Shown in pieces: positions 1-56,733 of a stretch of 56,733 bases of DNA. The position numbers were made by a program, and so were the translations under genes. The stretch's first letter is position 1, and the number at the start of each line of letters is the position of its first letter. The stretch is from positions 1 through 56,733 of the forward strand of contig DAHVOJ010000007.1 of NCBI GenBank assembly GCA_027318865.1, written 5' to 3'. The notes beneath the pieces were generated by a model that saw only the letters and a list, made by a program, of their open reading frames with translations, was not told the DNA's origin and did no database searches. The DNA is from a bacterium. Its GTDB lineage: Bacteria > SZUA-79 > Acidulodesulfobacterales > Acidulodesulfobacteraceae.

Positions 1-1934
1 AAACCGTTCCGCTATGCGAAAGACTTAAATTTTTGGCGATACATTCCGCCAATCTCGACGAGTTTTTCATGATAAGAGTGGCGGGATTGAAGGATTTGGT
101 ATCGGCAGGTTACAAAGAAAAAGATATATCCGGTTTTACTCCGCCTGTAATATTAAACGAAATTTCCATTAGAGTTCATAAGCAGGACGAAAAAAGCGCT
201 TCGATTTTTAACGCTCTCGCCTCCGAACTTATCAATCTTAAGATTTTTATATTTCCGTTAGAGCCTTTCGATATGGAAATCTTAGACGAAATATTCGATA
301 CGGAAATATCGCCGGTAATTACTCCCGTTATGATTTCCGAAATAGAAAAAATACCGTTTATTTTTAATTTAAAATTATGTTTTTTCGTAGAATTAGAAAT
401 CGAAAACAGAGTATTTGATGCCTTGATTATTCTTCCAGAAAACGTAAAGAAGGTTTATAAAGTCAAAAAATCTAAAAAATCATATTATTTTACTCCGGAA
501 AACATTATAGAAAGGTATATAGATAAAATATTTCCGGGTTACGCCGTAAAGGATTATTTTTTATTCAGGGTAACAAGAAACGCCGATTTGCCTATAAAAC
601 ACGAGGACGTGGAGGACCTTCTGTCCGCGATAGAAGAAAACATTTCGGCAAGAAAGTGGAGCAACATCGTAAGAGTCGAAATAGACAGAGAAATTACCGA
701 CGCTTTAACGAATAAAATAAAACATTATCTAAGTATAAACGGGGATTATGAAGATAAAGATATATATATAACGAACCGCCCCCTTAATCTGTCGTTCCTG
801 TTTAATATTAAAGAAGAAAGCAGGGGTCTATATTACAAGCCCTTCAAACCGGCAATCCCGGATTACCTGAAAAATAAAAGTATTTTCGCTCTCGCAAAAA
901 AGAAAGATATTCTGCTTTTCAGACCGTGCAACGATTTTAAAATTATATCTAAGTGGATTTCCGAGGCAGGAAACGATAAAAACGTGCTTTCGATAAAGAT
1001 GACTTTATACAGGACGGATAAAAACTCCAAAATAGTTGAAGCGCTGGCAAATGCGGCATTAAAAGGAAAGCACGTATGTGCGGTAGTGGAACTCAAAGCG
1101 AGGTTTGACGAAGAGAAAAACGTAAAATGGGCCAAGAAACTGGAAGAGGCTGGATGCATCGTGACTTACGGTTTTTCCGATAAAAAAATACATGCGAAAA
1201 TATTTCTTGCGACAAGAAAAGAAGAAGGTAAAATCGTAAGATACGCCCATATTTCTACCGGTAACTACAACGAATATACCGCAAATATTTATACGGATAT
1301 CGATTATATTACCGCGGAAGAAGAGGCATGTTCGGAGATATCCAATATGTTCAATTATATGACGGGCTACTCCGACATATTTAAATGGAGCAGAATAAAG
1401 TTAGCCCCCGTAAATCTGAGGCGAACGCTCGCCGAGCTGTTCGATTTTGAAATAAGCGAGGCTAAAGCCGGAAGACGCGCCGAAATAATAATCAAGGTAA
1501 ATTCGGCATTCGACGGCGAAACGACCGATAAGATTTACTCGGCGGGGGCGGAAGGGGCGTCGGTAAAAATGATAATAAGGGGTGTCTGCTCAATAAAACC
1601 CGGAATAAAAGGTTTAAGCGAAAATATAGAGATAAAAAGCATAATAGGAAGGTTTTTAGAACATGCAAGGATATACTATTTTTATAACGGCGGAAAAGAA
1701 AAAGTCTTTATTTCGACGGCGGATTTAATGACGAGAAATCTCGATAAAAGGATAGAACTGTTTTTTGAAATAAAGGATACAGAATCCAAAAAAAAGCTTA
1801 TAAATATTCTGGAATGTAACATCAGCGACAACTTAAAATCCTGGCATCTTAATGATGAAATATATACCGTGACGAAGCCAAGCGATTTAAAATACAACTG
1901 CCAGGAGAGAATATGCTCGAAGTTTGAAAGATAG
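1..1934 (+). CDS. ppk1: Polyphosphate kinase PPK1 (5' end outside window)
   Basis: Polyphosphate kinase transfers the gamma phosphate of ATP to a growing polyphosphate chain and runs in reverse. The reading frame is open from base 3, and the first residues (PLCERLKFLA, then SANLDEFFMIRVAGL) are the conserved PPK N-terminal domain, so the gene starts upstream of the window and lacks perhaps 30-40 codons here. The catalytic histidine loop KIHAK is at 1185-1199 (His codon 1191-1193). The second conserved histidine, in FLEHARIYYF, is at 1662-1664, and an STADLMTRNLDKRIE motif follows. Length and domain order fit a full PPK1. The neighbouring Pho-box-like promoter and PHS transporter suggest a phosphate-storage cluster. 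Family identity is secure. Confidence 0.96.
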   Translation, partial: TVPLCERLKFLAIHSANLDEFFMIRVAGLKDLVSAGYKEKDISGFTPPVILNEISIRVHKQDEKSASIFNALASELINLKIFIFPLEPFDMEILDEIFDTEISPVITPVMISEIEKIPFIFNLKLCFFVELEIENRVFDALIILPENVKKVYKVKKSKKSYYFTPENIIERYIDKIFPGYAVKDYFLFRVTRNADLPIKHEDVEDLLSAIEENISARKWSNIVRVEIDREITDALTNKIKHYLSINGDYEDKDIYITNRPLNLSFLFNIKEESRGLYYKPFKPAIPDYLKNKSIFALAKKKDILLFRPCNDFKIISKWISEAGNDKNVLSIKMTLYRTDKNSKIVEALANAALKGKHVCAVVELKARFDEEKNVKWAKKLEEAGCIVTYGFSDKKIHAKIFLATRKEEGKIVRYAHISTGNYNEYTANIYTDIDYITAEEEACSEISNMFNYMTGYSDIFKWSRIKLAPVNLRRTLAELFDFEISEAKAGRRAEIIIKVNSAFDGETTDKIYSAGAEGASVKMIIRGVCSIKPGIKGLSENIEIKSIIGRFLEHARIYYFYNGGKEKVFISTADLMTRNLDKRIELFFEIKDTESKKKLINILECNISDNLKSWHLNDEIYTVTKPSDLKYNCQERICSKFER

Positions 1935-2069
1935 AAAAGGCAATAATATAAAAATAATATAAGAATATTTGACAATTTTAATATATTATCCTACTTTTTT
2001 GACCTAAGCCAAAATTTTACCGTAATATTTTTTATTTAAGCAGAAATTTTATAATTTAAATAATATATC

Positions 2070-2127
2070 ATGTTGCAAAAATTTAACATAAACGTCATAA
2101 AACCGTAACATTCGTTTGATACAATGT
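2070..2127 (+). promoter_or_regulatory. Pho-box-like promoter, copy 1
   Basis: A 58-bp block contains CGTCATAAAACCGTAACA (2093-2110), which resembles the PhoB box of two TGTCA-type repeats 11 bp apart. It ends 9 bp before TACAAT (2120-2125), the geometry of PhoB-activated promoters where the box replaces the -35. The same block recurs at 4542-4599. It lies in the 337-bp gap between ppk and the GGDEF-EAL gene and would drive the latter. A/T-rich inverted repeats around 2205-2232 (AACAAAATT with AATTTTGTT) lie in the leader and could be an attenuator. Calling it a Pho box is inference from the match and the gene context. Confidence 0.6.
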
Positions 2128-2271
2128 TTATAGTTAATAAATATTTTATGTGATGCTTAAAATAGACCGTGTCCCAAACACTTATTTAACTTCAAAAATA
2201 TAAAACAAACAAAATTAAAATTAATTTTGTTTAAGTTTCACTAAAATTTTTATATATGCATTAATAAGAAC

Positions 2272-4563
2272 ATGCTAAAATTACCTAAAAAATTACCGGC
2301 TTGCAAGAATTTAGTTTTCAGGGCGGTTACTTACGGTTTAATTTTTTCGGGGATTTTTATGGCGGTTTTGTTTTATATGCATAGCAGAGGGATAAGCGTA
2401 AACAACCCTGCTTATGCGCTATTCGTTATAATTCTTCCATTTTTTATAGGATTATTGCTGTCATTTCTCATTTCTCATTCCATTAAAGACGACATCGAAG
2501 ATGTTTTTTCGATAGTAGACGAAATAACCTCGATAAAAAATATAAGCGAAATTAAAAACAGCATAATCTCCAGAAAATACTATAATCAGGAAGTAAGCGA
2601 ACTGCATTACGGCGTAGAAAAATTATTGTCGAAAATACAAGAGATAACTGTCGATAAAAATATTTTCGAATTCGAAATAAATCTGCTTGAAAAATTTATT
2701 ATCACGTCCGACCTTGTTTTAAACTGGAAAAGCAGTGTTTTTTATATTTTGCGCGAATTCAATAAAGCGATAAACGTATATAACATATTTACGGTTTTCG
2801 TTAATGAATCGGTTCTTGAAATTAATGTTTTCTGGAACGACCCGCCGTCCGAAGAGGCAAAAGAATCGTTCAATATGCTAATAAAAAAAAGAATAATCGA
2901 AAACGACGAAAAATTTAAAGAATATGCGCAGAATCTTGAGCAGATAGTTATTACGCACGAGGTTTCCTTTTGCGATTGGGATATTGCCGCTTCCGAAGGC
3001 GGTTCCTTAAAAATTATAGATACCGGCGATTGCGGCCCGTCTTATAACCTTAACGGCGGCGTGGACGGGCATGGCGGTTTATTGCTTCAGACGAAGGAAA
3101 TTATGCTTAATGCGCCGCAGGTTAACGGAATAGTCGGAATAGGCATCCAGTCGGGCGGCCAAAATTCGGCAAAAATGTTAGTTATTAACGCCATACTGAC
3201 GTCTCTGATAAACGTCATAGGTTCCGCAAAAGCTATATATAAATACACTCAGGACCTCGAATTTTACGCAACAAGGGACGGACTTACGAAATTATATAAC
3301 CAGAGGGTGTTTCTGGAGTTTTTAAGCAATGCGGTTCACAGGGCAAAAAGAAATAACGGCATTTTTGCATTTGTTCTTATCGATTTGGATAATTTTAAAT
3401 CGATTAACGACAATTACGGGCATAAAATTGGAGATAAGATATTACAAGGCATTGCAGAAATTTTGTCCCAAAATAAAAGGGGCGAAGATATTCTTGCAAG
3501 ATACGGCGGCGACGAATTTGTTATGATTCTTCAGGATGCTTCCGAAGAAGACACTTATAAGATTATGGAAAGGATAAGGCAAAAAATCTTTTCGTTTGAG
3601 TTGATAGACACAGTTTCAGGCGATAACGTTAAAATTACAGCTTCCATAGGTATATCCGGTTTCCCCAACTCTGCTTCTAACGAAGACGACCTGTTTATAC
3701 TTGCGGATAACATGATGTATAAAGCAAAAATGTCGGGGAAAAACGCCGTCCATATTTTTCAAGAAAATGATTTTAAATTAATTTTAAAAGAAATTAACGA
3801 AAAAAAGGGTATAATTATGAACGCTATTAAAAACAACCTTATATTGCCATATTTTCAGCCTATAAAAGCCCTTAGCGACGGAGAATCGCAAAGCGATATA
3901 TGCTTTAACGAACTTCTCATGAGGATAAATATAAACGGAAATATAATTACGGCGGGAGAATTTATAGAAACCGCCGAAAATATGGGCGTCGCTCACAATA
4001 TGGACTTATTGCTTATAGAAAAAGCTTTCAAAAAAATTAGCGATGAAAATTACAGCGGGTCTATTTTTATCAATATATCGCCGAAATCGGTGATAATTTC
4101 CGATTATATAAATTCCGTTAAAGGCTGCGCTTTAAAATACGGCATAAATCCGCAAAATATCGTGCTTGAAATAACGGAAAGAGATACCGTAAAAAATATA
4201 TCTCTTTTAGAAAAATTCGTTTACAATCTGAAATTCGAAGGTTTCAAGTTTGCAATAGACGATTTCGGCTCAGGTTATAATTCGTTCTTATACTTAAAAT
4301 ATCTGCCGGTCGATTTTATTAAAATAGACGGCGAATTCTCAAGAGGCATAGTTAAGGCCGGAAAAAAAATAGATAGAGCGGTTATTATGAGCCTCGTCAC
4401 CATAGCAAAAGAGTTAAACATTAAGACTATAGCCGAATACATAGAGTCCGCCGAAATATTAAAAGCGGTAAAAGAGCTTGGAGTCGATTTTGCGCAGGGT
4501 TTTTATATAGGTCGTCCTTCAGGCGATTTACCGAAATCTAAATGTTACAAAAATTTAACATAA
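2272..4563 (+). CDS. Membrane-anchored GGDEF-EAL cyclic-di-GMP enzyme
   Basis: This 763-residue protein probably both makes and degrades cyclic di-GMP. Two membrane segments lie at about residues 18-38 and 46-68, followed by a coiled linker and a GAF-like sensory stretch (about 130-335) that I cannot name. The GGDEF domain (about 345-500) has an intact GGDEF at about 412 and DLDNFKSINDNYGH. The EAL domain (about 520-755) keeps ELLMR in place of EALLR, NISPKS, LEITER, DDFGSGYNSF and a QGFYIGRP end, so both activities look possible. No strong Shine-Dalgarno precedes the ATG. The second promoter block overlaps its last codons. The Pho-like promoter in front suggests control by phosphate limitation. 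Confidence 0.93.
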   Translation: MLKLPKKLPACKNLVFRAVTYGLIFSGIFMAVLFYMHSRGISVNNPAYALFVIILPFFIGLLLSFLISHSIKDDIEDVFSIVDEITSIKNISEIKNSIISRKYYNQEVSELHYGVEKLLSKIQEITVDKNIFEFEINLLEKFIITSDLVLNWKSSVFYILREFNKAINVYNIFTVFVNESVLEINVFWNDPPSEEAKESFNMLIKKRIIENDEKFKEYAQNLEQIVITHEVSFCDWDIAASEGGSLKIIDTGDCGPSYNLNGGVDGHGGLLLQTKEIMLNAPQVNGIVGIGIQSGGQNSAKMLVINAILTSLINVIGSAKAIYKYTQDLEFYATRDGLTKLYNQRVFLEFLSNAVHRAKRNNGIFAFVLIDLDNFKSINDNYGHKIGDKILQGIAEILSQNKRGEDILARYGGDEFVMILQDASEEDTYKIMERIRQKIFSFELIDTVSGDNVKITASIGISGFPNSASNEDDLFILADNMMYKAKMSGKNAVHIFQENDFKLILKEINEKKGIIMNAIKNNLILPYFQPIKALSDGESQSDICFNELLMRININGNIITAGEFIETAENMGVAHNMDLLLIEKAFKKISDENYSGSIFINISPKSVIISDYINSVKGCALKYGINPQNIVLEITERDTVKNISLLEKFVYNLKFEGFKFAIDDFGSGYNSFLYLKYLPVDFIKIDGEFSRGIVKAGKKIDRAVIMSLVTIAKELNIKTIAEYIESAEILKAVKELGVDFAQGFYIGRPSGDLPKSKCYKNLT

Positions 4564-4599
4564 ACGTCATAAAACCGTAACGTTAGTTTGATACAATGT
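4542..4599 (+). promoter_or_regulatory. Pho-box-like promoter, copy 2
   Basis: This is a near-identical copy of the block at 2070-2127: CGTCATAAAACCGTAAC (4564-4580), then TACAAT at 4590-4595. It overlaps the last residues and stop codon (4561-4563) of the GGDEF-EAL gene, so the coding end was built from, or converged with, the promoter block. It would drive the small zinc-ribbon gene and the phosphate transporter after it. Direct repetition of a whole promoter suggests duplication. Confidence 0.6.
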
Positions 4600-4660
4600 A
4601 CATAATCAATAGATACGCTATATTAAAATAAAAAACAAGAGAAATAAGGAAGCGGTGCAG

Positions 4661-4930
4661 ATGGAAAGCAACGATTTTTTTGATAATCTTGTTAAAAATG
4701 CGAGCCAGAACGTAGTTTTAATGAGGTCGAGATTTCTAAATATTATAAAAAAACAGATAAAATCTTCTAATTCTAAGCGCTGCGTTATGAATGTAAAATG
4801 CGGGTGCAACGAAAATAATTTCGATGTTCTTGTTACGGAGGAAGACGTAGAAAGGGTTTACGACAGGTTTGCCAAAAGATGTCCTGCCTGCGGAGAAAAT
4901 ATAAAAATTAATTTCGATTTTAAAAAATAG
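4661..4930 (+). CDS. Small zinc-ribbon protein of unknown function
   Basis: A protein of about 89 residues that I do not recognise. A helical basic N-terminal half is followed by KCGC (about 49-52) and RCPACG (about 74-79), four cysteines that could bind one zinc ion. I chose ATG 4661, 10 bp after AAGGA (4646-4650); GTG 4655 in the same frame is possible. It is the first gene after the second Pho-like promoter and lies 88 bp before the phosphate transporter, so it may be co-expressed with it. A regulatory or adaptor role is only a guess. Confidence 0.7.
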   Translation: MESNDFFDNLVKNASQNVVLMRSRFLNIIKKQIKSSNSKRCVMNVKCGCNENNFDVLVTEEDVERVYDRFAKRCPACGENIKINFDFKK

Positions 4931-5018
4931 AAAGATATTGCGAATACCCCTAATCACGATATAGAATGTCATGTTAATTTTAATTTAATTAATTTTAATT
5001 TAAGAGGAGGAATTATTA

Positions 5019-6488
5019 ATGGAATCTGCTAAAGATTTAAGAAACAGCCTGCTTAATAAGGTTGACGACGTTGACCTTGTCAGGCATCATTTCAGGACTA
5101 TGTTTACGGCTGGAATGGGTTTTTTTACGGATGCTTACGACCTTTTCATAATCGGGGTCGTTATTGCTCTGCTTACCCCGATATGGCATCTCACGACGTC
5201 GGAAATTGCAATACTTGGAAGTTCGTCTTTAATTGCGGCGGCGCTTGGGGCATATATTTTTGGAAGGGTTTCGGATATTTTCGGGAGAAAAGCTATTTAC
5301 GGCTTGGAAGTTTTAATCTTAACGATAGGCGCGATAGGTTCCGCTTTTTCGCAGGATATTACCCAGCTTATAATATGGAGGATAGTTTTAGGTATCGGAA
5401 TCGGCGGCGACTATCCGATAAGCGCGATAATAATGAGCGAATATTCGAACAGAAAGGACAGGGGAAAATTAGTTTCAATGGTTTTTTCTCTTCAGGGCAT
5501 AGGGCTTATCGTCGGGCCGATGGCGGCGGTTCTTATTTTAATGCTTGGAGTTCCGCACGATACGGCTTGGAGAATATTGCTCGGCTTAGGCGCCATACCC
5601 GCCGCAAGCGTAATTTATCTAAGAAGAAAGATTAAAGAAACGCCTTATTTCAGCCTCGATGCAAAAGGGGACGTTTCCGGCGCCGTTGCCGCAATTAACG
5701 ACATAACGGGAACAAATATTAAAGCAGACAAAAATACGCCGTCTAATTCGGCGGATAGCAATGGAAGCGGCGTCAATGTTAAATTAAAAGCAAGATGGTA
5801 CGATATGTTTAAATATCCGAATAATTTAAGGCTTCTTGGAACGGCAGGTTCGTGGTTTTTATTAGACTGGGCTTTTTACGGGAACTCGATAAGCTGGCCG
5901 CTCGTTATGAAATCGGTTATGCCGCATGCGACTTTTATACAAGGTCTTGCTCTATCCACAATAGTATTTATAGTTTTTGCCGCCCCTTTTTACTGGATAG
6001 CTGCATTTAGTATAGATAAGCTCGGCAGGAAATTTATTCAGATTGTCGGGTTTGTCGGTATGGCGGTTGCCTATCTTATCATTTCTCTGACGAGTTTCGG
6101 AGGATATGAACTTATCCCGGCAATGTTTGTGCTGGTATTCGGCATGAGCTATATATTTACGGAATTTGGACCAAACGTTACGACTTTCGTATATCCGTCG
6201 GAAGTATTCCCGACTCCTATAAGAGGAATGGGCGACGGTATTTCTGCCGGAACCGGAAAGGTAGGCGCATTTTTGGGGACGATGCTTTTTCCTTTTCTTA
6301 TGGTTGCTTTTAAAGTCAAAGGAACATTTTTGATTCTTGCCGTTGTTGCTATTCTGGGGGCAATACTTACGTCTTTTGCCCTGCCGGAGACGAAAGAAAT
6401 GTCTTTAAGAAATATAGTAGAAGAAGGGAAATATATCGAAGAAGACAACTTGTCGGCGACGGCATCGGTCGCGTCACATAAAGCGTGA
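5019..6488 (+). CDS. MFS phosphate:H+ symporter, PHS family
   Basis: A 489-residue, 12-segment major facilitator. The N-terminal motif MGFFTDAYDLFIIGVV (about residues 34-49), GRVSDIFGRKAIYG (about 87-100) and GIGIGGDYPISA (about 126-137) are typical of the Pho84-like phosphate:H+ symporter family (TC 2.A.1.9). A hydrophilic central loop (about 205-260) separates the two halves, as in that family. A strong AAGAGGAGGA site precedes ATG 5019. Position beside ppk and Pho-box-like promoters supports inorganic phosphate as the substrate. Organic-acid or sugar MFS members remain an alternative, but the FFTDAYDLF motif favours phosphate. Confidence 0.9.
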   Translation: MESAKDLRNSLLNKVDDVDLVRHHFRTMFTAGMGFFTDAYDLFIIGVVIALLTPIWHLTTSEIAILGSSSLIAAALGAYIFGRVSDIFGRKAIYGLEVLILTIGAIGSAFSQDITQLIIWRIVLGIGIGGDYPISAIIMSEYSNRKDRGKLVSMVFSLQGIGLIVGPMAAVLILMLGVPHDTAWRILLGLGAIPAASVIYLRRKIKETPYFSLDAKGDVSGAVAAINDITGTNIKADKNTPSNSADSNGSGVNVKLKARWYDMFKYPNNLRLLGTAGSWFLLDWAFYGNSISWPLVMKSVMPHATFIQGLALSTIVFIVFAAPFYWIAAFSIDKLGRKFIQIVGFVGMAVAYLIISLTSFGGYELIPAMFVLVFGMSYIFTEFGPNVTTFVYPSEVFPTPIRGMGDGISAGTGKVGAFLGTMLFPFLMVAFKVKGTFLILAVVAILGAILTSFALPETKEMSLRNIVEEGKYIEEDNLSATASVASHKA

Positions 6489-6551
6489 TGTTGAGATATA
6501 ATAATACACTCTGGAGTTAATTTATAAATATAAGCAATAAATTTCAACAAT

Positions 6552-7268
6552 ATGAAATATTCTAAGGCGGATACGCATATACATACAAGTTACAGCGACG
6601 GGAATAATTCTCCGGAGGATATCGTCCTTGCGGCGGCTGGAAAACTCGACGTAATAGCCGTAACCGACCACAACAGGATTAAAGGGGCTTTTAAAGCAAA
6701 AGAATATGCCTTAAAAAATAGTTTTCTCGAAGTCGACGTTATTATCGGGGAAGAGATATCTACTAAAAACGGTCATATAATAGGTCTTTTTTTAGAAAAA
6801 AAGATAATCCCGGGCAAAACGGCTCAGGAAACGATAGGCGAAATACATTCGCAAGGGGGGCTGGCAGTGGCCCCCCATCCGTATTATTTCGTTTCTTATG
6901 CGGAAAAAGGCTACGCGCCTATAAGAAAGCTTTTATCCGAACTTGATTTCGACGCGGTAGAAGTTATTAATAATTCCAGCACTTTTTCGATTTTTTCCAA
7001 TGCGGCCGCTTCCCTTGCAAACGTATCCATAGGACTTCCTCAGCTCGGCGTGAGCGACGCGCACAGAAGCGATTTTATAGGCAAAGGTTATACCGGTTTT
7101 TACGGAAAAACAGCATTAGATTTAAGGTCGCAGATAAAGGAAAAGAAAACCACCGCTCATTTCAACCGATACTCCCTGCAGGAGTTTAAACTTAACACCA
7201 TCCAGTCCGCAAAATCTTTTTACTTTTATTTCTACGGAAATAAGGACGGCGGCAAAGACGCCGTTTAA
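6552..7268 (+). CDS. PHP-domain metal-dependent phosphoesterase
   Basis: A 238-residue PHP domain protein. Metal ligands are visible: DTHIHTSYSDG (residues 7-17), TDHNR (about 39-43), GEE (about 65), a central HP (about 113) and SDAH (about 175). The family includes nucleoside 3',5'-bisphosphate phosphatases and RNase AM-type enzymes; which one this is cannot be told from sequence alone. It follows the phosphate transporter after 63 bp and may be in the same transcript. The start has no strong Shine-Dalgarno but begins right at the conserved motif. Confidence 0.9.
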   Translation: MKYSKADTHIHTSYSDGNNSPEDIVLAAAGKLDVIAVTDHNRIKGAFKAKEYALKNSFLEVDVIIGEEISTKNGHIIGLFLEKKIIPGKTAQETIGEIHSQGGLAVAPHPYYFVSYAEKGYAPIRKLLSELDFDAVEVINNSSTFSIFSNAAASLANVSIGLPQLGVSDAHRSDFIGKGYTGFYGKTALDLRSQIKEKKTTAHFNRYSLQEFKLNTIQSAKSFYFYFYGNKDGGKDAV

Positions 7269-7437
7269 GAGATATTAATGAAACGGTTTAAATTTAACAC
7301 GTTTTAAGCCTTATCTTTATCGCCGTATTTATCTTTTAAATATTTTTTTAGGCCACATTTTTTTTAAAAATGGGTAAAATAAAATCCAGTAACCGAAAAA
7401 GTTTTAGATCGTTATATTTATTTTGAGGTTTTATAAC

Positions 7438-9051
7438 CTACCCTCCCGCATAAACATAACGAGGCGGATTTATCCCCATCCCTTCGTATAATTCAATCTG
7501 CTTTGAGGTCATCTCTCCAATGCGCAACCCATGCCCGGGCTGTTCATAACATTCGATTACGTCGAACTCGTCTAAAAGCTCCTGCATGGTATACCTTTTA
7601 AAGAGGTTTTTCTCTTCCATTTTCTTCTTTATATAGGAAAGATATATTAATGCGACGAACTCCACGAATATCTTCCCCTCAAGGCTTTCTTCGGAAGAGA
7701 CGAGGGTTCTTCTGAAATTAAGCCTTTCTTTCAGATTGCCGAAGCTTTTTTCGATAAGGTCCTTGTTGCGGTAAACTTCAAGGGCAGGAATAGATTCCTT
7801 CACAATATTGCTCAGAAGCGCAAAATATCCGAAGAGGCTTTTCGCCTTGTCTATTGCGTCCTGTTTTACATCCGCCCTGATTCCCCGTTTCGGGGTGTCC
7901 TTTATTTCGAAATACGTATCGTAGAGCCTTTCATGCTCAGTTCTTCTTCCATGGAGCAGTTCCTCTTTTAAGGCTATAATCTTCCGATTAAACGCCCTTT
8001 CGTCGTCTGTCGCCTTTTCCGGGTTATAGTATATATGCATGTACATCCTGCGTTCGGTACTAACGGTATCCCCCTTGTATGGACGTTTCATCTCGTAATC
8101 CCATTTTATCGGCGCGGTTAAGGAGTAAAGGTCGTATTTTTCGGAGTAGCGCCTTATGTCGCGCATGGAGCTTTTAATACTGTTAATTCCGTCTCTTACG
8201 TAGTTTAAAGAACGTTTTGCCCCGATTATGAATTTCCGGCGGTCATGAAAGAGGGCGTTAATGTTCTCCTTAGTGGAAAACCCCCTGTCCATGACGAGGC
8301 TGACATCGTCGTATCCCAAGAAACGCATGTCGGATAAGAGGTTCTTAACGGTTTTTGAGTCGGCAATGTTACCGGGAAGCTTCCTGTAATAAAACGGAAG
8401 ACCGGACTTTTCTCCGAAAAGGAGAGCCAGGTTTATCTGGGGCAGGTTGTCGTTATCCCTGTTGTGTCCGTATCTTACCTCTTTTAAGAGTTCGGACCAG
8501 CTCGAAACGGAAGTCGTGTCGTATGCCCAGAATTCTTTCTCCCGCCTCCTTTTTCCCTGAAAGCCGAAGAACCTTTCCTTCGCCTCTTCCGAAACGGAGG
8601 CGAAGAGTTCGGAGCTTCTCTGGGAGGATACGACTTTTCCGTAAGGGTGCCGATGCATATTAGACCATCTGGGAAACCGGTATAAAGGGTTTTTGTCCTC
8701 AAGGATGAGATAGTAGGCTACGGAAAGTATTCTCTTCCACGTATCGGGAAAACATTTCTTTAAGTCCTCCGTAATGCCGGTAAGTTTCCCTATCTCGTCG
8801 AACAAATAGGTCGCTCCGTAATAGGAGCGGTTTATACCGGTTATGGGGATAGTACCCGGTTTAGATTTAATGGAAGCTTCCGCCTTAGGCTCTTTTCTTC
8901 TGGTGGAAACAATCTGTCCGGCTGCGTCCACTCTTCCTATAAGCCTTCGTTTGGCCCTTGACTGCTGTTTTTCCTTGTCCCAGAAAGAAACGGACTCGTA
9001 TGCGTAGGTAATACCCGTGCGCTTATCCTTCTGGTGAATTATCGCCGGCAT
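7438..9051 (-). CDS. IS1634-family DDE transposase
   Basis: A transposase of 537 residues with RNase H-fold DDE residues: YDTTSVSSW (first Asp), LVMDRGFS (second Asp) and NKDLIEKSFGNLKERL (Glu). I place the start at ATG 9051, preceded at good spacing by GAGGAGGTG; the frame is open 34 codons further up, but those lack a ribosome site. An exact 10-bp inverted repeat CCTCGTTATG/CATAACGAGG (9063-9072 and 9085-9094) lies just before the start and would fold over part of the ribosome site. The stop lies in the left inverted repeat. The gene seems intact, so the element could be active. Confidence 0.95.
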   Translation of the reverse strand: MPAIIHQKDKRTGITYAYESVSFWDKEKQQSRAKRRLIGRVDAAGQIVSTRRKEPKAEASIKSKPGTIPITGINRSYYGATYLFDEIGKLTGITEDLKKCFPDTWKRILSVAYYLILEDKNPLYRFPRWSNMHRHPYGKVVSSQRSSELFASVSEEAKERFFGFQGKRRREKEFWAYDTTSVSSWSELLKEVRYGHNRDNDNLPQINLALLFGEKSGLPFYYRKLPGNIADSKTVKNLLSDMRFLGYDDVSLVMDRGFSTKENINALFHDRRKFIIGAKRSLNYVRDGINSIKSSMRDIRRYSEKYDLYSLTAPIKWDYEMKRPYKGDTVSTERRMYMHIYYNPEKATDDERAFNRKIIALKEELLHGRRTEHERLYDTYFEIKDTPKRGIRADVKQDAIDKAKSLFGYFALLSNIVKESIPALEVYRNKDLIEKSFGNLKERLNFRRTLVSSEESLEGKIFVEFVALIYLSYIKKKMEEKNLFKRYTMQELLDEFDVIECYEQPGHGLRIGEMTSKQIELYEGMGINPPRYVYAGG

Positions 9052-9062
9052 TTTAATCACCT

Positions 9063-9094
9063 CCTCGTTATGTTTAGCATATAACATAACGAGG
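9063..9094 (-). promoter_or_regulatory. Hairpin over transposase ribosome site
   Basis: A perfect 10-bp inverted repeat with a 12-bp loop directly upstream of the transposase start. In the mRNA the 3' arm ends in CGAGG, the first part of the Shine-Dalgarno run. Such structures are known to limit transposase translation in several IS families; here it is inference. Confidence 0.55.
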
Positions 9095-9155
9095 TATAAG
9101 TCAAGGAAAAAATGATGAAAGCGCCGATATTTATTATATTTTTTTATATTCATCG

Positions 9156-9467
9156 TTACGATTTAGCGGGAGGATAGGTTATAAATAACCTGAATACTTT
9201 TATAATTCTATCTGCAGGAATAATTTTAAACAGCGCCGCTATCTCGTTCAAATCCCCATAAATTAATACATGTTCTATTATTATTCTGTCGGGCAATATT
9301 GAATCATTCTTGCTGTAAGACCAGAAATTGTCTCGGTTAATTTCAGGCGGCAAATCTTTGAGATTTAGGTATAGTTCATCTTTATCTAATATTTTAGAAT
9401 TTTTTATCAGTATTTTTCGCGTAATACTTTTATCATGTTTTTCAACGCTCTTAGATAATGCGCCCAT
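9156..9467 (-). CDS. Small AbiEi/DUF6922-like protein, 3' end replaced by the IS
   Basis: About 103 residues. The segment RDNFWSY...LPDRIIIEHVLIYGD followed by a NEIAALFKIIPADRI helix resembles the small DUF6922-type proteins that often sit beside nucleotidyltransferase (AbiEii-like) toxins; this is from memory and tentative. The present last residues (TYPPAKS) are read from the IS terminal repeat. Without the IS the frame would join at TTATAA and end at 7404-7406, giving a tail of INLKINITI, so the insertion changed only the last few codons. No toxin partner is seen next to it. A GAGGAT site precedes the ATG. Confidence 0.65.
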   Translation of the reverse strand: MGALSKSVEKHDKSITRKILIKNSKILDKDELYLNLKDLPPEINRDNFWSYSKNDSILPDRIIIEHVLIYGDLNEIAALFKIIPADRIIKVFRLFITYPPAKS

Positions 9468-9624
9468 AATAAATATCCTCGTAAAAATCTTTATTCCATT
9501 ATAGCATAGCCGGAAGATAAATTTCTACAAATTGAATAAATTCTAAATATTTGATAAAGTAAAACTATGGCAATGGTGATATGCTGTTTAAAAACGGTTT
9601 AAATATTAAGGATAATAAAGTTTT

Positions 9625-10266
9625 ATGGCAAATATTCTTATAGCTACGGGCAATTTCCACAAGTTTCAAGAAATTGAAGCTATAATGGGGAAAGTTTCGA
9701 GATTGAATTTTAATTTAGTTTATTTGGATAAAAGTTATCGGGTTGAGATAGTCGAGGACCGCGAAACATACGAAGATAACGCAAAAACTAAGGCTGAGGG
9801 CTACCTGAAATTTTTGGAAGAAAATCCGGAGTTAAGGACAGAATTAAATCTCGATTTTATAATCAGCGAGGATTCGGGGCTTGAGGTAGAATGTTTGGGA
9901 GGCGCCCCCGGCCTTTTTACGGCAAGATATGCGGGAGAAAATGCCCCCGATATTGCGAACATAGAGAAACTTCTTAACGGCATGAGTTTAAAAACGGAAT
10001 GCGCGAAAAACAGGCGCGCTAAATTCGTTTGTCATGCTTGTCTTTACGATATTAAAAAAAATAGTTTCGAGTATTTTTACGGAGAATTAAAAGGTTTAAT
10101 TGCGGAAGAAATAAGCGGAACGAAAGGTTTCGGCTACGACCCCGTTTTTATCGTGCCGGAGTTTAATAAAACGGCGGCGCAGATAGGCGCGGAGGAAAAA
10201 AACGCAATATCGCACAGGGCGGTTGCTTTCGGAAAAGTTGCCGAGGCGATAAAATTAATAAAATAA
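9625..10266 (+). CDS. rdgB: XTP/dITP diphosphatase (RdgB/HAM1)
   Basis: A house-cleaning pyrophosphatase that removes dITP, XTP and ITP from the nucleotide pool. ATGNFHKFQE at residues 7-16 binds the triphosphate. SEDSGLEV (about 82-89), GTKGFGYDPVF (about 166-176) and the C-terminal SHRA (about 191) are the family signatures. At 213 residues it is slightly longer than the usual 195-200. It precedes glcD with a short gap. Confidence 0.96.
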   Translation: MANILIATGNFHKFQEIEAIMGKVSRLNFNLVYLDKSYRVEIVEDRETYEDNAKTKAEGYLKFLEENPELRTELNLDFIISEDSGLEVECLGGAPGLFTARYAGENAPDIANIEKLLNGMSLKTECAKNRRAKFVCHACLYDIKKNSFEYFYGELKGLIAEEISGTKGFGYDPVFIVPEFNKTAAQIGAEEKNAISHRAVAFGKVAEAIKLIK

Positions 10267-10342
10267 GCACGGCGGCAGAATTCAATTCTGTTACCGTCAC
10301 AAATTGGGAGCATTAGCGGCGGTAGAATATTTATCGAACTAT

Positions 10343-11719
10343 ATGGATAAAAAACTTATAAATGAATTTGAAATATTGCTGGGAAAAGATAGGGTTCTGT
10401 CGGAAACCGAGGAACTTTTGTGTTATTCCTACGACGCAACGTCTAAGGATTTTATGCCGGACGCCGTCGTATTTCCGCTTAACGCGGAAGAAATATCTAA
10501 AATCGTAAAATTGTGTTTAAAATATAATAATACTCCTATCGTCGGAAGGGGTTCCGGAAGCGGATTTTCGGGCGGGAGTCTGCCGTTAAAAGGCGGCGTC
10601 GTGGTTTCGTTTACGAAAATGAACAGGATTCTGGAATTAGACGAAGAGAATATGTTTGTTACCGTCGAACCAGGGATAATAAACGCCGACCTTAAGTCTT
10701 ACCTTTCCGAAAAGGGATACTTTTATCCGCCCGACCCCGCAAGCTACGAGTTTTCGACGATAGGCGGCAACGTCGCCGAATGTTCGGGCGGACCTTCCGC
10801 CGTAAAATACGGAGTTACCAAAGATTACGTCGCGGCGCTTGAAGTTATAACCGGAGAAGGCGAAATTATCGATACCGGCTCAAAAACCGTCAAAAACGTT
10901 TCGGGATATAATCTTACCCAGCTTTTTACGGGTTCCGAAGGTACTCTCGGTCTTTTTTCCAAAATTACGCTTAAAATTTTATCCAAACCGGAAGCAAATT
11001 CGCTGATTTTAGTATCGTTCGACGATATTAATAGCGGATTTAACGCCGCTATTTCTCTTTTGAAACTGAGAAACAGACCTTCTATGCTCGAATTTATGGA
11101 CAAATCTTCTATCGAATCCGTTAAGGGATATTTTAAAAGCGATATAATAAAAATAGAAGGGAATTTTTTGTTTATCGTAGAAGCCGACGGTTCTCAAGAA
11201 GAGGTCGATAAATTCATAAGAGAATATGAAAAAATATTGAAAGAATTTTCGCCTATTTTTCTTTTTGCTTCAGGAAAAGACGAGGATAAAAAAGTTATAA
11301 TGGATGCGAGGAAAGCCATATCTCCCTCTTTAAGGAAATACGGCGACCTTAAAATAAACAACGATATTGCCGTTCCTATAAATAAAATTCCCGAGATGCT
11401 TTCGTTTTTAGAAGAAACTTCGCGAAAATACGATATCCCCATTATAAATTTTGGGCATTTCGGGGACGGCAACATTCACGTAAATATTATGCTGGATAAA
11501 AACAACGGCGGAATGGTTCAAAAAGGCGAAAGGGCAAAATACGATATCCTTAAAAAGACCGTCGAACTGGGCGGAAGCTTGTCGGGCGAACACGGTATAG
11601 GACTCGAAAAGAAAGAGTTTATGAAATTAAAATACGGCGATTATTATATGAACGTGTTAAAAAATATTAAAAAGGCGTTTGACCCTCAAAATATTATAAA
11701 CCCCGGAAAGATATTTTAG
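10343..11719 (+). CDS. glcD: FAD-linked glycolate/D-lactate oxidase subunit GlcD
   Basis: An FAD-dependent 2-hydroxyacid dehydrogenase, about 458 residues. The PCMH-type FAD domain shows GRGSGSGFSGGSLP and STIGGNVAE. The C-terminal FAD-linked oxidase domain has FGHFGDGNIHVNIM and GEHGIGLEKK. ATG 10343 fits the family N-terminus (DKKLINEFEILLG); the frame stays open to a TTG at 10304. It is followed at 38 bp by the iron-sulfur partner, so the pair probably oxidises glycolate or D-lactate and passes electrons to the quinone pool. Substrate cannot be fixed from sequence. Confidence 0.94.
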   Translation: MDKKLINEFEILLGKDRVLSETEELLCYSYDATSKDFMPDAVVFPLNAEEISKIVKLCLKYNNTPIVGRGSGSGFSGGSLPLKGGVVVSFTKMNRILELDEENMFVTVEPGIINADLKSYLSEKGYFYPPDPASYEFSTIGGNVAECSGGPSAVKYGVTKDYVAALEVITGEGEIIDTGSKTVKNVSGYNLTQLFTGSEGTLGLFSKITLKILSKPEANSLILVSFDDINSGFNAAISLLKLRNRPSMLEFMDKSSIESVKGYFKSDIIKIEGNFLFIVEADGSQEEVDKFIREYEKILKEFSPIFLFASGKDEDKKVIMDARKAISPSLRKYGDLKINNDIAVPINKIPEMLSFLEETSRKYDIPIINFGHFGDGNIHVNIMLDKNNGGMVQKGERAKYDILKKTVELGGSLSGEHGIGLEKKEFMKLKYGDYYMNVLKNIKKAFDPQNIINPGKIF

Positions 11720-11757
11720 TCCGTCCGCTATGGATAAATCCTCAAGGAGTTTACCGA

Positions 11758-13257
11758 TTGAAAGACAAAGATAAATATGCAGAAGAGCATAATTCAACCT
11801 ATCTTAATTGCGTTCATTGCGGCAAGTGTCTGCCCGTCTGCCCGTCTTATAGTATCGGCTTAAACGAGTTTTTCAGCCCGAGAGGCAGGGTGCGTTTAAT
11901 TTTGACCGATAACGCCGACGAACTTCCTTTGAGAGCGTCGAAGGTTGCAGAATCGATGTCCGCCTGTCTTTTATGCGTAAGATGCGTTAAAATATGCCCT
12001 AACGACGTAAAAATAGACGAATTGGTAATAGATGAAAAAATAAAGCTGAACGAATCGGCGGACAGAGCTTTTTCAATTGAAAAAATTGCATTAAAAGCGC
12101 TTAAAAACAAAAGAAAAGTTTTATTAAAATCCGCCTTAAAAATTGCAAATATTCCGGTAATAGAAAAACTGGCCGGCAGGTATGCGCCTCATCCTGAAGG
12201 AAAATCTTTCATCGCAGATAGAGACCTTATATTTAATGCCGATACCGCCGTTACGCAATCCCCGTCAGGTAACCACCCCGCCTTACGGGCGTCCCTCCTT
12301 GAAAGGAGGGGAGTTATAGGAGAATCTATAGATACTTCGTTGGAAAACCCGCGTTCCCTACTTCTTAAGAAGGAGGAAGTTATAAGGCAATCAGCCGATG
12401 AGAGCGGCAGAAACGTTTTTAAAGCCGGTTATTTCAGCGGCTGTGTTTTCAACGGCATATATCCCCAAATATCTACCTGTACCGTAACTTCCCTGACGGA
12501 AAACGGCATCGAGGTTTTTGTTCCGAAAATGCAGGGCTGCTGCGGACTGCCGTTTATTTCGAGCGGCGACGTAAAATCGTTTAGAGAGCTTGCCTTAAAT
12601 AACGCAAGGGCTTTTAAAGATAAGAATCTGGATTATATAGTAACGTCCTGCGCGTCATGTTCGTATTCGATAAATAAACTTTATACTTTATATTTTAACG
12701 AAAACGACGAAAATTATCCGGAAATTTTAAATTTTTCTAAAAAATTAATGAATATATGGTCTTTTTTTAAGGAACTTGAAAAAAGCGGCATCGAAATAAA
12801 AAAAGGAAAATTAAAAAAAGAAACTGAAGCGGTATTTCATATTCCATGTCATCTTTCAAATATGCCGGAGTTCAGGCCGTCGTCCGCTAACGAGAATTTA
12901 ATCGGCGAGGCGGGGTTCATCGCCGATAAAATTATAGGATTGAAATTGAAGCCCTTGAAATACAATTATTGCTGCGGCAACGGCGGCATGTTTAATATAA
13001 GGCATTATGATTTATCTAAAGAAATTACGAAGCGCAAGTTCGAGGAAATTAAAGAAGCGTCCCCGCAGGAAATATTGACGTCATGTTCGGGATGTATATT
13101 TTCGTTGAAAGACCAGAAAGGAATTTTAGAGAAAAACGAAACGATGCCGGTTAATCATTTAATAAGTCTTTACGCCGGCAGTTTGCAAGGTAAGGTGCGA
13201 TATGACTGCATAACGTCGGATTTATCAAATGATTCTAAAGCCGGGATTGTTATATAG
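11758..13257 (+). CDS. glcF: Iron-sulfur subunit GlcF with palindromic insert
   Basis: Electron-transfer partner of GlcD, 499 residues. TTG start, 8 bp after AAGGAG. Two [4Fe-4S] motifs are near the N-terminus: CVHCGKCLPVCPSY (about 19-32) and CLLCVRCVKICPND. Two CCG (heterodisulfide reductase-type) domains follow, with GCCGLPF/SCASC and CCGNGG/SCSGC. Between the ferredoxin part and the first CCG domain (about residues 168-215), roughly 130 bp of GC-richer DNA with the exact palindrome CCCTCCTT/AAGGAGGG (12293-12310) sits in frame. It looks like a mobile palindromic element read through as linker. Function is probably kept, since all cysteine motifs are intact. Confidence 0.92.
   Translation: MKDKDKYAEEHNSTYLNCVHCGKCLPVCPSYSIGLNEFFSPRGRVRLILTDNADELPLRASKVAESMSACLLCVRCVKICPNDVKIDELVIDEKIKLNESADRAFSIEKIALKALKNKRKVLLKSALKIANIPVIEKLAGRYAPHPEGKSFIADRDLIFNADTAVTQSPSGNHPALRASLLERRGVIGESIDTSLENPRSLLLKKEEVIRQSADESGRNVFKAGYFSGCVFNGIYPQISTCTVTSLTENGIEVFVPKMQGCCGLPFISSGDVKSFRELALNNARAFKDKNLDYIVTSCASCSYSINKLYTLYFNENDENYPEILNFSKKLMNIWSFFKELEKSGIEIKKGKLKKETEAVFHIPCHLSNMPEFRPSSANENLIGEAGFIADKIIGLKLKPLKYNYCCGNGGMFNIRHYDLSKEITKRKFEEIKEASPQEILTSCSGCIFSLKDQKGILEKNETMPVNHLISLYAGSLQGKVRYDCITSDLSNDSKAGIVI
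12262..12392. repeat. In-frame palindromic element inside glcF
   Basis: A block unlike its surroundings in base use. It holds the inverted repeat CCCTCCTT (12293-12300) / AAGGAGGG (12303-12310) and a second, TTCTTAAGAA, near 12362-12371. Its translation is low in family similarity. Boundaries are approximate. Confidence 0.5.
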
Positions 13258-13267
13258 AAATGGTCGA

Positions 13268-14242
13268 TTAATGCGGTGACGGCGGAAACGACAGCGGGTT
13301 AACAAGCATAGTTATAGCATTATTAACTTTTTTTATTTCTACCGGAAGCGTTCCGGCGAATTCGCCGTCGCATTGATAATATATAAATTTGTTTTCTGAC
13401 GGGTTGGAGGAAGTTATAATCATCTTGTCCGCTTTTGCGTAAAAGTCGGGGTTGTTCGAGTATCTTTTGTAAAAAGTCAACGATTTTAATATGGAAAAGA
13501 CGACGTCCATTCTTCCGGCCGCGTTTTTCACCAATCTTATATTAAATTGTTTGTTTAAAGGCGAATTGCAGGGAAATACTTTAAACGGTCCGCCGTAATA
13601 TCGTATATTGGAAACGATAATTTCTTTTGCGCAGGTAACTTTTTTAGTTTTCTCTGTATTACCCGCAGTATCATCCGCAACATTAATATTTTCTAAGCAT
13701 AAATCATAAAATTTATAATTTTTTGTCAGCTTTATTATGTTAAATATGTAGCTTATATATTTTATTGAATTATTATATATTCTTCTTTTATTATTTCTTA
13801 TTTTTTCTTCCATATTTTTAACGATAAAAGCATCGAATCCTATTCCCGTCATAGCGAAAAAAAATCTATCGTTAGCTTGACCTAAGTTTATTTTAACGGG
13901 TTTATATTTATAAATAATTTCGTCAAGCGCTTTCTTGAGGATATAAGGCGTTTTGTTTTCCAAAGCAAAAAGATTAACCGTCCCCATAGGCAAGTGGGCG
14001 ATAGGAATGTTAGAATATACTAAGTTATTTATAACGTGATTTAAACTTCCGTCGCCGCCCGCCACTAAAACGGCGTCGTAAAAATTTTCTATGTTATCTT
14101 TTTCTATGCTATTTTCTATTATATTCAGGATACCTGCAGATATATTTTTATATTTGAAAAAATTTAATATATAGGCAAGCTTTTTTTCGGAAAAACGTCC
14201 CGATTTATGGTTATAAATAATCAATACTCTTTTTAAAATCAT
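13268..14242 (-). CDS. Diacylglycerol kinase-like lipid kinase
   Basis: A 324-residue DAGK-catalytic-domain protein (DgkB/YegS type). NHKSGRFSEKK near the N-terminus, GGDGSLNHVINNL (about 61-73; GGDGT is usual) and GTVNLFALE (about 82-90) are the nucleotide-binding and catalytic signatures. The C-terminal beta domain follows. Substrate may be diacylglycerol or another lipid or polyprenol. It converges with glcF, leaving 10 bp between the stops. No clear ribosome site precedes its ATG. Confidence 0.9.
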   Translation of the reverse strand: MILKRVLIIYNHKSGRFSEKKLAYILNFFKYKNISAGILNIIENSIEKDNIENFYDAVLVAGGDGSLNHVINNLVYSNIPIAHLPMGTVNLFALENKTPYILKKALDEIIYKYKPVKINLGQANDRFFFAMTGIGFDAFIVKNMEEKIRNNKRRIYNNSIKYISYIFNIIKLTKNYKFYDLCLENINVADDTAGNTEKTKKVTCAKEIIVSNIRYYGGPFKVFPCNSPLNKQFNIRLVKNAAGRMDVVFSILKSLTFYKRYSNNPDFYAKADKMIITSSNPSENKFIYYQCDGEFAGTLPVEIKKVNNAITMLVNPLSFPPSPH

Positions 14243-14332
14243 TATTGATTAATTTTAGTAAATATTTGAACTATTTGCAAATGGTTAAAGGTTTTACCAA
14301 TAAAAATCGGCAAAACCGTTAAATCGGTAAAT

Positions 14333-14361
14333 TTGACTTTATCGCAATGCTCTATTATAAT
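14333..14361 (+). promoter_or_regulatory. Sigma70-type promoter
   Basis: TTGACT (14333-14338), a 17-bp spacer and TATAAT (14356-14361), about 50 bp before the ATG at 14413. This is the best consensus promoter in the window and would start the 2-hydroxyacyl-CoA dehydratase-like/htrA/metV/metF/iorAB run. Confidence 0.75.
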
Positions 14362-14412
14362 GTAAATGAGTTAAAATAATAGTTAAATAATATATATAAT
14401 GCAGGAGCTTGT

Positions 14413-15642
14413 ATGCACCATACCAATACAAACATTTTTAATAAAAAAGTATATATACCTTATATGTCCGATGCCGCTTATGCTTTAAGCGCCGCATTCA
14501 GAAGATGCGGAATAGATTCCGCGGTTATGGACGAACCTGATGAATCTACCCTCGATTTTGGACTTAAATTTACGAACGGTAATGAATGCATGCCGTGTTT
14601 TGTAACCACCGGAGATATTATCAAAGTTATAGAAAAGCCGGATTTCGATGCAAAAAAATCGGCTTTTTTTATGCCTACTTCTCCCGGTCCCTGTAAATTT
14701 GGCCAATACAACAGGCTTCATGAAATGGTCTTAGATAATCTCGGTTATAACGAAGTAGAGTTTTTGGTACCGAGCGCAAAAAAATCATATACGGATTTTA
14801 TAGGGGATAAAGCTACCCTTTTCAGAAGGATTGCATGGCAAGGATGCGTTGCCGTGGATACTTTAGAAAAGGCCCTTTACAGGGTTAGACCTTATGAAAT
14901 TACTGAAGGAGATGCTGTTGCCGTCTATAAAGAATGTATAAATTTAGTGGTCGATGCAACGGAAAGCGGTAAAGATATTTACGATACGATGGAAATATGC
15001 GCTAAAAAGTTTGAAAAAATATCGAGAAAGGATGAGGACAGACCGCTTATAGGCGTCGTAGGCGAAATATTTTTGAGATTAAACAAATTTACCAACAATT
15101 TTACTATAGAAAAGATTGAGGCGCTCGGAGGCGAAGTTTCGGTAGTGCCGACGTACAAGTGGATAACTTTTACTACTTATGAATATGCCGTAAAGTCTTT
15201 CAGAAGCCGAAAAGTAAAAGATATGTTTTTAAGTTTCCTCGTAAATTATTATCAAAGAAAAGACGAAACAAATATGTTTAAGCCTTTTAAAAAACTGCTG
15301 AGGAACCATAAAGAAACAAGTATCAAGGAGATACTTTCATATTCAAAAAAATATCTTAATTTGTCTTTAGGCGGAGAAGCTATTCTTACGGTAGGCGAAT
15401 CCGTCGATTTTGCAAAAAAAGGGTATTCCGGAGTGATAAGTATTCATCCTTTTCACTGCATGCCCGGTTCGATAGTCCAAATAGTTTCGAAAAGATTCCG
15501 GGAAGACCTCAATAATTTTCCATGGATAAACTTATGGTTCGACGGTCAGGAAAGCACTAATTTAATGCTGAGGCTTGAAGCTTTTATGCATCAGGCGAGA
15601 CAGTGGAAGGGGGTTAAAAATGAATTTTCGGAAGCTGCATAA
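14413..15642 (+). CDS. 2-hydroxyacyl-CoA dehydratase/activase-like (DUF2229-type) protein
   Basis: A 409-residue protein related to the HgdA/HgdB D-component fold and the C-terminal region of large acyl-CoA dehydratase activases. Visible signs are ECMPCFVTTGD (about 58-68), SPGPCKFGQYNR (about 93-104) and a late SIHPFHCMPGSIV, cysteine positions that carry the [4Fe-4S] cluster in the family. It has no ATP-binding activase half, so the partner is elsewhere or absent. Its end overlaps the htrA start by 23 bp. The true substrate is unknown. Confidence 0.8.
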   Translation: MHHTNTNIFNKKVYIPYMSDAAYALSAAFRRCGIDSAVMDEPDESTLDFGLKFTNGNECMPCFVTTGDIIKVIEKPDFDAKKSAFFMPTSPGPCKFGQYNRLHEMVLDNLGYNEVEFLVPSAKKSYTDFIGDKATLFRRIAWQGCVAVDTLEKALYRVRPYEITEGDAVAVYKECINLVVDATESGKDIYDTMEICAKKFEKISRKDEDRPLIGVVGEIFLRLNKFTNNFTIEKIEALGGEVSVVPTYKWITFTTYEYAVKSFRSRKVKDMFLSFLVNYYQRKDETNMFKPFKKLLRNHKETSIKEILSYSKKYLNLSLGGEAILTVGESVDFAKKGYSGVISIHPFHCMPGSIVQIVSKRFREDLNNFPWINLWFDGQESTNLMLRLEAFMHQARQWKGVKNEFSEAA

Positions 15643-16735
15643 ATCAATTTTTTTGTTTTTATTTTTTTTCCTTTTAAATGCGCTGTTCATCACCGGTTTT
15701 TTTATTAAAAGTTCTTTTGCCTATAATTACGGCGATAATACGGGCGGATCTTCCATAGAGCGACTTTTCAACGAACTGAAGCCGGGCGTCGTACATATCG
15801 AGGTTTTAGGTTATGCTCGACTTAAAAACGGCGCTATAATGCCGGAAGAAGATATCGGAACAGGGTTCTTTATAAATAAAAACGGGGATATACTTACAAA
15901 TTTTCACGTTATAGGGAATGCCGATAAAATTTTTATTAGTTTTCTTAAATATAAGGATATAAGAGCAAGCATCGTAGGAACCGATCCTATGTCCGATATA
16001 GCGGTTATACATATCAATCCCGCAGGTAAAATAATAATCCCGTTGATTCTTGGCAACTCCAGCACACTCAGGGTAGGAGAAAGGGTTATCGCTGTCGGTA
16101 ATCCTTATAACCTTTATCAAACGGTTACTACGGGAATTATAAGCGGTTTAAAACGGTCTTTGTTTTTCCCTTCCGCAAGATTTTACGAAAATATAATACA
16201 GACGGATGCGGCTATTAATCCGGGAAATTCCGGAGGACCTTTAGTTGACTACAAAGGTCACGTTATCGGCATAAACACGGCAAAACTTGCAAATAATGCT
16301 CAGAATATCGGATTTGCGATTCCCATTAATCTTGCAAAAAGGAACATACCTGAATTAATTAAATATGGAAGGGTCATTCGTCCATGGCTCGGTATAGAGG
16401 CTATAAAGCTGAATAAAAGCGTTGCTATTCTGCTAGGCATAAAATACGTCGATAAAGGATTGCTTATAGAAAAAGTTTTCCCCAACAGCCCTGCTTACAG
16501 AGCCGGTTTAGTTGCCGGCAATAAAATTATAGCCATGAAAAATGTTAATTATATAATAGGCGGCGATATAATAACAAGATTAAATAATAAAAAAGTTTAT
16601 TCTTTTTCGCGCCTCGAAAAACTTATCAGCACGTTTTTGCCAGGGCAGATTATTACCCTTAAAATTCACAGAGGCAAAATTGTAAAGTTCGTTAAAGTCA
16701 GATTATCGAGTATGCCGTTGAGCAGTATATCTTGA
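15620..16735 (+). CDS. HtrA/DegP-type periplasmic serine protease
   Basis: A 371-residue trypsin-like protease. I start it at ATG 15620, which gives a clean signal peptide (long hydrophobic run after KLHK, about residues 8-36); the frame is open to 15575 but those codons overlap the previous gene. Catalytic triad: His in TNFHVIG, Asp in MSDIAVIH, Ser in NPGNSGGPL. One C-terminal PDZ domain (about 265-365) follows. Likely role: quality control of envelope proteins. It overlaps the upstream gene and sits 26 bp before metV. Confidence 0.95.
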   Translation: MNFRKLHKSIFLFLFFFLLNALFITGFFIKSSFAYNYGDNTGGSSIERLFNELKPGVVHIEVLGYARLKNGAIMPEEDIGTGFFINKNGDILTNFHVIGNADKIFISFLKYKDIRASIVGTDPMSDIAVIHINPAGKIIIPLILGNSSTLRVGERVIAVGNPYNLYQTVTTGIISGLKRSLFFPSARFYENIIQTDAAINPGNSGGPLVDYKGHVIGINTAKLANNAQNIGFAIPINLAKRNIPELIKYGRVIRPWLGIEAIKLNKSVAILLGIKYVDKGLLIEKVFPNSPAYRAGLVAGNKIIAMKNVNYIIGGDIITRLNNKKVYSFSRLEKLISTFLPGQIITLKIHRGKIVKFVKVRLSSMPLSSIS

Positions 16736-16761
16736 TAGAAATAGGGTAGGGGTTTTATGTT

Positions 16762-17397
16762 ATGTTTTTAACAGAAAAAAAAGCTCTGAACGAAATAGAC
16801 GAAGCTATAAAAAAATATAAAAAAGTTGGAATTATCGGATGCGCTTCCTGCGCTTCGGTCTGTCTTACAGGCGGCAGTAAAGAAGTTAAGGAAATGGAAA
16901 AGCATCTGAAGGCTTTCGGCAAAGAGGTCACGTTTACTATATCTATAGACGAACCTTGCGATAAACGGGTATTGAAGGAAGATATACGTTTTGTAGAGGA
17001 CGAAGTTGAAGATACGGAAGCCGTGGTTGTTTTGTCGTGCGGTACCGGCGTTCAGACTATAGGCGAATTTATAGGGAAAAAAGTAATAGCCGGAACAAAC
17101 AGCAAATATATAGCTCAGACAGAACATATAGGCGAATATAATGCTCTATGCGCCGGATGTGACGAATGCAGGCTCAATTTTACCGGCGGGGTTTGTACCG
17201 TAACGTTATGTCCCAAAGGTCTTCTAAACGGTCCCTGTGAAGGGCATAACGGCATTAATTGCGAAGTTTTCGAAGATAAAGAATGTGTATTCGTTAAGTC
17301 TTACGATTTGTTGACGAAATATTCGGAAGAAGAGAATCTGAATAAAATTTTTGAACCCAGAGATTACGGTTATTCTACCACAAGAACAAAAATATAA
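16762..17397 (+). CDS. metV: MetV-like methylenetetrahydrofolate reductase partner
   Basis: A 211-residue cysteine-rich protein of the MetV/MTHFR-C-terminal (zinc-finger) family. Cysteine motifs: IGCASCASVC near 24-34, then CAGCDECRLN, GVCTVTLCPKG and GPCEGHNGINC. In acetogens and related anaerobes MetV pairs with MetF as an iron-sulfur subunit of a ferredoxin- or NADH-linked methylene-THF reductase. The next gene is MetF-like, which supports the pairing. Confidence 0.88.
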   Translation: MFLTEKKALNEIDEAIKKYKKVGIIGCASCASVCLTGGSKEVKEMEKHLKAFGKEVTFTISIDEPCDKRVLKEDIRFVEDEVEDTEAVVVLSCGTGVQTIGEFIGKKVIAGTNSKYIAQTEHIGEYNALCAGCDECRLNFTGGVCTVTLCPKGLLNGPCEGHNGINCEVFEDKECVFVKSYDLLTKYSEEENLNKIFEPRDYGYSTTRTKI

Positions 17398-17421
17398 TTT
17401 ACCTGAAATATACTGATATAT

Positions 17422-18144
17422 ATGCGGATTATACCCCAGATTGAAACCCCCGTAAGCGAAAATTACCCGGCATTTGAAGAAAATTTAATTAAACTATTGG
17501 ACGGAATGGACGCAATAGGGTTAAACAGGCTAAATACAAAGCAATCCCTGCCTCAATTAATTATAGAACAGAATTTCGGCGTAAATGCTTTGCTATTATG
17601 CAACGATTTAAAAGAAAAACATAACATAAAAACGGCATATGCTTTTAATATGAGGGATAAAAACAGGATATCCGTTTTATCCGATTTAATTACACTTAAA
17701 CAGACGGGCATTAAAGATATAATCGTATCGGAAGGCGTTCATCCTTTAAAAACCGAATTTAGAGCGGCTAAACCGGTTTACGATATAGATATTTTAGGAC
17801 TGGGCTTAATATTAAAGAGGGGGTTGATTAGCGGCGTCCCTTTAGATTTTTTTAATTTTGGGGCGGCAGTCGCGGCATCCGCTTCGGTCGATTTTTTAAA
17901 GGTTAAAAAACTTATCGATATAGGAGCGGATAGATTTTTTATCAATTATACCGGTAAAGACCCCTACGAAGACATAATAAAATATATAAAATCTAAAAAT
18001 AAAGAAGTTTTTTTACATGTTAAAGAATTAAATATATCCGGTTCGACGGATGATTTTATAAAAAAAGTCGAAAATTTGGGCTTAGACGGCGTTATAATTA
18101 AAATCACGGACGAAAAGGCAAATGTTTTTACGCATGGTAAATAA
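17422..18144 (+). CDS. metF: MetF-like methylenetetrahydrofolate reductase
   Basis: A 240-residue short MTHFR TIM-barrel protein. The N-terminal P-Q-IETP strand, a tetrahydrofolate-type DAIGLNRLN loop, an ICYAFNMRDKNR-like segment (TAYAFNMRDKNR at about 73-84) and GAAVAASAS are compatible with MTHFR. It is shorter and more diverged than E. coli MetF, which is usual for MetV-linked forms. The 24-bp gap after metV supports a two-subunit enzyme that reduces methylene-THF to methyl-THF. Confidence 0.75.
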   Translation: MRIIPQIETPVSENYPAFEENLIKLLDGMDAIGLNRLNTKQSLPQLIIEQNFGVNALLLCNDLKEKHNIKTAYAFNMRDKNRISVLSDLITLKQTGIKDIIVSEGVHPLKTEFRAAKPVYDIDILGLGLILKRGLISGVPLDFFNFGAAVAASASVDFLKVKKLIDIGADRFFINYTGKDPYEDIIKYIKSKNKEVFLHVKELNISGSTDDFIKKVENLGLDGVIIKITDEKANVFTHGK

Positions 18145-18161
18145 AGTCAGAACTAAAAACA

Positions 18162-20165
18162 ATGGGGAAAAGTAATTTATTTATAAACGGCATTAAAGGC
18201 GACAAGGCTATAGTACTTGGAAACGAAGCTATAGCGCGCGGGGCGTTAGAAGCCGGCATAGGCTATGCTTCTATGTATCCCGGAACCCCTGCCTCCGAAA
18301 TTATCGCAGTTCTCGATAAAAATAAAAAATACATCGAAAATTTATATACGGAATTCAGTCTCAACGAACATATATCCCTGCATGGCGCAATAGGCGCTTC
18401 ATGGTCCGGCGTAAGGTCGCTCTGCGCTATGAAAAACGTCGGGCTTAACGTTGCAAGCGAACCCGCTCAGTTTTTATCTTATACCGGAGTAAAAGCCGGC
18501 TTGGTGCTTGCCATAGGGTCGGACCCCGGCGCCCCAAGCAGTTCAAACGAGCAGGACGACAGATGGTATAGCCTGCATACCTATATGCCCATAATGGAAC
18601 CATCGAATATTCAAGAAGCGAAAGATTTTACGAGGGATGCTTTCGACGTGTCGGAAGAATTTTCTTTTGGCGTCGTTTTAATGGCTCCGTCAAGATTATG
18701 TCATAATGCCGGAGCGCTTTATTTTGGAGATTTAAAAGACAGGATGGAAATTAAAGGCGATTTTAAAAAAGATCCCGAAAATTATTTGAACCTTTTCGGC
18801 ATGGCGGTTAGAAACCACGCCAAATATTTAGAAAGAAACGAACTTTTAAAAAAATATCTTATAGATTCAAAATTTAATAAAATTATAAACGGAAGTTCGT
18901 CTAAAATCGGCTTTATATCATCAGGCGTTATTTATGCCCATTTAATCGAGGCGTTTGATATTCTCGGTATTTACGACCATAAGATATTAAAATTGGGTTT
19001 TACTTTTCCGCTCCCTAACGAACTTATTAAAGGGTTTTTCAAAGGACTCGACAAAGTCGTTATAGTCGAGGAGGCAGAAGGTTTTTTAGAATTTCAGATT
19101 AAAAAGATCGCTTACGAAACAGGTTTTAAAGGCGCGGTTTACGGAAAAGAATATTTTAACCCGACGGGCGAGTTGACTATAGACGATGTTATTTCGGGAA
19201 TAAGCAGGTTTTTTGAAAAACCGCCTCCCGTTTCATTTGATTTTGCGGTTAAAAAAGATAAAGAATTGCAGGCTAAATTGCCTCAAAGATCCGGAACGTT
19301 CTGCGTAGGTTGTCCGCACCGCGCAACTTTTTATTCCATTCTTAAAGCCGTCGGATTCTCCAACACCGAAGAAAAAGAAAGAGACGTCGTTATTGCAGGG
19401 GATATAGGATGTTATACCTTGGGACTTTTGCCGCCTTATAATGCGATGGATTTTCTTACATGCATGAACGCGGGTCTTGAAATAGGCCAGGCGATAAGTA
19501 TTTTTGATAAAAATAAAAAAGTTATTGCTCTAGTCGGCGATTCGACTTTTTATCATTCCGGAGTTCCAGCTCTGCTTAACGCCGTTCAAAACGGCGCCGA
19601 TATTCTTTATATTATTCTCGACAACAGCTGGACGGCTATGACGGGGCATCAAAAGACCCCTTCGACGCAGAAAGATATAGACGGCAAACCGTCTCAAAAT
19701 CCGTTAAATTTGAAAGATTTAGTAAAATCGTTGGGCGTTTCTTATGTAAAAACTATCGACCCCAACAGCGTAAAAAGGTTTGCCGCTTTAATTAAAGGAG
19801 CGCTGAAAGAATCCGGCGTAAAAGTTTTAATTGCCAAAAGGGAATGTGTTTTGCAGGAAATCAGAAGAAATAAAAGTCTAAACAAAAACGGCGGCAGATC
19901 TACGGAAACAGGCGAATCCTTATACGAGATTCAGAAGTCGAGATGCGTGAAATGCAACGAATGTTTTGTCGAGCTTGCCTGCCCCGCTATTATTTTAAAG
20001 AAAGACGAAGATAAAGTTAGCGATTATTATTATATCGACCCCGCTTCTTGCGTAAAATGCGGCGTATGTTACGCGGTATGTCCCAACAGCGCAATACGCA
20101 AAGTAGAATTTGATTTAAGAAATGAATTTAAATTAAGCGATAAATCGCTCCAAATAACAATATGA
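18162..20165 (+). CDS. iorA: Indolepyruvate ferredoxin oxidoreductase, alpha subunit
   Basis: A 667-residue thiamine-diphosphate 2-oxoacid:ferredoxin oxidoreductase. The N-terminal pyrimidine-binding half contains SMYPGTPASEI and a conserved NEHISLHGAIGASW. The TPP-binding half contains GDIGCYTLG and GDSTFYHSG, with an SWTAMTGHQ loop. A C-terminal two-cluster ferredoxin domain shows RCVKCNECFVELACP and CVKCGVCYAVCPNSA. Acts on aryl pyruvates in amino-acid breakdown, or in reverse for synthesis. It lies 17 bp after metF and 21 bp before iorB. Confidence 0.96.
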   Translation: MGKSNLFINGIKGDKAIVLGNEAIARGALEAGIGYASMYPGTPASEIIAVLDKNKKYIENLYTEFSLNEHISLHGAIGASWSGVRSLCAMKNVGLNVASEPAQFLSYTGVKAGLVLAIGSDPGAPSSSNEQDDRWYSLHTYMPIMEPSNIQEAKDFTRDAFDVSEEFSFGVVLMAPSRLCHNAGALYFGDLKDRMEIKGDFKKDPENYLNLFGMAVRNHAKYLERNELLKKYLIDSKFNKIINGSSSKIGFISSGVIYAHLIEAFDILGIYDHKILKLGFTFPLPNELIKGFFKGLDKVVIVEEAEGFLEFQIKKIAYETGFKGAVYGKEYFNPTGELTIDDVISGISRFFEKPPPVSFDFAVKKDKELQAKLPQRSGTFCVGCPHRATFYSILKAVGFSNTEEKERDVVIAGDIGCYTLGLLPPYNAMDFLTCMNAGLEIGQAISIFDKNKKVIALVGDSTFYHSGVPALLNAVQNGADILYIILDNSWTAMTGHQKTPSTQKDIDGKPSQNPLNLKDLVKSLGVSYVKTIDPNSVKRFAALIKGALKESGVKVLIAKRECVLQEIRRNKSLNKNGGRSTETGESLYEIQKSRCVKCNECFVELACPAIILKKDEDKVSDYYYIDPASCVKCGVCYAVCPNSAIRKVEFDLRNEFKLSDKSLQITI

Positions 20166-20186
20166 TAACAGCATTAATAACAATAT

Positions 20187-20804
20187 ATGAAAAAATTTAA
20201 TATAGCTATAATAGGTTTGGGCGGTCAGGGTATTATAACCATGGGAACCGTAATGAAAAATGCGGCATTAAGCTTCGATTTGCGGGATGTATCCGGTTCC
20301 GAAAGAAGGGGCGGAGCACAGAGGGAAGGTTACGTAGAAACTTTTGTCAAATATATTTTTTACGAAAATAAATCGGAAATGAACGATCCAAGAAAAAATA
20401 TGCATTCGCCTATGATAGAATCCGGCGGCGCAAACGCGTTAATATCGTTAGAGCCTTTAGAAACGCTCAGGGGAATCAGATATTTGAATAAAGACTCCGT
20501 AGTAATTTTTAATGAAACTCCTTACATTCCAATTAGCGTCAGGATGGGAAAGACGTCATATCCGGAAATCCCTTTTATAGTTTCGGAACTGCAAAATGTA
20601 ACCAAAAATATTTTTTATTATGATTTTGACAGAATTTCGTTAGAAAAATTTAAATCTTTAACCCAGAAAAATATAATAGCTCTGGGCGCACTGTTTGCAA
20701 AATCCGATATACCCATAGAACCTTCGGCGGTGGAAAATATTCTTGCCGAAGGAAAAGGCGCCGAAGAGAATTTAAGGGCCTTTGAGATAGGTTTAAATCT
20801 TTAA
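20187..20804 (+). CDS. iorB: Indolepyruvate ferredoxin oxidoreductase, beta subunit
   Basis: A 205-residue gamma-type subunit of the 2-oxoacid oxidoreductase family. GLGGQGIITMGTVM (about 9-22) and the DVSGSERRGGAQREGYVE loop (about 34-51) match IorB. It completes the enzyme with the gene just upstream. No strong ribosome site precedes its ATG, as with several genes in this run, so translation may be coupled. Confidence 0.94.
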   Translation: MKKFNIAIIGLGGQGIITMGTVMKNAALSFDLRDVSGSERRGGAQREGYVETFVKYIFYENKSEMNDPRKNMHSPMIESGGANALISLEPLETLRGIRYLNKDSVVIFNETPYIPISVRMGKTSYPEIPFIVSELQNVTKNIFYYDFDRISLEKFKSLTQKNIIALGALFAKSDIPIEPSAVENILAEGKGAEENLRAFEIGLNL

Positions 20805-20831
20805 ACGTAAATAAAATTAACATATAGCCGT

Positions 20832-21563
20832 ATGGAAGGAACCGAAGAATTAAAACGATTAATGGAAGACGTAAAATACTTTATTTCGGATAATAAAGAA
20901 AGTTTTACTTTTATCTCTGCGGCATCGGACGTTAAAAAAGAAATTTCCGCCTTAAAATCAAAGAATATTATGAAAGGTTATATAGATAATGAAAAACGCT
21001 CTCCTAACCCGGATGCGTTAAAATTTTTAAAAGAAACGAAAGTCAATAAATGTACAAAATGCGCATTAAGCAAAACAAGAAAAAATATAGTTTTCGGCGA
21101 AGGCAGTCCTGAAAGCAGGCTTATGTTTATAGGAGAGGCTCCCGGCGCGGAAGAAGACAATACCGGAAGACCTTTTGTGGGAAGGGCCGGGCAACTTCTT
21201 ACAAAAATAATAGAATCCATAAATCTGAAAAGAGAAGACGTTTATATCGCAAATATAATAAAATGCAGACCTCCTGAAAATAGAAACCCGATGGAAGACG
21301 AGATGGTTTCATGCGCTCCGTTTCTTAAAGAACAGATTTCGATAATTAAACCTGAAATAATATGCACGCTTGGAAAATTTTCTACCGAGTTTATTATAGG
21401 CAAAGATAAAGGCGCAATATCTTCAGTCAGAGGAAAAGAATTCGATTATGAAGGAACGACGGTTATTCCGACTTACCATCCCTCGTATTTGTTAAGAAAT
21501 CCTTCCGCTAAAAAGGAAACATGGGAAGATATGAAAAAAATAAGGGGATTATATTTTAAATAA
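20832..21563 (+). CDS. Uracil-DNA glycosylase, family 4 (iron-sulfur)
   Basis: A 243-residue DNA repair enzyme removing uracil. CTKCALSKTRK (about 71-81) starts the [4Fe-4S] site. GEAPGAEEDNTGRPFVGRAG (about 101-120) is the catalytic water-binding motif, NIIKCRPPENRNP is conserved and TYHPSYLLRN (about 219-228) is motif B. The N-terminal 60 residues are an extra helical tail, as often seen in this group. It ends the iorAB run. Confidence 0.95.
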   Translation: MEGTEELKRLMEDVKYFISDNKESFTFISAASDVKKEISALKSKNIMKGYIDNEKRSPNPDALKFLKETKVNKCTKCALSKTRKNIVFGEGSPESRLMFIGEAPGAEEDNTGRPFVGRAGQLLTKIIESINLKREDVYIANIIKCRPPENRNPMEDEMVSCAPFLKEQISIIKPEIICTLGKFSTEFIIGKDKGAISSVRGKEFDYEGTTVIPTYHPSYLLRNPSAKKETWEDMKKIRGLYFK

Positions 21564-21647
21564 ATATATAAAAATGTAGTATAATAAAAAAAATGATAGA
21601 AAAATTATATTAATTTAATTTATAATATTATTTTTTTCAAATTTATT

Positions 21648-22106
21648 ATGGTTTATTTTGCAGATTTTTTGATATTGATAGCTTTTTTGCTGGTTATAAC
21701 CGACTTTTTCGCTATGAGTTACGGCGTTTTTACCGGTGCAGGAGCTATATTGTTTGTGATTGGCACTATTATTCTATTCTATATAGTACATAACGTACCC
21801 ATTTTTTTTATAAGAATCGTACTTCCGACTTACGTTACGCTTACCGTGTTTGTTTCTATTTTTGCTTACCTAGGATATAAAGCATACAAATCCAAGATAA
21901 AAACGGGCGAATCCCTTTTGTTAAATCAAACGGGCGAAGCCGTCGCAGATATAAATCCGCAGAAAGACGGTAAAATTTTAATTAACGGCGAATTGTGGAC
22001 GGCTTATTCGGATTATACAATACTAAAAGGAAGTAAAGTTTTAGTTATAGAGATTGACGAAAAACTGAGACTTAAGGTGAAAGCGCAGGAAACAGCGGAT
22101 AAATAA
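21648..22106 (+). CDS. NfeD-family membrane protein
   Basis: A 152-residue membrane protein with hydrophobic segments at about 3-25, 29-50 and 53-75, followed by an OB-fold (about 90-145, GEAVADINPQKDGKILINGE and VLVIEID). This is the short NfeD1b type without a ClpP domain. It directly precedes the slipin gene, its usual partner. TATAAT at 21580-21585 lies upstream and may be its promoter. Confidence 0.88.
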   Translation: MVYFADFLILIAFLLVITDFFAMSYGVFTGAGAILFVIGTIILFYIVHNVPIFFIRIVLPTYVTLTVFVSIFAYLGYKAYKSKIKTGESLLLNQTGEAVADINPQKDGKILINGELWTAYSDYTILKGSKVLVIEIDEKLRLKVKAQETADK

Positions 22107-22176
22107 CGATATTTAAATCCCGTTAATTTGTGAACTAATGTCGTAAAAATAATATAAACTTTGAAAGGAGGATAAA

Positions 22177-22950
22177 ATGGGAAGCGGAGCGATTTTTTTT
22201 GCGGTTGTTATAATAGTCGCAATTATAGTTATTTTAAATGCGGTAAGAATAATTGCGGAATATGACAGAGCCGTAATATTCAGGCTTGGCAGGGCAATTA
22301 AAGTCAAGGGTCCGGGTTTAATCCTTCTTTGGCCGGTAATAGACAGAATGGTAAGGGTAACGCTTAGAATAATCACTTTAGACGTGCCGCCGCAGGACGT
22401 CATTACTAAAGATAACGTAACTTTAAAAATAAGCGCGGTAGTATATTATAAAGTAGTCGACCCGCTTAATGCAATCGTTCAGGTTTACGACTATAACTAT
22501 GCCGTATCCCAACTGGCGCAGACTACCTTAAGAAGCGTATGCGGCGAAGGAGAACTCGATAAACTTTTATCCGAAAGAGAAAAGATTAATATGGAAATCC
22601 AGGATATACTCGATAAACACACGGGACCATGGGGCGTTAAAGTAACCGTGGTAGAGCTAAAACAGATAGATATGCCGCAGGATATGCAGAGGGCGATGGC
22701 AAGACAGGCTGAAGCCGAAAGGGACAGAAGGGCAAAAATAATTAACGCCGACGGTGAATTTCAGGCCGCTCAGCGGTTAAGCGACGCGGCTAAAATTATA
22801 GCAGAAAACCCTATGGCGCTTCAGTTGCGTTATTTGCAGACATTAAACGAAATTTCATCGACTAACAACACTACTATGATTATGCCGATACCGTTAGATA
22901 TTATAAGAGAAGTTGGCAAAAGTTTATCCGGAAATACGCAAAAATCGTAA
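22177..22950 (+). CDS. Slipin/stomatin (SPFH) membrane-microdomain protein
   Basis: A 257-residue SPFH protein. A single N-terminal transmembrane segment (about 2-22) precedes [12 protein letters not shown] and [14 protein letters not shown], then the coiled-coil [20 protein letters not shown]. Strong GAAAGGAGG ribosome site. Forms oligomers in the membrane that organise lipid domains and bind proteases. The pairing with NfeD 70 bp upstream is the conserved arrangement. Confidence 0.95.
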
Positions 22951-22989
22951 TTTATAAAATAAAACGATTGGATAAAAAGGGGGCAAACT

Positions 22990-23883
22990 ATGGAATTAGG
23001 AATGATAGGTCTAGGAAAGATGGGGATGAATATGGTTTTCAGACTGCTTGAAGGCGGACATAACGTTGTTGTTTTCAACAGAACCTTATCTAAAGAAGAA
23101 ATCGCAATAAATAAAGGCGCAATCGGTTCAAATTCCATTAAGGAGTTCGTGTCTAAATTAGCGGCTCCAAGGGTAATATGGCTTATGGTACCGGCAGGCA
23201 AGCCTACGGACGATATGCTAGACGAAGTTTTACAATATACGCAAAATGGAGATATAGTTATAGACGGCGGTAATTCATACTATAAAGATTCGATAAGGAG
23301 AGCAAAAATATGCGCCGATAAAAATATTAAGTTTATGGATTGCGGCACGAGCGGCGGCATTTGGGGATTAAAAAACGGATACTGTTCTATGCTCGGCGGC
23401 GACGAAGAAACTTTTAAGCACTGCGAGCCGATATTTAAAACTCTTGCTCCGGAAAACGGTTATATGCATACAGGTACGCACGGTGCGGGGCATTTTGTTA
23501 AAATGGTACATAACGCCATAGAATACGGCATGATGGAAGCGTATGCCGAAGGTTTTGAAATTATGAAAGCAAGCGATTTCGATATAGACCTGACAAAAGT
23601 TTCCGATTTATGGAATCATGCGTCGGTGGTGCGTTCTTGGCTTTTAGAGCTTGCGCACAACGCTCTAAAAGAAGACCCTGAACTTAATAATCTTAAGCCT
23701 GTTGTTGACGATTCCGGAGAAGGAAGATGGACATTGCAAGAGGCTATAGATAAAGCCGTTCCCGCGCCGGTTCTCGCCGATTCTGTTTTTATGCGCTTCA
23801 GGTCGAGGCAGGAAAATTCTTTTGCGGCAAGAATGCTTGCGGCGTTAAGACATCAGTTCGGCGGACATCCTATACATAAATAA
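22990..23883 (+). CDS. gnd: 6-phosphogluconate dehydrogenase (decarboxylating, short form)
   Basis: Oxidises 6-phosphogluconate to ribulose 5-phosphate. At 297 residues it is the short, typically NAD-linked class. GLGKMGMNM (about 7-15) starts the Rossmann fold, VFNRT (about 33-37) is the dinucleotide loop, and GNSYYKDS, CGTSGGIWG and HNAIEYGMMEAYAEG are active-site segments. AAAGGGGGC precedes the ATG. With zwf two genes on, it forms the oxidative pentose phosphate branch; a 6-phosphogluconolactonase is not in the cluster. Confidence 0.93.
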   Translation: MELGMIGLGKMGMNMVFRLLEGGHNVVVFNRTLSKEEIAINKGAIGSNSIKEFVSKLAAPRVIWLMVPAGKPTDDMLDEVLQYTQNGDIVIDGGNSYYKDSIRRAKICADKNIKFMDCGTSGGIWGLKNGYCSMLGGDEETFKHCEPIFKTLAPENGYMHTGTHGAGHFVKMVHNAIEYGMMEAYAEGFEIMKASDFDIDLTKVSDLWNHASVVRSWLLELAHNALKEDPELNNLKPVVDDSGEGRWTLQEAIDKAVPAPVLADSVFMRFRSRQENSFAARMLAALRHQFGGHPIHK

Positions 23884-23927
23884 CCCAAAATAATTGCTTA
23901 ATTAATAAAAATTAAAGAGGATTCATT

Positions 23928-24557
23928 ATGTTTATAGACGTCAGTATGGAAATAACGGACGGGATGCTGCACTGGCCTAGCGATCCCGCAATAGAAATCG
24001 ATGATTATTCTCAGATAAAGAAAGGGGCTGCCGCAAACAACAGTAAAATTACTTGCGGAGTCCATACCGGAACCCATATAGATGCTCCGAAACATTTTAT
24101 AGACGAGGGAATAGGAATAGACAGGCTCGATATAAATAAACTTATCGGATATTGCAGGGTGATAGAGGTACCTGCCGATGCCTCGCCCATATCGAAGGAA
24201 TTCATAGAGCTTTTAAACATAAATAAAGGAGACAGGCTTCTTTTTAAAACAAAAAATTCGGAGTGGATAAATAATGCCGATAAAAATTTTCACACGGATT
24301 ATGTTTGCGTTAATCCGGAAGCATCGAAATATATGGTAGAAAAAGGAGTAGCGCTTGTCGGCGTGGATTACCTTTCCGTAGAAGGCTATCATATCGGTCA
24401 CGATACCCATAGAACTTTACTGGGTGCAGGAGTCGTTATTATAGAAGGGCTTAATTTATTTAATGTCGAACCCGGCGATTATAACTTAATAGCTCTTCCC
24501 GTTAAGATAAAAGATTCCAACGGCGCTCCTGCAAGGGTCATATTAGAAAAAAGATAG
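23928..24557 (+). CDS. Cyclase-family (kynurenine formamidase-like) hydrolase
   Basis: A 209-residue metal-dependent hydrolase of the PF04199 cyclase family. CGVHTGTHIDAPKHF (about 45-59) carries the HxGTHxDxPxH metal-binding signature, and a VGVDYLSVE motif follows. Known members are kynurenine formamidase and isatin hydrolase; the substrate here is not predictable. It sits between gnd and zwf in the same direction. Confidence 0.9.
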   Translation: MFIDVSMEITDGMLHWPSDPAIEIDDYSQIKKGAAANNSKITCGVHTGTHIDAPKHFIDEGIGIDRLDINKLIGYCRVIEVPADASPISKEFIELLNINKGDRLLFKTKNSEWINNADKNFHTDYVCVNPEASKYMVEKGVALVGVDYLSVEGYHIGHDTHRTLLGAGVVIIEGLNLFNVEPGDYNLIALPVKIKDSNGAPARVILEKR

Positions 24558-24592
24558 CAATAGAAATTAATAAAAATATTTTCGGAGAAAAA

Positions 24593-26095
24593 ATGGCAGA
24601 TTTAAAACCTTCCGTAATAGTAATTTTCGGCGCAAGCGGGGACCTCGCGCACATAAAAATATTTCCTGCTCTTTACAGTTTATGGGACGAAGGTTTTTTT
24701 CCGGATTCTTTTGTAATAGTCGGTTTTGCAAGAACAAAAATGAATGACGAAGAATTCAGAAAATCTATATTTACGTCTTTAAACAGCCATTGCAGAAAAA
24801 GACCGATTAGCGAAGAAGATTTTTTAAATTTTTCAAAACACGTTTATTATTTGCCTTCCTCGTACGATAAGGTTGAAAGTTATATTGAATTAGGTAAATT
24901 TATAACATCTAAATCTAACGAATATAAAATCGATAAGAACATAGTTTATTATCTTTCTACTCCGCCGAGCGTTTATAACGAAGCGATAGAAGGAATAAAA
25001 AATGCCGATTTAATATCGGAAGAGTTTAAGGGCGGCGGTTTTTCGAAAATAGTAATAGAAAAGCCTTTCGGATACGATTATAAGAGCGCAAAAGAATTGA
25101 ACGAACATTTATTGACGGTGTTTAAGGAAGAAGATATATATAGGATAGATCATTATTTGGGAAAAGAAACCGTTCAGAATATTCTTGCTTTTCGGTTTTC
25201 CAATGCTGTATTCGAACCGATATGGAATAATAAATATATAGACCATGTGCAGATATCCGCATTAGAATCGATAGGCGTCGGATTAAGAGCCGGGTATTTC
25301 GACAAGTCCGGAACTATCAGGGATATGATGCAAAATCATATGATGCAGCTACTTTCGTTAGTAGCCATAGAACCGCCGGCTTTGTTCGATGCCGACGATA
25401 TAAGGAACGAAAAGGTGAAGTTATTAAAAAGCGTAAGACCCCTTAGTCTTAACGACGTTAAAAAATATACCGTGAGGGGGCAGTATGATAGGGGTTTTAT
25501 AGGCAATAAGCAGGTTATCGGCTATAAAGAAGAAGAAGGAATAGCTATAAATTCTATTACCGATACCTATGCCGCAATGAAATTATACGTCGATAATTAT
25601 AGGTGGGCGGGAATTCCTTTTTATATAAGGGCGGGAAAAAGATTAAAAACGCACAAAACAGAAATAGCGGTCTATTTTAAAAAACTTCCATATAGTTTAT
25701 TTGCAAAGTCGGGTATAGAAAATATAAAACAGAATTCGATAATAATAACTATACAGCCGAACGAAGGAATATCGATAAATATAGGCGCAAAGAAACCGGG
25801 TTTCGTTATGGATATAGAGCCGGTTAATATGGTGTTTAAGTATAAGTCTTCTTTTAGACTCTCTCCTCCGGATGCTTACGAACGTTTGTTATATGACGTT
25901 ATATTAGGCGACCAGACTCTTTTTGCAAGATACGACGATATGCTTATAGCGTGGCAGTTAATTACTTCCGTAATGAACGGCTGGTCAAAAATGGAGCCGC
26001 CTGCTTTTCCAAATTACGACGCAGGTTCTTGGGGGCCGAAAGAGGCGGACGAACTTATAAACGCAGACGGCAGAGAATGGAATAATTTAATATAA
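24593..26095 (+). CDS. zwf: Glucose-6-phosphate 1-dehydrogenase
   Basis: First enzyme of the oxidative pentose phosphate pathway, 500 residues. GASGDLAHIKIFPAL (about 13-27) is the NADP-binding motif with R/K variation, and RIDHYLGKETVQN (about 184-196) is the substrate site. The C-terminal domain is complete. Follows the cyclase gene after 35 bp with GGAG ahead of the ATG. Confidence 0.97.
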   Translation: MADLKPSVIVIFGASGDLAHIKIFPALYSLWDEGFFPDSFVIVGFARTKMNDEEFRKSIFTSLNSHCRKRPISEEDFLNFSKHVYYLPSSYDKVESYIELGKFITSKSNEYKIDKNIVYYLSTPPSVYNEAIEGIKNADLISEEFKGGGFSKIVIEKPFGYDYKSAKELNEHLLTVFKEEDIYRIDHYLGKETVQNILAFRFSNAVFEPIWNNKYIDHVQISALESIGVGLRAGYFDKSGTIRDMMQNHMMQLLSLVAIEPPALFDADDIRNEKVKLLKSVRPLSLNDVKKYTVRGQYDRGFIGNKQVIGYKEEEGIAINSITDTYAAMKLYVDNYRWAGIPFYIRAGKRLKTHKTEIAVYFKKLPYSLFAKSGIENIKQNSIIITIQPNEGISINIGAKKPGFVMDIEPVNMVFKYKSSFRLSPPDAYERLLYDVILGDQTLFARYDDMLIAWQLITSVMNGWSKMEPPAFPNYDAGSWGPKEADELINADGREWNNLI

Positions 26096-26130
26096 ATAAA
26101 AGTATATTGTCATTTGCCGCTAATGCAAAA

Positions 26131-26200
26131 GACAAGATTGCTTCGTCGCTTACGCTTCTCGCAATGACTCGCAATGACGGGATATGCGCTCGCAATGGCA
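26131..26200. repeat. Dispersed intergenic repeat (AGATTGCTTCGTCGC type)
   Basis: The gap after zwf contains AAGATTGCTTCGTCGCTTAC, then CTCGCAATGACTCGCAATGACG with three tandem CGCAATG units. This is the form of a widespread bacterial intergenic repeat. Its function is unknown. Confidence 0.55.
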
Positions 26201-26230
26201 TCGTTATTAAATCGGCATTTGGGATTATAT

Positions 26231-28171
26231 CTATAATTCTTTTTTAACGAAATTATACAGGTCTTCCGGCGATAAACCGGCAAGTTTGTATAAGTCTTCC
26301 GGTTTTCCGGATGAACTGTAAAACTTTGCCCCCATTTTTCTGAATTTTACCGATATGCCGTTTTCGGCAAGCAAAGAACCTATCGCAGTTCCTACTCCGG
26401 TTTTTACGTTATGGTCCTCTATGGTTACTATAAAACCTGTTTTTGCGGCAAGTTTAAGGTCGTTTGCGTCGATGTCGCTTGGGCAGGAAACATTTAACAG
26501 CATTGCATTTATACCGTCTTTTTTAAGCATTTCGCAGCCTTTTAGCGCATGGGGCAGCATATTTCCTGTAGATATTACCGTAACGTCTTTACCGTCCCTA
26601 ATTATATCCATTTTACCGTATTTAAAATCATAATTTTCCCCAAAAAACGGTTGAGCGTTTTCGTCAAGTATAACAGGTATAATAGACCTTCCCATTATAA
26701 CTCCAAAATTGCCTTCATGAGACGCAATATAACGCGTTGCCCTGTCGGTCTGGTTAGGGTCTGCCGGCAGTATAACCTTAAATCCGAAAGTAGAGTTAAG
26801 CAGTCCGAAGTAATCGATACACTGATGGGTTTTTCCGTCTTCGCCGACGTCTATTCCGCAGTGCGTACAGACTACTTTAAGATTGGTATGGTTAATATCG
26901 TTAAGCCTCTGCTGATTATATGTTTCGTCGACGCCGAAAACTCCAAAATCTGCAAAAAACGTAAGAATATTTTCCGTTGAAAGCGCGCCGGAAATTACCG
27001 CCGTATTATGTTCTTCTATGCCGGATTCAAAAAAATTATCCGGAAAAGCTTTTCTAAATGCGCCGGTTTTTACCGACCCTTCAAGGTCGCAATCAAACAC
27101 CGCACAAGGTATAATATTATTTTGCCCGCCGTTTTTTTCCTTAAAGATATTTGCGATATCTACAAGCGCATTTCCAAAAGCCGAACGGTTATCCGTATTT
27201 TTTTCGCGGGTATAAATTATTTTTTTCCCGTCGTCTTTTAATATTAAAAAGTTGTTGTTTCTTTTCGAAAGCGGTTTTATGTTAAAACCGGTTTTCTTTT
27301 TATTTATAATTTCGTCCAAATCGTCTTTTTCGCCTATCTCCGCAAGAGCTTTTCTGCAATCTTCGACATTGAGCGTTGCGCCGTGAAATTTTGCCTGATT
27401 TTCCATAAAAGAAACGCCCTTTCCCATAACGGTATGCGCTATTATAGCTATAGGAAAAGAAATTGAATGAGCCTGTTTTATAGCTCCGTAAATTTCGTTA
27501 AAATCATGCCCGTTTATCGTTATAACATGAAATCCGTCTGCTTTAAAATTGTCTTCGATATTATCCGGCATAACGTCAATCGTTTTACCTCCTATTTGAA
27601 GACCGTTTTTATCGACGATAACGGTAAGATTATTTAATTTATATTTAACGGCAAATCTTCTTGCTTCGCCTATTTGGCCCTTCGCCTGTTCCCCGTCTCC
27701 CATTACGCAATATATCCGGTTGTTGTATTTATGCAGTCTTGAACTTAACGCAAATCCGCATGCGGCTGAAAGACCCTGTCCAAGGTTGCCGGTATCCCAT
27801 TCTACGCCGGGTATGGTTTTTTCTATATGTCCTTCAAATGGATAGCCGGCGGTCCTAAAAGATATAATCGCATCTTCGACATCAAAGAAACCGTAATTTC
27901 CAAGAGCCGAATAAACGCCCGGCGAAGTATGTCCATGGCTTACTACAATACGGTCCCTTTCAGGTTTGAATGGATTTTTAGGGTCTATATTGCAAAAACC
28001 GTACAATACGGCATAAATATCGATTGACGACATAGAACCGCCCGGATGTCCCGAAGCCGCAACGGTCGTCATTTTTAAAATGTCGCCGCGGCATTTTTTA
28101 GTAAAATTTTTTAAAAATTCTAATTCCGCCTCTCCGAGTTTATCTGCCTCGAAATTTCTTTTTAATTCCAT
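26231..28171 (-). CDS. tkt: Transketolase
   Basis: A full-length single-chain transketolase of 646 residues using thiamine diphosphate to move two-carbon units in the non-oxidative pentose phosphate pathway. GHPGGSMSS, VMGDGEQAKGQIGEA and VDKNGLQIGG identify the TPP domain; the pyrimidine domain (about 320-490) and C-terminal domain (SSGKPEDL) are complete. A GAGGAAT site precedes the ATG. It lies after tal in the same minus-strand unit and is convergent with zwf. Confidence 0.95.
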   Translation of the reverse strand: MELKRNFEADKLGEAELEFLKNFTKKCRGDILKMTTVAASGHPGGSMSSIDIYAVLYGFCNIDPKNPFKPERDRIVVSHGHTSPGVYSALGNYGFFDVEDAIISFRTAGYPFEGHIEKTIPGVEWDTGNLGQGLSAACGFALSSRLHKYNNRIYCVMGDGEQAKGQIGEARRFAVKYKLNNLTVIVDKNGLQIGGKTIDVMPDNIEDNFKADGFHVITINGHDFNEIYGAIKQAHSISFPIAIIAHTVMGKGVSFMENQAKFHGATLNVEDCRKALAEIGEKDDLDEIINKKKTGFNIKPLSKRNNNFLILKDDGKKIIYTREKNTDNRSAFGNALVDIANIFKEKNGGQNNIIPCAVFDCDLEGSVKTGAFRKAFPDNFFESGIEEHNTAVISGALSTENILTFFADFGVFGVDETYNQQRLNDINHTNLKVVCTHCGIDVGEDGKTHQCIDYFGLLNSTFGFKVILPADPNQTDRATRYIASHEGNFGVIMGRSIIPVILDENAQPFFGENYDFKYGKMDIIRDGKDVTVISTGNMLPHALKGCEMLKKDGINAMLLNVSCPSDIDANDLKLAAKTGFIVTIEDHNVKTGVGTAIGSLLAENGISVKFRKMGAKFYSSSGKPEDLYKLAGLSPEDLYNFVKKEL

Positions 28172-28222
28172 TTGCGTATTCCTCTTGTGAATTAAATTTA
28201 TACTTCACAGCAGCCTAACAAG

Positions 28223-29374
28223 TTAAATTCCAGCCGTATTTTTTATAGATTTTAAAAGTTTTTCATAAGCGTCTTCAAAAGATTTAACTCCGTCAAGCTG
28301 GAGTTTTTCCCCTACGCCGTTTAAATCTATGCCGAACTCCGAAAGTTCGTTAACGGTTTTTACGGATCCTTCGAATTCGCGGGATGCGGTATCCGGTAAG
28401 ATATTTCCGTGATCGGCGATATGTTCTATGGTTTCATCCGGAAGAGTATTAACGGTATTTTTGCCTATAAACGGTTCGACATATTTTAAATCGTAATATG
28501 CCGGATTTTTAGTGCTGGTGCTTGCGAATAAAAGCCGCTGCGCGTTGGCGCCTTTAGCTTTTAATGCGGTAAAATCGCCTCCGTTAAATATTTCGTTAAA
28601 TTTATTAAAAATTATTTTTGAATTTGCTACTCCCGCTTTTCCGAGCAAATTAACGAGTTTTTCTTTTTTTGCATGATTATCGGCGGCGGCTATTAAATCG
28701 TTTAATAATTTATCGACGAGAGTATCGACGCGGCTTATAAAAATACTTGCCACCGAATGAATGCCCGATAAATTAAATCCGTTTGCGAAGGCGGTTTTTA
28801 ACCCCTTAATATATGCATCGGCAACGGCAATGTAATGGTTTAAAGAAAACATTAGAGTAACGTTTATGTTTATTCCTTTCGATATAAGAACGGGTATAAT
28901 TTCCAAACCTTCTTTAGTGGCTGGTATCTTGATAAGAATATTTTTCTCGTTTATAAGGGAAAAAATTCTGAGAGCTTCGTCCGTCGATGTCTTCGCATCG
29001 GTTGCTATATCCGGAGAAACCTCTATGCTTACGAAACCGTCTTTGCCGCCGGATTTTTCATAAACCGGTTTAAGGATTCGAGCGGCAGATTTTATATCTT
29101 CCCTTGTAATAGTATCGTATATTTCAAACGTAGTTAATTTTGCGGCTGAAAGTTTTTTAATTTTTTCCGGGTATCCGCATTTTCCCGAATTGATTGATTT
29201 TTCAAATATGGAAGGATTTGACGTTATGCCGGTAATAACGCCGTTTTTGACTAATTTTTCAAGGTCTCCGGAGTCGAGCATGCATCTTGAAATATTATCT
29301 AACCAAGGACTCTGTCCGTATGACAGCATTTTTTTGAATACGTCGTTCTTTGAAACGACTAAATCTATATTCAT
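28223..29374 (-). CDS. tal: Transaldolase (long TalB/Tal-type)
   Basis: Three-carbon transfer enzyme of the pentose phosphate pathway, 383 residues. SPWLDNISRCML, ITSNPSIFEK, SIEVSPDIATD and ILIKIPATKEG (Schiff-base lysine region) are conserved. The C-terminal extension is that of the bacterial long transaldolase group sometimes fused to glucose-6-phosphate isomerase. AAGGGGGTG precedes the ATG. Transcribed with tkt, 51 bp downstream. Confidence 0.94.
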   Translation of the reverse strand: MNIDLVVSKNDVFKKMLSYGQSPWLDNISRCMLDSGDLEKLVKNGVITGITSNPSIFEKSINSGKCGYPEKIKKLSAAKLTTFEIYDTITREDIKSAARILKPVYEKSGGKDGFVSIEVSPDIATDAKTSTDEALRIFSLINEKNILIKIPATKEGLEIIPVLISKGININVTLMFSLNHYIAVADAYIKGLKTAFANGFNLSGIHSVASIFISRVDTLVDKLLNDLIAAADNHAKKEKLVNLLGKAGVANSKIIFNKFNEIFNGGDFTALKAKGANAQRLLFASTSTKNPAYYDLKYVEPFIGKNTVNTLPDETIEHIADHGNILPDTASREFEGSVKTVNELSEFGIDLNGVGEKLQLDGVKSFEDAYEKLLKSIKNTAGI

Positions 29375-29454
29375 TGCGGCACCCCCTTATTTTTATTTAG
29401 CATATTTTATTTGTTATTTGTTAGAGGACAAGATTTAAAATCTGCCCTGTTATT

Positions 29455-29826
29455 TTAGCGATTTTTAAAAAACAGCCAGTTGTTTTCGCCTGCTTTTGTA
29501 AATTTTAATAAAGTGTATTCGCCTTTTAATTTATCGCCTTCGAAATCCAAAATATATTTTGATTTATCTTTCCTGATAAGGTTATATTTCCCTTTATCCC
29601 AAATTTTTACTTCTCCTGCCCCGTAATAACCTTCAGGTATAGTTCCTTCGAAGCCTGCATAAGAAAGCGGATGGTCCTCCACTTTTATTGCAAGATTCTT
29701 TTTTCCATGTTCTAAAGGCGGTTCTTTAGGCAAAGCAAAAGAAGTCAATATGCCGTTTTCTTCTATTCTTAAATCCCAGTGAAGATGGCTTGCGTGATGT
29801 TCGTGAACTGCGAATATCGTATCCAT
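29455..29826 (-). CDS. Stand-alone LigD-type 3'-phosphoesterase
   Basis: A 123-residue phosphoesterase domain as found at the N-terminus of LigD. HEHHASHLHWDLRIE (about 8-22) holds the catalytic histidine and metal ligands. LEHGKKNLAIKVEDHPL and GTIPEGYYGAGEVKIWDKG are conserved. It trims 3'-phosphates and ribonucleotides in non-homologous end joining. No ligase, polymerase or Ku gene is nearby. A TATAAT -10 box ends only four bases before the ATG (29831-29836), so the mRNA may be leaderless. Confidence 0.93.
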   Translation of the reverse strand: MDTIFAVHEHHASHLHWDLRIEENGILTSFALPKEPPLEHGKKNLAIKVEDHPLSYAGFEGTIPEGYYGAGEVKIWDKGKYNLIRKDKSKYILDFEGDKLKGEYTLLKFTKAGENNWLFFKNR

Positions 29827-29963
29827 AAAAATTATATCATAATAAATAATTTATATACTTGAAAATTTTTATAATGTTAATTTTAAATATTTTATAATAT
29901 AATGATATAAATTGATAATAAAAAATATATTTCAAAGTTAAAAATTATAAAATAAAGTTAAAA

Positions 29964-30395
29964 ATGGCGGCTAAAAATTCTAATATCTGGAATGCTTTTC
30001 TAAGGATATATATAGGGTTGTTTTTTCTTTATGCGGCGCATTTTAAGTTAAACCCCACTTTTTTTGCAGACCTTCATAATAAACTTGCATATTACGCAAA
30101 CCATGACCCTTTGTGGTTTTACGGCATATTTTTAAGCCGCGTCGCTGTTCCGAACGCATTTTTGTTTGCTATTTTGATTGTTATGGGAGAATTGTTCGCC
30201 GGCATTTTTTTAACGGCAGGCTTTATTACCAGAATCGCCGCCTTTGCCGCGATATTTTTAAACTTAAATTATCTGCTTGCCATGTACTGGATGGGTCCGT
30301 CGGAATTAGGCATTAACCTTACGTTTATAGTATGCGAATTAGTTATTATATTTACGGATTCGGGAAAAACGTTGGGCATAGACGCATTGTTTTAG
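29964..30395 (+). CDS. DoxX-family membrane protein
   Basis: A 143-residue protein with four membrane segments and a DoxX-type pattern: LRIYIGLFFLYAAHFKL at the N-terminus and GELFAGIFLTAGFITRIAA in the middle. Members include the DoxD subunit of thiosulfate:quinone oxidoreductase and proteins of unknown role. No sulfur genes are nearby, so no specific role is assigned. It is the last chromosomal gene before tRNA-His. Confidence 0.82.
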   Translation: MAAKNSNIWNAFLRIYIGLFFLYAAHFKLNPTFFADLHNKLAYYANHDPLWFYGIFLSRVAVPNAFLFAILIVMGELFAGIFLTAGFITRIAAFAAIFLNLNYLLAMYWMGPSELGINLTFIVCELVIIFTDSGKTLGIDALF

Positions 30396-30471
30396 CCGAA
30401 ATTTAAAAATAAAATTTAAAATATAAAAATTTAAAATATATTTTAATTTAACCGAAAATCTGATAAAATGT

Positions 30472-30477
30472 TATAAT
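30472..30477 (+). promoter_or_regulatory. -10 box of tRNA-His
   Basis: TATAAT, 26 bp before the first base of the mature tRNA, with TGATAAAATGT ahead. Position is right for a tRNA promoter. Confidence 0.5.
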
Positions 30478-30503
30478 CAATAAGTAAAATATTATTCCTT
30501 AAC

Positions 30504-30580
30504 GGTGGATGTAGCTCAGCTGGTAGAGCCCCGGATTGTGACTCCGGTGGTCGCAGGTTCAAAACCTGTCATCCACCCCA
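30504..30580 (+). tRNA. tRNA-His (GTG)
   Basis: A complete cloverleaf can be drawn. The acceptor GTGGATG (30505-30511) pairs with CATCCAC (30570-30576), with the tRNA-His-specific extra G-1 (30504) pairing C73 (30577). The anticodon GTG is at 30538-30540 and the T arm is GCAGGTTCAAAACCTGT-like. CCA is encoded at 30578-30580. It is the integration site of GI-1: the 3' half recurs at 46398 and 50514. Confidence 0.98.
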
Positions 30581-30592
30581 CTTAAAACCGCA
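30532..30592 (+). repeat. attL: 3' end of tRNA-His and 12 bp
   Basis: The 61 bp from the anticodon stem to CTTAAAACCGCA are identical to 46398-46458. This is the left attachment site of GI-1. Confidence 0.92.
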
Positions 30593-30670
30593 GTAAATAA
30601 CGCATTTAAAACAATATCCTATCTTGACATAATTTCTTGATTTTGGTAGAATTTAGTCAATTTTAATGAA

Positions 30671-30752
30671 TTTTAGATACAATTTTAGATACAATGAAAA
30701 GCCTTATTAAATAATATAAAAATACTGTATTTAGATACAATTTAGATACAAT
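30671..30752 (+). promoter_or_regulatory. Four TTTAGATACAAT direct repeats before the integrase
   Basis: Two pairs at 30671-30695 and 30729-30752, each pair with 12-bp spacing. They could be arm-type integrase/excisionase sites or a regulator site at the integrase promoter. The second pair ends 8 bp before the start. Confidence 0.6.
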
Positions 30753-30759
30753 CTGAAAT

Positions 30760-31791
30760 ATGAATATATATAAGCGCGGCGATACCTATTGGGTCAAATT
30801 TATGATAAACGGTAAATTATACCAGCATTCCTGCCGGACGCAAGACAAAACCGTAGCTAATGAGATAGCGACCGCAATATATACCGATACTTTGCGCAAT
30901 CAATTTAATTTACCTACGAGAAACAAATCAGTATATATTTTTAAAAAAGTTTTTATCGAATATATAAAACAGCAGCAAAAGGGTAAAAACCTTGACCGTA
31001 AGATAATTGCCGCTAATCATTTCCTGCCGATATTTGAGAATAAAGAATTAAATAATATTGTTCAGGTTGACATTAAGAATTATCAGCTTCAAAGAAAGCT
31101 CGAAATTATGAACTTGCCGAAAAATACAGGTAAAAAAGAGAGCGAAATAAATTTTAGGTCTGTTAATCTTGAGATTATAACGCTTTCAAATTTCTTTAAT
31201 TTTTGTATTGAGCTAAATTATCTCGATAAGAACCCTGCATTTAAAATAAAAAAACTTAACGAATTATCCCGCCTAAAAACATTATCCGACGACGATATTA
31301 ATAAACTTATCGCCGGCGCTACGAATAAGCTTACCAGAGATTTAATTACGTTCCTGATTTATACCGGTTGTCGTAAAGGCGAAGCTCTTAACCTTAAATG
31401 GGACGACGTGGACTTGCAGAACGATATAATAGCGATTAAAGGCACTAAGACGAAGTATGACAGATATATTCCTATAAGCAAGCCGCTGAAAGAACTTTTA
31501 GGCGGGATTAAAAAGAAAGACGACTGTTTATACCTATTTAACGATAACGGGCGCAAGTTAGGCGATTTCAAGCGTTCCTTTCATACCGCTTGCAAAAATG
31601 CAGGATTAAAAGATTTACGCATCCACGACTTGCGCCATGTATTTGCAAGCAAAATGGTTATGAACGGCACGTCGCTTTATATTACCGGCGAGCTGTTAGG
31701 GCATAGGACGACGCAGATGACTAAGCGGTATAGTCATTTAGTGCCGGAGACTCTGAAGAAAGCGGTTGACGAGGTGTGGAATAATAAGTAA
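30760..31791 (+). CDS. Tyrosine-recombinase integrase of GI-1
   Basis: A 343-residue phage-type integrase. An N-terminal arm/DUF4102-like strand region (NIYKRGDTYWVKFMINGK) is followed by a SAM-like core-binding domain and the catalytic domain with TGCRKGEAL (Arg I, about 207), IHDLRHVFASKM (HxxR, about 290), LLGHRTTQMTKRYSHL (His III and Tyr, about 315-328). Location directly after tRNA-His indicates it recombines at the tRNA 3' end. Its C-terminal half is nearly the same as the integrase at 54777, while the N-terminal half is much more diverged. Confidence 0.96.
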   Translation: MNIYKRGDTYWVKFMINGKLYQHSCRTQDKTVANEIATAIYTDTLRNQFNLPTRNKSVYIFKKVFIEYIKQQQKGKNLDRKIIAANHFLPIFENKELNNIVQVDIKNYQLQRKLEIMNLPKNTGKKESEINFRSVNLEIITLSNFFNFCIELNYLDKNPAFKIKKLNELSRLKTLSDDDINKLIAGATNKLTRDLITFLIYTGCRKGEALNLKWDDVDLQNDIIAIKGTKTKYDRYIPISKPLKELLGGIKKKDDCLYLFNDNGRKLGDFKRSFHTACKNAGLKDLRIHDLRHVFASKMVMNGTSLYITGELLGHRTTQMTKRYSHLVPETLKKAVDEVWNNK

Positions 31792-32187
31792 TAATTTTTT
31801 TAATAAAATATTTGTTTTAGTAATACTTTAGTGTTATAAATAGATATAAAAAAATATATTAGAGTTCTCTGTAGTATTTATGCCTGCGATACAGCGATGC
31901 ATTAGATACATTTATTATAGTAAAAACTTTTAGAATTAATTTGGGGACGGTAGAAGAAAATAAGATAGTATTACGAGATAAAGTTAATATGAAAATCGAT
32001 GAAGTGGCAAATTATATATTCATAATCAAAATAAAATAATAAATGCACTTAAAAAAAGACGAACTAATGGGCATTAAATTTTAGGGGAGCGTTAGATATT
32101 TCGTGTCAGTCTGATTTTTTATTGGTTAATTATTAAAAATTATATCATATTTTTTGTTTGTAAATTAAAAATATTCATCGCCGCAGT
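31792..32187. other. Gene-free stretch
   Basis: About 400 bp of A/T-rich DNA between the integrase and the hairpin cluster. I see no coding frame of convincing composition and no tRNA-like structure. Confidence 0.5.
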
Positions 32188-32343
32188 AAAAGTTGGTCAA
32201 GGTTTATCGATAGTCTTTTTCAATAGCGGCTTTTTGCTGTTGAAAAAGCTGTCGATTAACCGGTCAGGTAAATTTAGGTTTATCAACAGCCGGTTTTTTC
32301 GCTGTTGATAAACCGTTAAGAATTTACCTGTGAGCAACTTTTT
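32188..32343. repeat. Two large hairpins inside an outer stem
   Basis: Hairpin 1 pairs 32201-32227 with 32236-32261 (about 26 bp with few mismatches). Hairpin 2 pairs 32265-32290 with 32301-32330 (14-bp perfect core GGTTTATCAACAGC plus an outer CAGGTAAATT/AATTTACCTG stem). Outer stem AAAAGTTG (32188-32195) / CAACTTTT (32336-32343) encloses both. Both loops are T-rich. Could be a non-coding RNA, a strong bidirectional terminator or a single-strand DNA structure. Confidence 0.75.
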
Positions 32344-32424
32344 GTTATTTTAAACAATAAGATGCCCTCTGATACGCTAAATAAGGCGTTTAAATTAAAC
32401 ATCGGGTAGTTTAGCATTGCCGTA

Positions 32425-33102
32425 TTACAGATATTTTTCTATTCTGTCCGGAAAAAATATCGACAGTTGGGAAAGCGTAAGACCCCAGTTCTGGACAGGC
32501 ATAGTCCATTTCTTTTTAGCATTCTGGATGCCTAAATACAGAAGCTTTAAAAGGGAGTTTTCGTTGGGGAATGCGCCTTTTGTCTTAGTGAGCTTCCTGA
32601 ACTGCCTATGGACTGATTCTATGATATTGGTGGTATAGATTATTCTCCTTATTTCGTGGGGATACTTAAAATAGGCGGAGAGATTGTCCCATTTATCCTT
32701 CCATGATTTTATTACGACGGGATATTTCTTGCCCCATTTTTCTTCTAATTTTAAAAGTTCTAATTCGGCTGTTTCTTTATTTATAGCTTTATAAACGGGC
32801 TTTAAATCCTGAATAAACTCTTTCTGGTTTTTAGAGGCTACGTATTTCAATGAGTTTCTTATCTGGTGTATTACGCACAACTGCACTTCTGTTTTGGGAA
32901 ATATTGATTTAATCGCTTCGGGGAAGCCTTTAAGTCCGTCTATTGCGGCAATGAGAATATCTTCTATGCCTCTGTTCTTAAGGTCTGTTAAAACGGAAAG
33001 CCAGAAGGCTGCGCCTTCGGATTCCGATATATAGAGTCCTAATACGTCCTTTTTGCCGTTTAAATCCACTCCTAATTTTGTATGTAGGCTGTCTTATTTT
33101 AG
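32425..33102 (-). pseudogene. IS256-family transposase, C-terminal remnant
   Basis: About 225 codons of the Mutator/IS256 transposase. AIDGLKGFPEAIKSIFP (second catalytic Asp), VQLCVIHQIRNSLKYV and TTNIIESVHRQFRKLTK (catalytic Glu) are clear, and the C-terminus is complete. The frame can be followed back to LHTKLGVDLNGKKD and stops at about 33102; the N-terminal helix-turn-helix part and the first catalytic Asp are missing. It is a truncated, probably dead copy. Confidence 0.9.
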
Positions 33103-33524
33103 CTATTGTAGCCGAAAATTCTCGTCCGAAAAGAAGTTAAAAAATATAGATATATATCCTGTCTTTAACTTTTAGGGAGACCGTGCATCTCCATGATATA
33201 TTTTAAGTATCTGACGAAAACCGATATGAGTGTCCGAAACGACAGCTATACGCAAATAAAAAGTAGTAAATTTATTCAATTCAGACTTCTGAGCGTCTGC
33301 GAAATTTTAAAAAAGCAATGCAGCAAAACTGTAATATTAATTTTACTCAAATATTTTTATACCAATCGGCTGCAAGAATGCTAAAAATAGTAGTCTGATA
33401 TTTTTCATTTTTTAAAATTTTCTTTTATAAAACGAAAATTTTTGCATAAATAATTCAATTGCATGGTTTATATAGAAAAATAAATTTCTATATTTCGTTT
33501 AGTTTATATACTTATAATATATCA
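33103..33524. other. Gene-free stretch
   Basis: About 420 bp beyond the IS256 remnant. Short overlapping frames have no family features. I see no structure here. Confidence 0.5.
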
Positions 33525-34775
33525 CTATTCAATCAAATTAGTATTATCATCCTCAACTAATAAAACATCTGACACGGAAGCTCCAGCTATACCTTTAATA
33601 GAGCCGTGAAATCCTATCATATTTTGGAGAATTACGTCAATTTGTTTATCTCTTTCTTTAAAGACTTTTTCCGTTCTTAATTTTTCTTTATACAAAGAAT
33701 TTTTTAAGGCTAAGAAATTAGTAGTTATCGCTTCAAACTGTGATTTAAATTCATTAGAGGTTAGATAAAGGTAGAGCATTTCTTGTTTGGTTCCTTTATT
33801 TGCCTCAGATATTTTATTCTCTGCAATTTTCATAAGGAAATTTCTAATAAACATTGAAACTGCTTTAAATTCTTTAAACGATACTATATATACTCCGTCT
33901 TTAAAAGAAAAAAGATTGTTTTCCGGCAATGCTTCAGTTACTATTACAAGAGCATCTGCATTAATCTGTATGTTATCGTCTTTTAGTTTTTTAATCCAGC
34001 TTGCATTGAATTCTTTTGTTCTTTTGCTTTCATAATAGATTTTTCCGCAGGACTCTCCGCTATTAGATATTACGGTTTGAAGTATATCTGCTCCCGAAAC
34101 TCCTTTTTTAACTTCTTCTATGTTATCAAGAGGATATATGGCTTTGAGTTCATTTTCTATTACAAGCTCTTGAATTTCGCCTTGCAGCTGCATAGAGCCT
34201 TGCTCCGCTTTTCTTTTTAGTTCAACAGCTTGCGCGGTTAAATCGTTAATCTTTTTCTTATATTCTTCTTCTTTAAGATGATTTTCTTCGTAAAGCCGTT
34301 TAGATATATTTTCTCTTTCAAGCGCAAGTGCTTCAGTATACTCTTTTTCTTTAGCAAGGGATATTTCTGAGACTATCTCTTTTTTTTCGCGCTTAAGTCT
34401 TTCTATTTCTATTTTTGCTTGATTTAACTCTTTAATCTGTTCCGTTTTTTTATTAAGTTCTTCGTGCAATGTATTAAATGCCTGGGAATTTTCTTCCTCT
34501 AATTTCTTCCTCAAAGAGTTTTCAAGTTTTAGACCCTCTGTCTTTAATTTTTCGTAGACTTCTGAATCTATCTTTTCTTTTAAATCTTCAGATTGCTTCT
34601 TAATATTTTCTTCATATTTTTTAAGCTCATGGAATTTGTTTTCATATTCTTTTTGAGAAATATTAGTTTTCTCGATATATTTTTGTTCTAACTCTTTCTG
34701 TATATTTTGATAGAGAACGGCATTTACGTCTATTTCAGTTCCGCATTTAGGGCACGTAATAACCTGCTTTCCCAT
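33525..34775 (-). CDS. DUF2130 nuclease-like protein with zinc finger and coiled coil
   Basis: A 416-residue protein. TCPKCGTEID at residues 8-17 is a half zinc ribbon. About 20-205 is a long Glu/Lys-rich coiled coil. The C-terminal DUF2130 domain (about 215-390) has GADILQTV, GKIYYESKRTKEF (E-x-K of a restriction-endonuclease-like core), NADALVIVTEALPENN and GTKQEMLYLYLTSNEF. The family is predicted to be a nuclease; its role is unknown. AGGAG precedes the ATG. Cargo of GI-1, on the same strand as the operon further right. Confidence 0.9.
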   Translation of the reverse strand: MGKQVITCPKCGTEIDVNAVLYQNIQKELEQKYIEKTNISQKEYENKFHELKKYEENIKKQSEDLKEKIDSEVYEKLKTEGLKLENSLRKKLEEENSQAFNTLHEELNKKTEQIKELNQAKIEIERLKREKKEIVSEISLAKEKEYTEALALERENISKRLYEENHLKEEEYKKKINDLTAQAVELKRKAEQGSMQLQGEIQELVIENELKAIYPLDNIEEVKKGVSGADILQTVISNSGESCGKIYYESKRTKEFNASWIKKLKDDNIQINADALVIVTEALPENNLFSFKDGVYIVSFKEFKAVSMFIRNFLMKIAENKISEANKGTKQEMLYLYLTSNEFKSQFEAITTNFLALKNSLYKEKLRTEKVFKERDKQIDVILQNMIGFHGSIKGIAGASVSDVLLVEDDNTNLIE

Positions 34776-34834
34776 TTTATTACTCCTATTTTTGAATACA
34801 ATTAAATATTAAAATATATTGAATTACAATTGTG

Positions 34835-35140
34835 TCATCTTAATTTAGAAAAAATAAAAATAGCCGTAGCCGATGACAGAACCCAGACCGATATAGCTAT
34901 TATAAGATTATAAAACTTATTTTGCCCGCCGAATAAATATACTGCTAGAAACGATATACTTACTATAAATGAAAATATGGCAAGATATAAAGCAGTAAAT
35001 TTAGGCGTTTTAGATAACGAATAAGTAAAAATAGAAAATAATGGAAAATTAGCAACTAATGCCGCTATTAAAAATAGCTTCGTTTTGGAAATAAAATAAA
35101 TGGCTAATAAAATTATTACGGCGATAATTAGGCTTGTCAT
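34835..35140 (-). CDS. Small four-segment membrane protein
   Basis: A 101-residue protein, hydrophobic throughout, with four predicted membrane helices. The segment LIAALVANFPLFSIF recalls the GlpM/DUF3147 family, but the match is weak. No strong ribosome site. Role unknown. Confidence 0.7.
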   Translation of the reverse strand: MTSLIIAVIILLAIYFISKTKLFLIAALVANFPLFSIFTYSLSKTPKFTALYLAIFSFIVSISFLAVYLFGGQNKFYNLIIAISVWVLSSATAIFIFSKLR

Positions 35141-35293
35141 GTAATATAAGTTTTAATAAATTTAAATTGAGTTAAATATTAAGCTAAATATAAACTTATT
35201 TATTTATCATATTTTTTAATTATTTAAATTGAAATAATTCTCTATAAAATGACTAAATGCCTATTTTATAGAAAAATATATCAAAACGAAACT

Positions 35294-35325
35294 TTCCCCT
35301 CTCATCTGTTAAGAGAGAGGGGGAA
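35294..35325. terminator. Hairpin terminator-like
   Basis: TTCCCCTCTC pairs with GAGAGAGGGGGAA around a 9-base loop, in the gap between the small membrane protein and the lipoprotein. Flanking A/T-rich sequence would allow termination; a dispersed palindrome is another reading. Confidence 0.5.
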
Positions 35326-35353
35326 TATTAAATAATTTAAATTATAAATATTA

Positions 35354-35965
35354 TTATCTTGAAACCCTCCAACCTTTATGCGTTAATTGCAGTGTAATGT
35401 GTGCGTTTTTAACTGGGGGTATCACTGTGCGTTTTGACGATAAAGATGTGTACCATTTTAAAGGCTGATAATAAATATTATATCTGACAGAGACAGCTTT
35501 TACACCAGCAAAGTTCATATTAGTATAGTTATCTATTTTAATAGAACTAACGCGAGCAATTTTTACCTTTAAAAAATAACCATCATACCAAGATATATAT
35601 TTGTTATTTTTACCTTTAGCAGTTAAAACGTATCCAATAAGAAACGGTTTCGGCGTATTAATACCATGTCCAAATATGGCACCTTGTTCTGCCGCAGTCT
35701 CCATTTTTATATACTTCTTTATCAAACCTGCTTTCGATAATCTAGTTATAACAGATTTAAAAAGAATAAGGTCTGGGTTAATGGTGTTATTATCTGTTGC
35801 TATATTTTTAACTAAGTATATTTCCTTATTTTTTTTCATATAATTTAAAATTGCCCGCTTAAAATTAGACGAAGTTTCAGCTTTAGGATTAGCACATCCT
35901 GATAAAAAAACTGGAACTAAAAATAAGATTAAAACCATTAAAAGCAATTTTTTTTTCATCTTCAT
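35354..35965 (-). CDS. Predicted lipoprotein of unknown function
   Basis: A 203-residue secreted protein. Basic start (MKMKKK), hydrophobic run and lipobox FLSGC (Cys at residue 24) indicate a lipoprotein signal peptide. The mature part is basic with many Tyr and no family I recognise. An AAGGAGAAG site precedes the ATG. Possibly an envelope or entry-exclusion protein of the island, but that is guesswork. Confidence 0.78.
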   Translation of the reverse strand: MKMKKKLLLMVLILFLVPVFLSGCANPKAETSSNFKRAILNYMKKNKEIYLVKNIATDNNTINPDLILFKSVITRLSKAGLIKKYIKMETAAEQGAIFGHGINTPKPFLIGYVLTAKGKNNKYISWYDGYFLKVKIARVSSIKIDNYTNMNFAGVKAVSVRYNIYYQPLKWYTSLSSKRTVIPPVKNAHITLQLTHKGWRVSR

Positions 35966-36091
35966 TGTTTCTTCTCCTTTTATTAAAGATTAATCTAAAT
36001 CTTCACTGCTTAATGCATTATATAATTTATAAGAAAAAAAATTAAAGCAAATTTAGTAGTTTATTTAATTTAGTTAAGATTAAGTAAGTAT

Positions 36092-36343
36092 TCAAATATT
36101 TATATTACCATTAAAATTATTACTATTCCTTTCGATGCTACGCCGTCTTAGAAGATAAATTATACCTGCTATTACAGCCAAGCCAAGAAGATAAGGCCAA
36201 ATTACTAAAAATAGCATGTAAAAGAACCACAGTAAAAAAATTGCAAACATTATTAATCCTAAAATAAAGCCAATTTTTAATACGTATTTTGTAACCCACA
36301 TACCTATAAGAAAACTGGCTAATGTGTCTACAGGCCTACCCAT
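36092..36343 (-). CDS. Small membrane protein, two segments
   Basis: An 83-residue protein. A hydrophobic block at about residues 18-68 forms two helices, followed by RRRSIERN and a polar tail. AAAGGAGGC precedes the ATG at ideal distance, so translation is likely. No family recognised. Confidence 0.72.
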   Translation of the reverse strand: MGRPVDTLASFLIGMWVTKYVLKIGFILGLIMFAIFLLWFFYMLFLVIWPYLLGLAVIAGIIYLLRRRSIERNSNNFNGNINI

Positions 36344-36397
36344 TTTAAATGCCTCCTTTTTGAAATGTTGAATTTATCTATGTTTGATTATGTATTA

Positions 36398-36407
36398 CCC
36401 CCCCCCC
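36398..36407. repeat. C10 homopolymer tract
   Basis: Ten consecutive C in an intergenic region of otherwise A/T-rich DNA. Could vary in length by slippage, or be a sequencing artefact. Confidence 0.6.
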
Positions 36408-36409
36408 AC

Positions 36410-36516
36410 TACTTCCTACTGCACATATATGTGAAAGTATGGAGGGGGTAAATAAATCAGACGTCTTTTTTATTACTCCCTGCTGCAAATGCAGGTGAGA
36501 GTAAAGGAATAAATAA
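36410..36516. repeat. Two tandem 30-nt hairpins with compensatory changes
   Basis: Copy 1 at 36410-36439 and copy 2 at 36474-36503 share stem TACT(T/C)/(A/G)AGTA and an inner stem CCT(A/G)/(T/C)A.G. Two base pairs change on both sides (T-A to C-G; A-T to G-C), which indicates selection for the fold. Each copy is followed by TAAATAAATCAGA (36449-36461 and 36509-36521). They lie between the nuclease-like gene end and the small membrane gene start. Confidence 0.65.
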
Positions 36517-36552
36517 ATCAGATATTTATTTTCAAAATTTACCTCCACTTTC

Positions 36553-37410
36553 CTATAATTTCATCCATTTTTCTATATTTAGTTCTTCCCAATTTTCAAA
36601 GAGAAGATTCTTGGGAAGATTCTTCAAATTAAAGTCTTTTTCAGATATTTCAGATAGTTCAATATGTTTTACATAGTTATAGCGTACAGAATTAGAGCTT
36701 TCCCATTGTATTTTACGCGTATTAGTATTATTTATATACGAAATGAGTGGTTCAAAAGTTTCTTCATTTACACCATCAAAATACATAATTGAAAATTTAC
36801 TTTCGGAATTTTTGTTAAATTCTTCTATGGTTTTAAAGAATTCTATAATAGAATTTTGTTCTTTAAATTTTTCAAAATACGATTTGGGTGCAAGTAAAAT
36901 TAATTTTTCAATTTTCCCCCTATCAGATTTATCTAATTTTTTTAATAAGCAATAATCTTTTATAAGCTCTATGAAAGCATATAAAGGTGTATTAGCAGTT
37001 GTTTTGAGTTCAATTAAATATTTATTATCTTCCTCATTATGCTCATTATTTGAATATATTAAATCTATAGATTCTTTGTTGTTTGACCCTATGCATAATT
37101 GATTAAAAATTTTAAGATTCAAAAATGTAATAATACGTTCAAGGCTTTCTTCAAAAGATTTGAATTCTGGGAGGTTGGAATTTTTAACTATTGAAATTTC
37201 AGTATTTTTCTTAAGGTTTATTGTGCGCCCTCTCTCTTCTCTAGTTTTATTAATTTTAACTAAAGGAGATATTTTTTTTTCTAAATCTTCTTTTTCTTTG
37301 GAATGAGTGTAGTTATTCCAACCAGTTTTAGTGTCTATCCATCTTTTTTTAGCATCTATGCTTCTTTTATCACCTTGTAATTTTTCAATTATTACTCCCA
37401 TGTTTGACAT
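36553..37410 (-). CDS. PD-(D/E)XK-like putative nuclease, last gene of the operon
   Basis: A 285-residue protein with no name I can give. A charged N-terminal part (about 1-80) precedes a fold with D116 (SIDLIY), E134 and K136 (YLIELKTTANTP), the spacing of a restriction-endonuclease-like D...ExK site. The middle includes LILLAPKSYFEKF and FSIMYFDGV strands. GAGGAGG precedes the ATG at 37410. It follows the MBL nuclease by 75 bp and ends the operon. Likely a DNA or RNA nuclease, by inference. Confidence 0.72.
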   Translation of the reverse strand: MSNMGVIIEKLQGDKRSIDAKKRWIDTKTGWNNYTHSKEKEDLEKKISPLVKINKTREERGRTINLKKNTEISIVKNSNLPEFKSFEESLERIITFLNLKIFNQLCIGSNNKESIDLIYSNNEHNEEDNKYLIELKTTANTPLYAFIELIKDYCLLKKLDKSDRGKIEKLILLAPKSYFEKFKEQNSIIEFFKTIEEFNKNSESKFSIMYFDGVNEETFEPLISYINNTNTRKIQWESSNSVRYNYVKHIELSEISEKDFNLKNLPKNLLFENWEELNIEKWMKL

Positions 37411-37485
37411 TATAGATCCCTCCTCAATATTGGTTATTTAATTAAAATTTATTTTGATTTACACAAAAATCTCACAATTTAACTA

Positions 37486-38703
37486 TTAAACCTCCATCAC
37501 CTCCCCGTTTTTAAGTATTTTAACCTTTTCAAAGCTTTCAAACTCTTCTGGATTTGCGGTATGAACTGGAATTATCACCTCCGGATTTATATGGTTAATA
37601 AACTCTTCTAAATCTTTTTTTGAAGTATGGCCAGATATGTGTATAAACTTATACGGAATATTATATGTTTTAATGGATTTCTGAATTTTGTCTTTTTCAA
37701 AATAGCCTCTCCACATTGAATATATTAAAGAAGATTTATCAAAAAAATGATTTTCTTCAAGAATACTTTGATAAGAACCTTTATAAAATAAAACATATTG
37801 TTGTGGGTTTTTTGCTATTGTTTCGGGTATGCGTCTATGTTTTTTATACGGTTCTAATATATCAAATAATTTATCGTTTTTAACTTTCCTCTTTTGAGAA
37901 TAATTTAAAAAAAGATGCACCTTGTCCCAAGTTCCGTTTGGTATGTTTTCATTATTTATATTGCGTAATATTTCTAAAGTATAAAGATCCGTTAAAATTT
38001 CTCTGCCTGCTTTCAGGGCTGCTTTGTAAGCAGTTACTAATCTGTCTATGTTAATACTTGAAAACGCAATTAATGATAAGCCTTCAGTGCCTTTTATAAA
38101 ATCGACCATTTCGGGAATTAAATCTTCTTCATTCATACGTTTGTCGTCTGAAGACGCTATATTAGTGCCTTCCGCTAAAAGGACATCTATTTTTGGAAGT
38201 TCCTTGTATAGATTTTTGGTCATATATCGTTTTCTTCCGGTAAATCTTATGTCTGCGGTATAAAAAATAGATTTTTTGCCGTCGGTTATGTAAAAGGCAT
38301 GGGCGTCATAAACGGAATGGTCAATAAGATAAGGTATAACGGTAAATGGACCGCATTTAATTTCCTCTTTGTCTTTAAAGGTTTTAACATTTTCTAAATT
38401 AATGCCTTTATCGTAAAATAATTGAGCCGTTTTTAATATATTTAAAGACGGTTCTCCCATATATATAGGAATATTTGAAACGTTTTTTAAACTTCCGTAA
38501 TGGTCGGCATGGGCATGGCTTAAAAATATTGCCAATATATTGGTGTCCTTTTTAATGGATTCAAAATCAATTAGTTCGGGATTTGGGTCTTCTATTTCCG
38601 ATAATGGAATGCCGGCGTCTAAAAAAATACTTTGGCCGCCTAAAGAAATTTGTATGCAGTTACCGCCTATCTCTTCGGCGCCTTTTAATATTTTTATTTC
38701 CAT
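37486..38703 (-). CDS. Metallo-beta-lactamase-fold nuclease (RNase J/beta-CASP-like)
   Basis: A 405-residue MBL-fold protein. LSHAHADHYGS (about 61-71) is the HxHxDH zinc site; YLIDHSVYDAH, FYTADIRF and the later HISGHTS and IPVHTANPEEF complete the ligands and the beta-CASP-type motifs B and C. The KGAEEIGGNCIQI start is like RNase J and CPSF73-type enzymes. It lacks their KOW or other RNA-binding extensions. ATG 38703 follows GGAG; an ATG four codons earlier is possible. It lies 46 bp after the ATPase gene. Probable nucleic-acid hydrolase. Confidence 0.88.
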   Translation of the reverse strand: MEIKILKGAEEIGGNCIQISLGGQSIFLDAGIPLSEIEDPNPELIDFESIKKDTNILAIFLSHAHADHYGSLKNVSNIPIYMGEPSLNILKTAQLFYDKGINLENVKTFKDKEEIKCGPFTVIPYLIDHSVYDAHAFYITDGKKSIFYTADIRFTGRKRYMTKNLYKELPKIDVLLAEGTNIASSDDKRMNEEDLIPEMVDFIKGTEGLSLIAFSSINIDRLVTAYKAALKAGREILTDLYTLEILRNINNENIPNGTWDKVHLFLNYSQKRKVKNDKLFDILEPYKKHRRIPETIAKNPQQYVLFYKGSYQSILEENHFFDKSSLIYSMWRGYFEKDKIQKSIKTYNIPYKFIHISGHTSKKDLEEFINHINPEVIIPVHTANPEEFESFEKVKILKNGEVMEV

Positions 38704-38749
38704 AATTGTCTCCATTTAACTCTTTTAAATTAATATTAGAATAGATTAA

Positions 38750-40405
38750 TTAATTTTGCAATAGATTTATTTTTTTAATCCCCCATTTTCCGTTTGCAAG
38801 CGTATAGTAGCATTGACCGACTTCTAAGCTGGCTAAAGGTCTTACGTCTATTACGTGCGGGTATCCCGGTTTTTCAGGAACGATAGATCTGATTAAGTTT
38901 TTTAGTTTTGGGTCCTGACTTCTAAAGAAAAACCTGTTGGCGCAATTTATCGTTATTATATCTACAACGTTTTCAGCGTTGCCGTAATTAATGAGCTGAT
39001 TAGAGACCGCATTTAAAAGAGACTGATAGGATTGGGTCGCAAGAATACATGAGATTTTATAAGCCCTGCAGATGTCAAGAAAATTTTGTTCGCCCGTAAT
39101 AGTATCTCCGGTTATGTACTTATGGAATTCGTCGCTAATATAGAAGGCGGGAAAATTTCTTTTGCCGGCTTCGTAGGTTGAAAGCATAAACTTAAAAAAT
39201 TTAGTTTTTAAAATTGTGCCTAACATTCCTTCTATTTTGGAAATTTTAAGCGTAGGAGAAAAAATAATTATTTTATGATTTAATATGGCTTTTTCTATAT
39301 TTAAATATTTTTTGTTATTCTTATCTTCATTATATTCATCGAAAGGATCAAGCCAAATTTTTTTATTTAAATCGGTGGAAGAATAATCCGAAATAAATGG
39401 GGATAGCGTAAGTATTATGCTTCCATAAGTTTCTTTGCCTAAACTTTTGCTGTTGATTAAAAAGCCGGAACCTCGCAAGTTGCCGACTTTTTGTTCGTCT
39501 GATATTGAAATGTTTGGTGGTTTTGTCGCGTTAGAAGTTGAATTTGCCCTGTTTGCTCTAAGTTTTTCTTCTAAATTTTTATATTCTGCTTTTTCTTTTT
39601 GATCGCCTGACGTTTCGAAATTATTATTAACTCTCACATGCGGTCTTCTAATTTCTTCAACTTTGTTTTCTTGAGGTTCTTCTTTATTACAGTTTGAAGC
39701 AACTTCATCGGTTTTATTTTCATCATCTGGTATTAAATCGCTTATCGTTTTAATAATTTTGTAATATTCTCTGTTGAGACCCGCGCTAGTAACTATAGTG
39801 CTGATATAATCTATAAATTTTTTAAAATTAATAAAATAAGGCTGGTCGTCCGAAATGCTTAGTTCTTGTTTTGAAATATATTTGCTTTCTTCTAATGCTT
39901 TCCATAATGATTTACCTGTTATATTTCTTACAGATTCATCAAACTGAATTATATTTCTGATAAAAACGGAGGCAAACTGAAACCACTCCCTATTTCTTGA
40001 ACCAAAATTATTACTGTTAAAAGAAGGGCTTAAGGTTATAAGCATTTCTATCTTGTCTTCCAAAGATTTATCTCTGTCGCCTTCAAAAAAATCGAAAATA
40101 TATTCTTCTTCAAAATCTATAATTCTATTTAATGTATCTTCGTCGTCTTTATATGATTCTTTGATAAACTTTTTTAGCTCGCTTAGTTTGGGATCTACCA
40201 CTAATACGGAAGCGCTATTCTTTTCGTCTTTATTATTATATTCTATAGCGGCTCTTAAAAGCGGTTTAATGATAGATACGGTTTTACCAGAACCTGTTTC
40301 GCCTATTATAAGAAAATGTCTTTGCATTACGTTTTCTAAAGGGATAGGATAGTTATCTTCAAAAATATTTTTAAGTACCGGAATTTCGAAAGTATTGATA
40401 TACAT
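38750..40405 (-). CDS. VirD4/HerA-like P-loop ATPase
   Basis: A 551-residue ATPase of the VirD4/TraD/HerA-FtsK superfamily. Walker A GETGSGKT at residues 35-42, Walker B FYISDE at about 421-426, sensor ILATQSYQSLL (about 454-464), and a TraD-like ending with INCANRFFFRSQDP. A low-complexity, polar insert (about 230-310) with Glu/Asn/Lys lies between the two halves. It lacks transmembrane helices seen in true coupling proteins, so it is probably cytosolic. Strong AAGGAG site. Could pump DNA, or work as the motor of the operon's system. Confidence 0.88.
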   Translation of the reverse strand: MYINTFEIPVLKNIFEDNYPIPLENVMQRHFLIIGETGSGKTVSIIKPLLRAAIEYNNKDEKNSASVLVVDPKLSELKKFIKESYKDDEDTLNRIIDFEEEYIFDFFEGDRDKSLEDKIEMLITLSPSFNSNNFGSRNREWFQFASVFIRNIIQFDESVRNITGKSLWKALEESKYISKQELSISDDQPYFINFKKFIDYISTIVTSAGLNREYYKIIKTISDLIPDDENKTDEVASNCNKEEPQENKVEEIRRPHVRVNNNFETSGDQKEKAEYKNLEEKLRANRANSTSNATKPPNISISDEQKVGNLRGSGFLINSKSLGKETYGSIILTLSPFISDYSSTDLNKKIWLDPFDEYNEDKNNKKYLNIEKAILNHKIIIFSPTLKISKIEGMLGTILKTKFFKFMLSTYEAGKRNFPAFYISDEFHKYITGDTITGEQNFLDICRAYKISCILATQSYQSLLNAVSNQLINYGNAENVVDIITINCANRFFFRSQDPKLKNLIRSIVPEKPGYPHVIDVRPLASLEVGQCYYTLANGKWGIKKINLLQN

Positions 40406-40424
40406 AAATTTTTCTCCTTAAAAA

Positions 40425-41141
40425 TTAATATTTTTTAATTTCGTCAATTAAATAAAAATTATATGCAATAATCGGATCTATAAATGTGTTTAAGGCAAAT
40501 AGTTTTGAATAAATATCAAAAAGATTAGATAATTTTTTATTTGATTTAATATCTTTTAGATTTTTAATCGACGGAACTTTTTTAATTTCACGTTGAAGTT
40601 TGCCATACAATTCATCTAAAGTTTTATTTGAAAAATCACATAAATCGTATTCTTGAAGACCATAATCGTTTTCATTGCGGTATTTATAACATTCTATCGC
40701 CGAACTGACTATAATATTTAAAATGCGGTTATCAATAGCTTCTAGCTCCTTTGATAGATTTTTAAGAGACGTCTTATTTATACTTCTTTTTTCAAGCCAG
40801 GCTTCGTGAAATAACATCATGCTATTTTCATAGCAAAATCTGTTGCCTATGTCTCCTAAAGCGCTTATGACGGCCGCAGCGCTTGAAGCTTTAGAAAGAA
40901 CTAATGTAGATATCTGAGCTTTGTTTTTCCAAATGGAAAGTCTTTCAAGATAAAAATCAAGGTAAGAAATTTCTCCTCCGGGAGAATCTATCTGTATCTC
41001 TATTTTATCGTATTTGTAATAGTCAAGGCAGATTTCTATGTCGTTACATAGTTTAAAAATGCTGTTTTGGTTTATTTCGTCAAGCAATTTTACTACTCCT
41101 ACATTTTGCTCGAAATTAATTCTCGGAATATATTGCTCCAT
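40425..41141 (-). CDS. ClpP/SppA-class serine protease-like protein
   Basis: A 238-residue crotonase-fold protein of the ClpP/SDH type. IQIDSPGGEISYLD (SPGG at 53-56) forms the oxyanion region, KASSAAA (Ser 86/87) holds the likely nucleophile and MLFHEA (His 112) the base. A later Asp completes the triad. It lacks the usual ClpP N-terminal loops, so oligomer form is unknown. AAGGAG before ATG; 16 bp after the regulator gene and 19 bp before the ATPase. The ATPase could feed it substrates. Confidence 0.85.
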   Translation of the reverse strand: MEQYIPRINFEQNVGVVKLLDEINQNSIFKLCNDIEICLDYYKYDKIEIQIDSPGGEISYLDFYLERLSIWKNKAQISTLVLSKASSAAAVISALGDIGNRFCYENSMMLFHEAWLEKRSINKTSLKNLSKELEAIDNRILNIIVSSAIECYKYRNENDYGLQEYDLCDFSNKTLDELYGKLQREIKKVPSIKNLKDIKSNKKLSNLFDIYSKLFALNTFIDPIIAYNFYLIDEIKKY

Positions 41142-41157
41142 TTTAGACTCCTTAAAT

Positions 41158-42618
41158 TTAAGATTTACTTTTTTCTTTCTCTTTCCAATTAGGTTTTATT
41201 CTTTCTTCTAATATTTTTTGAGCTATTTTCTCTCCGCCTTTAATCTTATATAAATCCAAATAAAGCTGTATGTCTGATACGACTTTTGTTTCATAGTGAA
41301 TTAAATGGTTAGGTTCTTTTTCAAATTCGTTTTTAACGGTTTGGATTTTGTAAAAAACGTCTTTTCCTAATTTGTCGGCATAGTCTTCGTCTAATGAGGG
41401 CTCGTCTTCAAAATAATCACCTTCCTTATTTAAATTTTCTATATTATTTTTAGACTCCTCTAAAACAATAAAATTTGCCCTTGAAGAACTTACGCGCGAT
41501 AAATCTAATTCCATCTTTAAATCGTATAAAGGGTCTATTTTTGAAGTACTGTTAAGAGAAGTATATTTTATGTAAAAAAATAGTTTATTATTATTAATCA
41601 TTTCTTTATCAGGAATATTTTTTAAAACTTCATAAGCTCCTGAAAATAAAGTTAGAGCGTAGTTAAATGAACCGTAATTAAAATCATTTTGCATAGTATT
41701 GCAAAAACTTTTAAGCCATTCATTGGCAATAAAATTTTTAGCGCCGTTGTTTTTGGAATCTAAAGACTTATTAAAAAAATAATGAACTTTATTGTATTTT
41801 TTAAATGAATAATTTTTAGCCCATTCATCAAGTATCAGTTCGGCAGTTTTAATGTCCTTTATGAAAAAAGTCTTCTTGTTTTCTTCAATCCATCCATTAA
41901 CTGACATCCCCTGCTTGATTTTTGATACCAACCCAATACTAACCCCGGTTATTTTGGATAAATCTTTAACATAGAATTTTTTAAATGGATTAATAAGCAT
42001 TACCCTAAATACTCTGCTTGATTTTGGCGAAAAAAGGGATTTTAGAGATTTATTTTCCGGTTCTGATTTATTGATAATTCTTAAACCTAAATCGTTTCTT
42101 TTATCGACGAAAACGTTTTTAAAAGACAAAAATATATTGCCGTTATAATCTATGCTGCCTATTCCGTAATTTTTATAATTTTCAACCTTTGCCTCGTTTA
42201 AATAAGGTGCGACGACGATGCCGTAAATGTCTTTATCATCTCCTATAAATTCTTTAATTCTTAATATGGCCCGATCTGCATATATTTTGCCGTACTTATC
42301 TTGATACAATAAAACGAATTTGAAAGGCGAATTTGAAATTAAAACTTCCAATACTAAAAAATTAATTTTGAAAACTTCGCTAAAGGATAAATAGCTTTTT
42401 TTGATTTTAATAAAAGGAATTTGCGAAATGACAAATTTTACTTTATCAATAATCTGAATCATCTCGGAATATTTATCGCTATTTTCGTTTTCTTTGCCCT
42501 TTTCGTTGTCGGTTGAATCGATTGAATTCATTTGATTGTTTATTTGGTTTAAATTGTTTACTTCATTATTTACTTCTTGGTTAATTTTGTTTTTATTTTC
42601 ATTATTTTCATCCTGCAT
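41158..42618 (-). CDS. HTH protein with AbiEi-like ends, first gene of the operon
   Basis: A 486-residue protein. An Asn/Glu-rich tail (1-50) is followed by a nuclease-like sheet with GIGSIDYNGNIFL (about 152-164), then a winged helix (about 210-250) with VKDLSKITGVSIGLVSKIKQ. The C-terminus has DIQLYLDLYKIKGGEKIAQK, like the end of AbiEi-type antitoxins. It probably binds DNA, and the three TGTTTCA sites in front of its gene are candidate targets. Whether it is an antitoxin-like regulator or a sensor cannot be told. The ribosome site is weak. Confidence 0.72.
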   Translation of the reverse strand: MQDENNENKNKINQEVNNEVNNLNQINNQMNSIDSTDNEKGKENENSDKYSEMIQIIDKVKFVISQIPFIKIKKSYLSFSEVFKINFLVLEVLISNSPFKFVLLYQDKYGKIYADRAILRIKEFIGDDKDIYGIVVAPYLNEAKVENYKNYGIGSIDYNGNIFLSFKNVFVDKRNDLGLRIINKSEPENKSLKSLFSPKSSRVFRVMLINPFKKFYVKDLSKITGVSIGLVSKIKQGMSVNGWIEENKKTFFIKDIKTAELILDEWAKNYSFKKYNKVHYFFNKSLDSKNNGAKNFIANEWLKSFCNTMQNDFNYGSFNYALTLFSGAYEVLKNIPDKEMINNNKLFFYIKYTSLNSTSKIDPLYDLKMELDLSRVSSSRANFIVLEESKNNIENLNKEGDYFEDEPSLDEDYADKLGKDVFYKIQTVKNEFEKEPNHLIHYETKVVSDIQLYLDLYKIKGGEKIAQKILEERIKPNWKEKEKSKS

Positions 42619-42740
42619 TTTTTAAATTTTACCCCCCTATATATATACGATTTTTTAAAAGTAAAATTGGTAATTTAACTTTTCTTTTTTTTAACGATAC
42701 AGAATCGTAGAAACGTAATTTTAATGAATTGATATAATAG

Positions 42741-42797
42741 ATGTTTCAATAAAATATAAATATAACAAATAGTGAAACAATAATTATATTGAAACAT
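42741..42797. promoter_or_regulatory. Operator with three TGTTTCA sites and divergent promoters
   Basis: ATGTTTCAAT (42741-42750), GTGAAACAAT (42772-42781) and ATTGAAACAT (42788-42797); the first and third are exact inverted copies and the centres are 31 and 16 bp apart. On the minus strand TTGACA (plus TGTCAA, 42811-42816) precedes them. On the plus strand TATAAT (42858-42863) precedes the phosphoesterase. A shared regulator, perhaps the HTH protein of the operon, is likely. Confidence 0.65.
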
Positions 42798-42898
42798 ATA
42801 AAAAAAATATTGTCAACACATTTTTTTAAAAAATTTTTATATTGCTATTTAATGTTGTATAATAACTTTAAAAGTAAATAAAAATAACAAAAATTTAA

Positions 42899-43513
42899 AT
42901 GATAATTACGGAAGATATGTTCGTCATATCGGATACTCATTTCGGGGATTTAGATTCCGTAGAAAACGCTTCCGATAAATACTTAGTAGATAATTGGAAT
43001 AAAACCGTCTCAGAAAACGATACCGTCCTGCACCTTGGAGATTTTACTTTAGACGATAACGATAAAGCGCTTAAAGAAAAGATAATAAAATACGGCAACC
43101 TTTTAAGCGGAAGGATATTGCTAATAAGGGGCAACCACGATACGGCTCCTGCAGGAGTTTATGAGTTAGCGGGTATAGAATTAGTGAACGAATTTAAAAA
43201 TCCGTGGTGTTCCGCTGTAACCGGAACGGTTAAGAATAAAAAGATACTTTTTTCGCATTATCCGATTATAGATTTATATTCAATTTTAAATACGCTGACT
43301 TATTTCACAAATAAACACGACTACAACAATTACCCGGATGAGAACCCGTTTAAATTCCCGATAGAACAGTTAGAGGAAATATTCATTAAGAACAAATTCG
43401 ACATTAACATCCATGGACATATTCATAATAAAATAAAACTTTTCGATAATCTCATAAACGTCTCTCCTGCTAATATAGGGTATTCGCCGGTAAAATTAGG
43501 AGATTTAATTTAA
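42899..43513 (+). CDS. Calcineurin-like metallophosphoesterase
   Basis: A 204-residue phosphoesterase with SDTHFGD (about 11-17), LHLGDFTLD (about 46-54), RGNHD (about 80-84), FSHYPI (about 119-124) and HGHIHNK (about 176-182), all metal ligands of the family. Close in form to YfcE-like and phage-type members. It is divergent from the five-gene operon and shares its promoter region, so it may be part of the same system (for example, hydrolysing a nucleotide signal) or a passenger. Confidence 0.92.
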   Translation: MIITEDMFVISDTHFGDLDSVENASDKYLVDNWNKTVSENDTVLHLGDFTLDDNDKALKEKIIKYGNLLSGRILLIRGNHDTAPAGVYELAGIELVNEFKNPWCSAVTGTVKNKKILFSHYPIIDLYSILNTLTYFTNKHDYNNYPDENPFKFPIEQLEEIFIKNKFDINIHGHIHNKIKLFDNLINVSPANIGYSPVKLGDLI

Positions 43514-43625
43514 ATATTTTTGATTCTTATAAAAAGTTACGGATTATATATAAAAACAAAACAATAAGGAAGTAAAAATATTTAAATCTGTTGAATTTAA
43601 ATGAAAATATCCTTGTTTTAGAGAG

Positions 43626-43779
43626 TAATTTTCTCGAGAATTTTATCCCTTTGTAAGTTTTCGGTTTTATCATTTTTAACTGAACGCTACCGTGCATTTT
43701 TCTATTTGTTTATCTGGTAATCCAATTTTTATTTGCGGCATAAAACCGAAAACATTACGCCGGGTTCTCGAGAAAATTA
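43626..43779. ncRNA. Long two-stem hairpin element (candidate ncRNA or DNA site)
   Basis: TAATTTTCTCGAGAA (43626-43640) pairs perfectly with 43765-43779 and GTTTTCGGTTTTAT (43657-43670) pairs perfectly with 43740-43753. The terminal loop is about 69 nt, and asymmetric internal loops of 16 and 11 nt separate the stems. No coding frame overlaps it. It lies between the phosphoesterase and an HTH gene. Type is uncertain. Confidence 0.6.
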
Positions 43780-43879
43780 CCCCTTATTATTTGTATTGTT
43801 TGATTTTGTTTACATTATTTAAATAAAATATAGTCATAGTCAGGAGATATGAAAATTTATATTTCTGGTTAGGGCGTGG

Positions 43880-44083
43880 TTATATATAATCTTTTATGAA
43901 GTTATATAAAGAACCTACGGATATTTTAGTATGATGTTTTTTCGTAAATTCTTTTTTGATTGCCCTAAAAGAATAGCCTTTTTTTACCATCTCTTGAATT
44001 TCAGACTTGTATATAAAAAGTTTTCTGAATTTTATATTCCTGTTATCCGCCATTTTCCTTTGAATTTCCGCTGTAGTTTTCAT
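43880..44083 (-). CDS. Small HTH protein beside the second recombinase
   Basis: About 67 residues, basic. QEMVKKGYSFRAIKKEFTKKHHTKISVGSLYNFIK is a helix-turn-helix of the resolvase/TraK kind. I start it at ATG 44083, 8 bp after GGAGG; an ATG at 44098 in frame overlaps the spacer. It lies right after the recombinase stop, so the two are co-translated. Possible excisionase or regulator of the recombinase. Confidence 0.68.
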   Translation of the reverse strand: MKTTAEIQRKMADNRNIKFRKLFIYKSEIQEMVKKGYSFRAIKKEFTKKHHTKISVGSLYNFIKDYI

Positions 44084-44101
44084 TTTTATTTCCTCCATTA
44101 T

Positions 44102-45028
44102 TTATTTTAAATAGGTTAAAGTAATATCCGGTCTATGGTGTCCGAGCAATTCTGATACCTGTCGGCGGGCTTCCTTTACATCAATGCCGGATTCGACCCT
44201 TTTAACAAACTCGACTTGCGCAAAGGTGTACCTTAAAGAATGCGTTCCTTCGTATTTAACATTGTTTTCGGCAAATGCCGCCTTTAATTCTTTTTCGTAT
44301 GAACTCCTTGATATTGAAAAAGAACGGTTATTTACGACATAACCGGCTATTTTTTCATACATTTCTTTACTAACTAAAGCATCCCGGTGATACCCGCCTT
44401 TGCCTTGAATATCGATTTTATTACCTACTTGCCAAGCTTTTATCTTTATGGCTTCGCTTTCTCTTAGTCCCGCCTTTAACTGTATAGTTGCGGCAATTTG
44501 GGCTTTCTCATTTTTAATCGAGCCTATTATTTTTTCGGCCACTTCATTGCTTAAGGCCCTGTTGACGTGAACAGATTTTTTAGCTTCAGGACGTAATTCT
44601 TTTTTAATTTTAATTAATTCTTCTTTACATGGAAACTTGCTTTCGCGTCCGTTCTTTTCAGCTTCCAATGCGATTATATTAATGCTTAATTTTTGGGCTT
44701 CTGATACGATATTTGATACAGTTCTTTGGTTTATACCTTTACCGTTTTTGCCGCCGTGTTCTATTTTATCGGCAAGATAGGCTTTAAATGCTTCTGCGGT
44801 TAAGGTATCCACCCGAATTGCAGAGTTTTGAAAGCCCTGCTCTTTCGCGAATGAGCATAAATTCCTTACAAAGTTTTCAAAGTTGCCTTGACTCCCATAA
44901 GAATGGTTTTTATCGCTATAATTTCTGTTATTCTCGCTTGTAAGTCCGGTTTTATTTCTATATTCGGATTTACTTACTCCGATACCGTCAATTTGATTTA
45001 GAACATCATTAATCGTTATTTTCTTCAT
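44102..45028 (-). CDS. Second tyrosine recombinase of GI-1
   Basis: A 308-residue recombinase of a different branch from the integrase. A SAM-like core-binding region (about 40-120) is followed by a catalytic domain with KAGLRESEAIKI (Arg I), GTHSLRYTFAQ (HxxR) and LLGHHRPDITLTYLK (His and Tyr). The protein stops right after the Tyr-Leu-Lys, unusually short at the C-terminus. AAGGAG before ATG. About 1 kb of structured non-coding DNA lies upstream. It may invert or resolve a site there, or derive from an older element. Confidence 0.88.
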   Translation of the reverse strand: MKKITINDVLNQIDGIGVSKSEYRNKTGLTSENNRNYSDKNHSYGSQGNFENFVRNLCSFAKEQGFQNSAIRVDTLTAEAFKAYLADKIEHGGKNGKGINQRTVSNIVSEAQKLSINIIALEAEKNGRESKFPCKEELIKIKKELRPEAKKSVHVNRALSNEVAEKIIGSIKNEKAQIAATIQLKAGLRESEAIKIKAWQVGNKIDIQGKGGYHRDALVSKEMYEKIAGYVVNNRSFSISRSSYEKELKAAFAENNVKYEGTHSLRYTFAQVEFVKRVESGIDVKEARRQVSELLGHHRPDITLTYLK

Positions 45029-46048
45029 AATATTTACTCCTTTTTTTAAGATTATTAGAAAAATGACAAGGCTGTCGTATTGACGTAAAAGCGACGCCGG
45101 CGCTAAGGTTGTTTTTGCGTTCTACCCTAAGAACGGATGAGATCTACGGCTTGATTGATAAACGGGTTGAGTCGTCCCGGTGATAACTAATTTTTACCTA
45201 TATCGTCTTACGCAAGTTTTTAAAAAAAGTTTATTTTTAATGATAAACCTTAGAAGCGGCGATTTATTTAGGCATGTGGGTAAATTAGAAAACCCTATAT
45301 TATATATAATCCGCTTGAAATTGAAAGCGGCGCATTAGTCCCGTGCGATACGGGCGTATTTAGGATTGAATTTAAATTGATTTTGAACGTATGCCGCCCT
45401 GTCATTTGCTTTTGGGCAAATGCCAGGGCTACGGCAGTTTAGAGTATTTTTTAAAACCGCATTTTGAACGATTATAAAAAATATTTTTAGTGGGTAGTTA
45501 AGCCTTGCTTCGTGCCTGTTTTTTACTTACTCCGTTTTTGCCAAAAAACCGGCAAAAACTCCGGCGCAAAAAAAGAGCGGCACTACGGCGGGTAAAACGA
45601 ATGAGACTTTTTATTCCAACTAGATAAAGCATTTTCTCGTCGGATAAAAAGTTTGGGTAATGCGGGTTAATGGTATCTTGGATAAATAGGCATAATTTGC
45701 CTTATAGGATATAAGATAATTTGTTAGAATAAGGATATTCTAACAAGTAGAGATAGACTTAAAGTCAAGAGCTCCGATACTACGCTGAGTTAAGAATTGT
45801 CCGGCATAAAGCTAATTATCATTAAGATAACATTTTCATAACTCAGAATGAAAACGGCATCGCCGGAAGTCGATTACTATCGAGAAATTATTTAATAATT
45901 TTATTATAGCATAAATTTAAAATGGGATGTCAAGTGTTTTTTTAAAAATATTTAAATATTTTTTCTTGGCCGCCAAAAGAAAAATCTTTATTATTTTAAA
46001 TATCGGTTGTATAATTTAATAAAAGGATTAAATTAATCAAGGGGCATT
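45029..46048. other. 1-kb structured non-coding region
   Basis: No coding frame. Several hairpins: GCCCTGTCATTTGC/GCAAATGCCAGGGC (45393-45434), CCGTTTTTGCC/GGCAAAAACTCCGG (45533-45565), TTGTTAGAATA/TATTCTAACAA (45721-45746) and CTGAGTTA/TAACTCAG (45792-45846). Composition is less A/T-rich than other gaps. Candidate large ncRNA, recombination region of the neighbouring recombinase, or replication/transfer origin. Confidence 0.55.
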
Positions 46049-46306
46049 ATGATAGGCTATATAAATTTAGGCATACTTTTAATTGTGCTTGGGTTCGTAA
46101 TCGGGGTTTATGTCCATACGGACAGAAAAATTGATGCATTGTCCTATAAAATTGATAAATTATCCGATAAAATTGACGAAAATAATAAGACTTTAAACGA
46201 TAGGATAGATAAACTCTCGGATAGAATGGACAGATTATACGATATACTCGTCCATATGGGATTCAGAGAAGAAAGACTTCATAGAGATAAAGCCGCAAAC
46301 GAATAA
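46049..46306 (+). CDS. Small membrane-anchored coiled-coil protein
   Basis: An 85-residue protein: one N-terminal membrane helix (about 4-24), then a heptad coiled coil with repeated IDKLSDK/IDKLSDR units (about 30-70). An AAGGGGC site precedes the ATG. It is the last gene before the second tRNA-His fragment. Unknown role; similar short proteins occur on many islands. Confidence 0.75.
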   Translation: MIGYINLGILLIVLGFVIGVYVHTDRKIDALSYKIDKLSDKIDENNKTLNDRIDKLSDRMDRLYDILVHMGFREERLHRDKAANE

Positions 46307-46397
46307 TAATAAAATAAGAAAATACAAAAACGGATACAGTAAAATTTTATCAGGCTAAATAATTCAATTAAATTAATAAGTTAAACTACGTAGTTAT

Positions 46398-46458
46398 CGG
46401 ATTGTGACTCCGGTGGTCGCAGGTTCAAAACCTGTCATCCACCCCACTTAAAACCGCA
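46398..46458 (+). repeat. attR of GI-1 / left end of GI-2
   Basis: A perfect 61-bp copy of tRNA-His 3' end (30532-30592). The 5' half of a tRNA is not present, so it is not a functional tRNA. Confidence 0.93.
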
Positions 46459-46538
46459 TATTTTATAAGGTTTTTCCGTTTTAAGCACTTATCATATTTA
46501 ATCAAATAATACCATTTTTTACCCATTTTTGTCTTTTT

Positions 46539-46595
46539 TATGGCGAGATTTTCACATAGGTGATATAATATTCCCATGTGAAATTCATGAAAAAG
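46539..46595. promoter_or_regulatory. TTTCACAT inverted pair around TATAAT
   Basis: TTTCACAT (46550-46557) and ATGTGAAA (46576-46583) flank TATAAT (46564-46569). A promoter with an operator is likely, but no gene starts directly on the plus strand after it. Confidence 0.4.
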
Positions 46596-46622
46596 ACTTT
46601 GGGAATTTACTTTATGGATTTG

Positions 46623-47492
46623 CTACTTCTTAAAAGTTAAACTTTTATATATAGCGCACATATCTTCATCCTTAAATTCATCGTATCCTAAAATATAAGA
46701 GTTGTTTATTGCGGAAGTTAAAGGAGAAAATACCTTGAATTCTCCAGAAAGTTTAACGGCAAAATCTAAATCCTTCTGCATATGCTTATATGGAAAATTG
46801 GTTTCATAATTATTTTCTATAATATTTTTCCCTTTCAGCTGAAACATCTGATTAGCAAATGCACCGGAATTCACAATATCATAAATTACATTATCGTCCA
46901 ACCCTATTTTTTTAGATAAATTTAATCCTTCGGCTAAAGCGCCCATCGTAATTCCCATAATCTGATTATTTATAATTTTCAGATATGACGCTTTGGGAAT
47001 ACCGCCAAGATACATAACTCTTTTACCCATCATATTAAAATAGTCTATCAAAAGGTCATACGCCTTTTTATCTCCGGCGGCTAAAATTATAAGAGTCCCT
47101 TCTTTTGCGGGAATCTTGCTTCCTATGACCGGAGCTTCAAGAAAAAGGGACGCCGGGGATTTAATCTTTATTTTTTCAAAGAGCGCAACCGAATAATCGG
47201 GCTCTATCGTACTCATATTTATTATTGTTTTTTCACCGTCTAAACCTTCCAGCAGCCCATAATCGCCGTCCGTTATATTGGAAACCGCTTTAGAATCCGA
47301 TAGCATAATAATTATAATGTCGCTTTTTTTTGCAACATCTTTTGGGGAATCTAAAAATGTTGCGCCTTTCTTTATATGCTCTTTGGATTTTTCTTTAGTT
47401 CTATTGTAAACATTCAGCGCTACGCCGTTTTTCAGTAAATTTAACGCCATAAAATTTCCCATTATACCTAATCCTATAAAGCCTATTTTCAT
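46623..47492 (-). CDS. Beta-hydroxyacid dehydrogenase (3-hydroxyisobutyrate/GLYR type)
   Basis: A 289-residue NAD(P)-dependent dehydrogenase. GFIGLGIMGNFMALNLL (about 4-20) is the Rossmann start, VYNRTKEK (about 29-36) suggests NADP preference, EAPVIGSKIPAKEGTL is the substrate loop and KIINNQIMG has the catalytic Lys. Likely reduces glyoxylate, succinic semialdehyde or a 3-hydroxyacid. A GGAG site precedes the ATG. A metabolic gene as island cargo. Confidence 0.92.
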   Translation of the reverse strand: MKIGFIGLGIMGNFMALNLLKNGVALNVYNRTKEKSKEHIKKGATFLDSPKDVAKKSDIIIIMLSDSKAVSNITDGDYGLLEGLDGEKTIINMSTIEPDYSVALFEKIKIKSPASLFLEAPVIGSKIPAKEGTLIILAAGDKKAYDLLIDYFNMMGKRVMYLGGIPKASYLKIINNQIMGITMGALAEGLNLSKKIGLDDNVIYDIVNSGAFANQMFQLKGKNIIENNYETNFPYKHMQKDLDFAVKLSGEFKVFSPLTSAINNSYILGYDEFKDEDMCAIYKSLTFKK

Positions 47493-47910
47493 TATTTTTT
47501 TAATCTCCGTGCTATATATGTTGCATGTTACCCTTTAATATAGTTTGTAATTTATATCTTTTACATAATAATTAATTATAGCATATTTTAATTTATATAA
47601 TAGCCGCTTAAATCTTCAATATCTTTTAAAAGCCCTCTTTTTTATAGTTCTCTATATAATCCAGAAACCACTAATTCCCGCCGGTAAGTTTTAACGACTT
47701 TTTAATGGTATTATACTTTCAAAGCGATTTAACGCCGGTATAATAAATATATAGGAGAACGAATTAAAAAAAAGTATCTCGCAAGAAAAGGTATCTGAAA
47801 AATTTGATGCTTTCTGAAAAAAACAATTGACGGTGGGGGGGGGGGTGTTATATCATGATGTAGAAACATTTAACCTGTCAGTTTAGTATAATTAAACTAA
47901 CGCTAAAAAA
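47493..47910. other. Intergenic region with G11 tract
   Basis: 418 bp without a gene. A run of 11 G lies at 47835-47845. TATAAT at 47887-47892, inside GTTTAGTATAATTAAAC, may drive the decayed GGDEF gene. Confidence 0.5.
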
Positions 47911-49850
47911 ATGGGCAAAATTTACCGGCAAATTCGGAATAAAGTTTTATTATCCCTTAAGAGCGGCAATATGCCGTACCTTGCAGGCATCTTGTCCGTT
48001 ATCGTTATATTATTGATTTCTTCCGTCCTGTTCTTCACAGGTCCTATTCGCATAAAAAAAATTTCCTCTTTTAATTTAAACCTTTTATCTAAAACCATAA
48101 TATTAAACGACGACTTAATGCATATAAATATGAAGACAGGCAAGGTTATATATTACACTTCCTTAAAGATGCCTTTAAAACCGCAAAGGATACGCTTGGT
48201 AATGGCTTTAAACAGATTAAAAGCCTATGTCGCTAAAACCGATATGCAATAAAAAAACTTAATTCATTTATTAAAAAAAACGGCAATTTTCTGAAAAATA
48301 ACCGAAAAATAGTAAAATACTTCAATAAATCATATTTCCAATGGAAAAATGTCAGCGAGCCGATTCTTAACGCAATTTTGAAATATCCCAAATACGTATC
48401 GTCCAGAATTTCATACAAGTTTTTTCTAAAACACACCTTTTTATCTTTCTTATCTGCCTACTCTGAATATTCTCAAAGAAGAAAAAACGACCTTTAGAAC
48501 TACCATGGGAATGGCTGTCCGTTACTTTATTACAGCCGTCCTTATCGCAATATTTTTTATCGGCCTATTTTTTTGTTTTACCGGCAAAATCCACAAAGCT
48601 TTATTGGTAAGCGAACGGAGATTTAATCTTTTTTCTATAGCCTGCCCTTAGTATCCTTTATCTTAGACGTGGAAACGGGCCATTTTATAGATGCGGATGA
48701 TTATGCCGTAAATTTTTACGGCTATTCCAAGGAAGAGCTTCTGAATATGGATATAGGTAAAATAAATATTTCCGCCAGTCTGGACGAACAGAGAAAATTC
48801 AGAATGAGGGCGGCGGAAAAGGGGCATGAAACCGTTGTTTTTAAACACAGGCTTAAAAACGGCGCTATAAAAACGATTCAGTCTTTTATAACCGTTATTC
48901 AATCAGACGGCAAACCGCATCTTCTTGTTATTGTTATCGACATAACGAAAAAAATAGCTTCGGAAAAAGCCCTCAAAGAATCCGAAGCACTTTTTAAAAC
49001 GGCGACGGAAAATTTAGTTACGGGGATAGTCCTTTACCGGGAAAAGTATATTTACGCAAACCCTATGGCAGAAAAAATACTTGGATATCCTAAAGAAGAA
49101 CTTTACCAAAAATACGTCTGGGATATTTACCCCGACGAACGCGATAAATTATTAGTAAAACAGGCTATAACAAAAAGGCTGGATGGGGAAATCTTTGACG
49201 CCGTATATACTTTAAAAATTCTGACAAAGCAAAACGAGGAGATCTGGCTTTTAATATCGGCTTCTACCGTGAAATACGGGGATAAATACACAGCTCTTGC
49301 AAGTTTTATCGATAATACCGAACAGGTTTTAAAAGAGCGGAAAGTTTTAGAGGAAAAAGAAGAATACAAAGCGCTGTCGGAATACGATCCTCTCACGGGG
49401 ATTTATAACAGGAGGGCGTACGACAACAGACTGCTTGAGGCGCTCAGCGCGGCGGGAAGATATAAAAGGCAGTTATCGTTAATAATGTTCGATATAGACT
49501 ATTTCAAGGAAATTAACGATGCTTACGGACATCAGGCAGGCGATACTATTCTTTTTGAACTTGCAAGTTTAGTTCAAAAAAACATAAGAAAAGACGATTT
49601 TTTTGCAAGGTTCGGCGGGGAAGAATTTATGATAATATCTAATTCGGGCGTAAAAGGCGCTGCCGAACTTGCCGAAAAATTAAGGTTCAAAATAGAAACG
49701 TATGATTTCCCCCTAAAAATAAACGTCAAATGTAGTTTCGGGGTGACGAGTTATAAGCATGGAGATACTGCGGATACTATAATAAAAAGAGCCGACGACG
49801 CCTTGTATGAGGCTAAAGAAAACGGCAGAAACAGAGTGAAAACCGTATAA
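47911..49850 (+). pseudogene. PAS-PAS-GGDEF diguanylate cyclase, frameshifted three times
   Basis: The original protein would be about 640 residues: an N-terminal membrane helix (LAGILSVIVILLISSVLFF), a periplasmic part, a second helix (YFITAVLIAIFFIGLFF), two PAS domains and a GGDEF domain with FGGEEF. It is broken by frameshifts near 48249-48255 (A7), near 48484-48495 (A6) and at T6 48632-48637. Reading across them joins KTDMQ to KKLNSF, SQRRK to TFRTTMGM, and SERRFNLF to FYSLPLVSF, the last being a typical PAS start. The part from 48669 is still open and could make a soluble PAS-GGDEF fragment. Confidence 0.8.
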
Positions 49851-49859
49851 GAGAAAAGA

Positions 49860-49931
49860 GAGAAAAGGGGACGGATCTATTTTTATTCGTGTTTGAAAAC
49901 GAAAAATAAAGGTGTCTGCCCCCTTTTTCTC
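49860..49931. repeat. Long imperfect hairpin repeat
   Basis: GAGAAAAGGGGACGGATCTA pairs with the inverse of GTGTCTGCCCCCTTTTTCTC around an A/T-rich stem. It is like dispersed GGGGACAGA..TCTGTCCCC elements. It directly follows the GGDEF gene stop and could end its transcription. Confidence 0.55.
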
Positions 49932-50216
49932 AAAATAGACGGATCCAAAGACGTGGAAGAAGAACGGAAATTTGCGTTAAATGCCATAGATATTTTTTTA
50001 TCCAAAAGAACCCTACCTTTTCGTCAAAAACTGGAACGACATCTATAAGGCTTCAAAACCTGGCAAAAAGACAGAATGGACTAAAGAGCGCGTAGAAGAA
50101 ATTCTTAAGGAGAACGATTATAATATGACAAAAGCGGCTAAGACTATCGGAAATACGAAACAGTTTATCAGCTTCCTGGCAAAAAAGTTCGGGATTAAGA
50201 AACCGAGCAAGGCATA
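49932..50216 (+). pseudogene. Fis-type HTH protein, decayed fragment
   Basis: IDGSKDVEEERKFALNAIDI is followed, after a frameshift near 50010, by YLFVKNWNDIYKAS, then WTKERVEEILKEN and NMTKAAKTIGNTKQFISF, a Fis-like helix-turn-helix C-terminus, ending at TAA 50214-50216. The N-terminal part is lost. It looks like the tail of a regulator. Confidence 0.5.
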
Positions 50217-50513
50217 AAAGGCAACAAATTATATCTTGAAAAAATTTTTTACAGTTTTTACAGTTTGGAATTTGATTAAAAAGTCGATAAAATAGTAATA
50301 TAATGTATATTTTAAATGTAAAATATAAAAGGTGATTTATTATGGAAGGATGCGAAAAGGTAGACATTAATGAGCGGTAGGATAATTTTAGTTGATAATA
50401 TTAAAATTGTTATGTTCTAAGTTCTTAATAGTTATGGCTGAATTTTCACATAGGCAAGTTTCACATAGGCAAAATTATTTAATAAAATTAAATAGTTATA
50501 AAGCAAGGGCTTT

Positions 50514-50581
50514 GGATTGTGATTCCGGTGGTCGCAGGTTCAAAACCTGTCATCCACCCCACTTAAAACCGCAGTAAATAA
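50514..50581 (+). repeat. Third tRNA-His 3' fragment (attR of GI-2)
   Basis: Matches the tRNA-His 3' end from GGATTGTGA to CCGCAGTAAATAA with one change (C to T at 50523). The similarity continues past it (CAATATCCTAT and TTGAC), as after the real tRNA, so the DNA to the right looks like the left end of another, degraded element. Confidence 0.88.
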
Positions 50582-50600
50582 GACATATTCAGACAATATC

Positions 50601-50879
50601 CTATTCTTGACCGGTTTCGTTTGGGGGAGTGTTACTTAAGGCTTCCAAAGCTTTTTTCCGAATATGAGCTTGAAGGATTTCGTTGTTTCTTCTTTTAATT
50701 TCCATCTCTTCGAGAACGCTTTCGGATTTTAAGACTAAAATCCGACTGAACAATTCTTCCATTTCCTTTCTTTCTTTGAGAACCGAATTTATTTTGTCGA
50801 TAAATTCCTGATAGCCCATTTTTTTCTTTCTTGAATTAATCTTTCTTTTTTTACGCAGTTTTCTTCCGTCCATAAACAA
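50601..50879 (-). CDS. Small basic coiled-coil protein
   Basis: A 92-residue protein with a Lys/Arg-rich start (KLRKKRKINSRKKK) and Glu-rich helices. TTG start at 50879, 7 bp after GGAGG; the ATG at 50873 is further away. No family recognised; it might be DNA- or RNA-binding. It lies just right of the third tRNA-His fragment. Confidence 0.6.
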   Translation of the reverse strand: MFMDGRKLRKKRKINSRKKKMGYQEFIDKINSVLKERKEMEELFSRILVLKSESVLEEMEIKRRNNEILQAHIRKKALEALSNTPPNETGQE

Positions 50880-50989
50880 TAGCCCCCTCCAATATTTATT
50901 ATTTTTATATTAAAGTGCGAGCTTTTATTTATATCATAAATTTCGTTACAGGATTATGAAATTTTTGTTACAATTCTGTTAAATTTTTG

Positions 50990-51196
50990 TTAAATTTTTG
51001 TTACAAAATTACGCAAATCTACATGGAAGTAAGAGAAATTATTGATGCCTTTATCCTTTGCGGCCGCTATCGCCTTTTCGATATAAGATATTTGCAAGGC
51101 TACAATGTTTCGTATTTTTTTTGCAATAAATTTATCTTTACGCGATAGCTCCATTGCGATATTTCCTAAAGGGCATCCCTTTAGGGAAAACTGCCA
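50990..51196 (-). pseudogene. TetR-family regulator, C-terminal remnant
   Basis: The minus-strand frame reads QFSLKGCPLGNIAMELSRKD and KGINNFSYFHVDLRNFV. The GCPLGNIAMELS segment followed by an AAKDKG helix is the ligand-binding domain of TetR/AcrR regulators. The DNA-binding half is missing and a TAG lies just upstream. It is divergent from the nitroreductase, the usual target of such a regulator. Confidence 0.65.
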
Positions 51197-51339
51197 CTAT
51201 ATGATATAATAATGAATATAAAGGCCGATTAATCGGTTTTATTTTATAAACTTATTTCTTAAATCTCCCTGACTAACCAAAAATGTTTGTGTTTATACAA
51301 TTTAATTTTAATATTATATATAATTAAAAGGGGGCTAAA

Positions 51340-52002
51340 ATGGAATTGTTAGACGCTATGCTTTCGAGAACTTCTAAAAGGGACTTCGAAGATAAACCTG
51401 TGCCAAAAGAAACGATCGAAAAAATTTTATCCGCATCCTTAAGGGCGCCCTCGTGGGCAAACTCTCAGCCGTGGGAAATAGCTGTTTCCACAGGTAAAAC
51501 TTCCGAATTTATAAAAAGTAATCTCTATGAACTTGCAAAGAACTGCGCTCCGATAAATCCAGATTACCCGTTTCCGGATGCATGGCCCGAAAAACAAAAT
51601 AATAATATATTCGAAACGGGAAAGCACAGATTCGAATATATCGGCATAGGGAGGGAAGACGCCGAAAAAAGAAGGGAATTTACGTTATCTAACTATAACT
51701 TTTTTAATTCCCGAACCGCAATATTTATATATCTGGAAGAAAGTTTAGGCGCTTGGTCTATTCTTGACTCCGGCATGTTAATTCAAAATATATTATTGTC
51801 CGCCCACGACTCCGGTCTCGGAGCCTGCCCGCAGGCGTATCTCGTCGCATATCCCGATATTTTGAGAAAGGCATTCGACCTTCCCAGAAACAAAAGATTC
51901 ATACTGGGAATTTCTATAGGCTATTATAAAACGGATAGCATAATTAACGGCGTAAAAACCTTAAGGAACGATTTTGACGATATCGTTAAATTTTATGAGT
52001 AA
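51340..52002 (+). CDS. Nitroreductase-family FMN oxidoreductase
   Basis: A 220-residue flavoprotein. RTSKRDFEDKPV (about 9-20), LRAPSWANSQPWE (about 33-45) and GLGACPQAYLVAYP (about 157-170) are FMN-binding motifs. Reduces nitroaromatics or quinones with NAD(P)H. A strong AAGGGGGC site precedes the ATG. First gene of a three-gene run in which start and stop codons overlap. Confidence 0.94.
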   Translation: MELLDAMLSRTSKRDFEDKPVPKETIEKILSASLRAPSWANSQPWEIAVSTGKTSEFIKSNLYELAKNCAPINPDYPFPDAWPEKQNNNIFETGKHRFEYIGIGREDAEKRREFTLSNYNFFNSRTAIFIYLEESLGAWSILDSGMLIQNILLSAHDSGLGACPQAYLVAYPDILRKAFDLPRNKRFILGISIGYYKTDSIINGVKTLRNDFDDIVKFYE

Positions 52003-52231
52003 AATTTTAAATAAAATGAAAAAAGTTAACTCTTCTTTAAAACGGACGGAAGACAATGGCGCAGACGGGGATAAAAAGGGCAGGACTACTTACCGCAACC
52101 TTTTTGAAAGAATCAAGCCCGACGAAAAAGAAAAAATCAAGGAAAAAATTGATAAAAAAGAAATAAGGAAATATATCGAAGAAGAAGAGAATTCTATAAA
52201 TTCACAAAATTCCGAAATAAATGGAAAATAA
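51995..52231 (+). CDS. Small charged protein between nitroreductase and exonuclease
   Basis: About 78 residues, rich in Lys and Glu, mostly helical. I start it at ATG 51995, which overlaps the nitroreductase stop (ATGAGTAA), so translation is coupled. It overlaps the next start by 11 bp. No family recognised. Confidence 0.7.
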   Translation: MSKILNKMKKVNSSLKRTEDNGADGDKKGRTTYRNLFERIKPDEKEKIKEKIDKKEIRKYIEEEENSINSQNSEINGK

Positions 52232-52901
52232 AACCGCCGTAATATTCGACACCGAAACCACCGGCTTTACCGAACCTGTTTTAATAGAAGCCGCAGGCAT
52301 TATTATTAAGGGCAATCCTTTAGCCGAACAGGACGATACTTTCATTAACCGTTATAACCCGGGCAAGCCTATTTCTTTTGGCGCCATGGCGATTCATAAT
52401 ATATTGGACAGCGAATTAAAAGATTGTCCTCCGGCTTCCGAATTTAAACTCCCCGATAATGCCGCCTATATCATAGGACACAACATAGACTACGACTGGC
52501 GGGTAATAGGTAAACCTCCTATTAAAAGAATAGATACGCTTGTCATGGCAAAAAGCATATGGCAGGGCTTTGATTCTTATAATTTATCCGCATTGACCTA
52601 TGCCCTGACGGAACCGGCTCAAAGACCGGAAATAAGGGCAGTTCTCATTGAAAGACACAACGCCTTAACCGACGCAAAACTTTGTTTGAATATTTTACGC
52701 CTCATATTAAAGGGGAAACCGGAATTAACCTCGTGGGGTTCTATGTGGAAATTTTCGGAAGAAACTCGTATTCCTAAAACTATGCCGTTCGGGAAGCATA
52801 AAGGAACGCCTATTAAAGATGTTCCTCAAGATTACAAAGAATGGCTAAAGGGACAGCCGGATATAGACGAATATTTATTAAAGGCGCTGGAGGCTTCATA
52901 A
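52221..52901 (+). CDS. DEDDh 3'-5' exonuclease with DUF3820 tail
   Basis: A 226-residue exonuclease. VIFDTETTGF (about 7-16) gives the DE pair, GHNIDYDW (about 91-98) the next Asp and HNALTDAKL (about 149-157) the His/Asp. The C-terminal MPFGKHKGTPIKDVP (about 190-204) is the DUF3820 motif, found with ExoX-like proteins and putative virulence regulators. Acts on DNA ends or RNA. Confidence 0.92.
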   Translation: MENKTAVIFDTETTGFTEPVLIEAAGIIIKGNPLAEQDDTFINRYNPGKPISFGAMAIHNILDSELKDCPPASEFKLPDNAAYIIGHNIDYDWRVIGKPPIKRIDTLVMAKSIWQGFDSYNLSALTYALTEPAQRPEIRAVLIERHNALTDAKLCLNILRLILKGKPELTSWGSMWKFSEETRIPKTMPFGKHKGTPIKDVPQDYKEWLKGQPDIDEYLLKALEAS

Positions 52902-52971
52902 TTTTACATTTTAATTCATATCGGAGTCAAGATTAAAATTGACAGAACTGCTTATTTACTGAGGTTTTAAA

Positions 52972-53056
52972 TGGTGCGTCTAGCAGGATGAGCACAAACG
53001 GTATGCGTTTGTATGCTGGACTTCGTCGAACTTGCGACCCACAGCTTAGAAGGCTG
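52972..53056 (-). repeat. Disrupted tRNA-Arg 3' fragment
   Basis: The minus strand has the 3' part of the tRNA-Arg seen at 54563, but about 36 bp (52989-53025) with an AGCACAAACG/CGTTTGTATGCT inverted repeat is inserted in the T arm. It is an old or modified attachment site, not a tRNA. Confidence 0.7.
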
Positions 53057-53167
53057 AGGGTGCATAAACTAACTAATTGAAAATATTAATTAATTTGGCT
53101 AATAAAAATTGTATGTGCGGGTTTTTGTGCGCCAAGATGTTAGCGGCTCACGTTTCCCTTAACCGCT

Positions 53168-53509
53168 CTAATCTTGCGCCGGCAGCAGCGTCATGAACTT
53201 CCGCACCACGTCCTGTAATACGTCGTCCGGAACGCGGCAGATAAACTCTGCCTGCCTTGTTCTCCAATCCAGGCTTTTCACCTGGTCGGAAAGAATGACC
53301 CCAGTGACGCCTCCGCCCCCCTGCGGTATCTGGACCTCAAAAGGATAGTTTTTAGCTTGGTTCGTAACCGGGCACATCACGGCCAGTCCCACCTTTCCGT
53401 TATATGCCGTAGGCGACAACACGAGTGCCGGCCTTCTTCCAGCCTGTTCATGTCCAGCCTGAGGGTTAAACGTCAGCCAGACGATATCCCCGCTGTCGGG
53501 TATATACAT
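53168..53509 (-). CDS. mazF: MazF-type toxin (type II)
   Basis: A 113-residue endoribonuclease of the MazF/PemK family. GDIVWLTFNPQAGHEQAGRR is the family start (RP-A-LVLSP follows), MCPVTNQ is conserved and LSDQVKSLDW (Ser-Asp region) is in the active site. Starts at ATG 53509, overlapping the antitoxin stop as TGATG, hence coupled translation. Base composition is clearly higher in GC than the window, a sign of recent transfer. Confidence 0.93.
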   Translation of the reverse strand: MYIPDSGDIVWLTFNPQAGHEQAGRRPALVLSPTAYNGKVGLAVMCPVTNQAKNYPFEVQIPQGGGGVTGVILSDQVKSLDWRTRQAEFICRVPDDVLQDVVRKFMTLLPAQD

Positions 53510-53748
53510 CACCACGCCTCTTTGCCGCAGGGCGCGGAAGTATAGACTTCGGAATGGATATTGTCCTGGGTGACACCGGAGAGCAACTCCTCCAGCGTAT
53601 GGTTCGGAGCGGCTTTTTTTACGACGATGGCTCCGCCGCTCACTGAGACGTTCACCGGGGAACCATTCCTGATTTCGGCTTCGCGGGCGAATGTCGCCGG
53701 TATTCTTATACCGAGGCTGTTACCCCATTTTTGAATCTTTAAAAGCAT
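53509..53748 (-). CDS. mazE: MazE/AbrB-type antitoxin
   Basis: A 79-residue antitoxin with the AbrB swapped-hairpin DNA-binding domain: KIQKWGNSLGIRIP at residues 4-17, then VNVSVSGGAIVVKKA. The C-terminal tail binds MazF. AAAGGAG precedes the ATG. It probably represses its own promoter. Same GC-rich composition as mazF. Confidence 0.93.
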   Translation of the reverse strand: MLLKIQKWGNSLGIRIPATFAREAEIRNGSPVNVSVSGGAIVVKKAAPNHTLEELLSGVTQDNIHSEVYTSAPCGKEAW

Positions 53749-53879
53749 ATATGGACTCCTTTAATTGTTTATACATTGATTATACAACGGCTAACCATTT
53801 GCGTCAAGAAAAAATTCTCGTCGTTATGGGAACAGGTAATTGCCCTCCTCGCCGGATAAGAATTATACCGTGAACGAAT

Positions 53880-54290
53880 TTAAAATAATATATTCTCCCG
53901 CACGGTTCCTATCACAATTCCTACGATATCCCAGTCATATCTATATTCCGGCGGGATATCATTCTCCTCCTCTATCATAAATAAATAAGCAGATGTTATA
54001 TTGATATTTTCCCATTTAGGGTTCACGGCTTCAAGTATTATAGGTGTTTTAGGCGTTTTCGGCAATACTTAGTTATTATATTTATACTTGTCGAATTCTT
54101 TTTTATTTATTAATAGCGGTTCAGGATTAAATTTCCGAATAAAGGACGGACCGGTTCTGTTATTAGAAAAAACAAGGGTCTTGTCTGATAATTTTTTATA
54201 ATTACCATCGAGTGTGAGGTGGATTGTTTTTCGATAAATCACTGCGTAATCACCTTTCTCAATCAAGGGACTCATGCTGTCATCAGGCAT
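53880..54290 (-). pseudogene. S24/LexA-type phage repressor, truncated, one in-frame stop
   Basis: PDDSMSPLIEKGDYAVIYR near the start is the nucleophile-Ser motif of S24 repressors. The first part ends at TAA (54069-54071), and the same frame continues with PKTPKTPIILEAVNPKWENI and ends in WDIVGIVIGTVREN, the rest of the fold. The N-terminal helix-turn-helix is missing. It is a decayed repressor, unless the stop is read through. Confidence 0.75.
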
Positions 54291-54318
54291 GCGATGATAT
54301 CGTTCTGTAAATCCACAT

Positions 54319-54363
54319 ATTCTTTTGCTGAAAAGCAGTGCTTTTCAAATCATGCAAAAGAAT
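54319..54363. repeat. 45-bp hairpin
   Basis: ATTCTTTTGC (54319-54328) pairs with GCAAAAGAAT (54354-54363), and the inner TGAAAAGCA (54329-54337) pairs with TGCTTTTCA (54339-54347). It marks the point where the repressor reading frame ends upstream. Confidence 0.6.
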
Positions 54364-54562
54364 ATATGTCCCATTTTAAATTAAGCGTTTCTTGTTTCTT
54401 TATTATTAACAATATTTTTAAGATATTCTTTATAAACTGTGCTCAAAGTGTGATTATTTTTGGTAAATTATGGCTGTTTTTAGTATATTTTAGATTAATT
54501 TTTTTTGTCAAATTTATTTCGATTTATAGTCGGGGAATGCTTGATATATCAGGGTTTTTAAA

Positions 54563-54613
54563 TGGTGCGTCCAGCAGGATTCGAACCTGCGACCCACAGC
54601 TTAGAAGGCTGTT
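54563..54613 (-). repeat. tRNA-Arg (TCT) 3' fragment, attachment site
   Basis: The minus strand reads the anticodon arm ACAGC-CTTCTAA-GCTGT, the T arm GCAGGTTCGAATCCTGC, the acceptor 3' strand and CCA. The D arm and 5' acceptor are missing, so it is the distal att copy of an element that inserted in tRNA-Arg. The intact tRNA should lie beyond the right edge. Confidence 0.82.
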
Positions 54614-54776
54614 TACTGAGTGCCATAAAATATCCTTTTAAATCAATATTTTTAAGGCTTTGCGGTTTTCCCTTTCAAAATATTTCTTGCCTTTTTAGTC
54701 CGTAAAATGCTATATTTTACCGTATCGTATTTTTATTTTGGACACAAAAACGACCACATTACTTTACGGCTAAAAT

Positions 54777-55820
54777 ATGGCAAATATCTATAAAAGAGGC
54801 GATATTTATTGGTATCAAATACGTCTTGACGGACTCAGGTATCGCGGCTCTACCAAAACCGACAATAAAAAACTCGCCCAGCAAATCGCAAATACAATCG
54901 AAGCCGATTTGGTCCGGAAAAAATTCAGCATGCCGGTTAAAAATAATTATATATTTTTGACGGCGTGGGAGCAATACAAAAAAAGTCTTACAAATATCAA
55001 TAGGACGATTAAAAATAAAGAGTTTGCCGCTAATCATTTTTTACCTGTTTTTAAAGACAAGAACATCTCGGAAATTACACAATCCGATATTAAAGAATAT
55101 CAGATAAAAAGAAGATTGGAAGTCTTATCTTTGCCAAAAAATCAACTAAAAAAGGAAAGCGAAATAAACTTCCGTTGGATTAATCTTGAAATTTCAACCT
55201 TACATCATTTTTTTAATTTCTGCATTGAAAAGGAACTCATAGAAAAGAATCCGGCGGCCGGCGTTAAAAAACTAAATGAGCTGTCCAGGTTAAAAACTTT
55301 ATCCGATTCCGACATCGGGAAGCTCATCGGCAGCGCTACGAACAAATTGACCCGGGATTTAATAACCTTCTTAATTTATACCGGCTGCCGGAAAGGGGAG
55401 GCCTTAAATCTTAAATGGGACGACGTGGACTTGCAGAACGACGTAATAGCCATTAAGGGAACCAAGACGAAGTATGATAGGTATATTCCTATAAGCAAGC
55501 CCCTGAAAGAGCTTTTGAGCCACATTAATAAAATTCAGGACTGTTTATACGTATTTAACAAAAACGGGGCTAAATTAGGCGATTTTAAGAAGTCTTTCCA
55601 TACCGCCTGCAAAAATGCGGGATTTAAGGATATGCACATTCACGACTTAAGGCACGTCTTCGCGAGTAAAATGGTAATGGACGGGACGTCGCTTTATATC
55701 ACGGGGTCACTGTTAGGACACCGGACGACGCAGATGACGAAAAGATATGCTCATTTAAAGCCAGAGACATTAAAGAAAGCCGTTGACGACGTGTGGGATA
55801 AGAGCGATAAAAAAGGTTAA
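54777..55820 (+). CDS. Tyrosine-recombinase integrase, sister of the GI-1 enzyme
   Basis: A 347-residue integrase. The same layout as the one at 30760: NIYKRGDIYWYQIRLDGL strand start, core-binding domain, TGCRKGEAL, HIHDLRHVFASKM and LLGHRTTQMTKRYAHL. From LNELSRLKTL onward both proteins are almost identical even in DNA, while the first 90 residues differ more. It lies 160 bp from the tRNA-Arg fragment, so it probably targets tRNA-Arg. It differs in target but shares its catalytic half. Confidence 0.95.
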   Translation: MANIYKRGDIYWYQIRLDGLRYRGSTKTDNKKLAQQIANTIEADLVRKKFSMPVKNNYIFLTAWEQYKKSLTNINRTIKNKEFAANHFLPVFKDKNISEITQSDIKEYQIKRRLEVLSLPKNQLKKESEINFRWINLEISTLHHFFNFCIEKELIEKNPAAGVKKLNELSRLKTLSDSDIGKLIGSATNKLTRDLITFLIYTGCRKGEALNLKWDDVDLQNDVIAIKGTKTKYDRYIPISKPLKELLSHINKIQDCLYVFNKNGAKLGDFKKSFHTACKNAGFKDMHIHDLRHVFASKMVMDGTSLYITGSLLGHRTTQMTKRYAHLKPETLKKAVDDVWDKSDKKG

Positions 55821-55867
55821 TGGTTTTATACCTAAACGAAAAATCAAAGGCCTTAACGGTCAAATTT

Positions 55868-55934
55868 GTAACAAATTATGTTACGGCGTAACATATAGAG
55901 TTACGTTAGTAGTATAATTTGTTACATTCGTAAC
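55868..55934. promoter_or_regulatory. GTAAC/GTTAC dyads around TATAAT
   Basis: Pairs at 55868/55880, 55888/55900 and 55921/55930, with TATAAT at 55913-55918. Possible operator or att-related sites after the integrase. Confidence 0.4.
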
Positions 55935-55957
55935 GTATTTTTTTACGGTATTACGTC

Positions 55958-55996
55958 GAGAAAGCGGTTGACGACGTGCGGAATAAAAACGGTTAA
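55958..55996 (+). pseudogene. Tail of a third integrase
   Basis: The last 12 codons read EKAVDDVRNKNG and a stop, matching the ends KKAVDEVWNNK and KKAVDDVWDKSDKKG of the two integrases. The rest of the gene is absent. Confidence 0.65.
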
Positions 55997-56024
55997 TGTT
56001 TTATGCCTGCCCGACCGTTTCCGA

Positions 56025-56219
56025 GCCTTAAAACGCAAATATGAACGGATTTTTTATAGGTTAAAAATTGTATAATATATAGTAAATATAGTATATTATA
56101 TAATTATTATTGTATATTATACAACGAGGAATGTCATAGAAGCTGTCTGGACAGACTATAGGTTAAACTACGTACCAACTCCGTTCCGAGCCTTAAAACG
56201 GAAATTTGAAAGGATTTTT
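56025..56219. repeat. Direct repeats CCGTT.CCGAGCCTTAAAACG
   Basis: Copy A at 56025-56055 and copy B at 56181-56218, each followed by GGATTTTT. Both could be terminator-like (CCGTT/AACGG hairpin) or end-of-element repeats. Confidence 0.45.
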
Positions 56220-56223
56220 AATT

Positions 56224-56631
56224 TTAATTTATCTTTAATTCATTAAAGAGAATATTATCGAGTTTTTCTATTGCCTTTTCGATTTCTGGAAACATATCCT
56301 TAAAATCTTCAAGAATAAGAAAACCATGATAATAATTCGCATGAAGTTTTTGTCCTGTTTGACGAATAGCCTTTAATAAATCCGCATCTTTTGTAGCCTT
56401 AGCAATGTTTTCTCCTGCCGTAACTAACTTATTATGGCTATATTTTGCTTCGCCTGTCCTGAGAAATACAATGGCGTTAATATATGCCGCAAGAGCACCC
56501 CATAAAAACTCTCCGGTTTTTTCATATTCTCCTTTATCTAAGAATATCTTAGCATTTTCAAAAAGTTTCTCGGCTCTATGCTTATATTTCCCGATTTTTT
56601 CTATGGCTTCTGTTGTATCATCTCTTCCCAT
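56224..56631 (-). CDS. HEPN/PaREP1-like helical protein
   Basis: A 135-residue all-helical protein resembling HEPN or PaREP1 proteins. KYKHRAEKLFENAKIFLDKG, EFLWGALAAYINAIVFLRTG and KLHANYYHGFLILEDF match the four-helix pattern. A canonical RxxxxH RNase motif is not clear, so it may be a non-catalytic member. It overlaps the end of the upstream partial gene, suggesting a two-gene toxin-antitoxin-like unit. Confidence 0.7.
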   Translation of the reverse strand: MGRDDTTEAIEKIGKYKHRAEKLFENAKIFLDKGEYEKTGEFLWGALAAYINAIVFLRTGEAKYSHNKLVTAGENIAKATKDADLLKAIRQTGQKLHANYYHGFLILEDFKDMFPEIEKAIEKLDNILFNELKIN

Positions 56632-56733
56632 TCGATTACATCCCCGGTTTTAGCATTAATACGAACTTTATAACTATTCTTATTTAAAGTATTGGATAAT
56701 ATTATAATATATTCTTCATTTTCTTTTTTAATG
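56601..56733 (-). CDS. Small protein partner of the HEPN gene, 5' end outside window
   Basis: The minus-strand frame open at the edge reads EEYIIILSNTLNKNSYKVRI and INAKTGDVIEWEEM, stopping at 56601-56603, 31 bp into the HEPN gene. NAKTGDVIEW is like PepSY-type or small beta-sheet proteins. Only 43 codons are visible. Confidence 0.45.
   Translation of the reverse strand, partial: IKKENEEYIIILSNTLNKNSYKVRINAKTGDVIEWEEMIQQKP

Follow-up and report, generated by a model that had tools for sequence, protein, structure and literature searches.

A candidate mobile defence cassette in a tRNA-His integrative element, in which a swappable nuclease may be controlled by ATP-dependent proteolysis

We found that a small integrative element in the chromosome of an uncultivated low-GC bacterium, which belongs to a small phylum and has a draft genome of 1.46 Mb, carries an operon for an AbiEi-like regulator, a ClpP-like peptidase, a VirD4/HerA-type ATPase, an MBL/beta-CASP nuclease and a PD-(D/E)XK-motif protein (PDX). 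Our tentative reading, to which we give somewhat less than an even chance, is that this operon is a mobile anti-invader cassette of the defence type, in which an AbiEi-like regulator together with ATP-dependent proteolysis would control a swappable nuclease effector. The sequences directly show the gene content, the mobility, the catalytic motifs, the conserved MBL-PDX pair, the swapping of nucleases and, in a sister genus, a ClpX-like gene upstream of that pair. The union of ATPase and peptidase in one machine, its trigger, its substrates and its role in defence are the parts of this reading that we infer.

The window, by which we mean the whole stretch of 56,733 nucleotides that was analysed, contains five closely spaced open reading frames at 36553-42618 (Table 1), the coordinates stated in a preliminary description of this DNA, all on the minus strand, and a Shine-Dalgarno-like GGAG or AGGAG precedes most of the five starts, in agreement with the good ribosome sites reported there. 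The spacers given as 16, 19 and 75 bp were likewise confirmed; the third is 34 bp and becomes the reported 46 bp only when the MBL gene is read from an internal ATG, which has a better ribosome site than the upstream start. The operon had also been placed in a tRNA-His island without relaxase or mating genes, and this was upheld with sharper limits: the island is an element of about 15.9 kb at a tRNA-His site, bounded by 61 bp perfect att repeats and equipped with its own integrase, and the island proteins scanned, which include recombinases, a transposase remnant, a DUF2130 protein and a metallophosphoesterase, comprised no relaxase or mating-pair protein. Because the two repeats are identical and enclose the operon, it is cargo of this element. 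A third att copy, with one mismatch to the 61 bp repeat, lies at about 50514-50573, and a second element of about 4.1 kb thus follows in tandem. Integron cassettes were considered and dropped, since the intergenic repeats are palindromic and show no evident attC core sites. The 83-aa membrane protein encoded downstream is possibly a sixth component of the cassette.

Table 1. Features of the integrative element and its operon (positions in the window)
Feature	Position	Strand	Basis
attL: tRNA-His 3' end (tRNA-His 30505-30580) plus 12 bp	30532..30592	+	repeat match
Tyrosine integrase of the element	30760..31791	+	profile match, 5e-27
83-aa membrane protein gene, downstream of gene 5	36092..36343	-	kept in all related copies
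Palindromic repeat in the spacer from gene 5 to the 83-aa gene	36473..36535	-	more copies beside genes in G007
Gene 5, putative PD-(D/E)XK-motif protein (PDX), 285 aa	36553..37410	-	motif and position beside MBL
Gene 4, RNase J-like MBL/beta-CASP nuclease, 409 aa	37486..38715	-	profile matches and motif residues
Gene 3, soluble VirD4/TraG-HerA-superfamily ATPase, 551 aa	38750..40405	-	profile matches
Gene 2, ClpP-like peptidase, 238 aa	40425..41141	-	profile match and alignment to housekeeping ClpP
Gene 1, AbiEi-type antitoxin/regulator, 486 aa	41158..42618	-	tblastn and 67% identical copy in G007
attR: 61 bp perfect copy of attL, element end	46398..46458	+	repeat match

Of the proposed control genes, gene 2 gives a profile match to ClpP (E=8.5e-13), and alignment with the housekeeping ClpPs of relatives shows an intact triad (S87-H112-D159) and an extra C-terminus of about 70 aa; its AlphaFold model has a pLDDT of 37. 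A phage head gene was rejected as its identity, the resemblance to head maturation proteases reaching only 2.5e-7 with no other structural genes present. Gene 3 matches DUF87/HerA (1.8e-6), CD1115 VirD4-like (7e-8) and TraG-D profiles, with Walker A at 35-42, Walker B at D425/E426 and a low-complexity insert at about 230-310; no transmembrane segment was found in it, and its sequence marks it as a soluble relative of the conjugation coupling proteins. Outside the cassette it is closest to coupling proteins of the phylum itself and to another from a Bacteriovoracia T4SS locus. Gene 1 has an HTH at about 205-255 and a C-terminal "SDIQLYLDL" segment; a Pfam search returned zero matches, and tblastn found proteins annotated "type IV toxin-antitoxin system AbiEi family antitoxin" at 25% identity (E to 6e-15). 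The earlier suggestion that this HTH protein controls or senses is plausible, and can be refined to an AbiEi-type antitoxin that lacks its usual AbiEii partner.

The putative effector genes belong to a conserved, independent and widespread pair that apparently has no name. Gene 4 matches Lactamase_B_2 (1.7e-11), with RMMBL, and the RNase J family (7.6e-26), has the motif residues D33, H67/H69/D71/H72, H133, D155, E182, H359/H363 and H385, and gives a ComEC-type match of only 0.035; at 409 aa, versus 398-434 aa in protease-free relatives, it has no gating insertion. Gene 5 had no match in Pfam, the PDB or any family, its AlphaFold model has a pLDDT of 35, and we assign it as a putative PD-(D/E)XK protein from the motif D116...E134-L-K136, that is D-x(17)-E-L-K, and from its position next to the MBL gene. 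An MBL gene stands beside a PD-(D/E)XK-motif gene in 16 of 19 loci, including two assigned by visual inspection (L026, where a spurious ORF intervenes, and L036), usually with neither protease nor ATPase; L029, L106 and L107 have no such neighbour. The motif occurs in 14/25 same-strand MBL neighbours vs 12/151 other ORFs (Fisher p=1e-7, a descriptive value, the motif having been chosen after some of those proteins had been seen). As judged from their sequences, the PDX proteins of different loci share this motif while falling into different subfamilies, and hhalign detected no significant homology between that of the window and other PDX families. Outside the phylum, full-length MBL relatives (about 27-33% identity) have a PD-(D/E)XK-motif gene next to them; they occur on Ochrobactrum, Rhizobium, Sphingomonas, Cereibacter, Cupriavidus and Butyrivibrio plasmids, on a contig of a viral collection and in genomes of the Clostridia-containing phylum; none of the loci compared by phmmer was near a ClpP-like, AbiEi-like or VirD4-like relative. 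Since most of these pairs have no linked protease or ATPase, the protease is dispensable for the pair in general. Nucleic acid cleavage by both proteins, as first proposed, remains plausible for the effectors, with the addition that the pair also stands on its own.

Among the 30 genomes sampled from the phylum, two show how the cassette varies. In a second genus (genome G007) it is in three pieces on separate contigs. The first, C110, holds the ATPase, MBL and PDX genes in DNA 96% identical to the window; overall identity is 95-100%, which in another genus indicates recent transfer. On the second, C136, that MBL gene is represented by its final 41 codons (127 nt, 100%); a different PD-(D/E)XK gene comes next, and then sequence 94% identical to C110. 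This is a clean effector swap, and near-identical copies with different last genes mark the last gene as an exchangeable slot. The third, C2, has an intact AbiEi-like gene (67% identity) and an internal deletion fusing ClpP to ATPase (ClpP::ATPase), after which come a different 154-aa gene and then the same downstream genes. The G007 cassette adjoins gene pairs of the MNT-HEPN and AbrB-PIN types, as judged from sequence. In a third genus (genus 5, genome G028), an MBL gene (51%) and another PD-(D/E)XK gene follow 513 bp downstream of a ClpX-like gene (locus L091), within which the contig ends; the gap may mean separate operons. With 252 bits to ClpX, the ClpX-like protein stays under the equivalog cut-off; it retains the IGF tripeptide where ClpP would dock and has an altered GYVG pore loop.

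Wide co-occurrence of the whole set is not supported: the complete five-gene set was found in only two genera of one phylum and is contiguous only in the window, the second genus having its genes on separate contigs. Relatives were absent from a plasmid search with the ATPase and ClpP, from a phage search with the ATPase and likewise from viral-contig scans, and from 300 genomes of the Clostridia-containing phylum searched with the ATPase; 241 Bdellovibrionota-type genomes searched with ClpP, AbiEi and MBL yielded two AbiEi matches only. A genome-wide scan, which was built from window peptides and thus reaches close relatives only, returned G007 and one coupling protein in a Bacteriovoracia T4SS, a further match (L035) being a false positive (chance DEFHKYIT). 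PADLOC gave no significant full-length match, its hits being to generic ATPase models (mad8 2e-8, HerA 3e-5) and, weakly and over 44 aa, to PDC-M05A, and a literature search, weak evidence as it covered mostly open-access papers, turned up no named system with these parts; both agree with the initial view that the set belongs to no named system.

One could envision the following mechanism. The effectors would be the MBL/beta-CASP nuclease and the exchangeable PD-(D/E)XK nuclease, and the control unit a Clp-type protease made of the ClpP-like peptidase and the VirD4/HerA-type ring ATPase, itself governed by the AbiEi-like DNA-binding regulator. In a healthy cell the nuclease pair would be inactive or unexpressed; upon infection or plasmid entry, the ATPase-peptidase would remove an inhibitor, possibly the AbiEi-like protein, or process a nuclease, upon which nucleic acid of the invader, the host or both would be cut. 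Because the window MBL has no gating insertion, its direct gating by cleavage is less likely than the removal of an inhibitor, for which the AbiEi-like protein is one candidate. The ATPase had been proposed either to bind or pump DNA or to feed the protease, and we favour the latter because the nuclease pair of the sister genus is preceded by a ClpX-like gene; by analogy, the VirD4-like ATPase may serve the ClpP-like peptidase. The parsimonious reading is that, in this phylum, the nuclease pair has been placed under Clp-type proteolysis with two different ATPase types upstream. We know of no FtsK, HerA or VirD4 ATPase that unfolds proteins for ClpP, and we consider unlikely the more specific proposition of a Clp-like protease machine built on a DNA-pump ATPase, in which a VirD4/HerA ring ATPase of the conjugation type would power the ClpP-like peptidase and the peptidase would in turn activate an MBL/PD-(D/E)XK pair whose nuclease slot is swapped between mobile copies.

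Alternatively, the ATPase could pump invading DNA to the PD-(D/E)XK and MBL nucleases, as in HerA/FtsK-type capture, with the ClpP-like protein acting only in regulation, for instance by removing the AbiEi-like protein. This ATPase family moves DNA, the nearest relatives are coupling proteins, and in published HerA/FtsK capture systems ATPases of this kind are coupled with nucleases and wHTH proteins (PMC10853773, PMC12839542). However, the MBL-PDX pair occurs elsewhere without any HerA-type ATPase, the ATPase gene upstream in the sister genus encodes a ClpX-like protein, a protein unfoldase rather than a DNA pump, and ClpP, MBL and AbiEi go unmentioned in the capture-system paper (PMC10853773); we regard capture as somewhat unlikely. 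The cassette could instead be an addiction or stability module in which the AbiEi-like antitoxin restrains the downstream enzymes and their release kills cells that lose the element. AbiEi-like homologs elsewhere do pair with AbiEii toxins, and the toxin-antitoxin-like pairs beside the G007 cassette would suit such a role, but no AbiEii nucleotidyltransferase adjoins gene 1 in the operon, five genes including a protease and an ATPase would be elaborate for the purpose, and the copy with ClpP and ATPase deleted keeps its AbiEi-like gene intact, which makes addiction quite unlikely.

Still less probable is a loose assembly, in which AbiEi-ClpP-ATPase and MBL-PDX would be unrelated cargo modules adjacent by chance. 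MBL-PDX does mostly occur alone, and the other part is also seen as a remnant that has suffered a deletion and is followed by a different gene; against this, the ATPase-MBL-PDX order is kept at 95% identity in the second genus, an argument whose weight is limited by recent transfer, and in the third genus this pair follows a Clp-type ATPase gene of another kind. Slimmest is the chance of a DNA-transfer accessory module, in which a coupling protein borrowed from a conjugative element and processing enzymes would help to mobilise the island: the ATPase is related to coupling proteins but has no membrane anchor, the island proteins scanned include no relaxase or mating protein, a conjugation module was dropped for want of T4SS genes nearby, and 15 T4SS neighbourhoods of relatives contain no ClpP-like, AbiEi-like, MBL or PDX relative.

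If the VirD4/HerA-type ATPase does drive the ClpP-like peptidase to switch on the nuclease pair, ClpP would gain an ATPase partner of a new type, and the cassette would stand for a new class of immune systems under proteolytic control. The MBL and PD-(D/E)XK module, including its rhizobial and gut-bacterial plasmid copies, is amenable to direct testing in laboratory strains. The nearest published idea is that of the protease-activated MBL nucleases of Hachiman, AVAST and canu. Tuck et al. 2025 described nuclease-protease pairs in Hachiman (HamMAB), AVAST, Lamassu, DRT and canu loci, with protease-controlled MBL nucleases moving between immune systems and activation of the MBL by cleavage directly in HamM and AVAST, and proposed that immunity includes further enzyme pairs under proteolytic control (PMC12799240). 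The window cassette is a candidate for such a pair, with a protease class and an MBL subtype different from those of the 2025 study. Like those loci it is mobile and modular, with an MBL-fold nuclease beside a protease, and in several of them an NTPase is linked; whereas they combine a DNA-uptake-type MBL that bears gating insertions with a trypsin- or caspase-like protease, the window has an RNase J/beta-CASP MBL without insertions and a protease of the ClpP class, and adds PD-(D/E)XK and AbiEi-like genes. Gene 4 has the fold and the metal and beta-CASP motif residues of RNase J and beta-CASP nucleases but, at about 410 aa, has no RNase J C-terminal domain and is linked to a PD-(D/E)XK gene. 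The HerA/FtsK capture systems (including DndFGH and BREX-related ones) likewise have a mobile-element-derived ATPase with nuclease and wHTH partners; unlike them, the window has no DndH, PglZ, Orc/Cdc6, D5 or other named partner, and has a ClpP-like peptidase and an MBL in their place. With AbiE type IV toxin-antitoxin systems the cassette shares an AbiEi-family protein but not the AbiEii toxin. With ClpXP it shares the ClpP fold and intact Ser-His-Asp triad of gene 2 and, at the sister-genus locus, an IGF-loop ClpX-like gene upstream of the nuclease pair, while in contrast to ClpXP and ClpAP the operon encodes no IGF/IGL-loop AAA+ unfoldase, its ATPase being of the VirD4/HerA type.

The 60-86 bp palindromic repeats of the intergenic regions adjoin genes of the element, and one copy of the family is predicted to form a strong hairpin (z about -6); these repeats may be related in kind to MITEs and may facilitate the swapping of genes. 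The 83-aa membrane protein encoded 3' of the operon is kept in all related copies, while the nuclease gene before it varies.

Coordinates of features around the operon and of related repeats
Feature	Position	Strand or context
Metallophosphoesterase gene	window 42899-43513	divergent to operon
83-aa membrane protein gene	window 36092-36343	3' of operon
Palindromic intergenic repeats, 60-86 bp family	compared locus L093:1102-1168, 1519-1604, 2857-2941; window 36473-36535	
att repeats bounding second tandem element	window 46398 and ~50514	
Direct repeat, 31 bp, 97%	window 53026-53056 and 54581-54611	minus
Third integrase	window 54777-55820	adjoins 31 bp direct repeat

The same tRNA-His site is occupied by a tandem second element of ~4.1 kb (window 46398-50586), which encodes a PAS-GGDEF protein along with one that resembles 3-hydroxyisobutyrate dehydrogenase. 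The 31 bp repeats resemble the anticodon-to-T-arm part of tRNA-Arg(TCT), and ARAGORN found no tRNA at either copy; they are probably another att pair.

On plasmids of Prevotella and Cereibacter (loci L029, L030), metallophosphoesterase genes lie directly 3' of MBL. In rhizobial-type loci (L026, L027, L107), a small gene of 131-158 aa, with the motif 'GIFW...EHFPRGRVNWRE.....YLLLADR', stands immediately 5' of the MBL gene and is possibly a third component of the MBL-PDX module, and one MBL-PDX locus from the phylum that includes Clostridia is followed by a 642-aa von Willebrand A-domain protein (L064:2150-4078). Outside the host's phylum, MBL-PDX loci often include an HTH/WYL-type regulator (L047:5270-6004, L061:10066-10722, L036, L031), whereas the control gene of the window operon is AbiEi-like.
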